From contig NC_080584.1 of assembly GCF_029962835.1 (NCBI RefSeq), forward strand, positions 78,334,862 through 78,398,861: a DNA stretch of 64,000 bases. The letters are read 5' to 3'. This document shows, one piece after another, positions 1 to 64,000 of this stretch. Numbering within the stretch: position 1 is the stretch's first letter; every line of letters starts with the position of its first letter. A program made the translations under genes and the position numbers. Source of the DNA: Magnolia sinica. Taxonomy: Eukaryota > Streptophyta > Magnoliopsida > Magnoliales > Magnoliaceae. A model generated the notes under the pieces. That model was given only the letters and a program-made list of their open reading frames with translations. It was not told the DNA's origin and made no database searches.

Positions 1-1502
1 ATGATGATTTTGTATGTTGATGACATTCTGTTGGCTAGCAGTGATACCAGGATGTTGAGCGACACCAAGAAATTCTTATCTCAAAGATTTGAAATGAAAG
101 ATCTTGGTGAAGCTTCTTATGTCATTAGCATTGAGATTCGTTGTAACAGATCACTTGGATTGCTCTGCCTGTCACAGAGGACCTATATTACTAGGGTACT
201 CGAAAGGTATGGCATGCAAAATTGTGCTTCCGGACAGTTGTCCATTGTGAAGGGCGACAAATTTGGCTTATTTCAGTGTCCGAAAGAATGATTTAGAAAA
301 GAATCGAATGAAAGAATTTTCATACGCATCAGTAGTAGGGAGCATCATGTATGCTCAAGTTCTTACGCGACCCAGACATTGCCTTTGTCACTGAAATATT
401 GGGAAGATACCTATCTAATTCAGGAATTCAACATTTGATAGCTACAAAGAAAGTATTACGGTATCTATGGAGAATGAAAGACTTCGGACTCACATACAGA
501 AGATCTGATCAGTTGGAGTTGATCGGATATTTAGACGCAGACTTTATAGGCTGCGTTGACACTAAGAAGTTTACCTCAGGATACATCTTCATGATGGTTG
601 GAGGAGCTGTATCGTGGAAAAATGTGAAACAGTCAACCACAGCCTCGTCCACCCGTCCACCATTGAAGCTGAATTTATCACCTACCACGAGGCATCTAAT
701 CAGGCACTACAGTTACAGACTTTCTTCTCAGGTTTGTGTGTACTGGAGTATATCTCGAAACTCTTGAGAATATTTTGTGATAATTCAGCTGTTATTTCCT
801 TCTCTAGTAACAACAAGCATTCGTTAAGGTCGAGGCATATCGACATCAAATATCTTGTTCTAAAGGAAAGAGTTCAGAATCATTAAGTGTCCGTAGAATT
901 CATCGGCACTAAGCAGATGATTACAGATCCGCTCATTAAAGGGATCCATATTACGCCATTTTAGGAGCATGTGACATTCATGGGAGTCATTGATCCCACA
1001 GATGTTTTCAGTTAGTGAGAGTTGAGCGTATTTTGATTTTCACAGACATTTAGAGATCTCATTTTATATAATTTATTTTTTGAATGATTTTGATATAAAG
1101 ATTTATTTCTGCTTCTATATATATGTGTGCAAATTTTGAGTAAGTAAAATTGTAGTCGTGTCTTGTTGGAGACATATAAAAGCTTCAGGACCTCTTAAGG
1201 ATAGACACATATCATCACATTAAAGTGTGTAATCCTTATACCACATTTCTTAATTCCTGATCTATGTCACTAAGATTGAAGGTACTTGTAATTGTGCTTA
1301 GCCTTACTTCGCTTAAATTAAATGTTGTAACGACTACTGTGTTTCGATAACGACAGTCTTGATGGATCAGATTGAATAGCATTACTCATATTATCCAACC
1401 ATTTCATTGGTTAACCATTTAGATGTTTTCTTTAAAACTTGTTTTCAAAATTATTATATATGACAATCATTGATGTTGCTCAATGAGGCCCAAGTGGGAG
1501 AA
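1..1502 (+). mobile_element. Ty1/Copia element, 3' part of pol (cut by window edge)
   Basis: Remains of a Copia retrotransposon. The left edge begins inside reverse transcriptase with the YVDD active-site box, followed by the 'EMKDLGEASYV' stretch typical of the Tork/Tnt1 group, then an RNase H region (a GYLDADF-like motif, and a SRHIDIKY-like motif near 830-865). A non-coding 3' region follows, ending in a purine-rich tract (about 1488-1502) next to the 3' LTR. The element is a fossil with several breaks. Its gag, integrase and 5' LTR lie outside the window. Family assignment rests on known Copia RT/RNase H motifs. Confidence 0.9.
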
Positions 1503-1970
1503 TGTAAGAACTCTATGTAGTGGGCCTTACTGATCAACGATCTGGATTGTACTCTAGTTGGACGGTTTGATTGAGTTAATCAGTGTACCCCACTTAAGGT
1601 GATTCGTTGCGCAGTCTATCTGCGCAGCACTGCGTATTTGGGGTGGAATGCTATAGCCTTACGGAAGGCAACTTGAGTCGAACTAGGACACAGTGATGTG
1701 GAGCATGAGAGAGAGAGAGAGTCTTGATGGGTTTCAAACTCCCTCTCCATAGACTCTATATAAGAGAGCTGAGTCCCCAATCCTACACCACGGCAGAATT
1801 CGAGTCTCATCTTTTGAGTTACAAAAAGGGTGTGAAGGAGAGGAAGATCCTAAGCTCTAGAGGAATTCTGGTATTCTTATTCTTAGTAATGACGTCCCAC
1901 CTAGATAAGCCATCCGAACTCTCGATCACCATGTCCTATGCACAGATAAATCTGTGAGCCTATTCCACAT
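1503..1970 (+). repeat. Probable 3' LTR of the Copia element at the left edge
   Basis: It starts with TGTAAGAACTC directly after a polypurine tract, the expected arrangement for a 3' LTR. A TATA box (TATATAAG, 1757-1764) lies about 255 bases in and would be the LTR promoter. The right end is uncertain because the 5' LTR is not in the window; a CACA near 1970 is a plausible terminus. Confidence 0.55.
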
Positions 1971-2328
1971 ATATGTTAAGTCCCACAAAGCTCAGTCTGA
2001 AAATCAATCTGGCCAACCTTGTCACTTCTGCCCAGCCCACGAGCAAAGCTAATATATCCAATCCCAATCAGCATTGTGAGTCTGCCCTGACCTTAAACCA
2101 GCCTGCCAGGGACGTGAGCCTCTGCTGAGCCCGAGTCGCCTCAACAGGTGCGAAATACGGTACAAAGGAAATGCACGGTTAAGAGAAATGACTAGCTTCC
2201 ACATTCAAACAACATGTATTGCCACCTGATGAATGGACCGCCCTGATTTTCCTGTGTTGAAGTAGAGACAGTGGGGTTGAGCTGATGAACCTCCCTCACG
2301 CCAGGGGAACATGGTAAAGCGCCTGCTT
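1971..2328. other. Intergenic, no gene seen
   Basis: No coding signal. A short stretch around 2196-2240 (cttccacattcaa ... gatgaatggac) recurs imperfectly near 2803-2850, suggesting that both flank pieces of an older repeat into which the hAT MITE at 2329 inserted. Confidence 0.5.
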
Positions 2329-2642
2329 AGGGATGCAACTCGGGCAGGTTGGGTCCGGTTAAAGTCAACCTGAGTCCAACCATAACTCAAAAGGGCTCAA
2401 CCTGTAATCTACCCAGCCCTCTGCCTTAAATCGACCCAAGTCAACTCAAACACGGGATTTTTCCCAACCCGACCTAAGTAGACCTGAATTTGCTCATACC
2501 AACCTCATCTCAAATCAGGTTGGTGTTTTCCAACCCTAACCCAATCTAAAGACCTTGACCTTGACCACCTGACCCAACCCGAACTCAGATTGGATCAATC
2601 GGTTCGGGAACCCGGGCCTACCCGAAATCAAGTTGCATCCCT
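2329..2642. mobile_element. hAT-type MITE (about 314 bp)
   Basis: Terminal inverted repeats agggatgcaact (2329-2340) and agttgcatccct (2631-2642) bracket a CG-poor interior full of subterminal 'ggttgggt / acccgacc' motifs in both orientations. Short hAT derivatives with TAGGGATG-type ends look like this. There is no transposase frame, so it would be non-autonomous. I could not fix a convincing 8-bp target duplication. Confidence 0.7.
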
Positions 2643-3665
2643 GCTCCGGCTTATGCTGTAGACTTCCAGTATCTACCAACCTGGGCTCAGATTTTCGAGA
2701 GCCGTGATAAGCACAAAACCACCTCACCACTCGCCTTTGGTGGGTCCTACCACGAGGATGACCTGGTGCAAAAACCAGGGTGGTCCACTCATCAGGTGGA
2801 CCATGCTTCCACATTCAATGTACACGTGTAGAACACTTGATCAGTGGACAAGCACGCTCTAGAGCCAGATTATCATAACAGTGGGCAATAGTTGGCACGT
2901 GTGTCTGAGCATGGGGATTCACATCCAGGCCCATCATTAGGTGGGGCCAGCCTCGACATGCCTTGTCCCATAAATCAGGTTGATATCCTACATTAATTTT
3001 GGAGGAGACAACATCCGAACCAGTCATCCAGAAGATACCAACACATATGGGCCATGATCCAAATATTGCTGGAACATAACATGGCCCAAAATGCCAGTCG
3101 CTTGTTTTTTTCTCATCCCAAATTCAAATGTCAGGATCATCTGAGCGGACCGGATTTTGGGCCATGGGCCATTTACTGTGGGCCCCCCAGATCTGCATCT
3201 GGATCTACAATTCAAAGATATTCAAACAAGAAGAGATCAAAATGATAGAATCCCACTAGTATAACTCGAAACTTCAATCCAGCAATAGTAATCTAAAACA
3301 ATAATATCTCATGTAGCTCTTATTTCTATAGGACTTCAAGGAAGCCTAAGGCGCGTTTGGATCCTCAATTCAACTGAAACGCAATAATCGAACTGATACA
3401 GAACAAGTAGCTTTTCGTGGGGTAGTACCATTGAGATTCCTTGATTTCGAGTTGGACCTGAAACAATCTAAACCGTAAATCCAGATCCAACCTGTCACTA
3501 AGGGTGGTCATTTATGCTTTATTCTACTGAAATATTGCAATTGAAGTCAATTGAACAACCAAACGCAGCCTACTGTAACAAACTAGAGCTACTTTAGCAA
3601 ACTTAATTTCTACTCCATGATTTGAATTGGAAATTTTGGATGGTTGAGACGTCGCATGACAATAA
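2643..3665. other. 3' flank of receptor kinase 1; repeat remnants
   Basis: 2643-3240 has fragments of the 'gtggaccatgc' repeats and no gene. From about 3500 to 3660 the sequence matches, with divergence, the 3' flanks of the other two receptor-kinase copies (45471-45700 and 57520-57753). This part therefore belongs to the ancestral gene unit and probably contains the 3' UTR. No clear polyadenylation signal could be chosen. Confidence 0.5.
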
Positions 3666-6122
3666 TCACTCCTTGGAACTTACCGACGACTTGGTTTTGG
3701 ACTGCGAATTCGTTGAAGCAGTGCTTGGTGCCTGAGATGATGAAGACTCGGAGAATAAAACCATGTTCTGATTTTCTGCGAGAATCTGAAGTGATCTTGG
3801 TACTGGTGGCATGTTCACCTCCAAAACACCCTCCAAGATTTGAACAATCTGCCCCATCGAAGGCCTATCATTCTCATCGTCCTGAATGCACCATCCTGCA
3901 ACTCTGCAAGCTCGACTGAGCTCTTCCATGTTTGCATTTCCCTCCAATCTGTAATCCAACAAGCAATGGATTTCACGACTTTCGATTTTATTCACAGCCC
4001 AAATTGGGAAAAACACTGTTCCCCCTACTGCCGACTCCTCAGTATTCCTCCTCCCTGATATGATCTCGAAAAACATCATCCCATAGCTGTAGACATCGGC
4101 TTTCGGCGTGATTGGCAGGCCTGAAATCCATTCAGGTGCAAGATAGCCTCTAGTTCCTCTCATGGTTGTTAAAACCCGGCTGAATTCCCGCCCAACAAGC
4201 TTCGCCAGTCCAAAATCCGCCACCTTTGGGCAGAACCCAGCATCCAGAAGTATGTTTTCTGGCTTAATGTCGCAGTGTATGATACAATTTCGGCACTTCT
4301 CGTGAAGATAAGCTATTCCTCTCGCTGTCCCAATTGCAATCTGGTACCTCATTGGCCAATCCAGGACGTTGGAATTCTTACCAAATAGATGAGAATCCAA
4401 GGACCCATTTGGCATGTAATCATAGACGAGCAGCCTTTTAGCCACCTCTGAGCAAAATCCACGAAGGTGGATGAGATTAATGTGCTGGATCATCCCGATC
4501 GTGCTCACCTCTGTCCGGAACTGCTTCTCTCCTTGCCCAAGCCCTTCAAGCTTCTTCACTGCCACTGTCGTCAGATCAGGCAGAGTCCCTTTGAAAACAG
4601 AACCGAAACCTCCGCCGCCTAATTTCTCTGAGAAATTCTTCGTTGCGATCTGCAGACTTCGGTAGCTAAATGCAATCAAATTGCCTTGAACTGCCTCTGA
4701 ACATACCATATTCTGTTGCTGCCACTGCCTCCAAATAAAAAACAGAACGATACCCAATAGAAAAACAACTCCTGCAACTCCACCCACAACAGCCAGTGTA
4801 ATGGTCCCCTTCCTACTCGCTGAAATCTTCATTTCTGAGGCAGCAAGACGAAGATGAAGAGTCCTGCCTTCAACATTTTCATCAGAAAGCTGCTGCAGAT
4901 TCAACAAATCTCCACTCCATATCGAGCACCTGCTCTCGAAAGCATAAGCAGTGCAAGAACAGTCATTTAAGCAAGCCAATTCACATTCTCTGATACTCCC
5001 AACTTCCAAAGATCGCAAGGGGTCTTGCAGCTTCATGTTGGGCAAAGCCCAAAACCTGTTTTTCTCACCCTCAAACGACCCATTCCGCCCACACCCCAAA
5101 TGTGTTTTCCTCATGCACCCACCCCACCAACTCTCCAAATTCCAATCCTTTGGAGACTTGGGCTCGAAGCCAGGCAGGCACGAACAGGATGACGAGCTCT
5201 TCTCGTTGCAGCTCCCGAAGGCCCCGCAAAGTGCATAAACCTTGCATTGAGATCGCGGCTGCGACCAGAATAGATTCCATGAATGGATGCCTTCCAGCCA
5301 TGAAAGCTGCTTGATCTGGCCCGAAAGATCCATCACGAATCTCGAAAGCGTCAAAGAATTTTTCATCGAGTAAGTGAAATACTTCCTGTGTTCGTCTTGG
5401 ATGAAGCTGAAATTGTATATGTAATTCAAATGCATTTCAGGGACTAAGTCGAAAATTTCCCCATCCCATTTGCCACTAGTGCAGTAAATTTTACTCCCAT
5501 TCCACATGATAAAATACTGTGTGGTCTGGCCCGGGTCAATCTCGAGAGAGAACGGCCCAGGGGCTGGATCTTCCGAGTTCTTCCACGAAGTAAGCCGCTG
5601 GTTTTCGCCCGTTGCCTTGTTCAATCCAAGCCACCCTCCAGGCAGCCATGTATGAGTTGGGTGATCAAAGCTCTGCCAGTGCACCAAAGAGGAATTGGAT
5701 CTGTCTCTCAGAACAAGATTTCCAGTGTCTAGGAGGACGGCAACAGTCAAATTCAATGGCTTGGATATTAGATTGGTGGACCAGATTGGAAATTTTGAGG
5801 GGCTGAGGAGGACCAGATTGCCATCTTCTGCAATTTTTAGGATTGAATTGGAGGGGTTTTGGAGGGGGTTTTCTCTGTTGGCTACCCAGACAATTGTTTG
5901 TTCTGAGACTTGTTTGTACCAGATGCCTATGTAGTAGTTTTGGGACTTCCCTGGAGTGAAGAAACCCAGTTCAAATTTCCCATCTTGGGAGGTAAGGTTA
6001 TGTGGCCAACTAAGATGTTGAGTTGGGGAGATGGAATCTGAACCATTGGAAAGATGGGCCTTGAGAGAGAGGATCAAGAAGAGGAGGAGAGAGAGAAATG
6101 GCATACTTCTTCTGTTATCCAT
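3666..6122 (-). CDS. G-type lectin S-receptor-like Ser/Thr protein kinase, copy 1 (intact)
   Basis: Single-exon plasma-membrane receptor kinase of the SD-2 type (like Arabidopsis At2g19130), 818 residues from this start. Order: signal peptide (about 1-27), mannose-binding bulb-type lectin domain (about 34-150), S-locus glycoprotein region with an EGF-like cysteine cluster (about 200-335), PAN/apple domain (about 340-425, with RECELACLNDCSC), transmembrane helix (about 440-463), kinase domain (about 500-770), Ser/Thr-rich tail. Kinase residues are in place: glycine loop LGGGGFGSV, Lys523, Glu538, Asp618, DFG Asp636, APE. The catalytic loop reads HCD, so this is a non-RD kinase. An ATG eight codons upstream (6146) is in frame, but this one sits directly before the hydrophobic signal peptide and is conserved in copy 2. 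The ligand is unknown; a role in surface sensing or defence is inferred from the family. Confidence 0.93.
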   Translation of the reverse strand: MDNRRSMPFLSLLLFLILSLKAHLSNGSDSISPTQHLSWPHNLTSQDGKFELGFFTPGKSQNYYIGIWYKQVSEQTIVWVANRENPLQNPSNSILKIAEDGNLVLLSPSKFPIWSTNLISKPLNLTVAVLLDTGNLVLRDRSNSSLVHWQSFDHPTHTWLPGGWLGLNKATGENQRLTSWKNSEDPAPGPFSLEIDPGQTTQYFIMWNGSKIYCTSGKWDGEIFDLVPEMHLNYIYNFSFIQDEHRKYFTYSMKNSLTLSRFVMDLSGQIKQLSWLEGIHSWNLFWSQPRSQCKVYALCGAFGSCNEKSSSSCSCLPGFEPKSPKDWNLESWWGGCMRKTHLGCGRNGSFEGEKNRFWALPNMKLQDPLRSLEVGSIRECELACLNDCSCTAYAFESRCSIWSGDLLNLQQLSDENVEGRTLHLRLAASEMKISASRKGTITLAVVGGVAGVVFLLGIVLFFIWRQWQQQNMVCSEAVQGNLIAFSYRSLQIATKNFSEKLGGGGFGSVFKGTLPDLTTVAVKKLEGLGQGEKQFRTEVSTIGMIQHINLIHLRGFCSEVAKRLLVYDYMPNGSLDSHLFGKNSNVLDWPMRYQIAIGTARGIAYLHEKCRNCIIHCDIKPENILLDAGFCPKVADFGLAKLVGREFSRVLTTMRGTRGYLAPEWISGLPITPKADVYSYGMMFFEIISGRRNTEESAVGGTVFFPIWAVNKIESREIHCLLDYRLEGNANMEELSRACRVAGWCIQDDENDRPSMGQIVQILEGVLEVNMPPVPRSLQILAENQNMVLFSESSSSQAPSTASTNSQSKTKSSVSSKE

Positions 6123-6247
6123 GCCTACTGAAACATGTATGGACATGCAAGATACATGTAGGGAGGAGAAGACATGATGAGGTTGGTTGGAAGGTGGTTG
6201 CTAGTTATTAAAATGCATAGTAAACATCACTAAAATAACCCTCGGTT

Positions 6248-6790
6248 TCCAAGGCTTGATTGGAGCTTTCAAGTTGAAATTATGTGGCTGAAATACTCTT
6301 CTAAACATAATCTAAAATATGGAGTTTGTCTTGTCGTATTGTGCTCATGTCTAAGTTCAAAAACCAGGAAAGTGGAGTTGGTCCGGTGTCCAGTCAGGTC
6401 AACTCGAAGGCTCGATCAAGTCCTTACATGCATATATAGTTCTAAAACTCACCAACTCCAATCTAAACTCATCTGGGTCAACTCAACTCGGTGAGATTTC
6501 AAGTGAAGTCACAAGGAACCAAGGATTTGATTGTTGGTTTTAAGCTGAAATTATGTGGCTAATAAAAGAAATCCTAGTAATCGTGTTCCAAAATTTCGAG
6601 AATTTCTTGTCATGGTGTGCATGTATCAAAGTTCAATAGTCTGAAAACTCAACTTGGCTCACAGTGCAGCCGTATCGGGTCTATTTGAAGATTTGATTGA
6701 GTCCTTGCATTCATAGTTTTAAAACTCGTTGACTTGACTCAACAACTCGACTCAGTGAGATTTCAAGCTCAGTCACTAGGAAACTCGGTC
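6248..6790. repeat. Two tandem units of about 270 bp upstream of receptor kinase 1
   Basis: Unit 1 (about 6248-6523) and unit 2 (about 6520-6790) share order and content: 'aagg-ttgattg', 'gaaattatgtggct', 'cttgtc-tggtgtgcatgt', then 'ggtgagatttcaag' and a closing 'gtcac-aggaa'. They are diverged direct repeats starting about 125 bases upstream of the kinase start. They contain several TTGAC cores on both strands (for example near 6400, 6477, 6729), the W-box core bound by WRKY factors. Confidence 0.7.
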
Positions 6791-7159
6791 GTGAATGTGA
6801 CTTGACACTGACTCAAGAAAACTCATTGAGTCAACTCAACACAACTCAAACCAGACAACAGGAATTTAACCAGCGATTCCTACCAGAGATAACATGCACT
6901 TAACCTGTGCCTTCGTGTCTTTACCATTAGATTAGCTGTTGCTTTATTTTTATACTATTTCTAACTAATTTTAATGTCATTGGGCACTGCTAATACTTAT
7001 ATTTTATGGTCATTAGATATTGAGTGTAGTTGGGTTGAACCGTCGAGTCACCTGACCCATCTGATGTTAAGTCGAGTCAAGTTTTCAGGTTTCTAACCAT
7101 GCTCATATAACTCGACTAGACATTTAATAATTAATTGAAAATATTAGGAATGTCAATAA
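6791..7159. other. Intergenic, no gene seen
   Basis: AT-rich sequence with scattered 'gagtcaactcaac' stretches continuing the flavour of the tandem repeat to the left. No reading frame of interest. It ends where homology to block B begins. Confidence 0.4.
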
Positions 7160-7226
7160 ATATTTTAAATAAGGATTTTCCAACATCCCCAAATCTTTTA
7201 GTGGCATCAAGTGAATCATTCATTCA

Positions 7227-7353
7227 TTTTTATTTTTTTTAACACATGCCCACACACTCACGTGGTAGTGTGATTTCACCACCTATGAGTACTCTGAACC
7301 CTTGACCAGTTGTTGAAACTCCCGGAGTCTACCACCGGAGCAAGAATAAAGAC
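7227..7353 (-). mobile_element. tRNA-derived SINE (Au-like), block A copy
   Basis: Read on the minus strand it starts with a tRNA-like head (an A-box-like TGCTCCGGTGGTAGA and a degraded B-box near GGTTCAGAGTA) and ends in an A-rich tail, seen as 'tttttattttttttaa' on the plus strand. The same insertion is in block B (24282-24425), so it predates the duplication. A third relative lies at 41182-41296. Confidence 0.65.
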
Positions 7354-7834
7354 CCAATTTGAATTATATCTCAAACTATATATATTTTGAACCTTGCTTT
7401 TAAATTCTAATCTTATTGGCATTTTGGGACTGTTTGAAATATTGTTTGCCATGCCGACCCACCAGTGTTGGTGAAAATGATATGAAGGTGCAACTTGCAT
7501 TTAGGAGCTGATATGACAATCATCATTGATTCTTAAATTTGGAGCTGATTTTGTAGTTGGGATTGTTTAGTGACAAAATTTTCTTCTACGCGGTTTCTCG
7601 GTTCGAGAATTTATCAGAAGACCTCAATACGAAGTCTGAGTTTAACCAATGGTTGTAGTTTTTCTTAGTAAAACCGCAAGATGGACGGTCCCAATCCACT
7701 GATCGTACATCCACATGGCCCGCTGTGATTGGCAAGGTTCCTGATGATCAGAAGAGATCTAAACTTACAGGGTCAAAAGAGATGTTGAGGGGCATTTTTG
7801 TCGTTTCAGGAGATGTGCACCTCTTCTGGTAGGA

Positions 7835-8165
7835 TTTTAAAGTATGATAGGTGGGGCTCCTTGTCCAGAAATCCACACCGTTCGGAGTAGTGAGACCACC
7901 AATTCGTTAATCTAAGTGACTGGAACGTTAAAAGTAACAATGGATTGAGTATTCCCTAATGGAATTCTCATTAAAACAATCTTAACCATTCAGATTATTG
8001 AAATATTTTTATCAGACTAACATTTTGGAAACATTCCATCAATGTTGTTTCACATAAAGTCATCGGTTTAGATTATCTAATCATGGCCCCCAGTTGTAAG
8101 AGTAAGAAAACTAACGCATATGAGAAAATAAGGCATCGCACATCATATAGTTTCTCATTTGAGTA
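7835..8165 (-). repeat. Receptor-kinase upstream homology block (block A copy)
   Basis: On the minus strand this matches the region upstream of receptor kinase 2 (41395-41760, plus the 'tggatttctg...gagccccacctatcat' stretch at 42815-42858) and block B 25568-25870. It lies about 1.7-2 kb upstream of receptor kinase 1 in the matching orientation, so it is probably ancestral 5' flank of the receptor-kinase gene, now pushed away from the start. Confidence 0.65.
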
Positions 8166-8213
8166 AGTCATGCATGCAGAACACAGACTGAAGATGGACG
8201 GGATTGCATGGTG

Positions 8214-8687
8214 GGACGTGGATTAGCTACTGAACTCGACAGTAGCAAGTCTAACTACTGAGGTGACGTCACCAACTCCTGTAAGCCCCACCATGTTGTA
8301 AATGCTGTATCAGCACCGTCCATCCATTTGTAGAGATTAGTTTAGGGCATGCTGTATCAGCACCGTCCATCCACCATAGAAAACAGTGGGGATTCCTACC
8401 ATTAAAAACTTCCTTAGGCCCGGGATGTTTTTTATTAAGCTGATTTTTGTGTTTGTACCCTCATTCCATGTACGTGTTAACTTATAAACAGGTTGTATCT
8501 CAAGTAAACATCATGCTGTCCCACTATTTTCTGTGGTCCACTTGAACATTAAATCTGCCTTGTTCTTTGGCTCAAGCCCGAAAAAGATCTTTCGAAATGT
8601 ATGGACAGCGTGCAGCGGGTCCAACGTAGTGACGTCACTTCAGTAGGGAGACTCCCTACTGTGAGGGTCAGTAGCCAATCCGCATAC
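8214..8687. mobile_element. MULE-type foldback MITE, block A copy (474 bp)
   Basis: Inverted ends GGACGTGGATTAGCTACTG / GTATGCGGATTGGCTACTG, and a palindromic interior with the 'caccgtccatcc' theme. It is flanked by a 9-bp target duplication tgcatggtg (8205-8213) and tgcacggtg (8688-8696), one mismatch. The block B copy has a perfect duplication. Nine-bp duplications and long inverted ends indicate Mutator-like mobilisation. Confidence 0.85.
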
Positions 8688-8995
8688 TGCACGGTGACCG
8701 AGCACGATAGGTTCTCATTTGAGGAAGACCCGGAGAAGACTCTGGTTGCATGGTCTCCCCAGCACCACGTAGGCGTAGATACCTTGGACGCGGATTAGAT
8801 ACTGACATACTGGGCAGCGAGTCCGCTACCGAAGAAACGTCACCAAGTTCTGCGGGCCCCACTATGATGTATGTGCTGTATACATACTATCCATCCGTTT
8901 TAAGATATCATTCGAGGGCATGAGCTAAAGAATTAGGCATTAAAAGCTGTAGTGGACCTTAGAGTTGGGCAAAATAGACCTTATCCGGTGGATCC

Positions 8996-9560
8996 TGTTG
9001 TCAGACTTTTTTAAAGTCTTCAATGCTTGGGTCGCTCGACTGGTCGAGAGCATGGCTCGACCGGTCGAGGGTCCACTCGACTGGTCGAGGCCTGCTCGAC
9101 TAAAATTCCAACGAACTCCTTATTTAGGTGTCTGGGGCACTCAACCGGTCGAAGGTCATCGGCTCAACCAGTCAATGTTACGCAGATTCGAGTCCAGATC
9201 TTATACGGACTGCGAAAATCTGAGGCAATTTCGCAAATGTGTGAAAGGGAAGTTTCCTAAACTATAAATAGTGGTCTTTAGGGCAATTCTAAGTGATTTT
9301 AAGGCTTCCTAAAGGTATTCTAAAGGGTTCTAGGGTTATCAAAGGGTGTAGCAAGGGTGAGATTTGAGGTTGTTCAAATCGGGTAAGTCCTCTCTCTTTG
9401 TAATTGATAATTTCATAGTTGAATTTTGTCGCTTTGTGCCGTGATTTTTTCCCGTAAGGGTTTTCTACGTTAAATCTGCATGTTCTCTTGTGTGCTTGGT
9501 GCAATTGGATTGCTATCCTATATCTAGATCTGTGTGATTCCGCAGGCCAAAATCTTAATA
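8996..9560 (+). repeat. 5' LTR of nested Copia element (565 bp)
   Basis: Begins TGTTGTCAGAC and ends against the primer-binding site. Its first 200 bases hold a cluster of CTCGACYGGTCGAG palindromes (about 9033-9180). A possible TATA region is 'aactataaatagtgg' near 9259-9273. It pairs with 12155-12649, which lacks about 70 bases present here. Confidence 0.85.
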
Positions 9561-9562
9561 AG

Positions 9563-9574
9563 TGGTATCAAAGC
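9563..9574 (+). other. Primer-binding site (initiator Met tRNA type)
   Basis: tggtatcaaagc lies just inside the 5' LTR and differs by one base from the common Copia primer-binding sequence tggtatcagagc. Confidence 0.8.
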
Positions 9575-12154
9575 AATCGTTGGGGCACAGATCTGAATCT
9601 AAGGGATTAGTAATAATGAGAAGTACTAGGTATAAGATTGAGAAGTACTCAAGGAAAAATAGTTTTGAGTTATGGAAGATCAAGATGATGAGTTCCTTAA
9701 TTAAGCAAGGCGAAGATGGTGCTCTTGAGGAGCGGAAGTCTACTATGACTGATGATGATTGGAATACTCTTGATAAGAAGGCTTTATCATTGATCTGTTT
9801 ATGTCTCACGGATGGGGTTCTCTACAACATCATGAGGGAGAAAACTGCGGCTAAGTTATAGGCGAAGTTAGAGGACGTTTATGCGAAAAAATCATCTGAA
9901 AATCACCTACACTTGAAGCGGTAGTGGTATAACTTAAAGATGGCAGAGGATGGAGATCTGGAGGCTCACATCAACAACTTTAATAAATTGGTTTACAAAT
10001 TGCTGGATATGGAGAAAGTGATAAAAGATGAAGAACATGCATGTATGTTGCTGAATTCTCTTCCGGCGTCTTATGAGTCATTTAAGGATACAATGTGCTC
10101 CACGAATAAAACTCTAAGTGTCGACACTGTTATCTCAGCCCTTTAAGGGAATGCCATGAGAAAGCTCAATACTGACATGGGGATATCTTCTGATGCACTA
10201 TTTACAGGAGGTAGGAATTCTGAACAAGGTACAGATTTTTCAAGTTGTAAATCCAAATCCAAGGGTAAGGGCAAAGGAAAGGTAAAGTGCTGAAATTGTG
10301 GGAAAGAAGAACATGTAAAGAAGGATTGTGAAAATTTTAAATCTAAGAGAGAAGATTCTGAGGCTTCATACAGGGAGGCTAATGTTGCCACGTCAGATGG
10401 ATCGAGTGAATGTGATGGTAATGTTTTGTCTGTGTTTACTATCAGGCGGTCATACGATGGTCGTAAGGAAAAGTGGATGCTAGACACAGGAGTGTCTTTT
10501 CACATAACTCCTCATCGAAGTTGGTTCACCAGCTACAGGGAGTGCGATGGTGGACATGTATTTATAGGCAATGACATTACCTGTAATGTTGTGGCTATTG
10601 GTTCGGTGCACATCAGGATGTTTGATGGGGTGGAGCGTATCTTGACTGATGTCAGGCACGTTCCTGATTTGAAGAAAAATCTGATTTCTCTTGGTGTACT
10701 TGAGGCAAAAGGATGCAAGTACACAGGTATTAATGGTGCTCTTAAGGTATCTAAGGGAGCACGGGTAATCATGAAAGCGCAACGACTCGGTAACTTATAC
10801 AGGTTGATCAGGAGCACTTCAAAAGGTGGAGCTGTAATAGATGTAGCGGATTCCACCTCTACACGTGTGTGGCATGTTAGGCATAGCCACATGAGCGGGT
10901 AGGGCACGAAGGCTGAGATGTGCAGACAGGGATACAGAGCAGGTGAAGCAGCCACCTGTGAGAAGAATCATACGGCATGATCGCAGGATATCGGCGAGGT
11001 ACATGGATGACTCCAATATCGTAAGGGATTCATCTTCTATTCAGATGGCTCTAGATGAGCCTGGTGCTGAGAAGTGAAGAGTGACTATGGGCAATGTGAT
11101 GGATTTGTTGTACCAGACCGACATATGGGAGCGGGTGGAGCTTCCAATGAGCCGGAGAGTAGTTAGATGCAGGTGGATCTTCAGGAGGATACAACATAGA
11201 TACAGGGCGAGGTTGGTAGCGAAGGGTTATGCTTAGAGAGAAGAGATCGGTTTCTCAGAGATATTCGCGCCGACAGTATAGCAGGTGTCTATTAGATCCG
11301 TGATTGGCGCTGGTTGGCCAATGTGATCTTGAGTTAGAAGGATAAATGTGGAGTCTACACTTCTGTAAGGGAAAATGAAGAGCAGATCTACATGAAGTAG
11401 CCAGAGCGGTTCGAAGTTAAAAAGGCTGAGAAAAGACTTTGCAGGAGGTCGTGGTTTAACCTGTCGCCTAGGCAGTAGTTTGATTCCTTCATGGTAAGTT
11501 AAGAATTAATGACATGTAGATCGCCAATTATGACATGTTTGAAATCAATGTACTGAAGACTCGGTTAAGTGGGACATTCAGGATGAAGGATCGGGGGCTG
11601 CAAAAATGGTTCGCGGCGTTGAGACTGAAAGATGAGTAGGCTTTGGTAGTCACAGGAGGAATACCTTATGTGTAGGTATTAATCAAGGATATGATGGGCC
11701 AGGTAAAGCCAGAGAGCGTTCCCTACGCGTTTCTCCTCAAGTTTTCCTCAGGACATGTCCTAAAACAAATGAGGAAAAGCAGGATATCTCATGAGCCTTA
11801 TTCGAATGCGGTTGGCAGTGTATGTCATTGTTTGGATTAGACTGGTTATTTCACAGGCTATCAGTGTTGTGAGCAAGTACCCCGGCAAGCAATATTAGGT
11901 AGCGGTGAGATGGTAAGAAGACTACGTCTTTCCTTTTGAGAAGACAAGAGCAAAGGTGGTTGAGCACGTGGATTTTGATCCGGCAGACATGCTCACCTAG
12001 ATCGTTCCTGCAGAGAAGTTCAAGTTATGTGTAACTTCTCTAGGCTTAACGATGGCGGAAAAGAAGGACAGAGTGTGCATAAGAAGCTATGATACGGAGA
12101 TAAGAGAAGAGGGCAGTAAGATACACAATTGAAGATTGAAGACTTGGTGGAGAT

Positions 12155-12649
12155 TATTGTCGGACTTTTTTAAAGTCTTTAATGCTTGGGTCGCTCGACT
12201 GGTCGAGGGTCCGCTTGACTGGTAGAGGCCTGCTCGACTCAAAGTCCAGCGAGCTCCTTATTTAGGTGTCCGGGGCACTCGACCGGTCGAGGATCCTCGG
12301 CTCGACCAGTCAAAGTTACACAGATTCGAGTCCGAATCTTGTGCGGACTGCGGCAATCTAAGGTGGTTTCGTAAGGGTACGAAAGAGAAGTTTCCTAAAC
12401 TATAATAGGGGTCCCTAGGGCTATTTTAAGTGATTCTAAGGCTTTCTAAAGGTATTCTAAAAGGTTCTAGGGTTATTAAAGGGTGTAAAAAGGGTGAGAT
12501 TCGAGGTTGTTCAAATCAGGTAAGTCCTCTCTCTTTGTAATTGATGCTTTCATAGTAGAATTCTGTCGCTTTGTGTCGTGGTTTTTTCCTGCAAGAGTTT
12601 TCCACGTTAAATCTAAATCTGTACGATTCCGCAGGCCAAAATCCCAACA
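12155..12649 (+). repeat. 3' LTR of nested Copia element (495 bp)
   Basis: Matches 8996-9560 and ends in CCCAACA. It is followed at once by the second gatcc of the target duplication. It retains part of the CTCGACYGGTCGAG palindrome cluster (about 12193-12310). Confidence 0.85.
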
Positions 12650-13189
12650 GATCCGACCCGATTCTACCCGATCTAATTCGATCCGAATAGAATCGACAAC
12701 CTGAATCGGATAGGTTCGAGTAGGATCAGGCAAATCCAACCACTAATCAGATCGGGTTTGGGTCAATAGCAAATCGGACCGGACTGATCCGAAATTCGAT
12801 CCGATCTGGGCCCTACATTCTTGTAAATTTTATTTTATATATGTATCAACACTGATGAACATATGAGAGATTAGTATTGGGTATTAGAAAGGGAATGAGA
12901 TTTTTGTAATTTTTTAAAAATAAGTTTTCCACAACTCATTACAAGTGCGCCGATAAGCTCGGTGTTCCAGTGTGGTGGAAGCATCTTCGTCTCTCCCGGG
13001 ATTCCTTGCAGCAGTCGGAAATCACTACACCTCTGTTTGGATGGTTGAGATTTGCATTGTGGTTTCTATTGCAGGAGTTGTGGCACCATTCTCCAATAAC
13101 TCCGTGTTCATCGTCTACAGTTGATTAGAGCATGGTGGGACTCCTCCTGTCTCTCTAAAGTCCGTTGTGGGCAGACTTTTGCCATGAGA

Positions 13190-13194
<5 letters not shown>

Positions 13195-13224
<30 letters not shown>
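13195..13224. repeat. (GA)n microsatellite
   Basis: About 15 uninterrupted GA dinucleotides inside the hAT element. Confidence 0.95.
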
Positions 13225-13226
<2 letters not shown>

Positions 13227-14066
13227 GCAGGTTGCTTGATATGAAAGGCAAATGAGACCTAATGAGAAATATATAAATCTAATAAAAAATTAAAAAACTT
13301 CTTCTAAGTAAACTATGTAGGGCCCGCCTTGAATTTTTTTGGTTTATCCACACCGTCCATTAGTTTTTCCAGATCATTTTAGGGGTTGATACTAAATTTT
13401 AAGTATATCCAATGATCAAGTAGATCGCACCATAGGAAACAGTGGGAATAATGATTTCCACACCATTGAAAAAATGGATCGATCCGAACTTTGCCCAATT
13501 CGATCCGACTCGGTTTCTCTGACCGAGTCGAACTCGGATCGGTTCAGGCCAGCAGGGGTTCGGATCGGTTCGAGTCAGATGACCTGGACTCGATCCCGGA
13601 TCGGATCGAGTTCGGGTCAGGCCCTGCAGATTTCGGACCGGATCGAGTTGGACCCAATCCGATCTGACTTGGTCCAATGCCCAGCTTTAGTGGACCCCAC
13701 CACAGAAAATAGTGGGGAGAGTGATTGCCACCGTTGAAACCACCATAATGTTTATTTGAAATCTAACCTATTCAAAAGTTTAAAAAAGACATGAAAGAAG
13801 GGAAAACGCAAATATTAGCTTGTCCGGAAACTTTTGTGGCCTTTAGAAGTTTTTAATGGTGACATCACTGTCCCACTATTTTCTGATTGGAGCTTTGGAT
13901 TTAACTCATTCTTTGGATATCTTCCTAAAATGATCTCTCCTATTGGATGAAAGGCGTGGAAACAAAACATACATCTTGGTAGGCCCACGGAACTTGGTAA
14001 GGTCACCTCAGTACCAAGTCTCGCTGCTCAACCTGTCGGTAGCTAATCCGCGCCCGAGCTACCTTC

Positions 14067-14629
14067 GCACGCGGATTACAAACTGATAAGGTCAGTAGCT
14101 AATTTGGCAATGAAGTGATGTTACAGAGCTCTGCGGACCCCACCATGATGCATTTGTTGTATCCATACCGTCCATTCATTTGGAGATATAGTTTTATGGC
14201 GTGAGAAAAACAATGAGATAGATCTAAAGTTCAAGCGGACCCCACCATAGAAAACAATGTGGATAGTGACATCCACCGTTCAAAACTTCTTAGGGGCCCC
14301 AGAAGTTTCCGATCAAGCTTAAAAATTTTTTCACTTCATCTATCTCTATTTTAACTTATGAATAGGCTGGATCTAAAAAAATAAATCATGGTGGGTCCTA
14401 TAAATGTTTCAACGGTGGGTGTGATTGATCCCATGGTTTTTTTGTGGTGGGTCTACTTGAACTTTAGATTTATCTCATTTTTTTTTTTTAAAAAAAAAAT
14501 GCTATAAAACGATCTCTAAAAATGAATGAATGGTATGGATACAACATATGCATCATGGTGGGTCCATAGAGCTTGGTGACATCACTTCGTTACCGATTTG
14601 GCTACTGACCTTGTCAGTATCTTACCTTG
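14067..14629. mobile_element. MULE-type foldback MITE, block A copy
   Basis: The left arm (gcggattacaaactgataaggtcag) is inverted on the right (ctgaccttgtcagtatctta). Between them lies the usual palindromic interior. The right terminus is eroded here; the block B copy (27604-28166) keeps the atccgcgtcc end. It abuts the preceding MITE almost without a gap. Confidence 0.7.
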
Positions 14630-15079
14630 GGGTGATAATGACGTACACTGTTGAAACCTTCCTCGGGTATGAGTAGTGTTTACTCGTAATCCAACTGAGT
14701 TGGAGGGAAATCACATATATCAGCTTGATCTAAAAAGTCAGTGGCAACAAAAAGTTTCTAAGGTAGCCAATCAATTAATCTCCAATATTTCTTATGGTGT
14801 AGTCCATTTGAGCTTTGGATATGCTCTAATTTTGAGCTTATCATCGCTTCATTTTTAAGCTAGTAATCTAAAATGAACTGGACATAAATCACAGCGTGCC
14901 GACATCCAGTAGCTGTTGCGGTACTCAGGATGGAATCTGGTCCACTGAAGACAAGACTAGACTCCTGTGATAGTACCGCACCACTTACAAAATTCTGACG
15001 ACTTTTCAAATGTTTGCATGGATTAATTGCACATGAACCATGGCCTTTCAAATTCCATGACTTCTGATTAGACCCTAGA
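14630..15079. other. Repeat remnants, no gene
   Basis: Pieces of the MITE family ('cactgttgaaaccttcctcggg', 'agctttggatatgctc') and AT-rich sequence, all shared with block B (28185-28570). No reading frame of note. Confidence 0.5.
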
Positions 15080-15315
15080 TTGAATCAGATAACCTCCATG
15101 ACAAGCACATTAGCAGAGCTAGCTATCTATGATTTGGACATGGCAAAGACATCAAAGTGGTTGTTTTTATCTTTGAGAAATGTTGGCATCTCCCTACGAC
15201 CACTTCAGCCTAGCTCATTGAATATTTTAGGACAACCCCAAAGATCTGCATGGCCGATTTCGATGATGAAATTGACTGAACCCAAACTATCGCAATTGCA
15301 TATCTTTTGCATTTG
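15080..15315 (+). pseudogene. Unrecognised short coding fragment, block A copy
   Basis: The translation MAKTSKWLFLSLRNVGISLR continues as PLQPSSLNILGQPQRSAWP. It resembles a 50-residue frame at 40457-40609 (minus), which reads AKRSKYVPLRFRNFGISLQ then PLQASSLKFKR; the block B copy (28600-28815) is also related. Conservation at amino-acid level across an inverted, dispersed copy suggests a real exon origin. I do not recognise the protein. The Lys/Arg/Ser-rich, acid-poor composition would fit an organelle transit peptide. The solo-LTR-like element cuts the frame at its right end. Confidence 0.4.
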
Positions 15316-17569
15316 TGTTCACTCCCCAAGTATAGGGTTGTGATGTAGTAATAAACTCGGTGAGACCGAGGTCGAATCCCAAGGGACTGATACTTGTACG
15401 TTTCCTGAAATTAGGTAGAAATAGAACTAGCCTAAGATGAAATCTAAATCCAATATAAAATGATGAATAATGGTGAGAGATTAATTTAAAACTTAAGAGA
15501 AATTGGAGATAAGAAACTAGGGATTCAAAGGATCCACTTGTAAAGATCAGGGAGATCTTATGCCTGCTTCAAAAATCATGAAAATTAAACTGAACTTCCT
15601 CTGATATAATTTTAAGGAGATGAAAGGTATATGAATTAGAGTGGATTCCATCACCAAACCATGCCCAGGAGACAAAGTCAACAACAGAATTAAACTAATT
15701 ACCAACCAATCAGATGATTATGAAGGTTAGGAATGGTATCGACATCGAACCATGCCCAGGAGACGATGGTGAACAACAGGGCTTCCTGACGTCATAATAA
15801 AAATAAGGAAAAAGAAATACTCAAAGCCATTGCAAACCCATTGTAATTTCAGTCACAACAGGCCATTAAAAACTGAAAATATTCCCATAATAAAATTAAA
15901 TCAAAAATCCATTCAATCTAAACAAAAGGCACAAGCAAATAGTTCTCCCATCACGCTACAAGCTTCACCTCTTAGCCCTAGCTAAGAGGTTTAGCCCAGC
16001 ATAATTTTGATTAACTAAATCTCAAAAGAAAAGAAAAGGAAAAAAACAAAAACAAAAAAAACAAACTCTGTCCTGTGCTTCACGCCCAAGCTCCCAGATC
16101 TCCCTAACTCTCTCTTTTCTTCTCCTTTTAATAAGTGTTGCAATCCGTCGCTGGAGTCGGTAGAGAGTCTATGCGTAAAGCAGTCGGTGGAATGCACAGC
16201 AACTGACTTTGAAGCGCATCACAAATATTCCTTGTGTAATTCTATTTACGCAGCCCAAAAACTATACCAAAACAGCACCATTTTCCTTGATATCCTTCCA
16301 AAAACACAACGTTCGGGGGGGAGTTTTTGGATGAGATACACATTGGACGGTTTGGATTATTAATCCAACCATGATCGGGATCACGAAACTGGCCCACAGC
16401 GGCCGTTTTTCACGGACGTAGGCTCTGTACGCGAGCCGACGCTGAACTCTCAGTGGGGCCCACTTAAGATGACTTTTGGAAAATCCACTCCATCCACCAG
16501 ATTCCTCTCAGAATTTCGGTTGAGAATGGTCCGTTTGGACTTGCATTCACATGGCTCATGGGATATTTTACGCCACCGTCCAACCTGCGTTTGAACAGCC
16601 GAGAACCCATACTTGCTCCCTTTTGAAATTCCGTCACCTAGTTCTTGGTGAAGATAAACCATGTTAGTCACATGGACGGTCTGGATCAGTGATCAGACTG
16701 ATGGACAGGGCCCACTGTAAAAACCCAGTGGATAGCACGTCCGTCACTGGACGTTTCGCATGGCTCTATTTGGAAAGTTTGCAAAAAATAGGTGGAGCCC
16801 ACTTCTGATGGTATTTTCAAAGATCTACTCTGCTCATCATTTTCTTAATAAAGTATAAGCCTATGGGTCAAAGTATGAAGTAGATCCAAACTCTAGGTGG
16901 GCCACACAATCAACCTGTGATGAGTTGATACCGAACGTTGAAGCAAACCTCTAGCTTATGTGCATGCATGCATATGGATTTCGTTATATTTACAGAATTG
17001 CCACTCTGCCTTCTAGAAACATCCGTCGTTCGTTCCTCCCTACTGCACCATCCAAAAGAAGTGAAATTTGGCAAATATCCACCGTTTTTCGTGCTCTTTT
17101 CATCAGTTCAGTTTGGGTCCAGATTTTCCAAGGATGTCCAAGATGCTTTCTTAATGGTTATTGTCCTCTGATCTCTCTGTTGGGCCACTTCCACGAGGAT
17201 CTAATGGCTGAAATTTGACGTGTACGGTTAATTTATAATCCTCAGGCCATATATGAAGTTTCGAGCCGAGTGGATGGTGGAAACCCTGTGATCTTGCATT
17301 CTGACTAACTTTCAAGCCACTTAAGCATCAGTTTCTCAATTTTCTTAGATCTCTGGCATGTATATCCATCGATCTCGGTCCCCTGGAGTCCATTCCTTGC
17401 TCTGGTGACTTCGGAGCATTAAATCCATGCTTTTAATACTTTTTTTTCAATCAAAGCTCCTTATTACATCCTGCAACAAAAACACGATTAAATTATAATA
17501 TTAGGCATTATCGTGTACGTAAAATCAGGCAGTAATCGGGGTCTGATATGCAATATTCGACCCTTAACA
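15316..17569. repeat. Solo-LTR-like element, 2254 bp
   Basis: Starts TGTTCACTCCCC and ends CCCTTAACA, flanked by atttg (15311-15315) and atctg (17570-17574). Block B shows the empty site at about 28815-28820 (gcatcta ccaagg). A second copy is at 58663-61041. TG...CA ends, a 5-bp duplication and no internal pair of repeats indicate a solo LTR of a long-LTR Gypsy-type element, or a short non-autonomous relative. No coding sequence is seen. A conserved box, gaccgaggtcgaatcccaag, lies near 15365. Confidence 0.8.
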
Positions 17570-17640
17570 ATCTGCCAAGGTGATATGTAGAGCCTAGCAC
17601 CTGTAGTTAGCTGGGCTGATCTTATTTGGAGCAAAGGGCT

Positions 17641-18302
17641 TGTTGATGCAAAAATCTGGTTCACCCTCGCCGAGCTCCGAGCACTCGCGCCGAGCCCTGT
17701 AAGCTTGCACAGGAGAAGGACAAAGGAGACCCTGGCTAGAGCAGGAGACCCTCTGATGTCAAAGTCAGGCTAAGAATCTGGGTCTAAGTAATGTGGGTAG
17801 GTTTCGGGTGAGAGATTTTACGTACCTGTTTATGCAAATGAGTCCCCTATTTATACCTTTTGGATAGACTGACCATGCCCGTCATTCTCGGCACAACTTA
17901 TGCCATTTAGTGGGAACGACGTATGCGCTGAAATTGTTAATTACCCTGAGATCATGCGCCGGATATTGCTCCAAACGTACGTTACTAGAGCTAAGCCTCG
18001 AGCGTGATTGTAGGGCATATCTCTGTCCGATCCGACCTTGTAATCTGAGTCCTTTCTATGACAGTTTGGTCGTGTTGTCGATGAGCACTTGGTCGGAGTC
18101 AACGGACGAGGTGTGTAATAACATCTTCCGGCTTTCAGGCTAATATGAAAGCTCTACAAAAGAACTTGGACAACATAGTATAGCTTGCTCTGGGCCACGG
18201 GTCGACTTAACTTGCTCGCCCATCCCTTTTCCCTGATGCAATCGCCTAACTGGCCGAGCCGGGCTTATCTCAATAGGAGTCGGCTCAAATTCTCCGATAA
18301 CA
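17641..18302 (-). repeat. Tat-type LTR (662 bp)
   Basis: TGTTGATGC...CCGATAACA, matching 28878-29540 and 34094-34740. Read on the minus strand it has a TATAAATAG box (about 17860-17870). Confidence 0.8.
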
Positions 18303-18723
18303 AAAGCCCCCTACTCTCTGAGTTCGAGTTCGGACTCGGGGAGTAAATGCATCGAGAGATGGTCCGCTGCGTCCTCCATGATGATGAGTCAGCAAAATCA
18401 AGGCATATAATCGTAATCATGGTTCTTCGTTACTGAGGCACCGTACTACGGCGGCAAATTTTTGATTATGAACCTATGGTTGGCGATTATGTGGCGACGG
18501 TTAAGGATTCGAATCATTGGAACGAATGGGGTGCTGCCGCATGGACTTCAGAAGGTGAAAAGACGTCTGCTCATTGATTGTCATTAAATGCAAGCAGCGC
18601 ATGGCTCGGTGGATGTGAGCCTGAACCAATGGTATACTGCCACGTACCCCATAGGGTTCGTCTCTATGACATTCCAGCTTTGGATACAACTATTCGTCAT
18701 GATTACATATGGCCAATTGAGGT

Positions 18724-18730
18724 TATAAAA
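18724..18730 (+). promoter_or_regulatory. TATA box of the antisense accessory frame (block A)
   Basis: TATAAAA, 157 bases upstream of the accessory-frame ATG at 18881. The same 157-base spacing is found in block B (29962 to 30119). The third Tat copy has 185 bases (62067 to 62252). Confidence 0.6.
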
Positions 18731-19640
18731 GCGGGTATTCCCCTCATTTGAATTCTCTCCTCTACTTATCCTGGAAGATGCTTGCTGTTAGCAAATCCCT
18801 AGAGCATGCGATTTTCGATGAGTCTTTTCTCTTTTCAGTCCCCTTTTTCTTTCGTCTTGTCTTTTCCCATTCAGTCTACGATGTCGAATGGATCGAGCGA
18901 AGCTTGAGAAGTATGCATTTTAGGGTGATTCAGAGGCAAAGAGTGCAGACTCTAGGTGCGAGGCTTCGGAAGGCCCACTAGAAGCGATACCCCTCTGACC
19001 TAGTGCCAGAAAAGGTAAGGGCGCTAAAGCCAGTGCTCGCTTTAAAGGCACAAAAAGGATACCTCGAGATCCGATGGGATGGGCGGTCGCTGGGCCATCA
19101 AGTGGGCGACCTGCCGAGCTCATCCTCGGGGGCTCGATCTTGGTAGAATCCTAGATGGTCGAGATCTGAGCAGATTATCAGATTTTGAGCTCGGTGCATA
19201 TCCGTGCTCCGGGCCCTTTTGATGCTCCAGGGGATCCAGATGAAGGTGAGGTAGCAATCTTCATATGCGCCCTCCAATGCGGGCTCAATTTCCCATTCAT
19301 CCCTTTATGCGCGCCATGACCGCATACTTAAAGTTGGCTCTGGGTCAGCTCGTTCCAAATGTTTGGAGGATGCTGGTAGTCACCTACCTGATTTGGCATT
19401 GGCTCAAGAACTAAGATCTGACACCTGATGAGTTCATGGCCATCTATTAGGCTAAGCACGACCGCTGCGAGTCGTGTTGGTATTATTTCTCGACGAGGAC
19501 ATAAAAAGGTCCTGGCCTCATCATTATGCTTCCTTCTTCCAACAAATATTGGAAGAATAAGTGGTTTTGGGCATCGGGAGAGTAGGAGGCGCTTACCTGT
19601 AGGTCAGAGTGCCCACCAAATTCTCTACTCCAGGTTTGAT

Positions 19641-20014
19641 TTCTTCTGAGAAAAGCCTTCAAGATTTCATGTTTATCGATGCATCCACGTCTTCTCAGAA
19701 AAAGAACGAAGGTAGCCTTGAGTAGGATGTAAGATGGAAGATGTAATGTGATAGTAGGATGAAGATTTTATGGAAATTTAATGAAGAAATAGGTGAAAAA
19801 AAAAAAGAAGAAAGAATAGGGATGATACAGATGAGTTCAGCCATGTATATGAGTTTAAGGGAGAGAATGGAGTGAAATTGATAAAGCAAGTACATTTTGG
19901 TCCCATGAAAAGTCACCCGTACAGCAGGGAACTAGTTTGGGAAACCAAGTTTTGAGTTACACAGTAAGGTGCGTGGGTCAAAAATCGGGTGTGCAGTGGG
20001 AAAAATCTCAAATT
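19641..20014. other. Intergenic, no gene seen
   Basis: Begins at the break in block A homology. AT-rich, with no recognisable repeat. The minus-strand frame of the BAHD fragment runs on into it, but the translation no longer resembles the family. Confidence 0.5.
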
Positions 20015-20269
20015 CAATCTACCCGCCATAAAATAGTATGGTACATGCACGACTACAGAAACTGATGCCTTCACCCTCTCCACAATATCTGATTCTGGCA
20101 CACTTGCCAGAGCCTCAAAGAAGAAAACAGTCTCAACAGGAAAAGCTACTGTTTGGTTTATGTTTGAAAGGAAAACTGTTTCCATTGGAATTGGATACTT
20201 TGGAGAAATGAGTGTAACAGATTCTTCCATTACTATATCTTGATCTGTTATCATGAGACTTTGTTCCAT
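20015..20269 (-). pseudogene. BAHD acyltransferase, N-terminal fragment
   Basis: From an ATG at 20269 about 85 residues match the N-terminus of plant BAHD acyl-CoA-dependent acyltransferases: EESVTLISPKYPIP, VFLSNINQTVAFPVETVFFF, then DIVERVKASVSVVV and YYFMAGRL, equivalent to the family's 'LSnlDq', 'vrTvYfF' and 'yYPlAGRL' blocks. Omega-hydroxy-acid feruloyl transferases are the closest relatives I can recall. The similarity stops after GRL. The HxxxD and DFGWG catalytic motifs and about 80 % of the protein are absent from the neighbourhood, so this is a truncated, non-functional fragment. A first exon with distant further exons is conceivable but unlikely. Confidence 0.7.
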
Positions 20270-21035
20270 CGAAAATGTGGAATGGTTGGTTTCTCTTTGA
20301 TGGAGGGTCTTAATCTATCCAATGGATAGGATTTATATGGTGGGTGGGAGATTGATTGATGAAAAGGGAGTGGGAAAAGCATGGGTGAGATTTTTTCTGC
20401 TGTGGGTTTCTTACTTTATGAGGCCCACTTTGATCCGTCGCGCAGATGAACCAGCCGTGATTCATCCGAGCTCAATGGTACACGTGGTTGTACAGTTGGT
20501 GATTCTTGACTGTTCGAATCATGTACTGCTGATGATCCATGGTAGGATGAAAAACATGCTGGACTTGCAATCGTAGCTGTCGGTTTTTGTTGTTCAAATA
20601 AATGGTGGAAACTGAAAATCAATGACGGTCGAGATTTTAAAGGGAAAAGTATAGCTAGAGTGATACCAGGAGCCGTCCTAGTACTACGGCCCACCAATTG
20701 CACAGTCAAGATTTACCAGCCGTACAGCCACTGCAATGAACATTGATCAGTTAGTCGCCCAAACCAACTGCAGAGCTCCTATTACTTTGTTCTTTGGATG
20801 AGAAATTCCAGCCCATTCGCCCAACATGCATCCCATCAAGCGTTCATGACATTGGCATTTCTTTCTTACGAGATGGATGACAGGTCCAAACTGTCCAATA
20901 CCATAATTAGAAAACAACGTATCTCTTTATCTTTATCAAGCTTACGGAGGGAAAGGATTTAATGTGAAAAGTTTCCATCCCTGAGATCTGAACCGTTTGT
21001 CCACTGGGCTTCACCTCGCTAGGGTCACAGCTACA
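20270..21035. other. Intergenic, no gene seen
   Basis: Mixed-composition sequence. It could hold the former promoter of the BAHD fragment (20270-20400). No repeat family or coding signal was recognised. Confidence 0.4.
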
Positions 21036-21235
21036 ATTTTGTATGAGTCAACTAGCCGAGTTCGAGCAATATCGAACCAAGTCGAGTCGAGCTCGGGCCA
21101 GCTTGAACTCAATTTCAAGCTCTAAAAACCAGCTCGACTTGGATCGTACTCAGCTTCGAACCGAGCGAAATCAAGCTTTTTCGAGCCAAGTCGAGTGAGT
21201 TGACCAAGCTAGCTCGGTTCGTGCACACCCCTACT
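21036..21235. mobile_element. hAT-like MITE fragment rich in 'cgag' motifs
   Basis: Dense alternation of 'gagtcgagctcg' and 'gctcgaa' motifs ending in 'ttcgtgcacacccctac', the inverse of a TAGGGGTGTGCAC-type hAT end. The left terminus is not found, so it is probably truncated. Confidence 0.5.
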
Positions 21236-21940
21236 TATGAACATGGTGAATGATAAATAAACATCACTAAAGGATCTAGAAAGGTTTCAGTGGTAGACAT
21301 TATTCTCTCTAATTTTTCCTATGGTGTGGTCCACTGGAACTTTGGATATACCTAATTTTTAGGCTCATGCCCTAAAATAAGTAGGCAAAATAAATGAATG
21401 CGTGTGGATAAAACACATACATCATGGTTAATTAGTTTCATAGAGCTTTCAAATTGATGGATAGAGTGGATTTCTCACGAGCATCTCAGTGGCCCCACGT
21501 AGATTCTGCGTACAAGGGACTTCGTCCCCGTTTGTTAAATTTGAAGTCTAAAGATTGAATCTAAAATCTGAAGCCTGAATCTGAAATCTAAAGCTTGAGT
21601 TTGAAATCTGAAGTAAAATAAATAAATTAAAAAAAAAAAAATAATAATAATAATAAAATTGTTTGATAATTATGGCTGAAGTCTAAAAAATTAAGTACTG
21701 AATCTAAAACAAACTGTTCGTTAACAAATATCTTAAATGTCTGAAATATGTTAATTTGATACATTTTTATTTTTATTTTTATTTTATGGTGGCCATAACT
21801 TTTTTTTAAAAAATTTTTAAAATCAAAAAGTTTAAATCTGAATTCATAATGAGAAACTATACAGACGGGAACTCCCTTACATAAAATAGGAGCCCCACGC
21901 GAAAACGAAAAGATACTTACAAAAAAGGCCTCACTTGCGA
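21236..21940. other. MITE remnant and AT-rich simple sequence
   Basis: 21240-21500 is an arm of the MULE-MITE family ('tggtccactggaactttgg'). 21540-21615 has a short imperfect tandem motif (aatctgaa / tctaaagc). An A-run with an (ATA)n tract follows at 21630-21657. 21660-21940 is AT-rich, with no gene. Confidence 0.5.
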
Positions 21941-22435
21941 TCACATCATTCTAATCGAGCCTAACCCAACTTTGTCTAGAAAAATCATACCTCGGACTTT
22001 CCGTGGAAGTTCAGACTGGTTCTCAAAATAAGCGTTAGATTCTGAGGCACTTCCTTCCCGAGCCAGAAAATCAGCTGGCGAGTTTCCCTCCCTTAGAATG
22101 TGCACAACATTGGTGATGCCCCTCCTTCTAAATAAGTTAATCCTCATAAGCCATGCCTTCCATTTCCAGCTTGGTTGAGCTACACCGTTGATGAGGTCAA
22201 CAACCAGATGCGAGTCGGACTCGATAGTGATATGGCGGAAACCCTGCTGCAGACCAAGAGAAAGGCCATCATGCACCGCGCGAAGTTCTGCCACCGTGTT
22301 GGATCCAAAACCGTAACTAGCTGAGAAAGCAAAAATGAAATCGCCCCTATCCCCTCTACAAATTCGACCTCCCCCAGAACTTCCCGGATTTCCTCTAGCG
22401 GAACCATCAACATTAATTTTGACCAAAGCGGGCAA
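21941..22435 (-). pseudogene. RNase H domain (RVT_3 type), 5'-truncated fragment
   Basis: An open frame of about 165 codons encodes a plant RNase H-like domain. It starts KINVDGSARGNPG, continues NTVAELRAVHDGLSLG and TIESDSHLVVDLI, and ends near HILREGNSPADFLA. The conserved acids (D of NVDGS, E of AEL, D of ESDS, D of SPADFLA) are all present. Such domains end many plant LINE polyproteins and also occur in small host proteins. There is no ATG at the 5' end (the frame opens at a TTG) and no reverse transcriptase upstream, so it is best read as the tail of a LINE or of a host gene. The uninterrupted frame suggests recent origin. Confidence 0.7.
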
Positions 22436-22599
22436 TAGCCTCGTTTGGAAATGTTTTAAATTATAAAGAAATTATTTTTTATTAAATGAAAATAAAATCA
22501 TTATATTTAATTCAAATAAACTAAAATACTTAATAAAAACTAAAATATCATCATAAGGCCCTCAATTCATCTTAGCGGGAAGATTGTTGCTATGTGTTA

Positions 22600-22995
22600 C
22601 ATACGATTGAACACCACTAGCAACAAAACCTTCCAATAAGGCCCACCTTATATTTATATGATATCCAAACCATTTATAAGGTCATTCCCAATTGGATGAA
22701 GTGAAAACATATTGATCCAAAACTTCGATGGCCTGTTTAAGTTTATTTTCCATCCAATATGTTCATTAGGTCACAAATACCTATATGAAGAGGAAAAAAA
22801 ATAAAAAATCTTATTGATCTAAGACTTCCGTGACCCCAAAAAGGGTTTTAATGGTAGACATTCAATTCCCCGCTACTTTTTGCAACTTATTTTTTATCTC
22901 AAGCTTTAATACGAGCTCACCAAATGGATGGATGGTTTGGATATAACACATACCTCATGATGGGACTCACAGAACTTGCTGAGGTTAATACAGTA
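22600..22995. mobile_element. MULE-type MITE, partial
   Basis: Interior and one arm of the foldback family ('ccaccttatatttatatgatatccaaacc' region through 'catacctcatgatggg'). Ends were not resolved. Confidence 0.5.
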
Positions 22996-23035
22996 GTTAT
23001 ATAGATGGTGTGAGGTACACCAACCAATCCGCATC

Positions 23036-23606
23036 CTACCTGGGTGCAGATTAGCTACTGACATGTTGAATAGCGAACTCCACCGAAGTCACGTCATCAA
23101 GTTCCATGGGCCCACTATGATGTATGTGGGCCCACTATGATGTATGTGCTTTATCTACACAGTCCATTTATTTGGAGATTTAATTTTAGAGCATGAGTTA
23201 AAGAATGAGGCAGATCCAAATATGTAGTTGACCCCACTACAAAAAACAGTGGCGAGATTAATGCCTACCGTTGAAACCTTCCTAAGGCTCACAGTGATTT
23301 TTATTTGAAATCCAACTTGTTCACAAGTTAACATAGACATGAAAGAAGGGAAAAAACAAATATTAGCTTGATCAAAAACTTTTGTAGCCTATTTAAGTTT
23401 TTAATGGTGGGCGTCACTCTCCCCACTGTTTTCTGTGATGAGGTCTACTGGAGCTTTGGATTTGACTCATTCTTTGGATCTTTACCTAAAATTATATTTT
23501 CAAATGGATGGACCGCGTGGATACAAAACATATATCATGATGGGGCTCACATAACTTGGTGATGTAACTTCAACAGTGCTACTCAACTTGACAGTATCCA
23601 ATCTAC
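23036..23606. mobile_element. MULE-type foldback MITE
   Basis: Left arm gcagattagctactgacatg and right arm (inverse) cgtagattggatactgtcaa enclose a palindromic interior. A 23-base unit (atgtgggcccactatgatgt theme) is directly repeated at about 23107-23143. Boundaries are good to about 10 bases; no clear target duplication. Confidence 0.65.
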
Positions 23607-23615
23607 GTCCGCGGA

Positions 23616-24160
23616 TACAGATTGGCTACTCCCCTGCCACCAGCCAATGGTTGATGGTTGGTGCTATGTGGGCCCACCATGATGTATGTGTTTCATCCAT
23701 GTCGTCCATCTATGTTTCTAGATCATTTTATGGTATGAAATAAAAAATGAGGTATATCCACGCCATCCATCCATTTTTCCGACTCATTCTAGTGCATGAA
23801 CTGAAACATGAGGCAGTTATAAAGCTCATGTAGACCACACCACAGGAAATAGTGGGGATTGAAGAACTACCGTTGAAAACTTTTGATGGCCACCGAAATT
23901 TTGGATCAATCTGATATTTGTGTTTTTTTTTCTTCATCAAGGTTTATTTGACTTTACGAACATCTTAGATGCAACTAAACATCACGGTGGCCCTAGGTTT
24001 CAACAATGGGCGTCACTATCCCCCTGTTTCATGTGGTGTGGTCTACTTGTGCTTTGGATCTGCCTCATTTTTAATATCATGGCCTAAAATGAACCAGATA
24101 AACTACATACACTATGGTGGGTCCACAGGGCATTTCCAGCACAAAATCGGATTGCCTACT
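23616..24160. mobile_element. MULE-type foldback MITE
   Basis: The left end attggctactcccctgccac is the same terminus as the well-defined element at 24905. The right end is diverged near 'aatcggattgcctactg'. The interior has the usual two inverted arms. Confidence 0.6.
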
Positions 24161-24281
24161 GAGTTACTCAATATGCTCTTATCGTAGTGAGTAAACTCTG
24201 TTGGGCCAATCGTGAAAATTTTAAATAAGGATTTTCCAACATCCCCAAATCTTTTAGTGGCATCAAGTGAATCATTCATTC

Positions 24282-24425
24282 ATTTTTTATTTTTTTTTAA
24301 CAGATGCCCACACACCCCCACACACTCACGTGGTAGTGTGATTTCACCACCTATGAGTACCCCGAACCCTTGACCAGGTGTTGAAACTCCTCGGAGTCTA
24401 CCACCGGAGCAAGAGTAAAGACCCT
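24282..24425 (-). mobile_element. tRNA-derived SINE, block B copy
   Basis: Same insertion as 7227-7353, with a short 'cacaccccca' expansion near 24310-24325. Tail (T-rich on plus) at the left, tRNA-like head at the right. Confidence 0.65.
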
Positions 24426-24904
24426 ATTTGGAGTATATCTCAAACTATATATATTTTGAACCTTGCTTTTAAATTCCAGGCTAACCCAAAAAATAATAAT
24501 AATTTTAAAAATAAAAAATAAAATTAAAAATTAAAAATAAATAAATAATCTTATTGGCATTTTGGGACTGTTTGAAATGTTTGCCATGCCGACCCAACAA
24601 CGTAAGTGAAAATGATATGATAAAGGTGCAACTTGTATTTAGGAGCTGATATGATCATCATCATTAATTCTTAAATTTGGAGCTGATTTTGTAGTTGGGA
24701 GTGTTTAGTCACAAAATTTTCTTCTACGCGGTTTCTCGGTTCGAGAATTTATCAGAAGATCTCAATACGAAGTCTAAGTTTAACCAATGATTGTAGTTTT
24801 TCTTAGTAAAACCGCAAAATGGACGGTCCCAATCCACTGATCGTACATCCACATGGCCCGCTGTGATTGGCAAGGTTCCTGATGATCAGAAGAGATCTAA
24901 ACTT

Positions 24905-25450
24905 CCGGAAACGGATATTGGCTACTCCCCCTGCCACCAGCCAATGGCTGATGGTCGGTGCTCCATGGCCCCACCATGATGTATGTGTTTCATCCATGCC
25001 TTCCATCTATTTTTATAGATCATTTTATGATATGATACAAAAAATAAGATATATAAAAATCTCAAGTGGACCATTTTACAGGAAATAGTGTTGAATGAAT
25101 GTCGTCCATTAAAAATAAAATAAAATGGAGGCCATAAAAGTTTTGGATCAAGCTTATCTTTGTTTTTTTCCCTTCATCTGGGTCTGTATGACTTAATCAA
25201 CAGATTGGATGTAAAATAAACAGTACAGTGGACCTTAGGAGGATTTTAATGGTGGATATCTAATCACTCATTGTTTTCCTGTGGTGTGGTTCACCTGAGA
25301 TTTATATCCCTCTTATTTTTGGGATCAAGTCTAAAATAATCTGTAAAAATGGATGAACAGCATGGATGAAGCAAATACATCATTGTGGGGCCCACAGAGC
25401 ACCGACCATCAGCCACGGGGCTAGTGGCAGGGGGAGCAGCCAATCCGTTC
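24905..25450. mobile_element. MULE-type foldback MITE with perfect 9-bp duplication (546 bp)
   Basis: Flanked by tctaaactt at 24896-24904 and 25451-25459, a perfect 9-bp duplication. Block A shows the empty site at about 7764-7772. Inverted ends of more than 50 bases (cggatattggctactcccc / inverse cggattggctgctcccc) and a palindromic interior. No coding capacity. A clean member of the family seen across the window. Confidence 0.95.
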
Positions 25451-25567
25451 TCTAAACTTACAGGGTCAAAAGAGATGTTGAGGGGCATTTTTGTCATTTC
25501 AGGAGATGTGCATCTCTCGTCGTAGAATTATATGATAGGAGGCCCTCATCTTTCTGCACAATGCATG

Positions 25568-25870
25568 GATTTTAAAGTATGATAGGTGGGGCTCCTTTTC
25601 CAGAAATCCACACCGTTCGGAGTAGTGAGACCACCAATTCGTTAATCTAAGTCTCCGGAACGTTAAAACTAACAATGGATTGAGTATTCCCTAATGGAAT
25701 TCTCATTAAAACAATCTTAACAATTCGGATTGTTGAAATATTTTTATCAGAGTAACATTTTGGAAACATTCCATCTATGTTGTTTCACATAAAGTCATCG
25801 GTTTAGATTATCTAATCATGGCCCCCAGTTGTAAGAGTAAGAAAACTAACGCATATGAGAAAATAAGTCA
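25568..25870 (-). repeat. Receptor-kinase upstream homology block (block B copy)
   Basis: Matches 7835-8165, and, in inverted orientation, the upstream region of receptor kinase 2 (41395-41760). No receptor-kinase coding sequence accompanies it, so block B carries only the distal 5' flank of the gene. Confidence 0.65.
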
Positions 25871-25913
25871 TGCATGGAGAACACAGATTGAAGATGAACG
25901 GGATTGCATGGTG

Positions 25914-26412
25914 GGACGTGGATTAGCTGCCGAACTCGACAGTAGCAAGTCTAACTACTGAGGTGACGTCACCAACTCGTGTAAGCCCCGCCATGATGTA
26001 AATGTTGTATCAGCACTGTCCATCCATTTGTAGAGATTATTTTAGGGCATGAGTCAAAGGATAAGCCATATCAAAAGCTAAAGTTAACCCGTCATAGAAA
26101 ACAATGAGGATTGGACACCTACCATTAAAAACTTCTTTGAGCCCTGGAAGTTTTTGATTAAGCTGATATTTGTATTTTTGTTTTCCCTTGTCCCATATAT
26201 GTGTTAACTTATAAACAGGTTGGATCTCAAGTAAACATTATGCTGTCCTACCATTTTCTGTGGTCCACTTGAACATCGAATCTGCCTTGTTCTTTGGCTC
26301 AAGTCCTAAAAGATCTTTCCAAATCGATGGACAGCTGCAACGGGTCGAACGTAGTGACGTCATTTCAGTAGGGAGACTCGCTACTGTGAGGGTCAGTAGC
26401 TAATCGGCATAC
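25914..26412. mobile_element. MULE-type foldback MITE, block B copy (499 bp)
   Basis: Perfect 9-bp duplication tgcatggtg at 25905-25913 and 26413-26421. Orthologous to 8214-8687, so inserted before the segmental duplication. Confidence 0.92.
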
Positions 26413-26477
26413 TGCATGGTGACCCAACACCATAGCTTCTCATTCGAGGAAGACCCGGAGAAGACTATGGTTGTTTG

Positions 26478-27017
26478 GGGACGCGGATTTCCTGCGAAAG
26501 CCTTTCGCATGAAGTTCCTGCGAAAGGATACTGTGTGGGGCCCACCACTATGTTTTTGGGAAATGTATTCCGTTCATCCGCTTGGTAAGCTTATTTTAGG
26601 AAAATCGACCAAAAACGAGGTGGATCCAAGACTAAAGTGGGCCACACGAGAGGGAAAATTAGGGAAAGAAATACTTACCGTTGAAACCTTTTTGGGCTCC
26701 ACCTTGATGTTTATATGCCATCCAAACCGTTTATAAGGTTATTAACACAGAGATGAAGTGAAAATATAAAAAATTTAGCCTGAAAGAAAGCTTTTATGGT
26801 CATGAGAATGTTTCAACGGTTCTAACTGAATCCCTAATGTTTCCTCTCGTGTGGCCCACTTGAGTCTCGGATCCACCTCGTTTTTTGTAGATTGTCCTAA
26901 AATTATCTTGCAAAACGGATGAACGGAGTATATTTTCCAAAAACAATGGTGGTGGCCCCACCCAGCATCCTTGCGCAGGAACTTCCTGCGAAATGCTTTC
27001 GCAGGAAATCCGCGTCC
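26478..27017. mobile_element. MULE-type foldback MITE with ggacgcggatttcctgcg ends (540 bp)
   Basis: Perfect 9-bp duplication ggttgtttg (26469-26477 and 27018-27026). Block A carries the empty site (about 8747-8755). The ends are near-identical over more than 40 bases and contain a repeated 'cctgcgaaag' motif; the interior is palindromic ('aaaacggatgaacgg...' arms). No transposase. Confidence 0.95.
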
Positions 27018-27058
27018 GGTTGTTTGGTCTCCCCAGCACCCGTAGGCGTAGCTACCTT

Positions 27059-27593
27059 GGACGCGTATTAGATACTTACAGGTTGAGTAGAAGTGACGTC
27101 ATCATGTTCTGTGGGCTCACTATGATGTATGTTTTGTATCCACACCGTCCATCCATTTTTAAATATTAGTTTAGGGCATGAGCCAAAGAATTAGGTAGAT
27201 TAAAATCCATAATGGACCCCTCCACAGAAAACAGGGGAGAGTGATTCCCACCACCGTTGAAACTATCCTAAGCCCCACCATAATGTTTATTTAAAATCCT
27301 ACCCGCTCAAAAGTAAAAAAAGACATGAAAGAAGGGAAAACGCAAATACTATAAGCTTGATCGGAAACTTTTGTGACCTTTAGAAGTTACTGTCCCACTG
27401 TTTTCTGTGCTGGGTCCATTGCAGCTTTGGATTTAACTCATGCTTTGGATATTATTTTAAAACCATCTCTTCAAATGGTTGAAAGGCGTGGATACAAAAC
27501 ATACATCATGGCAGGGCCAACAGAACTTGGTAAGGTCGCTTCGGTAGCCAGTCTCACTACCCAACCTGTCCTGCCGGTAGCTAATCCGCGCCC
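27059..27593. mobile_element. MULE-type MITE, uninterrupted block B copy (535 bp)
   Basis: Perfect 9-bp duplication agctacctt (27050-27058 and 27594-27602). It corresponds to 8786-14056 in block A without the nested hAT and Copia insertions. Confidence 0.92.
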
Positions 27594-27603
27594 AGCTACC
27601 TTA

Positions 27604-28166
27604 GTGCGGATTACATACTGACAACGTCAGTAGTTAATTTGGCTACTGGACAGACGTCACCAAGCTCTATTGTCCCCACCACGATGCATTTGTTGTGTCT
27701 ATACCGTCCATTCATTTGGAGATATAGTTTTATGGCATGAGAAAAAGAATGAGATGGATCTAAAGTTCAAGTAGACCCCACCATAGAAAACAGTGTGGAC
27801 AGTGACATCCACCGTTCACAACTTCTTAGGGGCCACAGAAGTTTCCGATCAAGCTTATATATTTTTTTCACTTCATTTATCTCTATTTTAACTTATGAAT
27901 AAGCTGGATCTAAGAAATACATCATGGTGGGCCCTATAAATGTTTCAACGGGGAGTGTGAGTGTGACTGATCCCACGGTTTTCTGCCGTGGGTCTACTTG
28001 AACGTTAGATCTACCTCATTCTTTTTTTTCATGCCATGAAATGATCTCTAAAAATGAATGGATGGTATGGATATAACACATGCGTCATCGTGGGGTCCAC
28101 AGAGCTTGGCGACGTCACTTCAGTCCCAATTTGGCTACTTACCTTGTAAGTATCTAATCCGCGTCC
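27604..28166. mobile_element. MULE-type foldback MITE, block B copy (563 bp)
   Basis: Left end gtgcggattacatactgaca, right end inverse ggacgcggattagatactta. Possible 9-bp duplication gctacctta / gcaacctcg (6 of 9). Adjacent to the previous MITE, which suggests insertion into or next to its terminus. Confidence 0.75.
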
Positions 28167-28599
28167 GCAACCTCGGGGTGATAATGACGTACACTGTTGA
28201 AACCTTCCTCGGGTATAAATAGGGTTTATCTGTAATCCAACCTAGCCGAGGGAAATCATGTATATCAGCTTGATCTAAAACGTCAGTGGCAACAATGAGT
28301 TTGTATGGTTAGTCCATTTGAGCTTTGGATATGCTCTAATTTTGAGCTTACCATGGCTTCATTTTTAAGCTAGTAATCTAAAATGAAATGGACATAAGTC
28401 ACAGCGTGCCGACATCCAGAGGCTGTTGGGGTACTCAGGATGGAATCTGGTCCACTGAAGACGAGACTAGACTCCTGTGACAGTACCGACCATTTACAAA
28501 ATGGTGACGACATTTCAAATGTTTGCATGGATTAATTGCACAGGAACCATGACCTTTCAAATTCCATTTACTTCTGATTAGACCCTAGATTGAATCAGA
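28167..28599. other. Repeat remnants, no gene
   Basis: Counterpart of 14630-15079, with the same MITE fragments and AT-rich sequence. Confidence 0.5.
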
Positions 28600-28815
28600 T
28601 AACCTCTATGACAAGCACATTAGCAGAACTATTTATGATTTGGACATGGCAATGACATCAAAGTAGTTTTTATCTTTGGGAAATGTTGGCATCTCCCTGC
28701 GACCACTTCAGCCTAGCTCATTGAAATTTTTAGGACAACCCCAAAGATCCGCATGGCCTATTTTGATGATGAAATTGACTGGACCCAGACCATCGCAATT
28801 GCATATCTTTTGCAT
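28600..28815 (+). pseudogene. Unrecognised short coding fragment, block B copy
   Basis: Nucleotide-level counterpart of 15080-15315 but with the frame disturbed (a deletion and an in-frame stop early on). At its right end it continues into the sequence that is the empty site of the solo-LTR-like element. See 40457-40609 for the best-preserved relative. Confidence 0.35.
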
Positions 28816-28877
28816 CTACCAAGGTGATATGTAGCACCTGTAGTAAGCTGGCCTGATCTTATATGGGGCAAAGGGCT

Positions 28878-29540
28878 TGTTGATGCAAAAAATTTGGTTT
28901 ACCCTCGCCGAGCTCCAAACACTCGCGCCGAGCCTTGTAAGCCTGCACAGGAGAATAGCAAAGGAGACCCTGGCTAGAGCAGGGAACCCTCCGATGTCAA
29001 AGTCAGGCTAGGAATCTGGGTCTAAGTAATGTGGATAAGTTTTGAGTGAGAGATTTTACATATCTCTCTATGCAAATGAGTCCCCTATTTATACCTTTTA
29101 GATAGAGTGACCATGCCTGTCATTCTCAGCACAACTTATGCCATTTTGCAGAAACGACGCATGCACTGAAATTAACAGTTACCCTGAGATCGTGCACCGA
29201 ATATTGCTCCATACGTGCGTTACTGGAGTTAAGCCTCGAGCGTGATTGTAGGGCATATCTCCGTCCGAGCCGACCTTATAATCTGAGTCCTTCCTATGAC
29301 AGTTTAGCCGTGTTGTCGATGAGCACTTGGTTGGAGTCGACGGACGAGGTGTGTAATGACTTCTTCTGGGTTTCAAGCTGATGTGAAAGCTCTATAAAAG
29401 AACTTGGACAACATAGTACAGCTTGCTCTGGGCCACGAGTCGACTTGACTTGCTCGGCCATCCCTTCTCCCTGATGCGGTCGCTCAACTAGCCGAGTCGG
29501 GCTTATCTCAATAGGAGTCGACTCAAGTTCTCTCATAACA
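28878..29540 (-). repeat. Tat element 3' LTR (663 bp)
   Basis: TGTTGATGC...CTCATAACA. A purine-rich tract, seen as 'agtctcctactctctgag' on the plus strand at 29543-29560, lies just inside it. LTR TATA box on the minus strand near 29090-29100. Confidence 0.85.
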
Positions 29541-29961
29541 AAAGTCTCCTACTCTCTGAGTTTGAGTTCAGACTCGGGGAGTAAATGCTTGATGAGATGG
29601 TCTGCCACGCCCTTCATGATGATGAGTCAGCAAAATTAAGGCATATAATTGTAATCATGGTTCTCCATTACTAAGGCGCCATACTAAGGCGGTAGCTTTT
29701 TTTATTATGAACCTGTGGTTGGTGAATACATGGCGACGGTTAAGGATTCGAATCGTTGGAACGAACGATGTGCCTACTGCGTGGACTTCAGGATGTGGAA
29801 AGATGCTTGCTCATTGATTGCCATTAAATGCAAGCAACGCGTGGCTCTGGATGTGAGTCTGAACTAACGGTGTACTGCCACGTACCCTGTAGAGTTCGGC
29901 TCTACGACATTCCAGCTTTGGATACAGTTGTTCATCATGATTACAGAATGCCGATTGAGGT

Positions 29962-29968
29962 TATAAAA
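29962..29968 (+). promoter_or_regulatory. TATA box of the antisense accessory frame (block B)
   Basis: TATAAAA located 157 bases before the ATG at 30119, with a pyrimidine-rich leader between them. Same position as in block A. Confidence 0.6.
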
Positions 29969-30118
29969 GCAGGTATTCCCCTTATTTGAATTCTCTCCTC
30001 TAATTCTCCTAGAGGACGCTTGCCATTAGCAAATCCCCAGAGCAGGCGATTTCTGGTGAGTCTTTTCTCTTTCTAGTCCCCTTTTTCTTTCCTCTTGTCT
30101 TTTCCCGTTCAGTCTACG

Positions 30119-31050
30119 ATGTCGAATGGATCGGGCGAAGCTCTAGAAGTTTATGCATTTGAGGGTGATTCAGAGCCGAAGAGTGCAGACTCTAGGTGCG
30201 AGGCTTTGGAAGGCCCACTAGAAGCGATACCCCTCTGATCTCGTGCCAGAAAAGATAAGGGTGCTAAAGTCGGTGCTCATTCTAAAGGCACGAAAAGGAT
30301 ACCGTGAGATCCGATGGGAAGGGCGGTCGCTGGGCCATCAGGTGGCTGACCTGCCATGCTCATCCCCGAGGGCTCGGTCTTAGTAGAATCCTAGATGGTC
30401 GAGATCTGAGCGGATTATCAAATTTCAAGCTCGGTGCATATCCGTACTCTAGGCCCTTTAGATGCTTTAGGGGATCCAAATGAAGGTGAAGTAGCAGTCT
30501 TCATATGCGCCCTCCAATGAGAGCTTAATTCCCCATTCATCCCTTTGTATGTGCCATGACCGCACACCTAAAGTTGGCTCTAAGTTAGCTCGTTCCAAAT
30601 GCTTGGAGGACGCTGGTAGCTGCCTACCTGATCTAGCATCGGCTTAAGAACCAAGAGCTGATGCCTGACGAGTTCATGACCATCTATCAGGTTAAGCATA
30701 ACCGCTGGGAGCCATGCTGGTATTATTTCTTGACAATGACTCAATAAGGTCCTAGCCTCATCATTATGCTTCTTTCTTCCAACAAAGATTGGAAGAACAA
30801 GTGGTTTTGGGCCTCAGGAGAGTGGGAGGCGCTCGCGACCTAGCACAGTGGTCTGCGGGTCAGAGTGCCCACCAAATTCTCTACTCTAGGTTTGATTTCT
30901 TGATGTGCCTTTTCTACTGCTAACTTTTAACTCGTGTTGTTCTTATCTGATCTTAGTTGTTCTTTGGAAAGATACCCAAAGGGTCCTCCAGAGCTCTCTT
31001 CTCTTCTTCGAACTCAGTTGCCAGGGCGAGATTGCTTAACACCGAGCAAC
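30119..31050 (+). mobile_element. Tat accessory frame (antisense to gag-pol), decayed
   Basis: Starts MSNGSGEALEVYAFEGDSEP after a TATA box and a pyrimidine-rich leader. A later stretch (about 30480-30870) resembles the plant domain annotated as 'putative gypsy-type transposon' (Pfam Transposase_28), with a 'WKNKWFW'-like segment near 30800. Additional frames of this kind, antisense between pol and the 3' LTR, are known in Tat elements. It is broken. A GT-AG intron-like interval (30890-30956) sits where the third Tat copy has one (63160-63231). Function unknown. Confidence 0.6.
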
Positions 31051-31872
31051 GCGTCTGACACCACCTCATCAATCTGGACGACCTTTATCAATCTGGTTTT
31101 TGTTGATTTAAACCTACTCCTCTCGCTTTAGGTCAGTATTAATTTACAATTCAATGGTTTGGCCGATATGTTGAGCAAACATCTTGTTTACTAGCCTTTG
31201 ATATGTAGCACCTGCATTCTTTAGGCCGAAGGGCATTACTCGATAACTGTAAAGTCCTTTGTTTGTGATGAATGTCATCTTTTGCTTGTCCAAAGGATGC
31301 ATCGTGATCTAATTATAACTAGAGTACACATCCATGAAAGTGAGGAGCTCGTGCCTGGTTGTACTATTGACCAGCCGATAGATCCTGGGAAGGGGAAAGC
31401 TATCCTTATGATAGGCTTTATTTAGATCCGATTAATCCACGCAGACTCTCCATTTTCCATTGGCCTTCTTTACGAGCACAACATTTGCAATTCAGTCTGG
31501 ATAATGAACTTCTCCAATGAAACCTGCATCGAGGTGCTTAGTGACCTCGTCGGTGATTGCGGCATACCTCTCGGGCTCGAATGCTCTTTTTTCCTGTTTA
31601 ACTGGCTTGTGATCCGTGTCTACATTCAGCCTGTGGACCATTACCTCGGGAGCGATACTTGGCATATTATGATGAGACTAGGCGAAAACGTCCCTGTGCT
31701 ATCGTAGAAACTCCAACATCTGTGTTTGCTGATCAGTGGTTAATGACGATCCAAGCTGGACCATTCTAGTCGGGTCGGTATCATCAAGCCGAATGATCCA
31801 AAGCTCCTCCATGGAGGAACCCCTCTCTAAAGGATCTTCTCTAGGGTCGAGGTTGTTGACTGTGAGGGCCTG

Positions 31873-32388
31873 TCATGTCGAGCCCTTTCTAACTGCTATG
31901 GTGTAACAACGTAGAGCCTCTCTTTGATCTCCTCGGAGGTAGTCGATCCCTCTGGTCATGGAAAACTTCATCATCAAATAGTATGTGGATACCACCACTC
32001 TCATGGCATTAAGAGATGGTTGTCCGAGAATGACGTTGTATGTTAACGGTGTGTTTACTACCAGAAAGTCTACCAACAGGGTGACTTGGTTCTGTCCCTC
32101 TCTTGCTGTGATTGGGAGAGAGATCGACCCTTCCGAGATAACCTTATTACCTGCAATGCCGTGCAACAGGGTCCGAACAGGTCGGAGGCGTGACCTGTCA
32201 ATACCCATCTTGTCGAATGCTTCATAGTATAAGATGTCAATTGAGCTTCCCGTATCGACCAAGATGTGGTACACCTTACGATTGGTTATCGTCATTGTGA
32301 CCACCAAGGCATCATTATGAGGATGTTGAATTCCATGTGCATCATCCTCCGTAAATGTGAGACTACACGAACTCACCCGAAGTTCCAT
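31873..32388 (-). mobile_element. Tat element protease region
   Basis: Aspartic protease of the Gypsy type: HILVDTGSSIDILYYEAF active-site block, then LTYNVILGQPSLNAM, the conserved 'iLGrp.l' motif. Part of the element at 28878-34740. Confidence 0.9.
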
Positions 32389-32843
32389 CCTTGGCCTGTC
32401 AGCTAAGTAGGTGTAGTGCTCGGGGTCAGTATTCTAAGCATGAACTTTTAGGGCTTGGTTTGAGTCTCCGCCTCCGGATGATCCTCCCTATATCGTCCGG
32501 ATCTCGATACCATCATCCATTGCTCTGCTTGGCTATTCGTCCTTCCGAGCCTATTTCTCTTCCTTTATATATTGATGTAAGTGACCCTTGCGAATGAGGG
32601 TCTCGATCTCCTCTTTCAAGTTGACACAATCATTGGTGTTATGCCCATGATCGCGATGAAAGCGACAATATATGTTCTTGTCTCGCTGACCCACTTTTAT
32701 TTTCATGCAGCTCGGCCAATGCAACAGCCTTTTGTCTTGGATATATGTGTTGAGAGGAGTGTATGAGTTAAATCAGCTTTCGGGTTTCCTACTCAGTCTT
32801 TGGCGGTGAGATCCATCCTCATCCGACATCTTTTTGTTTGCAC

Positions 32844-33450
32844 TTAGCGGGAAAAGGGCCGTCCTTGTGCTTTTTGTCTCCAGAGGAGCTTCCTGCATAA
32901 TGGGTTCCTTTTCGAGAGTTGAAGAAGTCTTCGCCATTCGAATATTTTTTTGGTTCGTTTCATGAAGTCTCCCATCATAGTCGGATGGTTTTTCCCTATC
33001 GAGAATAAGAATTTTCCTTCATTAAGCCCAGACATTATCGCAGCCAGAACCATCTTGTCCGAGTAATCATTGACTTGCATTGCTTCTCCATTGAATCGGA
33101 GAATGTAGTCTTTCAGATCCTCCCCATCTTTCTGCTTGATGGTGAGCAGGTGTGCGGAGGGTTTCCTGCACTGCTTCCCTACGATGAACTGAGTGAGGAA
33201 TGCCTTACTTAACTTAGCGAACAAGCCGCTAGACCTCGGCTTTAGTTGTCAATACCAGCCACGCATGGCTCTAGTAAGCGTTATCGAGAATGCTTGACAC
33301 ATAATTGGTCCGGAGGCTGACTAGAGCTCCATCCATGAAAGATACGATTCCATGTGCTCGGTAGGATCCCTGGAGCCTGAGTAGGACGTGATAGGAGGCA
33401 TTCGGAACCTTAGAGGCATCATTGCGTCCATTATTTCTCTAGTGAATGGG
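32844..33450 (-). mobile_element. Tat element gag region
   Basis: Retrotransposon gag core (LTIKQKDGEDLKDYILRF, DKMVLAAIMSGL), typical of Tat/Ogre capsid proteins. Broken. Part of the element at 28878-34740. Confidence 0.85.
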
Positions 33451-34093
33451 GGTTTGGTTTCCTCCATCATCGCGTCCACGGTGGTCGAGACTTAAGTTTG
33501 ATATGTCTGATGCATCATGTCGATCTGGTCTCGCAATTCTTTGAGCTGGGTCTCCTAGAGATCACTGTTTTTAACCACTCCTTCCTGATCCTAATTAGGT
33601 TCGGGAGTCCTTTCGCATCTTCTTCGTTACAATTCGTGACAAAGGTCGGTCGAGGCCAGTGATGATGTTTCAAAGACATGCATCAAGGCTCAGTTCGATG
33701 GCTCTCGTAGCCATATCGGGACTCGAGCAGACGCTCCTCGCGACGCGTCTTGAGACACTACGAGGGCCTGACGTTTTGCAATTGTCGGAGCATTTACCTC
33801 CTGGACTAGAGGTGGATGTTACCTCTTCATTTGCTGCCTCATTTGGCTGACCTTATTGACCAACATTTCCATCTGGTGCTGTAATGCTTGGTATCTGCCT
33901 CCTCGGTTCCTGGATCACTGAGTAGGTTCCGTTGGCGTAGATTCTATCTGTAGTCCAGAGGTTGAATTTCGCGCCCTAGATGGCTCGGGATCAACAACGA
34001 CAATTGGCATATGCATTTTCTTTTTTCTTCTTGGCATTCTCTCTGTGTAGTAAAAGTAGTTTTTTGTTCAAGTTCCCTCAGACAGTGCCAAAA

Positions 34094-34740
34094 TGTTGAT
34101 GCAAAAATCTGGTTTACCCTCACTGAGCTCCGAGCACTCGCGTTAAGACCTGTATGCTTGCACAGGAGAAGGACAAAGGAGACCCTGACTAGAGAAAGGG
34201 AACCTCTGATGCCAAAGTCAAGCTAGGAATCTGGGTAGGTTTTGAGTGAGAGATTTTGCGTACCTGTCTATGCAAATGAGTCCCATATTTATACCTTTTG
34301 TATAGAATGACCGTGCCCATCATTCTCGGCACAACTTATGCCATTTAGCGGGAATGACGCATGCGTTGAAATTGACAGTTGCCCTGAGATCGTGCACCAG
34401 ATATTGTTTCATATGTGCGTAATTGGAGTTAAGCCTCGAGTGTGATTGTAGGGCATATCTCCGTCTAAGCCAACCTTATAATCTGAGTCCTTCCTATGAC
34501 AGTTTGGTTGTGTTGTCAATGAGCACTTGGTCTGAGTCGACGAATGAGGTGTGTAATGGCTTCTTCTGGGTTCCAGGTTGATGTGAAAGCTCTACAAAAG
34601 AATTTGGACAATATAGTACAGCTTGCTCTAGGCCACAGGTCGGCTTGACTTGCTCAGCCATCCCTTCTCCCCGACGTAGTCACCCAACTGGCCTAGCCGG
34701 GCTTATCACAATAGGAGTTGGCTCAAATTCTCCCATAACA
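34094..34740 (-). repeat. Tat element 5' LTR (647 bp)
   Basis: TGTTGATGC...TCCCATAACA, paired with 28878-29540. On the minus strand a TATA box lies near 34290. The primer-binding region (plus strand 'cagacagtgccaaaa', 34079-34093) abuts its inner end. Confidence 0.85.
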
Positions 34741-36479
34741 GTGATTATTCCAAAGCACTCTTTTATCACTTGGTTAAACTTTCTTGGTTGACTTACAACA
34801 AAAAATAGATTAAAAGGATTTAATAATATACCGAATGAAAATTGTACTTTTCGTTTGTGGGATTAAATCTATTAAGTATATTTTCTTTCAATTCCTTTTC
34901 CTTTTTTGCTTTGGAGGAAAATTCACTATAAATTTAATCTCATTCCATTATTAGGATCTTCCATAAGAGACAGATTGTGATTCTCTCCTGATAATACCGG
35001 AAAAATTCCTATAAACAACGTTAAAATGTAGGCTTTGCTTCTTGGTATTGTTTGGCATGCTTGGAGGGAAAGGAAAGTATCTTAAGATGCATTTTGAAGA
35101 ATGTAGGAAGTAATGTCATGCGTTATCTTAGTCCTAACATTGCAAGCAATGCATCTGCAAATCCCCTTGTTGCATGGAATCTTCCCACTTCCATTAATGA
35201 AACCCATCTTAGACCCTTTATACAATGCCATAATAGTATTTCTGCCAGATGCTGGAACTTGTCTTGTGCAGCTTTTCTGCTTTTCCTTCACAGGATGTAT
35301 CTATTGGGGTGCATCTCTAAAATGTAGCGGCATTGCTCTAACGATTAATGCCTTAAAATTATTTTCTACAACTTAAGGACGTTGGTTTCAAGTTTCATTT
35401 CATATATTTCCTTTGACCTCTACATTAAGGAATTAATCCAATGTAAGATCCAGCCTGGTCCTTGTGGGGTATGCGTTTGTATGCTCGATTTATGAATTGT
35501 AAAGTTAAGTGTGTAAAGATTGACCTTATTTCCATTGAATTTGAGAAAGAGAAAGCTGATTGTGAAGCTCTATTTTGTCCCTTATCCTTCTCCCTTGATT
35601 CGCCTCTTTTCTTCTCTTAAGCTAGCCCTCCTCTATTTTGTCAGAAGCTTTGGTTGTTTCTTGCTAGGTCTGGGCGTGGGCATTCCTTTCCCTGACCTAA
35701 GGTGTGAGTTATTTTCTATTCTTTCCTAGCCTTAGATGTGAGCTTTTTCTTTCTCCTAAGGTTAGCCTTTTGTGAAGGGTTTTTACTTTCCTCACCTTTT
35801 GTTTCTTCTTACTCTTTAGTAGTCACAAGTTGAACAACAACTTGGATTTGGTATTTCTAACTTTTGATTTTTCGAATTTTTATAGGCAATGCAATTGTTG
35901 GTTTGGAGTATCAATGTCAGTCTGATTAGTGAATAAAAGTAATATTTGATTCGCATTATGGTCAGGGCAATCACTTGTCATTAATGGGAGACCCATTGTC
36001 ACATAAGTGTCAAAATCAAAGTTCAAATAGCAAAATTAAGATGAGTATCAACTAGTCATTTCAACATCAAACTCAAAGAAAATTCTAGAGCAACCATGAA
36101 TCAGGGGATACCTTTCATGTCTTTTTTATCAGTGTAGTGGTTGGATCCCTGTAAAGCCACAGAATATATGCAGGGTAGTTACCTCATTCCTTCACCCTTG
36201 GATGCAATTAAGTTGAACTTTCTTAAACAAACAACTAATGCAGATACTTGAGTCATAACGAACCAAGCCAGTTTTAAGCCTAACTAGAATGTTAGGGTGT
36301 TTTAAGCTTTGACATTCTGTTACATGCAACCTCTATCAAAGTGATGCAGGAGAGAGCTTAAAACAATAACAGAAAGATCACTATCTTCCTCAAGTGGTTA
36401 AAACCTTAATCTACAAGGAAAGTTCTTAGGTCCATAAGAAAATAGGAGAGAAAATTTCGATATTTTATTGAATAGTGTA
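34741..36479. other. Non-coding, no repeat recognised
   Basis: AT-rich sequence between two Tat LTRs of opposite orientation. Short frames at 35052-35376 have no family resemblance I can see. Pyrimidine-rich stretches at 35560-35800. I see no gene, RNA gene or repeat boundary. Confidence 0.5.
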
Positions 36480-37163
36480 TGTTATGGTAGAATTTGAGCC
36501 GACCCCAATTGAAGTCAGCTCGACTCGGCCACATCCTCGGATGGTTCAACCGAGCTTCGTTCAAGGTCTACTCAACCAGACGAGCGGCCGCATCAGATAC
36601 TTCATCAGGTAAGATCACAAAGCTAGGTAAGTTTGACATGTGACGTGATATGGGCTCGGATGATTTATACTGAACCAATTGCAAGTGATCGAGACATACC
36701 TATTTACAATTGATTTGACATGATCCGAACCTAGTCAGGGATAGTTGTGCGCGACACGTTTGTTCTGTCTGAATCCAGATGATCAATCGAGATACTGCGG
36801 CTGAACCGGGCTTAATCAAGTCATGCACGATAGTATTAACTACTGCACATGATCATGGAATAACCGACGACATCAGCGTACGCGTAGTTCTCGCCTAATG
36901 ACAGAGATCATTCCGAGATTGACGGACATGTTCACTCCAACCAAATAATATAAATAAGAGATTCACCCACAGGAATAAGTACGTAAAATCTCTCACCCGA
37001 AACCTACCAACACTACTAAGAGCCAGATTCCTAGCCTGACCTTGGCATCGGAGGGTCCCCTGCTTAAGCTAAGGTCTCCTTTGTCCTCTTCCTGTGTAGG
37101 TTTACAAGGCTCGGCGCAAGTGCTCAGAGCTCGGTGAGGGTGAAGCGGATTTTTACATCAACA
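36480..37163 (+). repeat. Tat-type 5' LTR in plus orientation (684 bp)
   Basis: TGTTATGGTAG...TTACATCAACA. This is the inverse orientation of the 34094-34740 LTR, and a diverged member of the same family. TATA box 'aatataaataag' near 36945-36956. Followed directly by a primer-binding region (37164-37183, ttttggtgtcgtctatggga), which proves it is a 5' LTR. Confidence 0.8.
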
Positions 37164-37265
37164 TTTTGGTGTCGTCTATGGGAAGCGATATAAAAACTTC
37201 TCCTACCCTACTAGAGAAAATGGCAAGAGGAAAGAAAAAAGCACAAGCTCTGATAATCGTGGCTA
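37164..37265 (+). mobile_element. Leader and gag start of a truncated Tat element
   Basis: Primer-binding region and a few dozen bases of leader up to a basic MARGKKKAQ-type gag start near 37220. The element is lost beyond about 37265. Confidence 0.6.
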
Positions 37266-37740
37266 AATTATCTTGATGATATGATAAATCTTGGGGGTTA
37301 TACCTCACTGGGATAGCCATTGACGTTATCAAACCGTATCCAGTGTGTAGGACATGCAGAGGATGTGCATGCCGGTGATTATGTGGAATAGGAGGAGCCA
37401 GATGATCTTGTGACTTTCTATTCTTAATTTCATTTGTGTTTAAATTTTTACTGTCATGTTTTGTAATAAGTTAAGACATTAGTTTGTATAAGTTTTTGGG
37501 TAACCACAAGAATATTTCGCTATGCATATTTGAACTCCCGCTTATACTTGATTGCTCATATTCCACTAATTTATTAACTCTGATAGAGAAGAAAAAAAAT
37601 GTACGTGATATGTGAGCCACAGTTATAAGTTAACACTCGAATTTTTGGGGAACGATTAGTGTACTCGGGTTTTGAGAATGAGTGTGTTACACTTATCTTA
37701 TCCAATTAGAAGATAAAAGATTTAAAGCACAATTTGAACT
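37266..37740. repeat. Candidate Gypsy LTR fragment
   Basis: Contains 'tactcgggttttgagaa' and ends near 'gtgtgttaca' (37691), reminiscent of the 3' part of plant Gypsy (Tekay-like) LTRs. No partner copy is in the window, so the call is weak. Confidence 0.3.
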
Positions 37741-38817
37741 TCTCATTGAACTAGTTCTCACATGAGTATTGTGATGATTGGAAGGGATTCCATCATCCTA
37801 CCATGCCCAGGAGACAATGGTAAGCAACAGGATTTTCTAATCTCATAATCTCAAAATGGAAAAGAAGATATTCAAAGCTATTGCAGCATCTATTGTAATT
37901 TGAGTCATAATAAATCATAAAAAACTGAAAATATTCCTTAATAATCAATAAAGTTTAACATAAATAAGAATAAAAGAAAAATAAATATCCTAACACGCTA
38001 CAAGCTTCACCTCTTATCTCTAACTAAGAAGTTTAGTTAACCATAAACATGATTGAACTAAAAACTCTTAAATAAAACATAAAAATAAACTAAGGAAAAT
38101 GAATAAAAATTCTTGGAAGGCTGCTCCACCCTTTGGCTTTACTCCTTGAATCCTAATTTGTGCTTAGAAGCAATTAAGAGACTCATATTTATAGTATTTG
38201 CTCAGACCGACTTTGAAACCACCTCAAATTTACATAAAAAGTTACACTTCAGTCGGATCGAAGTTGGGTTCGGTCGAACCGAATTAATGCTGAAAATTCC
38301 ACTCTCTCGCTGGTCAATTCTATGTAATTTCGGTTGGATTGAAGTTGACTTTAGTCGAACTGAATTATGGCTAAAAAATTTATTTCTCGTTGGACTGTTT
38401 TGCCCGATTTTGGTCAGACCAAATTGAATTTTAGTTGGACCGAAGGGTGTTTCAGGACATTTTTGTTTCAGGCTCAGAATTCCAGAAGATGTTTTTTCAC
38501 GACAATTTTAGGAATATATTTTTTTTAGGACAATTTCAAGATTCCTTTTCTTCACTTCAAATCTTTAATTCTTTTCATTCCTCACTTGGTTTTCTTAGAT
38601 CTTTGGCATGTGAATTCTTCATCAATGACTTCCAAATATTCAAATATTCATTTAGTAATTTTTTTAACATAAATCTTCCTTTTGGCATTAATTTCACCTT
38701 AAGTTCTTGAAATCACCTCGCACTTGAAAACATGCATAATTAGATTGATTAAGCACTATCATATTTATAAAACTAAGGTATAAATAAGGAGAAATATGTA
38801 ATATTTCACACTCAACA
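37741..38817. repeat. Diverged relative of the 2.3-kb solo-LTR-like family
   Basis: Shares the 'ccatgcccaggagacaatggt', 'tattgtaatttgagtcat' and 'gctacaagcttcacctctta' blocks, in order, with 15650-16010 and 58980-59340. It ends 'cacactcaaca', like those copies. The left end is missing and the 38.2-38.8 kb part is a different subfamily with 'cggtcgaaccgaatt' motifs. Confidence 0.6.
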
Positions 38818-38849
38818 CTTCTTTCTAAGTCTCGACTACTTATCGGTCG

Positions 38850-39860
38850 ATGGAAAGCTCCACTAACTCTCACGTTTAATTCTTGTAAAAGGACTTCATC
38901 TCATCATCTATCGCTGTTATCCACTTTTTAGCATTTGATTTATCAAGATTCTCTTGAAGAGCAGACGGATCCCCCTCATCTATAAAGATGAAAAATATAG
39001 CATTTGAGTCATCCTTATGTCTTGTCGGTAACTTGCGATCTTGGGACAATTTTATTCTCACAAGTGGCTACTCCACCCTCTCTTGTACCTCTATAAGCAT
39101 CTCTGTATCAGTCTGTGACTCATCTCTATCTACCTGAACGTCCACAATCAACTTTTTCACTTCCTTGTATTCATCCTTAAAAAATAAGGATCCTTCGTTG
39201 AATTTGACATCACAATTAAGGATTATTTTATGTGTGACCTAGTCATACGGCTTGTACCCTTTCGCACCACCACCATATCCAACAAAGATGTACTTTTTTA
39301 ATTCTTTTGTCTGGCTTATATCTCTCAATTGAGAGTATATGAGAGTGAGCATCGCAACTAAATACACACAATCCTGAGTAGTCTGCTTGATGACCACTCC
39401 ATACTTATTTTTGAAATTTTACATTCAATAATCATAGAAGGGGACTGATTTACCGAGTAATAAGCCATGTTAATGACTACAGTCTACAATTTCTTGCCCA
39501 AACCAGTATTATTGATCATGCATCAGACCCTCTCCAAGAGAGTCTGATTCATCCTCTCAGCCACACCGTTCTGCTCTTGGGTATGGTACACTGTGTTGTG
39601 CTTCACGATCCCTTCGTATTTGCAGTATCTATTGAATTCTCCAAAAGTGAATTCTCCACTATTATTTATCGTCAGCACTTTCACATTTCGTTCTGTCTAT
39701 TTTTCCATAATTGCTTAAAGTTGGTGAAAACATCGAATTTATTTTTAATAAAATAAACTCATATTTTCCTATAATAATCATTAATTAATATAACAAACCA
39801 TGTTGACCCTCCACCCAAAACCACGGGCGTCGGCCCCCGTACATCAAAATGCACATAAGC
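38850..39860 (-). mobile_element. Ty1/Copia fragment, integrase to reverse transcriptase
   Basis: On the minus strand the left part encodes the N-terminal reverse-transcriptase signature (KKWITAIDDEMKSFYKN). The right part (about 39500-39620) encodes the 'EQNGVAERMN'-type integrase motif. LTRs are not recognised. A broken fossil, related to the fragment at 53985-54560. Confidence 0.8.
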
Positions 39861-40456
39861 AATCTAAATTTTACATGGAAGCACCTAGAAATGAATCAAA
39901 CAAAGTAATATCAATTGCACAACCAAGTCTAAACATAAATAATCTAAATTTTACGTGAAAAAATCCTTTTGAGAAAAAACCACGGAACAAAGCGATGAAT
40001 AATGCACTATGAAAGCAAAAATTACAAGAGAGATATTACTGATTCAATCAAACCTCGAATCTACTCTACAAGCCCAAGTTATGCCCTTGAAACCTTTAGA
40101 AACGAATTTAGAAAGCCTTAACTCTTCTTCTCTCTCCTAAATCTTGATTACACCCGATATATATAATATTACAATCAGATGAGGAAACAAATTCCACACT
40201 TACACAATTCTGCCCATGTGCTCATTGACACTTTTGATGGGACTTCGATGACATCAAAACACTTTCGATGAAATCAAGAAAAACACCAAAATGTTCCAGC
40301 AGTAAAATGTGGATTTTTTAGATTTTTCTGATGGTATCGTGTACCTATCCATGGCATCGACCACTACTCGATGGCATCGAAAGATCCTATTATTTACAGA
40401 TTTAAGAAATCAACAACAAAGACCACCACGGCATAATGCTCCAAACAATTTCATCG
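39861..40456. other. Non-coding, possibly a Copia 5' region
   Basis: AT-rich with a TATA-like 'cccgatatatataatatt' (about 40154-40170) and repeated 'gatggcatcga' motifs near 40220-40390. It may belong to the adjacent Copia fragment; no boundary could be set. Confidence 0.3.
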
Positions 40457-40609
40457 TCAACAAAGACTGGATGAACCTACTGCATTCCTCTTAAATTTCA
40501 ATGAACTTGCCTGAAGTGGCTGCAGGGAGATGCCAAAATTTCTGAAACGTAAAGGCACGTACTTTGATCTCTTTGCCCCTGCCGCAATCATAGATGGCTC
40601 TACAACCAT
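40457..40609 (-). CDS. Unrecognised 50-residue frame, best copy of a three-copy fragment
   Basis: ATG at 40609; the frame begins MVVEPSMIAAGAKRSKYVPL and continues RFRNFGISLQPLQASSLKFK. The pattern (S/K)KxxxLxxRNxGISLxPLQxSSL is shared with 15080-15315 and, more weakly, 28600-28815, which lie in the opposite orientation. The peptide is basic, serine-rich and acid-poor, as organelle transit peptides are. Another frame downstream reads DDEIVWSIMPWWSLLLIS, with a related DDEID stretch in the other copies, so the original exon may have been longer and is now out of frame. I do not recognise the protein. It could be a relic of a gene captured by a repeat. Confidence 0.3.
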   Translation of the reverse strand: MVVEPSMIAAGAKRSKYVPLRFRNFGISLQPLQASSLKFKRNAVGSSSLC

Positions 40610-41181
40610 ACCCGGTTATAAGGCTAATCCGATTCAAACCGGGGGCGTAACCTGAAGTCAGGGATTACTGATGTGAAAGTAATCCACGTGCACGTTTGAA
40701 AAGTCATCACGGCTTTCTTAATGGAACCCAACTAACACATGCGTCTGGCCCATCTTGGACTTAGAATGCATGGTGATCCAAATGCCATACAGCTACGTGG
40801 TGAGCGGACTCCATGGGCCCTACCATGGTGTATGAATTTATACCACTCAAGCATGACCAGTGACACAGATTGTGTAGTGAGGAGCTCACCACGCTATACG
40901 CAGCATATGGAATCCATCTATTTCTGTGGAGCCTACCCTGATATATATGTTTTTCTCTTTACTCTCCATCTATTTTGCGAGCTTATTTTAAGAAATGAGC
41001 CACATTAAAGGATATTTAAAAATAAAGTAAACTACATTATTGGAAAAAGTGAGGATTGAATGGCAGCCTTTTGTTCCCTCCTTTTAAAAAATGAGCTCAA
41101 AATTAAAGCATATCTAAAGCTCAGGTAAACCATACCATAAGACCAAAAAAAAGTAATTTATATTTGTGTTTCCTTTGGGTC
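40610..41181. other. MITE-family remnants, no gene
   Basis: Pieces of the MULE-MITE arms ('gggccctaccatggtgtatg', 'accctgatatatatg') and short AT-rich stretches. No ends resolved. Confidence 0.4.
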
Positions 41182-41296
41182 GGCCTCCGTAGCTCAGTGG
41201 TAGATACTCCTGTTACACTAACACCAGGGATCCAATGACCATGTAGCGTGGGAGGTGTGTGGGTGTGGGTAAAAAGTTAAAAAGCAAAAAAAAAAT
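41182..41296 (+). mobile_element. tRNA-derived SINE
   Basis: The head 'ggcctccgtagctcagtggtaga' has a good pol III A-box (TAGCTCAGTGG, 41190-41200) and a degraded B-box. A 'gtgtgggtgtggg' body and an A-rich tail (41284-41297) follow. It is not a working tRNA: no anticodon arm and no acceptor pairing. Same family as 7227-7353. Confidence 0.7.
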
Positions 41297-41394
41297 ATTG
41301 CATTACCTTCAATTCAGGACATTATCATCAGGTTAAATGAGGTCACTGTCACCCTACTTTAGCTGCGCGGCGCAGAAATTGCCATGCAATCGGC

Positions 41395-41760
41395 GTCCCA
41401 TCCTTCCTTAAATGAGAAATTATACGATGCGCTGATGGATTATTTTCCTATATGCATTACTTTCTTTATTCTTATAACTGAGACCATGGTTAAATTATCT
41501 ACACCGATGGTTTTATGTGGAGCAACGTGGATGGAACACTTACAAAATTTTCTGCTCATCAAAGAATTGAAACCTCCAAAACTGGGATACATTTTCAGTG
41601 AATATTGACGGTTACTGTTTTCTCTTATAAAGTTGTGCCACGTTTTGAATGGTTCAGATTGTTTTATTAGAATTTCGTTAGATGATACTCAAACCAATGT
41701 TATTCTCAAGCTTTCAGTGGCCTAGATTAACTAATCATGGTTTCACTAATCTGAACTGAA
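41395..41760 (+). promoter_or_regulatory. Distal upstream block of receptor kinase 2, shared with blocks A and B
   Basis: Matches 7890-8165 and 25600-25870 in inverted orientation ('gttttatgtggagcaac', 'cctagattaactaatcatgg'). All three have the same orientation relative to a receptor-kinase gene where one is present. This marks the extent of the ancestral duplicated gene unit: at least 1.6 kb of 5' flank here. Confidence 0.65.
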
Positions 41761-42830
41761 AGTCCACTAATACCACGAAAACACCCGCATTTCCTACCGT
41801 ATAAATAGTCTTCCGAAGGGCGTCTTTGAGGGAAGCGGATTGCCAGTGATCCTGGACAGAGAGATATACCTGTCCTCAGTGCTGTGTGGGCCGTAGAGAT
41901 GTACTTGACAAATCTACTCCATCCATCTGTTTTTAATTACCACAATAGGATAGTAACCTTAAAACCCAGCAGATCCAAAACTCAGGTGGGCCATCCCAAA
42001 CGAAACAGTTGGAACAAAAGCGTCCACCATAGAAACCTTCTTGAAGGTGACCGTTATGTTTATACGCCGTATGAACCATTCCTAGGGTTATTACCATCAA
42101 ATAAATTATAGCCACAAATATCATCCTGATACAAAATTTCTGGCAACTGTAGCCGTTCAACCACCACGGTTTGATGTGATGTGGCATCACTATTGGGTTT
42201 TGATTTGCCTGATTTTTAGAACCCTACCCTACCGTGATCTTCTAAAACAGTTAAGTAGGGTGGATTTTTTCAACGACATTTATGGCCTCGGGGGCAAGTA
42301 GAGCTAGACACCAAGCAACTCGATCAGTTGCTTTCCCCAGCTCGAGTTCGGCTTATTTCGGTGACCGAGTCATTTGTCTAGCTTGACTTCGCTCGGGTAG
42401 CAGCTCGAGGCGGAGATGGAGTATGAACTTTCAAGTTTTTGAGTTCGAGTTTAGTTCTGGGTGACAGACAAATCATACGGCTTCCGCTCCACTGACTGGT
42501 ACGTAAGAGAAAATCTATGGTAGGGTTGCTAACATTTTGGCTGTGTACACACGAGCTTCTAGTTTGGTGAATGGGGTCTTTTTTGGTAATCTAATCATAG
42601 GTGTGATGAAACACATGAGGATGGATAACTAAAGAAAATATTTTTGATTGCAGTGTCCTATTTATTAAGGAATTTCTCTTATGAATGTAGACCGTTGCTA
42701 AATTTCTGTTGTAAAGCAGTCATTAATAAAAGGAATAATTTTTCAATTTGAAGATTTTCACATTGAAGATTTTTTTAATCAATTTTCATTAAAAATGCAG
42801 ACAAAACCACGTGAATGGTGTGGATTTCTG
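41761..42830. other. Insertion-derived sequence in the receptor kinase 2 upstream region
   Basis: Interrupts the homology with blocks A and B. It holds MITE-family arms (41880-42230, 'ccatccatctgttttt ... aggtgggccatcc') and a stretch of 'cagctcgag' motifs (42300-42470) like those of hAT MITEs. No gene. Homology resumes at about 42811 with 'tggtgtggatttctg'. Confidence 0.5.
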
Positions 42831-42905
42831 AAACATGAGCCCCACCTATCATAATTTAAAAGGCATGTATAGTGCACAAACATGAGCCCCACCTATCATA
42901 ATTTA
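42831..42905 (+). promoter_or_regulatory. 28-bp direct repeat in the proximal promoter of receptor kinase 2
   Basis: The 28 bases starting aaacatgagccccacc are identical at 42831-42858 and 42878-42905, 73 to 147 bases upstream of the chosen ATG (42978). A single diverged copy is present, inverted, in block A (about 7838-7862) and block B. No good TATA box is seen between the repeat and the ATG; 'aataaat' near 42923 is the best candidate. Confidence 0.6.
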
Positions 42906-42977
42906 GGAGGGCGTTTCAGTCACAATAAATTCTCATTCTCACATCTATCTTGCTTGTCCATGCATGTTTCAGTAGGC

Positions 42978-45356
42978 ATGGATACCAGAAGAAGCTTGCG
43001 ATTTCTCTCTCTTCTCCTCTTCTTCATCTTGTCTCTCAAGGCCTACCTCTCCAATGATTCAGATTCTATCACCCCAACTCAACATCTTAGTTGGCCTCAT
43101 AACCTAACCTCTCAAGGTGGGGCATATGAACTGGGTTTCTTCACACCAGGCAACTCCCAAAAATGCTACATAGGCATCTGGTACAAACGAGTCCCACAAC
43201 AAACAGTTGTCTGGGTAGCCAACAGAGAAAAACCCCTCCCAAACCCCTCCAATTCAATCCTAAAAATTGCAGAAGACGGCAATCTCGTCCTCCTCAGCCC
43301 CTCAAATTTCCCAATCTGGTCCACCAATCTAATATCCAAGCCATTGAATTTGACTGTAGCGGTCCTCCTAGACACTGGAAATCTTGTTCTGAGAGACAGA
43401 TCCAATTCCTCTGTGGTGCACTGGCAGAGCTTCGATCACCCAACTGATACATGGCTGCCTGGAGGGTGGCTTGGATTGAACAAGGTAACGGGTGAAAACC
43501 AACGGCTTACTTCATGGAAGAACTCGGAAGATCCAGCCCCTGGGCTGTTCTCCATAGAGATCGACCCAGGACCGAGCACACAGTATTTTATTATGTGGAA
43601 TGGGACTAAAAGTTACTGGAGTAGTGGAAATTGGGATGGGGCAATTTTCAGCAATGTCCCCGAAATGCGATTGAACGATTTCGATTTCATTCAAGGCGAA
43701 CGGAGGAATTACGGTTTCAACTTCATCAATGATGAACAGAGGAAGTTTTTCAATTACTCAGTGAAAAATACTTCCTCCCTTTCCAGATTCGTGATTGATC
43801 ATTCTGGTCAGATCAAGATGATTTCATGGCTAGAATACTCCTCTCAATGGAATCTGTTCTGGGCGCAGCCAATATCTCAATGCGATGTTTATGCTCTTTG
43901 TGGTTCCTACGGAAGCTGCAACGAGAAGAGCTCGACCTGTACGTGCTTGCCCGGTTTTGAGCCCAAGTATCAGAACGACTGGGATTTGAGGAGTTGGTCG
44001 GGTGGGTGTATGAGGAAAACCCATTTGGAGTGTGGGCAGAACGAGTCATTCGATAGTGAGAAAAACGGGTTTTTGGCTTTGCCAGACATGAAGCTGCCAG
44101 ACGGCTCACGATCATTGGTGGTTGGGAGCATCAGAGAGTGTGAATTGGCCTGCTTAAATGACTGTTCTTGCACTACTTATGCTTTTCAGAGCAGGTGTTT
44201 GATATGGAACGGAGAATTATTGAATCTGAAGCAGCTGTCTGATGGAAATAGTGAAGGCCAGACGTTTAATCTCCGTGTTGCGGCCTCTGAACTGAAGATT
44301 TCGGATCGTAGTAAGGGGACCAGTACATGGGCTGTTGTAGGTGTGGTTGCAGGGGCTGTTCTTCTTTTGGGTATTGCTCTGTTTTTTATTTGTAGGTGGC
44401 AGCGACAACGGAATATGGTCAGTTCAGAGGCAGTTCAAGGCTCTTTTATTGCATTCAGCTACCGAAGCCTGCAGATTGCAACGAAGAATTTCTCAAAGAC
44501 ATTGGGCAGCGGAGGTTTCGGTTCTGTTTTCAAAGGGACTCTGCCTGATCTAACAATGGTGGCGGTGAAGAAGCTTGAAGGGTTTCGGCAAGGAGAGAAG
44601 CAGTTCCGGACGGAGGTGAGCACGATTGGGATGATCCATCACATTAATCTCATCCGCCTTCGTGGGTTTTGCTCGGAAAGGGCTAAAAGGCTGCTCGTCT
44701 ATGATTACATGCCAAATGGGTCTTTGGATTCTCATCTGTTTGGTGAGATTGCCAACATCCTGGATTGGCCGATGAGGTACAAGATAGCAATTGGGACGGC
44801 GAGAGGAATAGCTTATCTCCACGATAAATGCCGAGACTGTATCATACATTGCGACATTAAGCCTGAAAACATACTTCTAGATGGTGGGTTCTGCCCAAAG
44901 GTAGCGGATTTTGGCCTGGCAAAGCTCATGGGCCGGGAATTCAGCCGGGTTTTAACAACCATGAGAGGAACAAGAGGCTATCTTGCTCCTGAATGGATTT
45001 CGGGGGTGGCAATCACGTCAAAAGCTGATGTCTACAGCTATGGGATGATGGTTTTCGAGATCATATCAGGAAGGAGAAATTCTGAGCACTTCGAAGTAGG
45101 GGAAACGGTGTTTTTCCCAATTTGGGCTGTGAGGAAAATCACGAGCGGTGAAATCCATTGCTTGTTGGATTACAGATTGGAGGGAAATGCGAACATGGAA
45201 GAGCTCGGTCGAGCTTGCAGAGTGGCAGGCTGGTGCATTCAGGACAACGAGAATGACAGGCCATCGATGGGGCAGATTGTTCAAATCTTGGAGGGTGTTT
45301 TGGAGGTGAACGTGCCGCCGGTACCAAGATCACTTCAGATTCTTGCGGAGAATTAG
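42978..45356 (+). CDS. G-type lectin S-receptor-like Ser/Thr protein kinase, copy 2 (short C-terminus)
   Basis: Single-exon paralogue of 3666-6122 (roughly 80 % identical by eye), 792 residues from this start. Same order: signal peptide, bulb-type lectin domain, S-locus glycoprotein and EGF-like cysteines, PAN/apple domain, transmembrane helix (about 451-472), kinase. Lys531, Glu546, HCD Asp626 and DFG Asp644 are intact, so an active non-RD kinase is plausible. An open frame extends upstream (ATGs at 42882 and 42960), but 42978 matches the start in copy 1 and precedes the hydrophobic segment. Residues about 234-258 contain a short internal duplication (FDFIQGERRNY / FNFINDEQRKF), giving more residues than copy 1 here. 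The frame ends at a TAG that replaces a Gln codon; the former tail is still readable downstream. Confidence 0.92.
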   Translation: MDTRRSLRFLSLLLFFILSLKAYLSNDSDSITPTQHLSWPHNLTSQGGAYELGFFTPGNSQKCYIGIWYKRVPQQTVVWVANREKPLPNPSNSILKIAEDGNLVLLSPSNFPIWSTNLISKPLNLTVAVLLDTGNLVLRDRSNSSVVHWQSFDHPTDTWLPGGWLGLNKVTGENQRLTSWKNSEDPAPGLFSIEIDPGPSTQYFIMWNGTKSYWSSGNWDGAIFSNVPEMRLNDFDFIQGERRNYGFNFINDEQRKFFNYSVKNTSSLSRFVIDHSGQIKMISWLEYSSQWNLFWAQPISQCDVYALCGSYGSCNEKSSTCTCLPGFEPKYQNDWDLRSWSGGCMRKTHLECGQNESFDSEKNGFLALPDMKLPDGSRSLVVGSIRECELACLNDCSCTTYAFQSRCLIWNGELLNLKQLSDGNSEGQTFNLRVAASELKISDRSKGTSTWAVVGVVAGAVLLLGIALFFICRWQRQRNMVSSEAVQGSFIAFSYRSLQIATKNFSKTLGSGGFGSVFKGTLPDLTMVAVKKLEGFRQGEKQFRTEVSTIGMIHHINLIRLRGFCSERAKRLLVYDYMPNGSLDSHLFGEIANILDWPMRYKIAIGTARGIAYLHDKCRDCIIHCDIKPENILLDGGFCPKVADFGLAKLMGREFSRVLTTMRGTRGYLAPEWISGVAITSKADVYSYGMMVFEIISGRRNSEHFEVGETVFFPIWAVRKITSGEIHCLLDYRLEGNANMEELGRACRVAGWCIQDNENDRPSMGQIVQILEGVLEVNVPPVPRSLQILAEN

Positions 45357-45470
45357 TCGGAAAATCAGAACATCGTTTTCTTCTCTGAGTCTTCGTTGTA
45401 TCAGGGGCCGAGCAATGAATTAAAAAATTCGCGATCCAAGACCACTTCGTCAGCAGGTTCCAACGAGTGA
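45357..45470 (+). other. Former C-terminal tail of receptor kinase 2, beyond a new stop
   Basis: After the TAG the same frame stays open for 37 codons to a TGA at 45468-45470. It encodes SENQNIVFFSESSLYQGPSN and a Ser-rich end, clearly homologous to copy 1's ENQNMVLFSESSSSQ tail and copy 3's ENQNMVFLSESSLYKGPSN. Copy 3 has CAG where copy 2 has TAG, so the stop is a single C-to-T change. The kinase domain itself is complete without the tail. Confidence 0.85.
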
Positions 45471-46486
45471 AGATTGTCATGGTGAGATCTCAATCGTTCA
45501 AATTTTCCAATATAATTTATGGCTCAGAAATTACGATTTGTTATAGTAGCTCTGGTTTGTTTATTTTCTTTGTATAAGCCGCATTTGGATGTTTAATTGA
45601 GTTAAATTGCAATATTTCGGTCTAATATAGTTGAAATGGCCACGCTTAATGAAGGATTGCTCCCTATCTGTGGTGTAAATTGTTTCAGATTCAACTTGAA
45701 ACCATGGAATTTAGCCTCCCCGCTGAGTTAATTGTTTTGTATTTCGAAGCACCGGTAAAGGTTTGCCACAGTGCCGGGATCGTAACCGTGATGGTCACTA
45801 TTTATATTTGATTAAAATCTGCATTCTTTTTTTACACATAAATTTTTTTGTACATATTCATATGCAAAACACATGCATAAATTGCTGCTCACACTATCCA
45901 AAAGCCTCCTGTGTCCAGATTAAATTGGGGTTCAAAATTAGGAAAACTTAATCTAGACCTTACATATGTCCAGATCCATATCATCTTCGGTCCAGATTTC
46001 ACCTAAAACAATCCTGACCCAACCAGATCTAGCTTATATTGAGTTGAATCCAACCAACATAGTTTGTTTTGGGGCTGATATTTAGACCCAATAAAATTAG
46101 ACAGGTTGGTTCTAAAACATTCATTGACCTGCATAACCCATTTGCACCCCAATCAAGCATCCTATCATTCAGTGTGTTCAACTGAATATTTCAATATTGC
46201 AGCATGTGAGAGGAAGTCTACGAGAAAACCAAGCCTGCAAGAACCCAACAAAAACAGAAATCAAGACCATCAGGTCATCAATTGTCCCTGTGATGTTCTC
46301 GCCACACGTCTAAATTGAAACACATGCAAAAGATCTGAAATATCCATCAATCAGGGCACATACCCAAAATCAGGCAGGTCCACTCATAGACAACTAGAGC
46401 AAAAATAACTACATTTTTTATATTCAACATACGTATGTTGCCTGCCTGATTAGTGACCCAGTCAGATTAATGGACTCGATGTTGCA
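45471..46486. other. 3' flank of receptor kinase 2; no other gene seen
   Basis: 45471-45720 matches the 3' flank of copy 3 (57480-57753) closely and that of copy 1 more distantly. From 45720 to 46486 the sequence is AT-rich with no recognisable gene or repeat. Confidence 0.5.
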
Positions 46487-46700
46487 CAATCCAAATGTTG
46501 ATTGGAAGATACCAGCGAAGAAAGTTGCAGTGAAAGCCAGCTTTCTGTATGTGAGTGGATCAGCAGAAGGATTTACCACTTTCCTAAGCATGGAAGACAG
46601 CAGCAACGAAACTACTGCAACCGGACCGATGCCGATCTCCCTTGTCGAACTCCCCATTGCAGCATAAATTAACAGCGGGACAACGTTGATATCTAATTTG
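46487..46700 (-). pseudogene. Sulfate transporter (SULTR type) exon fragment
   Basis: The minus strand encodes [20 protein letters not shown] then [17 protein letters not shown] and [20 protein letters not shown], a clear match to the conserved N-terminal membrane region of plant SULTR proteins ('vPPliYA.[19 protein letters not shown]', 'TFFAGvfQa.fGl'). These are proton-coupled sulfate carriers of about 650 residues. A plausible acceptor (tcaaattag, about 46698-46706 on the minus strand) precedes the match, in the position of a known SULTR intron. Family resemblance ends after FGL and no other exons are seen nearby. It is a lone exon, either a relic or an edge of a heavily interrupted gene; the extra Thr in GSSTRE also hints at decay. 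Confidence 0.75.
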
Positions 46701-48614
46701 AGCAAACAACCACAACTCACAATCAGATAAACTAACTGCAGACATACATACGAAGGAAATGATGCAAGGTGCTGGCAAAAAAAAAAAAAACTGCAGATGC
46801 TTTGTATTAGGGACATAAAGTGAGGCCAACCGGGAGTAACCAAAATAGTTGATATTCTATGTTGGCTCCATGCAATCACAGACATCTAGAAAGATTTTAT
46901 TTTATTTTAATTCTTCTTCCTCTTCAAAGAGCGACCGTAGAATTTTGCATTTATATCAACACAAATATAAATTGCACTGGATTAAGTGCATCAACAGAAA
47001 TCACCTCCAATTTGAACCACATGGTCCCCTTGAATTATATCCCATTAACCCAATATAGGTTTCTCAGGAAAAAATAAAAAACTGCTAGTGTATGGAAGTT
47101 AGCAATTGAAACATAATCCTGCCAAATGTGTTATCCAAAGATGGCTATACCACCTTCCAGCACTACCGAGTCATTTCCCTGTTAAAAAATAAAATATCAA
47201 TGAATAGAAAGCATATAAAAGATTTCCCACAAATTGCAATTAACGTAGTTCTCACCTTGAGAAACTACACAGTTGGACTTACGAGGAATATGACTAGTTT
47301 TTGGTTCCATTCTTATTATGAATTCCAAGTGAGAAATAACAAGTTCTAGCTCATCCGCAAAGATAAAGATTTCTGACATCTACTGCACATGATTCAGTGA
47401 TCCAAGCTGTTAATCTGAGGGGGCCCTCCATGAATAGGAATCCATTGGAAATCTCCTAAATATAGAAGATCAAGCGCTTCAATTAGCTCCCAAAAAACAG
47501 ATGGTGAAGATGAAAATTACAACAGGGGTCCACATTCAATGGAAAAGGCCAGATATTGGGGGTTATGATCATCTGATATCAGATCTTATAGGTAGATTTC
47601 CCACCCACGTAGGAACCCATCAGATTAACGGTTTGGATCACTAAACCAACTCCCCACATGCAAGGAGTCCTTTGCATCACCAAACAAGGACCTTACAATT
47701 CTTCACTACAATCTGGCCATTTCCTCTTAATTTGTTGAACCATTCACTGCAATTCAGTTTAAAATGTTCATCCAAATGCAACCTAGTGAATGGGTACTAT
47801 TGCCAAAGCCTCCACAAGAGCCACAAATGACTTTGGAATTGATAAGCAACACCAAACAATTCAGGAATGTCAGAAACCAAACCATAAACCACATAATCAA
47901 TCAACATATATTGATACGAGGCCTTTTCAATAATTTAGCATTTCCAAGAATTGTTAAAAAAAATACATCCAACTATACTGAAGGATACCATGTCAAAGTC
48001 AATGCAACATATCAAATTCGATAAGGGAGTATGTTGCTAAGTAGAAATCATAACACATGGTAGCACATAGAGAAATAATAATAATAATAATAATAATAAT
48101 GAACGTGATGATAAGTAGCGTGCTAAAAGAGTGAGGATAACACTCTGTTCTTCCGCAAGGAATTTAGACACCTTTAAAGTAAAAAAAAAAAAAATATGAG
48201 AGAAATATCACACCATACAAAGAATTGTGGAGCCAATGCACATGGTTAAAGGACGAAAACAATATTTGAAGCAGAGTAGAATAATAAAACTTATCAAAAA
48301 AATGAAAATAAGAAGTTGCATATTGAAATAATCAAGAAGCCACGGTATAAGAAGTTGCAAAGGTAAGAATATCCGCAAGCTTTGGATGACAAGTTTCAAA
48401 TAATTCTGTTAGAAAAGGAACTTAACTGCATCAATTGCTTTGCACTTTCTTTTGACTGGGCATCATAAGAGAAGAGTGTAACCTCCTTCGTTGCACACAA
48501 TTCACCACTTTCACTAAAACTAAAACAAGAATAAGAATACATAGCATAGCAACAAATTTAGGAGCATAGGCAACAACGCTCAAGGATGTACAACATGGTT
48601 TTTTAACTTTATTT
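46701..48614. other. Non-coding, no gene seen
   Basis: AT-rich. Poly-A runs at 46778-46790 and 48181-48194. No SULTR exons or repeat family recognised. It ends at the target duplication of the Copia element. Confidence 0.5.
48074..48100. repeat. (ATA)n microsatellite
   Basis: About nine AAT/ATA triplets in a row. Confidence 0.95.
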
Positions 48615-48795
48615 TGTCACAATTGCTTTTTAGTGTATTTCTCATTCATTATTTACAAAGGTATTGTATACATTTATAGAGAGATTGGCTACGCTATTCT
48701 TAGCTATACAGATTACGCTATATAGATTTTCAGGACTAGAATCTCTTTGATTTGATTTATTCCTATAATCTCTTAATTGACAACTCACGCCAACA
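48615..48795 (-). repeat. 3' LTR of the 48.6-53.4 kb Copia element (181 bp)
   Basis: TGTCACAATTGC...GCCAACA, followed on the right by the polypurine tract (ctccccctcaag on the plus strand). Confidence 0.95.
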
Positions 48796-51700
48796 CTCCC
48801 CCTCAAGTGGAAGCATCCAAATCTTTAATGCGCAACTTGTCTAGTGAGTTGTAAAAACTCTTTACTTGATACGGCCTTTGTAAGAATATCCACCAATTGA
48901 TCTTCGGACTTCACAAATGGAAACCGAATTATTTTAGCTTCGAGATTTTCTTTAATAAAATGTTTGTCAATCTCCACGTGTTTAGTGCGATCATGCTGAA
49001 TAGGATTGTGAGCAATTGAGGTAGCTGCCTTGTTATCACAAAAAAGGTCCATCTCAGACGTAGGAGCAAATTCAATTTCCGTTAGAAGTCTTCTGAGCCA
49101 TAGAAGTTCACAGAGTCCTTTAGCCATTCCACAGAACTCTGCTTCCACACTTGATAATGCCACCACCTTTTGCTTCTTACTCCTCCATGTAACAAGATCC
49201 CCCCCAACAAACATGAAATAGCTGGAAGTGGATCTTCTGTCTGTGGTGTTCCCCGCCCAATCTGCGTCTGTATAACCATTAACTCTGAGATGGTTATTTT
49301 TTAAAAACATAAGCCCTTTCCCAAGAAGGATTTTAAGTATTGTAAAATTCAGACCACTGTTTCCATATGATCCTTACTAGGTTGATGCATAAATTGACTT
49401 ACAACACTTACTGCATAAGCAATATCAGGGCGGGTATGTTAGAGGGAAATAAGTTTCCCAACTAACCTCTAGTATCTTCCTTTGTCTGTTGGCATTTGGC
49501 TTGGATATTCTCCGAGCTTGTGATTCTGAACAATTGGAGTGTCTGTTGGCCTACAATCCAACATTTCAACATCGCATGGTAAAGCCAATATATATTTTCG
49601 CTGGAAAAGAAATATACCTTGCTTTGATCTAGCCACCTCTATTCCCAGAAAAATATTTAAGTTCTCCCAAATTTTTTATCTCAAATTCGGTTGCCAATTG
49701 TTTCTAAAACTTAGCGATTTCCTCTATATCATCCCCTGTGATGATCATATTATCGACATATACGATTAAATCTGTTACCTTGCCCTGTTGGTGCTTCAGA
49801 AATAATGTATGATCCGAATTACTTTGACAGAAGCCATACTTCTTCATTGCTTGACTGAACCGCCCAAACCATGCTCGAGGTGATTGTTTCAGTCCATACA
49901 GTGCAGGCTACAATTTGCACACAACTTCAGTTTTTGAGGATGTTGTGTAGCCTGGAGGAGTATCCATGTAGACTTCCTCTTTAAGGTCACCATGAAGAAA
50001 TGCATTCTTTACATCAAGCTGATGCAATGGCCAATCCAGGTTGGCTGCGAGAGATAGCAGAACCCTGACTGTATTTAGTTTAGTTACCGGTGAAAAGGTT
50101 TCTTGATAATCTACACCATATGTCTGAGTATATCCTTTTGCAACTAGCCTCACCTTGTATCGTTTTATAGATCCATCTGCCTTGTGTTTAACAGAGAAGA
50201 CCCACCTGCACCCAACTGTCTTCTTCCCTAAGGGTAGTGGAACCAAGGTCCATGTTTGATTTTTTAGTAGTGCCCCAATTTCTTCCTCCGTTGCTTTGGT
50301 CCACTTGGGATCTATTAATGCTTCCTGAACTGTAGTGAGAATATGACATCCGGAAACCTCATGTGAGAATGTCTTGAGAAGCTCAGGTAACTTTTCAGTG
50401 GAAACATAATTGGCAATTGGATATCTCGCCCTTCTTTCCTCAATGTTTCGAGAATATCTATTTGGTGGCTTGCCTCGGTTATGCTTGAAAGGTAAGTTAT
50501 ACCCAGCGAAAGTATCTATGTTATTTATAAATGAGGGTGTTCCAATATTACTTAGCTTAGGAATATTCTCAGGAGATGGACCTGCATGTACTAAGAGACG
50601 GGGGGATTCTGGTGTTTCTCCTGATGGTGTAGGCTCAGTTTCCAGAGGTCCTCTATATTCAAAGGATATGTCTAGCCCTGAAGATGTATCTGTTGATTCC
50701 TCACCAATTATTGATGTGTCATTCTGATCTTCAAGTCATTCAAAGGTTAGCCACTTCAACTCTTCAACTCCCCCTGAAGTAAGGCCGAGGAAGGGTAGAA
50801 TGATGCAGATTCCAAAAAAGTGACATCCATAGTCACATAGGTACGTTGAGTAGTAGGGTCATAGCAGCGGTAGCCTTTTTAATGCGCAGCATAGCCCAAG
50901 AAGAGGCACTGAAGAGTACATGGGGCAAGTTTAGTGCGCTGGTTCTTAGGAAAGTGTACATATGCCACACATCCAAATATGCCAGGAGGGAGCATTTGGG
51001 CTGTAGGTAGAGAGACCGAGGTTGCCAGGGACTATAATGGAGTACAAAATTTTAAGATTTTTTAGGGAAGGCAGTTGATCAAATGGACAGCAGTAGTAAT
51101 AGCATCGGGCCAATGCCGTGTGGGGACAGATGTGCCGAGGAGGAAAGCTCGGGTAGTCTCAAGAATATGGTGATTTTTTCGCTCAGCGACCCCATTCTGT
51201 TGTGAGGTCTGAGGACATGAGGTCTTGTGGATAAGGCCATGATGTTGAAAATAGGTATGAAAGTGGTGATTAACATATTCGCCACCATTGTCATAACGGA
51301 GAATCCGGATCTGAGCAAAAAACTGGGTCTTAATCATAGCATGAAAAGACTGAAAGATCTGGAAAACTTCATCCTTTTGTTTCAATAAGTATAGTCAGGT
51401 CATGCGGGTGCAATCATCAACAAATATCATAAACCAGCATATACTAGAGACAATAGATAAGGGAGATGGTCCCCATACATCCGAATGGGTTAAAGCAAAA
51501 GGGGTATCACTTTTATTCATGCTTAACAGATAAGTAGCCCTATAACTCTTGGCTAAAAAATAAGTATCACAAGTAAATTCAGAGGTCTCAACATAAGAAA
51601 ATAAATCAGGAAATAAATGTCATAGATACCTGAATGATGGGTGTCCCAAACGACGATGACACAACCAAATCTGTCGAGTCTTGGAGCCATGCGAAGAAGA

Positions 51701-53249
51701 TGCGTGATGTGCTCAACTTGAACTGAAATCTTCCAGTAGTATAATCTCCCCTTCTTAGTACTATGTCCAATTATCTTCTTAGTGAGAATATCCTGAATAA
51801 GACAAAAATCGGAAAACATTAACACCACATAATGTAGCTCTGTAGTAATTTCACTAACAGACAATAACTTGTGGGACAAGGAGGGAACAAGTAAAGTATG
51901 ACATAAATGAAGAGATGGTGATAGGGTCACAGATCCGGCCCCTGTGACCAGTGAGATCACCCCATTGGCATTTGCTATGCTAATGCGCCGTGGAGATGAG
52001 TGGTGAGAGAGATCCGTGGGATCAAAAGTCATATGGTCCGTGGCTCCAGAGTCGAGAAGCTAATCACCACGGTTGACATCTTGGCGATGACTAAGCAAGG
52101 CGTGATAGAGATTACCTTGATCCATAAGGGAGAAGTCCTGTTGGGAGGGGACGATGGGTGGCATTAGAGAGAGACAAGGTTTGACTGTCGTTACAGCAGC
52201 CTTACCAGTGCCTTCAGCCGTACTAGTAGTATCCCATTTTTTCTTAGCTTGAAGTTCGTGCCACCAATCAAGGTATCCATGCAACTGGAAACAGTTGTCA
52301 CGTGTGTGCTTCATATTGCCACAGTGAGAACATTTGAGATTGTCAAATGAGGATCGGCCTTTAGAGACAGATTTTCCATGATGATGGGGAGTCGATCCAG
52401 AGAACCCAAGCTTGAGGCCTCTCGAAGCAAGCACAACTCTTGGAGGTTCATGATCACCTGCGTTCATCACCACCTAGCGAAGGGCCTCTTTATGGACATG
52501 AGCAAAAGCTTGCTCCACGGTGGGAAACAGATGTAGCTGCAATACGTCACTGCGGATGTTGTCTAACTTGTCGTCAAGGCCATCCAAGAAGACATAGACC
52601 CGATCTTCTTGGAGGAGATTATTAAACCTTTGAATGTCAGCAGGGCACTCCATTGGATTTGGACATCAAAAATCAATCTCACGCCAAAGACCTTGCAAGT
52701 CAGTGTAGTAATTTTCCAGGGATCCACCTGCTTGGCGGAGACGTGAGACATGACGCCGGAGATCATAAAACTGGGATGTATCACCACCATCAGTACCACC
52801 ACCTGTTTAGCCGTGGGAAAACGAATAAATTTTTTGATTAAATTGGATCCATGGAGTTGATTAGCCATCCTTTGACAATGGTGTTATCAGTGCGCCATTT
52901 GCGGAAGGATGGATCGGTAGGAGATGGCGAGGTCAGTTCGCCATTGATGTAACCTAACTTGTCTTTGCCAGAGATGTACATCTCGACAACTTAGGACCAT
53001 AAGCCATAGTGGGAACCATCTAACTTGATGTCAATCGGTAGAGCCACGGGTTCAGAGGTCACGATTGGGGCCTGAGATTTAGACAAAGCTTTGGCCATCT
53101 TGGAGGTGAATAATTCAGAAAGAATCTGGTCGGTGGGAGATTCATCCATCTGGTTTGGGGTTACATTGGATGCCATAGGAGAGGGTGGTGGGCAAAAGGA
53201 GGTTTAGAAGCTAGTAATGGATGGGCGTGAACAGGGACTAGATCGTGAC

Positions 53250-53262
53250 TGGCTCTGATACC
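53250..53262 (-). other. Primer-binding site (initiator Met tRNA type)
   Basis: ggctctgatacca on the plus strand, i.e. TGGTATCAGAGCC on the element strand, next to the 5' LTR. Confidence 0.95.
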
Positions 53263-53263
53263 A

Positions 53264-53444
53264 TGTCACAATTGCTTTTCAGTGTATTTCTCATTCATGA
53301 TTTACAAAGGTATTGTATACATTTATAGAGAGATTTGCTACGCTATTCTTAGCTATACATATTACGCTATATAGATTTTCAGGACTAGAATCTCTTTGAT
53401 TTGATTTATTCCTATAATCTCTTAATTGACAACTCATGCCAACA
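53264..53444 (-). repeat. 5' LTR of the 48.6-53.4 kb Copia element (181 bp)
   Basis: Same length as the 3' LTR with five substitutions and no length differences. Confidence 0.95.
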
Positions 53445-53449
53445 TATTT

Positions 53450-53984
53450 TACTCTCATGTGGGAAATACTTGAATAATTTGGAAATGGCTTCTCTGAAGA
53501 AAATTTATTTAGCATGGACACAGACATTGTCTGAGCCTTGGATGTAGATGTGGAGCCAAATCCATGGCAGCGTTGAAAATTAAGACTTCCATTGTTTTTT
53601 GGACAAGGTTATTTACATGGTGAGATCCACCTGATGCACAGTTATGATACCCTGATCATGTGCATGGTTGGCACCTGTAATTGAATGTAGAGGTGTGTTT
53701 GGGCTCATCAGAGCTCCATGTATAGGAGCAAAACACAGATCCTCGAGTCAACCAACACACTTGCTCAAGCAAGCCAAGCTCGAAACTCATGTAAATCATG
53801 TCAGATGATTTTTGTTACTGCAGCCATCATACTCTAATTCAATGCACCAAGTGTGATGCAAACATAGGTACTAGATCCAAGACTCCAAAAAATGCCAGCA
53901 AAAGCAACATAAGGACTACTAATCAAGACTTGTACTTATCTATTTTTTCATGTAAATTCAATTGCAATTGATTACTTTCTACGC
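53450..53984. other. Intergenic, no gene seen
   Basis: Continuation of the sequence into which the Copia element inserted, with short MITE-like pieces (gtgagatccacctgatgcac). No gene. Confidence 0.45.
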
Positions 53985-54560
53985 AACGGACAACTCCATT
54001 AGCTTCTATGTTTCATTTTTGTATAGAGAGTATATTTCATCATATATTGCTGTCATCCACTTCTCTGCATCTCTGTCTTCTTGTGCTTCTTAAAAAGTAA
54101 ACGGATCTCTCTCATCTGTAATGAGAACGAATGCAACGTTTGAGTCATTCCTGTATCTCAATAGTAACTTGCGATCCCTTGATGGATTTTTCCTGACAGG
54201 TGACTGCTTCACCTCTTCTTACATCTCTACCTACAACTCAAGTTCTTTAAGTGCTTCACCCTTGTCTGTTTCAACATCAATAACTGATTTTTCTATTTCC
54301 TTGTGCTTATCCTTCCGATACAAGGGCCCTTCATCAAACTTGACATTCAGACTAAATATGATTTTCCGTGAAACTCGATCATACAATTCGTAACCTTTCA
54401 CTTCTTATCATAGCCAACAAAAGTATACTTCTTCGCCCATTGGTCTAACTTATCTCTTTCAACTAGTAGTACATGAGAGTAAGCATCGAAACCAAATATC
54501 TACAATCCTGAGTAATCATCTACCTGACCACTTTATACTTCATCTGAAATTTTGTAATCA
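53985..54560 (-). mobile_element. Ty1/Copia fragment, integrase to reverse transcriptase linker
   Basis: Same part of the polyprotein as 38850-39400, in the same orientation and order: plus-strand 'tcatcatatattgctgtcatccacttctc' corresponds to the reverse-transcriptase start, and 'gaaacca...' to the integrase end. LTRs absent. A broken fossil. Confidence 0.65.
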
Positions 54561-55240
54561 ATATAAACATAATGAGGATGTTTCTCTTAAACACCAGCCT
54601 AATCAAATCATTAATCTTCATTATAAGTTTATTTGGACCCATCATTTCATTATAATTGCAATCAAACCTTTGGTCTTTAGTACTAGCCTCATCCTACCAT
54701 TTTTTAATAAATATGAACCAAATCCAACCGTTCAACTCCAATATCAACCTAATCAATAGGTTTATCTTCAATGTCCTTTTAATTAAAGGGACTAGTTAGA
54801 CTTTAATGGGATTTACAAGCACCTAAATACAATTCGTCTCACTTTGATAGACTTTAACAGATTTCAATGGTCTTCATTAGGCAAGGAAAATTGTGAGTTT
54901 AGTAGATCATTATACATTTTTTACCATGTCGTTTTAGAAGAAACTTGTGATCATGCTTTGACGAAAGGAATGGTCATCTTGTATGAGAGAGCCGAATTAG
55001 GTTAGGTTGGATTGTCTCCACCATCAGGCTCAACTTCTTGTTAGTATGCCTTCACTCTACCCCACATGAGAGTGTAAGTATGTCATGAACAAAATATCTG
55101 TTGGACCTTTTGGGCACTTTCATTTGTTGATGATCATAAAGTCACTTCAGGGGCTCATTTATCTATACTATGAATAAGCTTAATGATACATTGGAACTTG
55201 ATTAATCCTTAGACTCTAAGATGTGGTTCATGACTATATG
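54561..55240. other. Intergenic, no gene seen
   Basis: AT-rich sequence without a recognised repeat or coding region. Confidence 0.45.
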
Positions 55241-57470
55241 TGTCATGCCCCAAAAGTAGGATATAAAGTGCGCAACCTTATAACCGAGTTATGGTTCAGG
55301 ACTCGTACACCAAGTGTACATCATTCCTATCATCAAACAATTGTGAAGGGGCACAATTTGATTTATTATATGTCTCCACACATTAACATTGATACATCCA
55401 CACAACTACACGTCTTGAATTGATACTTATTCCATCACATCCACAACCACAAAATAAAACTCAATAGAATCAAACTATGACCACCCATTTGGGACTTTAT
55501 TTAACTGGAATATCAAATATTGTACAATAAAAGCATAGTTATAGATTTAATTTAATATCAGTAATTACAATGAATGGAAGCTAAATCTTTTATAAATCAA
55601 CTACATAAATAGATTATCCATCTAGTGCGATAAGTTCATCTTCCATCATATACGACCATTGGTCTTGGGTTTCATCCACTAACCCAACCTCATTCTCTGG
55701 CAATTGATGCAGTTTACCTGTCTTATTCATCTTTGTACGGTTGTCAATCCACAATATTAACTGGCCAAACTAGTGAGTGAACCCTGCATGGTTCAAACAT
55801 AACAAAATATATAATATAGTACAACAAACATGGAATGGTATATATACATGCAAACATGAGTATGGATGTTGAGATGTCATGGGATATATGTTAAGTGGGA
55901 TAATTGTCCACTTGCTTGGGTTGAATATTCGTCAACCCAAATTTTTACCCTCCAGACATCCACTATAGGTAGGCATGGGCAATTTGTACCCATCAGACAT
56001 CTACCTAATTAGGCATAGGTAGTGTACACATCTACTCCGTGGGTAGGCTTTCACTAATGTGAGCATTTGCAATGAATCTACTAGAAGAACCATCCAGGGA
56101 GATCCCTCTAGAGCCTAGGCACGAGGTGTGCATGCAAGCATCTATAGCATACCTCTAGGAATTAGCATAATGCTATGAATGTAGGTACACTCATATCTAT
56201 GATTTGTCATAAGTGACCAACATATAAATCTCACTAAGAGGAAATCATCGGTTTATGTCATCAATGCATTGCATGTCACATATAGAATTCATATTAAGTA
56301 TTCAGAATGTAAATCATACAACATGAATTATAATCAAATAAAATCAGTATCAATTACATCCGTTATGACAATCATAACAATTACAACAGTCATAGGATTC
56401 ACTCACCTATTCCTATTAGAATCAAATCCATCGTCGAATGCTTTATAATCTAGAATTCAAATCCCTATTAAGATGATTTAACAATTCATGAATTCAATTA
56501 AGTTATCCCATCAAGTGGGGTCCACCTTTGATCAAACTAAGATGACCCACCATTACTCTTTTAAACTAAATTTAAAAACAAAAAAGGAACTATTGATCAA
56601 TGCAGTAGATCGATCAAGCTAACTCGAAGGCCCTTTATTGACTTCTAATTGATCGGCTATAGATCAGTGAAATTTAGAATTAAACATTTCAAGTGTCTAG
56701 ACAAATTTTGTCACCTTTGATCGATCGAACTTGCTTGTTGATCCATCAAAACAGGTCGGGTTAATTCAATTTATTTGCTGGACAATTTTGATAATTCTCA
56801 ATCAGTACCCTGGATAGATTGAAACCGATCGAGGAGACCCTTGATCGATCGAACTTGGACTTTGATAAATCGGACCACGATACGATTTTTTGACATTGTT
56901 TGCTGGACAAAAATTGACACTTTTGATCGATCAAACATCAACTTCAATCGATGAACCAAAGTCGGCTAGGTTCTATTATACATTCGATCGACCGAAGTCG
57001 GCTAGTTTAAACGGTCGTTAGATTTGATCAACAAGTTTAAATTCTACCTAAAATTCCAAATTGCTTGTGGGTTGATTTCTACTAGTTTAGACAGGTCGAA
57101 AGGTCAAAAATCAAAAAAATTCCAATTTAAATCTCTAGACACTTTTTGATTATTTCAAGTTGTCAACTCAACCGGTCCACGGACGTAGAAAATTTACACA
57201 ATTTTCTTAATTTATTTACTAATTTGATTAAAACTCATTAATTACATTTTAAAGGTTTGTGTAGGATTATTTAAAGTGGTTAAACTAGTTTTTATGAGAA
57301 TGACTCATTCAATAAATCAACTCCTTCAAAAAATTATTTCTCTCATGGAATTGCAAAAAACTTTTGTGATTTTAGGAGTGCCTCATGGATTCAAGGTAAT
57401 TATTGATCTAGAAGATGGTGATCAACTTCTTCACGACATTACCTTTGCCAGTTTAGATCCTCAAATCAAC
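55241..57470. repeat. Candidate Gypsy LTR or non-coding repeat
   Basis: TGTCATGCCCCAAA at 55241 is a common start of plant Gypsy LTRs. The region up to where receptor-kinase 3' flank homology begins (about 57470) has no coding sequence but includes recurring 'gatcgatcgaac' motifs (56600-57000). There is no partner LTR or clear target duplication, so the limits are guesses. Confidence 0.3.
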
Positions 57471-57753
57471 TGAAATGCGGTGATCAGGCTAATACAAAAC
57501 AATTAACTTAGTTCGGGAGGCTAAATTCCATTGTTTCAAGTTGCATATGAAACAAATTAAACCACAAATAGGGAGCAACCCTTTATTAATCGTGGCCATT
57601 TCAACTATATTAGACTGAAATATCGTAATTTAACTCAATTAAACATCCAAATTAATGCAGCTTATACAAAGAAAATAAACAAACCAGAGCTATTATAGCA
57701 AACTGTAATTTCTGCGCAATGAATTATATTGGAACATTTGGACAATTGAGATC
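57471..57753 (-). other. 3' flank of receptor kinase pseudogene 3
   Basis: Matches the 3' flank of copy 2 base by base over most of its length and that of copy 1 more weakly, so copies 2 and 3 are the closer pair. Confidence 0.7.
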
Positions 57754-58588
57754 TCACCATGACAATCTGCACTTGTAGGAACCTGTTGACAAAGCGATCT
57801 TGTAACGCGAATTCTTTAATTCATTGCTCGGCCCCTTGTACAACGAAGACTCCGATAAGAAAACCATGTTCTGATTTTCCGTCTGATTTTCCACTAGAAT
57901 CTGAAGTGGTCTTGCTACCGGCGGCACGCTCACCTCCAAAACACCCTCCAAGATTTGAATAATGTGCCCGTTGACGGCCTGTCATTCTCATCTTCCTGAA
58001 TGCACCAGCCGGCGACTCTTGTTAACCGAGCTCTTCCATGTTAGCATTTCCCTCCGATCTGTAATCCAACAAGCAATGGATTTCACCGCTGGTGATTTTC
58101 CCCATAGCCCAAATAGGGAAAAACACTATTTCCCCTACTTTCAAGTGCTCAGAATTCCTCCTTCCTTAAATGATCTCGAAAACCATCATCCCATAGCTGT
58201 AGACATCGGCTTTGGACGTGATTGCCACCCCTGAAATCCATTCAGGAGCAAGATAGCCTCGTGTTCCTCTCATGGTTGTTAAAACCATGCTGAAATCCTG
58301 CCCAATGAACTTTGCTAGGCCAGAACCGCCACCTGTGGACAAAACCCACCATCTAGAAGTATGTTTCCTGGCTTAATGTCGCATTGTATGATACAGTCTA
58401 GGCATTTCTCGTGAAGATAAGCTATTCCTCTCGCCGTTCCAATTGCTATCTTGTACCTCGTCGGCCAATCCAGGATGTTGGAAATCTCACTAAACAGATG
58501 AGAATCCAAAGACCCATTTGGCATGTAATCATAGATGAGCAGCCTTTTTAGCCTTTTCTGAGCAAAACCCACGAAGGCGGATGAGATT
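57754..58588 (-). pseudogene. Receptor kinase copy 3: kinase-domain pseudogene cut by a Tat element
   Basis: Retains the C-terminal two-thirds of the kinase domain and the tail (LLIYDYMPNGSLDSHLF, NILDWPTRYKIAIGTARGIA, then the ENQNMVFLSESS tail). The catalytic loop reads QCD for HCD. A one-base loss at the DFG motif (about 58320) removes the Asp and shifts the frame; further frame damage lies around 57960-58040. The normal stop is lost, so the tail runs on to 57754. At 58588/58589 the reading stops abruptly at the TGTTGAT terminus of a Tat LTR. The lectin, PAN, transmembrane and N-terminal kinase parts are not in the window. The 3' flank is closest to copy 2. Confidence 0.9.
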
Positions 58589-61500
58589 TGTTGATCCAAA
58601 AAACCTGATACACCTCCTTTTTTATCGCCACCTGCACAAGAAAGATGTAAAGGGGACTCTGGTGTTCACTCCCCAAGTATAGGGTTGTGATGTAGTAATA
58701 AACTCGGTGAGACCGAGGTCAAATCCCAAGGGACTGATACCTGTACGTTATCTGAAACTAAGTAGAACTAGAACTAGACTAAGATGTAATCTAGATCAAA
58801 TAGAATTTAAGGAATAATTATGGAATAATTATCTAAAACTTAAACAATTCAGGGAAGGGAAGCTGGGGACTCAGAGGATCCACTTGTAGAGATCAGGGAG
58901 ATCTTATGCCATCACCATGAAAATTAAACTGAACTTCTTTTAAGATAGTTTTAAAGAGATGAAAGATATATAAATTAGAATGGATTCCATCATCAAACCA
59001 TGCCCAGGAGGTAAAGCAAATAACAGAATTAAACTAATTACCAACCACTCAACAATGCATGAAGGTTAGGGAGGATACCGTCATCCAACCATGCCCATGA
59101 GACGATGGTGAACAACAGGGCTTCTTGACGTCATAAACATCAAAGGGAGGGAGAAATACTCAAAGCCATCGCAAATCTATTGTAATTTCAATCACAACAA
59201 ACCATTAAAAAAACTGAAAGTATTCCTTTTAATTGAACTAAAATCAACATCAGTCAGTCTAGCATAATTCAAAGGCATAGAGTCAGTCCCATCACACCAC
59301 AAGCTTCCCCTCTTAGCCCCAGCTAAGAGGTTTAGCCTGCCATGATGCGGCTAACCCTTAAACAAAAACAAAGATAAAAAAGAAAAAAACACTTTACTAT
59401 CTATCTCTCTCCCTGCTCCACGTCCAAGGTCAAGTCGTCCCTCCTCTGCCCCCTCTTCACGTTCTAGATCTCTCCCTCTTATAGAAAAAGGCTACGTTTG
59501 GGAGCTGCTGTGATAGAGTCAGAAAAGAAGTAGGCTGTGGAAGATTTCTTTACGCAGCAAGGTCGGTGCGTATATATCCCATACGCAGTAAAAATCTAAT
59601 CCTCATAATTCCACTCTTCCTTGTAGTTCCTCCAGAAGATCAACGTCCCTTGGGGCATTTTTGAGTGGCCTACATGATGGACGGATCAGATCAACTGTCT
59701 GATCATCACCGAGACCACACCATAGTCCGTAAAAGTCGGCTGCGTCCTAGCGCAAAATAGGGATTTGCGCTGATTGCGCTGCGACGTTGGTGGGGCCCAC
59801 TTCTTTGCTATTTTAATAAATCCAACCCGTCCATTAGAGTCGACTCGAATTTCCAGTTGGAAATGACTACTCTTGGATTGCATTTGATGCGGTCCACCTG
59901 ATCTTTCTCACCGCCGTTCGTCCAATGTTTAAACGATCGAAATTGATCTCAAATTGTATTGTGAAATTTCTCCACCTAGGCACTGGTTACAGGGCCCTTT
60001 GGAGTCCATTGGACGGTCCAGATCGGACTGATCAATTCAGAGGGTGGCCCACAACATTCCTCTGCAAGCTCGCTTACGGACCACCGTTTTGATGCTCGGT
60101 GGGCCCCAGGATGACGTTCCATAGTAAATCCACACTGTCCATTAGAATCAGAACAAAAACATATTCAGAGATGTCTGGTTTTGGATCTGCGTTGACGTGG
60201 CCCACGAAATCTGTAAAGCCACCATCCGTTATACGTTTGAAATTGCATCCGTGTGTATACACATGCATGGGTCCCAGAAAACACCTGGTGTACGGTTTAT
60301 TTTTCCTCCCAAGCATAATGGACGGACCCAATTGCACATATAATGGTGGTGTGAGCCCACTTCGTGGTTCAGCGGACGCTGGTCCGTTTCTCTGGCAGAA
60401 AATAGAAAATCTGTTTCAGTTTTTAAAAAGGGACGGGTCAGCGCAATGGCTGACCTGTTCTTCGACCAGTGCATGTCCGATGCATGTGTACCCTTTGTAC
60501 ACGCATTGTACGTGGGGTCCATCATGATCTACTCAAGCAATCTACTCCATCCATCCGTTTTTTCAGCTCATTTAATGAGTTGAGCTGAAGATCGAGGCAT
60601 ATCTAGATATCAGGTGGGCCCTAAATCAGAGTTGTATAGGCTGATCTGTCCGTTGGGCCACTTCCATAAGGATCCAATGACTGAAATTCGACGTGTACGG
60701 TTAATTTGGGATTCTCAGGTCAGATATAAAGTTTCGAGCTAAATGGATGGTGGGAACCCTATGATCTTGCATTCTGGACCAATTTCGAGCCACTTGAGCT
60801 TCAGTTTCTCGATTTTCTCAGATCTCTGGCATGTAAATCCGTTGATCTTGCTCCCCTGGGGTCCGTCCCTTGCCTTTAATGCCATCAGAGCGTTAAATCC
60901 ATGCTTTAAGTTTCCTTTTCAGTCCATGCTCGTAAATACACTCTGCATCACAAACATGATTAAAGCGGGCCATTAAACAGTATCATGTTCGTAAATCCAA
61001 GCAATAACTAGGGTCTAATATGCAATATTTGACCCTCAACACCTGGCTAGAGCCGGGGAACCTCCGATGCTTAAATCAGTGACTGGACAAGAAAGAAGGT
61101 CTTTTTGAGGTGTTTTCTACCTACCTTTGATCCTGGAGACGTCATTCTTTTATGGGAATGAGAGGTCCCGACGTGCAGGGATTCTCTTCCCAATTCTTAG
61201 GAGATTTGATTTGGTTTGTTTACGAATTTCACCCGATCCTGAAATTCTCGAAATCAGAGATCCTTATACTGAATTTTCGGGACGGTATTTTAGGTTTACA
61301 CCGTCTATTCCTTGCTCGGCTTGGCCTTAATCGACTCTAATAGTAAATGAGTCTCGGATGGCTGTAAGGATGGAGCTTTTTGCCTTCTGTTGGATGAAAT
61401 GGAGTCGATCCGTAACCGATATCCTTTCTTAATCCGATAGTCGACGCTATAACCGCCCTAATATGGGACGGTTTTATGGTTGGTCAGGTGACTTCTAGCA

Positions 61501-61756
61501 TTCGGGTCTTAATTGGCCCCTTTAGACGTTGCTGCCTCATTAGCCGAGTCAACTTTATGCGTCTTATATATTTTTCCTATGGCTCTTGATTGTTTAAGTC
61601 TTGATCGGGATTCATTCCCTGCAACTCAAGCTAAGTTTCTCCTTTAAGCTTCGTCTTGTCTCGGTCCGACCTGTTGCCCCGGACCCTCTAGCAGTGTTAG
61701 TAGAGTTGGTCAATTCCATAACCGAGTCTCCGAACTTGTCATATTTTTCCCCAACA
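58589..61756 (-). repeat. 3' LTR of the right-edge Tat element, with nested insertion
   Basis: TGTTGATCC (58589) to CCCAACA (61756). Removing the nested 2379-bp element and one 5-bp duplication leaves about 784 bp, in the range of the other Tat LTRs (647-684). The left part 'cctgcacaag ... gtaaaggggac' and the right part 'ctggctagagccggggaac' match consecutive LTR sequence at 17705-17755. Confidence 0.75.
58663..61041. repeat. Solo-LTR-like element, 2379 bp, nested in a Tat LTR
   Basis: Starts TGTTCACTCCCC and ends GACCCTCAACA, matching 15316-17569 along its whole length. Flanks are tctgg (58658-58662) and cctgg (61042-61046), consistent with a 5-bp duplication of cctgg, the sequence found uninterrupted at the same LTR position in the other Tat copies (agaccctggctag). 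No coding content. Confidence 0.82.
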
Positions 61757-61990
61757 GTAAGCCCCCTTACTCCTTGTGTCAACTATGTTGATGCCAAGGA
61801 GTAACAAATCTCTAAGTCGATTTGCACTGGAGACAGGGGTTATAATGGAGCATTTAATACTCTTTAGCTCCTCCTTAACGCACTTCAGCCCGTTGCTCAA
61901 GGTCGCACAAGCGAACAATCATTAGAACATTTTTCACGCTTATCAGCGCTGGACGCGTGGCGAAGGCAATGATGGCTTCAGTAGGCGTGC

Positions 61991-62073
61991 GACACGTGTC
62001 AGGCGGGGGAGTCAAAACAGGCGTTGATTCAACTCCTCCTTAAATGCCTCTGCCGCATGGCAAGGCTATAAAA
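61991..62073 (+). promoter_or_regulatory. G-box and TATA box before the antisense accessory frame
   Basis: A palindromic GACACGTGTC (61991-62000, G-box CACGTG) and, 67 bases further on, TATAAAA (62067-62073), 185 bases upstream of the ATG at 62252. The leader between them is pyrimidine-rich. The TATA box is conserved in position in the other two Tat copies; I noticed the perfect G-box only here. Confidence 0.6.
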
Positions 62074-62251
62074 GGAGGAGTAGGACACTTCTTTCCCATT
62101 TTCATGCATTAGCTCCTTCTCCCGATTTCTCTTCTTTGTTATCACCATTTTCCCCACTGTTTTCATCTTCCTTTTCCTTTTTGCTTCCTTGTCTATGTAC
62201 TTTTCGCCTCTCTGGTGAGTTTTCTCTCCCTCCCTTTCCTTTTCAATCTTA

Positions 62252-64000
62252 ATGGCAATGCATTCTTCAAGTCCTAGGGAGGGGATTTCCAGTGATGAGG
62301 ACGAAACGAGACATCTCTGAAATGTCTCAGAATTGCACATTGCTGACGGAGATAGCGATTGGCACCAACGAAGCTTTCCAGTTCTCTGAAAGAGTGTCTG
62401 GGACTTTAGCGGAACGTCCTGCTTTGGCAGACCCTTCTCACGAAGATGTATCTCTAGTGGCTGCCCCAGGCAGACCTAACCCTCCAGATATACCTGGGGA
62501 GGAACTGGAAAAAGAGGATGAAGAGATTAAGGGGGCCAGTGTGTCGGTTCCTCTTAGAAGATCAGCACGGGCCATTGAATAGGCATACGAGGAAGGGGAG
62601 GTTACCGAGGGAGGGGAGGCTGGAGACGAGCAGAGGGGTCCGGTCCCTTCGGTCTTAACTGAGGCGGACTTGGACAAAATTCGAGTCAGGTACCATGTCC
62701 CTGACTCAATTATTCTTCGTCTCTCCCTCCCGAGTGAATTACCCGACCATCCTCCTGCTAGGATGGTTGCGATTTTTCAAGTCACTATGCAATGTGGCTT
62801 GCGTCTGCCCATCAACTCGTTGCTTGAGATTTTTTTTTTCTAACTCTAAATCGCTCCCGGGCAGATAGTTTCGAATGGGTAGAGGAACTTGTTCGGATGC
62901 TCAGTGCTGTGGGCTGAGACAGATTAGCCCCCACTGACTATCGATGAGTTTTTCTATCTGTATTAAGTACGGCCAAACCCTCAACAGCCCGGCTAGTACT
63001 TCTTGTGCGCTTGGCGGAACAAGGGCAGTCCTTTGATAACCGACCCTCCTACCTCCAACAAGCACTGGAGAGAGAGGTGGTTCTGGGCGTGCGATTGCTG
63101 GGAGACTACAGAGCTTGGGCTCTTCGAACCTCATGTTCCTCGAGCGTTCTCTAAAGCAGGTGACTCGGCGTTTCCTTCCTCTGCCTTTTCTTGTTACGAT
63201 ACTTTCGAGTCTGACTGAACACGTTTTGCAGATATCCTCAAGAAAAGGCCGAAGCTAGAAGCTGGTGCTTTAACTCGGATCAAGATTTAAAGGCAGTCTT
63301 GGAAGATACTTCTTCAGCCAGAGCGTCTTCTTATCTCTTGCTTAAACTCAACCGTGACAGGTATTCGCTGGTTGTTCTGACGCATTCTTCCTAGATTTTA
63401 TTCTAACTCTGTGCTTTGTCTGATATAGAGATGGCTGAAGCTCAGCCCCTTCTGAAACTAGCTTCCAAGATGAAGGCTCTTCTGAGGTCGATGCTTCTAT
63501 CGGAGACTCAACCTTTGAAGAAGCCGAAGATGGCTCCAAAGGCTAAGGGGACATCCACCCTGGTCACCTCTGCCCTGGTCATCCTGACTGTGGTCGTACT
63601 CTCTGACCCAGAAGAGAGGGCGGAAGAGGTGGGTGCGATTCCTACTAAGTCCCAGGTGGCTCCTAAGCCAAGACCCGTTACAGAGTGGGTCTCGGAACTG
63701 AGAGAGGAGCAGAGAGGGGAGACCTCAGGGGAGGAGATGACTCAATAGGAGCCTTTGCCCCTTCAGCGGGACATGTCGGTCATGGTCCCTTGGGCCATCT
63801 CTCATGGGGGAGAGACGAATTATGCTGGCCTCTGTAGCTCCCCCTCGAGGCGGGTTCTTGCTCACGCGACAAAGGTGCTGCTGGAGGTAAGGTCTTTGAT
63901 CTTTCCTGTCTTAAGTAGTTCACCACTCGTTTCGGCAACTTAGTTCTGATATCAAGTTTTCTTTTTACAGTTTGCCCCATGCGTGCTTAGGAGTGCTCGG
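62252..64000 (+). mobile_element. Tat accessory frame (antisense), longest copy
   Basis: Begins MAMHSSSPREGISSDEDE, followed by a long acidic, Pro/Glu-rich region (about 62290-62580) and a stretch resembling the plant 'putative gypsy-type transposon' domain (about 62640-62830: VPDSIILRLSLPSELP, MQCGLRLPINSLLEI; then WRERWFW near 63070). Three GT-AG intron-like intervals follow: 63160-63231, 63361-63428 and 63888-63970, the last with a strong GTAAGG donor and TTTTTACAG acceptor. It is broken in places. Additional antisense frames are known for Tat elements, but their function is not established. Confidence 0.6.

Follow-up and report, generated by a model that had tools for sequence, protein, structure and literature searches.

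A predicted three-exon antisense TRP28 gene with its own TATA box and two conserved introns in Tat/Retand retrotransposons of Magnolia sinica

Introns are expected to disappear from LTR retrotransposons, since these pass through RNA. We analysed a 64,000-nucleotide stretch of the Magnolia sinica genome (the window) and compared the plus-strand frame of a Tat/Retand element at 28.9 kb with its relatives elsewhere in the genome. We identify this frame as a degenerate copy of an accessory gene already known, the antisense Transposase_28 (TRP28) gene. The comparison makes it highly probable that the gene has three exons, a TATA box of its own and two spliceosomal introns, and that it keeps these introns because the RNA that is reverse-transcribed is that of the opposite strand. 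This mobile gene would then have retained two introns through hundreds of insertions, likely for the simple reason that its own message comes from the opposite strand.

The antisense gene in the window and its relatives

The 28.9 kb element, named Tat/Retand from its TRP28 gene and its layout, carries gag-pol on the minus strand and lacks much of pol. Its LTRs have the ends TGTTGATGCA...CATAACA, and a comparison of the flanks for a 5-nt target duplication (GGGCT versus GTGAT) gave no match. The gag remnant has a domain match (Retrotrans_gag, 9.2e-9); the RVT_1 match of the reverse transcriptase remnant (2.1e-6) lies just below the cut-off, and the aspartyl protease match of the protease remnant is also below its cut-off. 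The parts of this element and of two further copies in the window, at 17.6 kb and at the right edge, are as follows.

28878..29540, minus strand: 3' LTR of the 28.9 kb Tat/Retand element (84.5% identity to 34094-34740)
29962..29968, plus strand: putative TATA box of the antisense gene, the most conserved 7-mer upstream
30119..30889, plus strand: predicted exon 1 (TRP28 region), from the ATG; landmarks WKNKWFWASGEWE ... VPTKFS
30890..30970, plus strand: predicted intron 1 in its ancestral register; donor GT intact, acceptor AG changed to AA
30971..31131, plus strand: predicted exon 2, decayed; YPKGPPEL... frame
31132..31146, plus strand: predicted start of intron 2 with its donor (GTCAGTATT..., as in the relatives L009 and L006); end approximate
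31147..34067, minus strand: remnants of gag, protease and reverse transcriptase, in convergent orientation to the antisense gene
34094..34740, minus strand: 5' LTR, pairing with 28878..29540
18724..19633, plus strand: 17.6 kb copy, TATA (18724), ATG (18881) and exon 1, ending at the donor
62067..63159, plus strand: right-edge copy, TATA (62067), ATG (62252) and exon 1, decayed
63160..63231, plus strand: right-edge copy, predicted intron 1, 72 nt, GT-AG, matching intron 1 of relatives
63232..63360, plus strand: right-edge copy, exon 2, decayed; 129 nt against 147 nt in most relatives
63361..63428, plus strand: right-edge copy, predicted intron 2, 68 nt, GT-AG, at the homologous place in relatives
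63429..64000, plus strand: right-edge copy, start of exon 3, which extends beyond the window

Exon 1 of the 28.9 kb copy has decayed by stops and frameshifts, its exon 2, at 161 nt, is 1 nt shorter than in most members of its group (162 nt), and past about 31146 the copy passes into the reverse transcriptase remnant. The 17.6 kb copy retains the donor GT at 19634 and stops right after it, with unrelated sequence beyond. In the right-edge copy, the frames of exon 3 reach about 64527 in window numbering and look coiled-coil-like by eye, followed downstream by an RVT_3/RNase H frame on the minus strand; a Pfam search with two decayed pieces of this copy gave no score.

The antisense TRP28 gene is abundant in the genome: a profile search yielded 2201 candidates, of which 150 were scored, and the best 30 of these 150 form our profile-seeded loci. 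All copies compared come from this one genome and share a common ancestry, so counts of groups are fairer than counts of copies; single linkage at 70% identity separated the loci into 11 groups. Exon 1 of the relative L060 matches PF04195 at 4.1e-8, its exon 3 has no Pfam match, and RVT_1, RNase H and RVT_3 domains lie on the opposite strand of the stretch adjacent to it. In L062 and L061, the minus strand carries an RVT_3 frame separate from RT_RNaseH. A second RNase H is typical of Tat elements; the description of Tat in PMC6317226 names a second RNase H of archaeal type. Exon 3 has a loose basic-cluster pattern among its first 60 residues at 20 of 22 loci, a count that stands without a background rate. 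A pattern scan for relatives in viral contigs gave 21 pattern matches, none of them confirmed.

A TATA box outside the LTR

The preliminary description had reported TATAAAA 157, 157 and 185 nt before a plus-strand ATG in three copies, and we find it at exactly these distances (18724, 29962 and 62067, before the ATGs at 18881, 30119 and 62252). ATGs nearer to the TATA box than those at 18881 and 62252 exist in the 17.6 kb and right-edge copies. In both window copies with known LTR limits (17.6 kb and 28.9 kb) the motif lies outside the LTR, 421 nt from its edge. Because TATAAAA occurs 20 times in the 64 kb window (12 on the plus and 8 on the minus strand), a single occurrence means little, and the significance of the motif derives from its conservation in other copies. 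No other 7-mer in the interval 29860-30119 is as well conserved as the TATAAAA at 29962 (0.971 versus a mean of 0.793). In a 30-row alignment it is exact in 25 of the 30 copies, and in the 24 of 30 rows with a recognised ATG motif it stands 139-169 nt upstream of that ATG. Among the 30 best TRP28-profile loci a TATA motif is present at the equivalent place in 21, with 0.05 expected per locus from its rate elsewhere, and missing from the expected place in 9. The gene seems to possess a start signal of its own, a conserved predicted TATA box outside the LTR.

It is conceivable, though rather unlikely, that the introns are real and that the transcript starts from an antisense promoter in the 3' LTR instead of the internal TATA box. 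The LTR of the 28.9 kb element also has a plus-strand TATAAAA, at 29393, and PMC7264820, in its account of other retroelements, reports antisense promoters, some of them within LTRs. The conservation and spacing of the internal TATA box argue against an LTR start, as does maize Grande, whose antisense transcription the same article describes as driven by a promoter upstream of gene23.

Two intervals conserved as introns

Two phase-1 GT-AG introns occupy identical coding landmarks in eight diverged groups, and the exon between them is mostly a multiple of three whereas the introns are not. TATA, exon and intron signals are conserved across diverged groups, and the intron reading is strongly supported by the comparison of copies. 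Like U2-type introns, the intervals begin with GT and end with AG at a fixed place in the coding sequence, are T-rich, vary in length free of the codon rule and leave the flanking exons in phase.

In the 30-row alignment, GT stands at 30890 in 28 of 30 rows and AG at the acceptor columns 30969-30970 in 27 of 30 (26 of 29 when the row of the 17.6 kb copy is left out). The interval 30890-30956 of the preliminary description had the donor right and the acceptor wrong, as AG at 30956 is found in only 5 of 30 rows. Because the conserved acceptor column reads AA in the 28.9 kb copy, we read its interval as an inactivated intron that measures 81 nt, not 67 nt, in the ancestral register. The interval 63160-63231 was exact, and of the two more proposed for the right-edge copy, one corresponds to intron 2 at 63361-63428 and no other was found. 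The second-intron donor at 31132 in the 28.9 kb copy comes in addition to the intervals noted earlier.

We tabulated splice sites and lengths in two sets of relatives. The first set holds 14 copies of the young family, to which L060 and its 97-99% relatives belong. Thirteen of these copies have an exon 2 of 147 nt and one has 144 nt, whereas intron 1 ranges from 60 to 90 nt (0, 1 and 2 mod 3 in 6, 7 and 1 copies) and intron 2 from 67 to 102 nt (9, 2 and 2 of 13 copies). The first intron has its donor GT in 13/14 copies and its acceptor AG in 13/14; the second has GT in 14/14 and AG in all 13 copies having the site, which is deleted in L064. The other set consists of 20 loci from seven groups at 70% identity, 16 of them profile-seeded and 4 DNA-seeded; we selected these loci, and set the limits of exon 2 at either end, by eye. 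Of the remaining 14 profile-seeded loci, four are in the young-family table, four are without the landmark (L033, L036, L043 and L049), three have unrelated sequence soon after the donor (L046), an unclear acceptor (L032) or a lost donor (L048), and L038, L040 and L055 look intact by eye. GT and AG of the first intron are each kept in 19 of the 20 loci, GT of the second in 19 and AG of the second in 14; this last acceptor is absent in 6, and that of L052, scored as kept, is doubtful. Exon 2 has a length divisible by three in 17/20 loci, compared with 9/20 for intron 1 and 4/20 for intron 2, and the T content is 42% in introns and 26% in exons. Across the profile-seeded loci, the donor landmark is found in 26 of 30 and missing in 4, and GT follows it in 24 of the 26 (21/23 by pattern and 3/3 by eye, with a misplaced pattern match in L033 excluded).

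Could the intervals be variable coding linkers in a single long frame whose copies have decayed? In 6 of 14 young copies the length of intron 1 is divisible by three and the frame runs through it with no stop, so that these six could be translated across intron 1 without splicing. Six of 10 copies read are open through intron 1, a count biased upward because 8 of the 10 had been selected for the length of their open frames. Long open frames were also seen around exon 2, and among young copies the length of intron 2 is divisible by three in 9 of 13, as opposed to 4 of 20 in the other groups. Against this, the interval lengths cover all three mod-3 classes even among copies that are 98-99% alike (L060, L071 and L072), whereas those of exon 2 do not, and a frame continued into intron 2 hits a stop codon by the fourth triplet in 11 of 11 copies read. 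GT and AG are retained from group to group although, judged by eye, the sequence between them seems unrelated, and we consider coding linkers very improbable. Intron 1 of the young family diverges at 16-20% of aligned sites, below the synonymous sites of the exons (dS 0.36-0.75), so it is under some constraint.

We give no more credit to the view that the TATA and GT-AG matches reflect chance or common ancestry and are functionless. All copies do share ancestry, and the motif is frequent in the window; yet the TATA box is more conserved than any other upstream 7-mer and far exceeds its expected rate at the equivalent place. Moreover, dN/dS is near 0.1 in the young family (0.09-0.11 for exon 1, 0.07-0.14 for exon 2 and 0.11-0.20 for exon 3, each from three pairs that all share L060), which shows purifying selection on all three exons of this one family. 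A third-position excess was absent in the pairs L053/L054 and L040/L058. The preliminary description had named a lack of conserved TATA spacing and GT/AG positions in a wider sample as an outcome that would speak against it; in our sample both are conserved.

We also searched for copies that have lost the introns. For the young L060 family, the unspliced donor-junction pattern occurs 375 times in 1.84 Gb, and each of two spliced-junction patterns 0 times, as do reversed controls. In a protein search with exon 2 (150 of 2703 candidates scored, 273 matches, the best 150 considered), the matches listed span residues 21-85 of the 103-residue query, exon 2 being about residues 28-77, and end at most 8 residues from the predicted junctions, mostly one or two; none of those listed crosses a junction by more than 8 residues. 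That the intervals are Ogre-like sense-strand introns of the genomic RNA is next to inconceivable: Ogre does have a spliced intron between its two gag-pol ORFs (as described in PMC6317226), but here the GT-AG signals and flanking exons sit on the antisense strand, and removal from genomic RNA would yield intron-less copies, of which none was found in the young family.

A model of the gene and its place among known elements

In our three-exon model, the decayed frame would be a copy of an accessory gene that lies antisense to gag-pol, with pol on one side and the 3' LTR on the other. Transcription would begin at a TATA box of the internal region, which in two window copies is about 420 nt away from the edge of the 3' LTR, and proceed toward pol; two short, T-rich, phase-1 spliceosomal introns would be removed and exons 1, 2 and 3 joined. 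Exon 1 would encode an acidic N-terminus and the TRP28 domain, exon 2 would contribute about 49-54 codons, and exon 3 would encode a basic cluster, a coiled-coil-like region and a conserved C-terminal motif. The product may be a nuclear protein of roughly 700 amino acids that regulates or assists the element. In the RNA that is reverse-transcribed, which would be the opposite strand, the splice sites would read CT...AC and go unrecognised; the introns probably outlast retrotransposition because this RNA runs the opposite way. We infer transcription, splicing and the cause of intron survival from sequence.

More speculatively, and in our view rather doubtfully, the gene could be an intron-bearing host-style unit acquired as DNA, with splicing as a switch between a nuclear TRP28-coiled-coil protein (spliced) and a TRP28-only protein without the basic cluster (intron 1 or 2 retained), and with the strand arrangement barring the spliced message from insertion.

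The three-exon model has practical consequences. Some TRP28 domains are described in PMC11963269 in short frames, several under 600 nt; the introns may be the reason that surveys based on unspliced ORFs recover some of these domains in short frames alone. The spliced model supplies the right protein to express or fold, and exact junctions are available for a search in existing RNA-seq. A call to look for antisense and spliced transcripts was made in PMC7264820 and is now directly testable.

The antisense gene itself is published, as the preliminary description held for antisense extra frames in Tat elements. Retand elements carry an antisense TRP28 (Transposase_28, PF04195) ORF, aORF-3R, between pol and the 3' LTR (as described in PMC11963269 and PMC7264820). 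The gene studied here shares its position, orientation and domain and differs in having two conserved introns and three exons where aORF-3R is described as ORFs. The word 'intron' has 0 occurrences in the main text of either article, and among the literature matches listed there was no report of introns in the antisense TRP28 gene. A promoter of its own is likewise published for gene23 of maize Grande, which is, in the description given in PMC7264820, an antisense accessory gene with an upstream promoter and a nuclear product. Here, too, a predicted core promoter lies upstream of an antisense gene and outside the LTR; unlike the present gene, gene23 is described there with no mention of an intron. 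The earlier proposal of a core promoter together with a spliced structure has come through our comparisons, with a precedent for the promoter in Grande and one acceptor corrected.

Ogre and EVADE are named in a 2025 review (PMC12786077, in its treatment of plant LTR elements) as notable exceptions to the rule that these elements are intronless. As in Ogre, the introns lie inside a plant Ty3/gypsy element. The Ogre intron, which is on the sense strand, separates the gag-protease ORF from the RT-RH-INT ORF and is known to be spliced in a subset of transcripts (as described in PMC6317226), whereas the introns here are antisense and their splicing is predicted. A parallel in design is offered by the antisense-intron retrotransposition reporters for LINE-1, IAP and ONSEN covered in the same review (PMC12786077), in which opposite orientations of gene and element likewise let one transcript be spliced and the other not. 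The reporters carry their intron in the sense of the element and lose it upon retrotransposition; in the gene described here the introns are antisense to the element and are kept.

The antisense frame of the window and its identity

All gag, protease and RT remnants of the LTR element at 28878-34740 (the 28.9 kb copy) lie on the minus strand. The preliminary description had placed a plus-strand frame antisense to gag-pol in this element, 157 nt downstream of a TATAAAA, and both points hold at the following positions (the right-edge copy, near the end of the window, is added).

28878-29540 and 34094-34740, minus-strand element: LTRs, 84.5% alike
29962, plus strand: TATAAAA, 157 nt before the ATG
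30119, plus strand: ATG of the frame, which lies between the 3' LTR (minus strand) and the remnant of pol
30890, plus strand: intron 1 donor, retained
30971-31131, plus strand: exon 2, retained
31132, plus strand: intron 2 donor, retained, after which the sequence passes into the RT remnant
62067 and 62252, plus strand: TATA and ATG of the right-edge copy

The insertion is old, because its LTRs have diverged this far, and the copy is dead: stops and frameshifts interrupt the frame, acceptor 1 carries a mutation and exon 3 is absent. No target site duplication is seen, as the flanking 5 nt differ (GGGCT, 28873-28877, versus GTGAT, 34741-34745). This layout is shared by the 17.6 kb copy, and in both the TATA lies 421 nt from the LTR.

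Elsewhere in the window, inverted repeat arms of 187 bp (26479-26665 and 26831-27017; 86% complementary, 165 nt apart) were found. Direct repeats of 181 bp that are 97% alike (48615-48795 and 53264-53444) enclose minus-strand frames judged copia-like by eye, probably a young Ty1/copia element. Two open frames of G-type lectin receptor kinase type, also recognised by eye (3666-6200, minus strand, 844 aa; 42873-45356, plus strand, 827 aa), resemble each other at about 85% and are inverted relative to one another; with a third, partial copy at 57491-58588 they represent a local gene duplication.

The whole 1.84 Gb genome was searched with the PF04195 (Transposase_28) profile, giving 150 scored of 2201 candidates, and with window DNA 29841-31130, giving 40 scored of 635. 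At L060, a profile-found locus, an open exon 1 matches PF04195 at 4.1e-8, and RT, RNase H and RVT_3 domains follow downstream on the opposite strand. The 28.9 kb frame shares landmarks with the L060-type gene and can be aligned to its relatives; two decayed segments from the right-edge copy, searched singly, did not reach the profile. The window frame is the antisense TRP28 gene known from Retand elements (PMC11963269); the lineage name Tat/Retand is taken from element layout and TRP28 alone. Of 1258 candidates 40 places were scored; among them the L060 query site itself and seven more share 97-100% identity across 1.8 kb, suggesting that these elements have been active recently in the genome.

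The TATA box and two predicted introns across the genome

All comparisons of TATA boxes and introns concern copies from one genome. The spacing of the TATA box and the GT/AG positions proved to be conserved in this wider sample; the conserved acceptor 1 of the 28.9 kb copy falls at 30969-30970, not at the earlier proposed 30956. In an alignment of 30 rows, two window copies and 28 further ones, 25 carry an exact TATAAAA, and no other 7-mer among the 260 upstream positions is as well conserved (0.971 versus a mean of 0.793). It lies 139-169 nt before the ATG in 24 rows; the other six give no distance or a far-off one because the five-base measuring motif is mutated there. Among the best 30 profile-seeded loci, 21 have a TATAAA or TATATAA whose start lies 540-720 nt upstream of the TRP28 match, where 0.05 motifs per locus would be expected from the rate elsewhere within the same loci; these 21 are spread over 8 of 11 groups (70% nucleotide identity, assigned by reading). 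Another plus-strand TATAAAA, at 29393 within the LTR, is a possible antisense LTR promoter.

Donor 1 follows the landmark VP..F..(P/A)G, interrupting the G codon after its first base, and exon 2 starts at a landmark of type xPK. The young family (L060 and close relatives) was sampled in 14 copies, four profile-seeded and ten fetched, eight of the latter selected for long open frames. Exon 2 measures 147 nt in 13 of them and 144 nt in one. Intron 1 is 60-90 nt long (0, 1 and 2 modulo three in 6, 7 and 1 copies) and intron 2 67-102 nt (9, 2 and 2 of 13 copies). Intron 2 is divisible by three in 9/13 young copies versus 4/20 loci from other groups, an excess that may be inherited since the young copies are related. 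In the latter 20 loci, selected for recognisable ends of exon 2 (seven groups at 70% single linkage, 13 at 75%, L006 standing outside the clustering), donors read GT in 19 and 19, acceptors AG in 19 (intron 1) and 14 (intron 2), and the length of exon 2 is divisible by three in 17. Their T content is 42% in introns and 26% in exons. Both introns are present in 8 of 11 groups, counting the L060 family (70% single linkage). The matches listed for a protein query across both junctions stayed within exon 2 and the sequence just at its edges, apart from one to exon 1 alone.

Constraint, acceptor decay and intron persistence

For L060 against L034, L056 and L057, pairs that all include L060 and are not independent, dN/dS was 0.09, 0.11 and 0.10 in exon 1, 0.10, 0.14 and 0.07 in exon 2, and 0.15, 0.20 and 0.11 in exon 3. 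Over exons 1 and 3 the same pairs show 63-114 third-position changes versus 11-39 at either other position. This low dN/dS and third-position excess indicate, from substitution patterns, that a protein read over the exons is under strong constraint in the young family. Aligned sites differ by 16-20% in intron 1, which therefore evolves more slowly than synonymous sites, by 27-35% in intron 2 and by 22-26% between TATA and ATG. Changes summed over eight pairs from other groups, two of them with few aligned bases, were 168, 125 and 254 by codon position, again highest at the third; the excess is absent in L053/L054 and L040/L058.

Where decayed copies have lost the acceptor CAG, it mostly reads CAA, and loss of the donor GT is rare. 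Five of six lost acceptors in the 20-locus set read CAA.

Acceptor 1 losses: L053, L056, window 30969-30970
Acceptor 2 losses: L035, L042, L047, L050, L006

Because CAG is a CHG site, this loss likely reflects methylation-driven decay.

The exon 1/intron 1 boundary pattern of the young family matches 375 genomic sites with up to three mismatches. The joined exon 1/exon 2 and exon 2/exon 3 patterns gave 0 matches, as did reversed control patterns; at this sensitivity the search thus turned up no processed copy of the family. Intron persistence would be explained most simply if new insertions derive from sense genomic RNA, in which the introns are reversed and could not be removed.

The proposed product and known elements

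In the proposed model, an antisense transcript would start from the TATA box and splicing would join TRP28 to the third exon. In 20/22 loci a basic cluster lies near the beginning of exon 3, which also holds coiled-coil-like sequence, as judged by eye; a C-terminal motif was identified by a pattern search in three young-family loci and by inspection past the right-edge copy. At L060 the antisense gene and pol are arranged tail to tail, with their ends close together. Unspliced intron 2 brings a stop within four codons in 11/11 copies read, and its retention would yield a product without exon 3; unspliced intron 1 continues in frame into exon 2 in 6/10 fetched young-family copies.

Already known are the antisense ORFs with TRP28, their distribution among flowering plants and own-promoter transcription of Grande gene23. 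Among the papers listed in literature searches, none reporting introns in the antisense TRP28 gene was seen, and the claim of novelty has that scope; a 2020 review urges that antisense and spliced transcripts be sought (PMC7264820). We infer that the product may be nuclear and regulate the element, which fits the nuclear GENE23 of Grande described there (PMC7264820).
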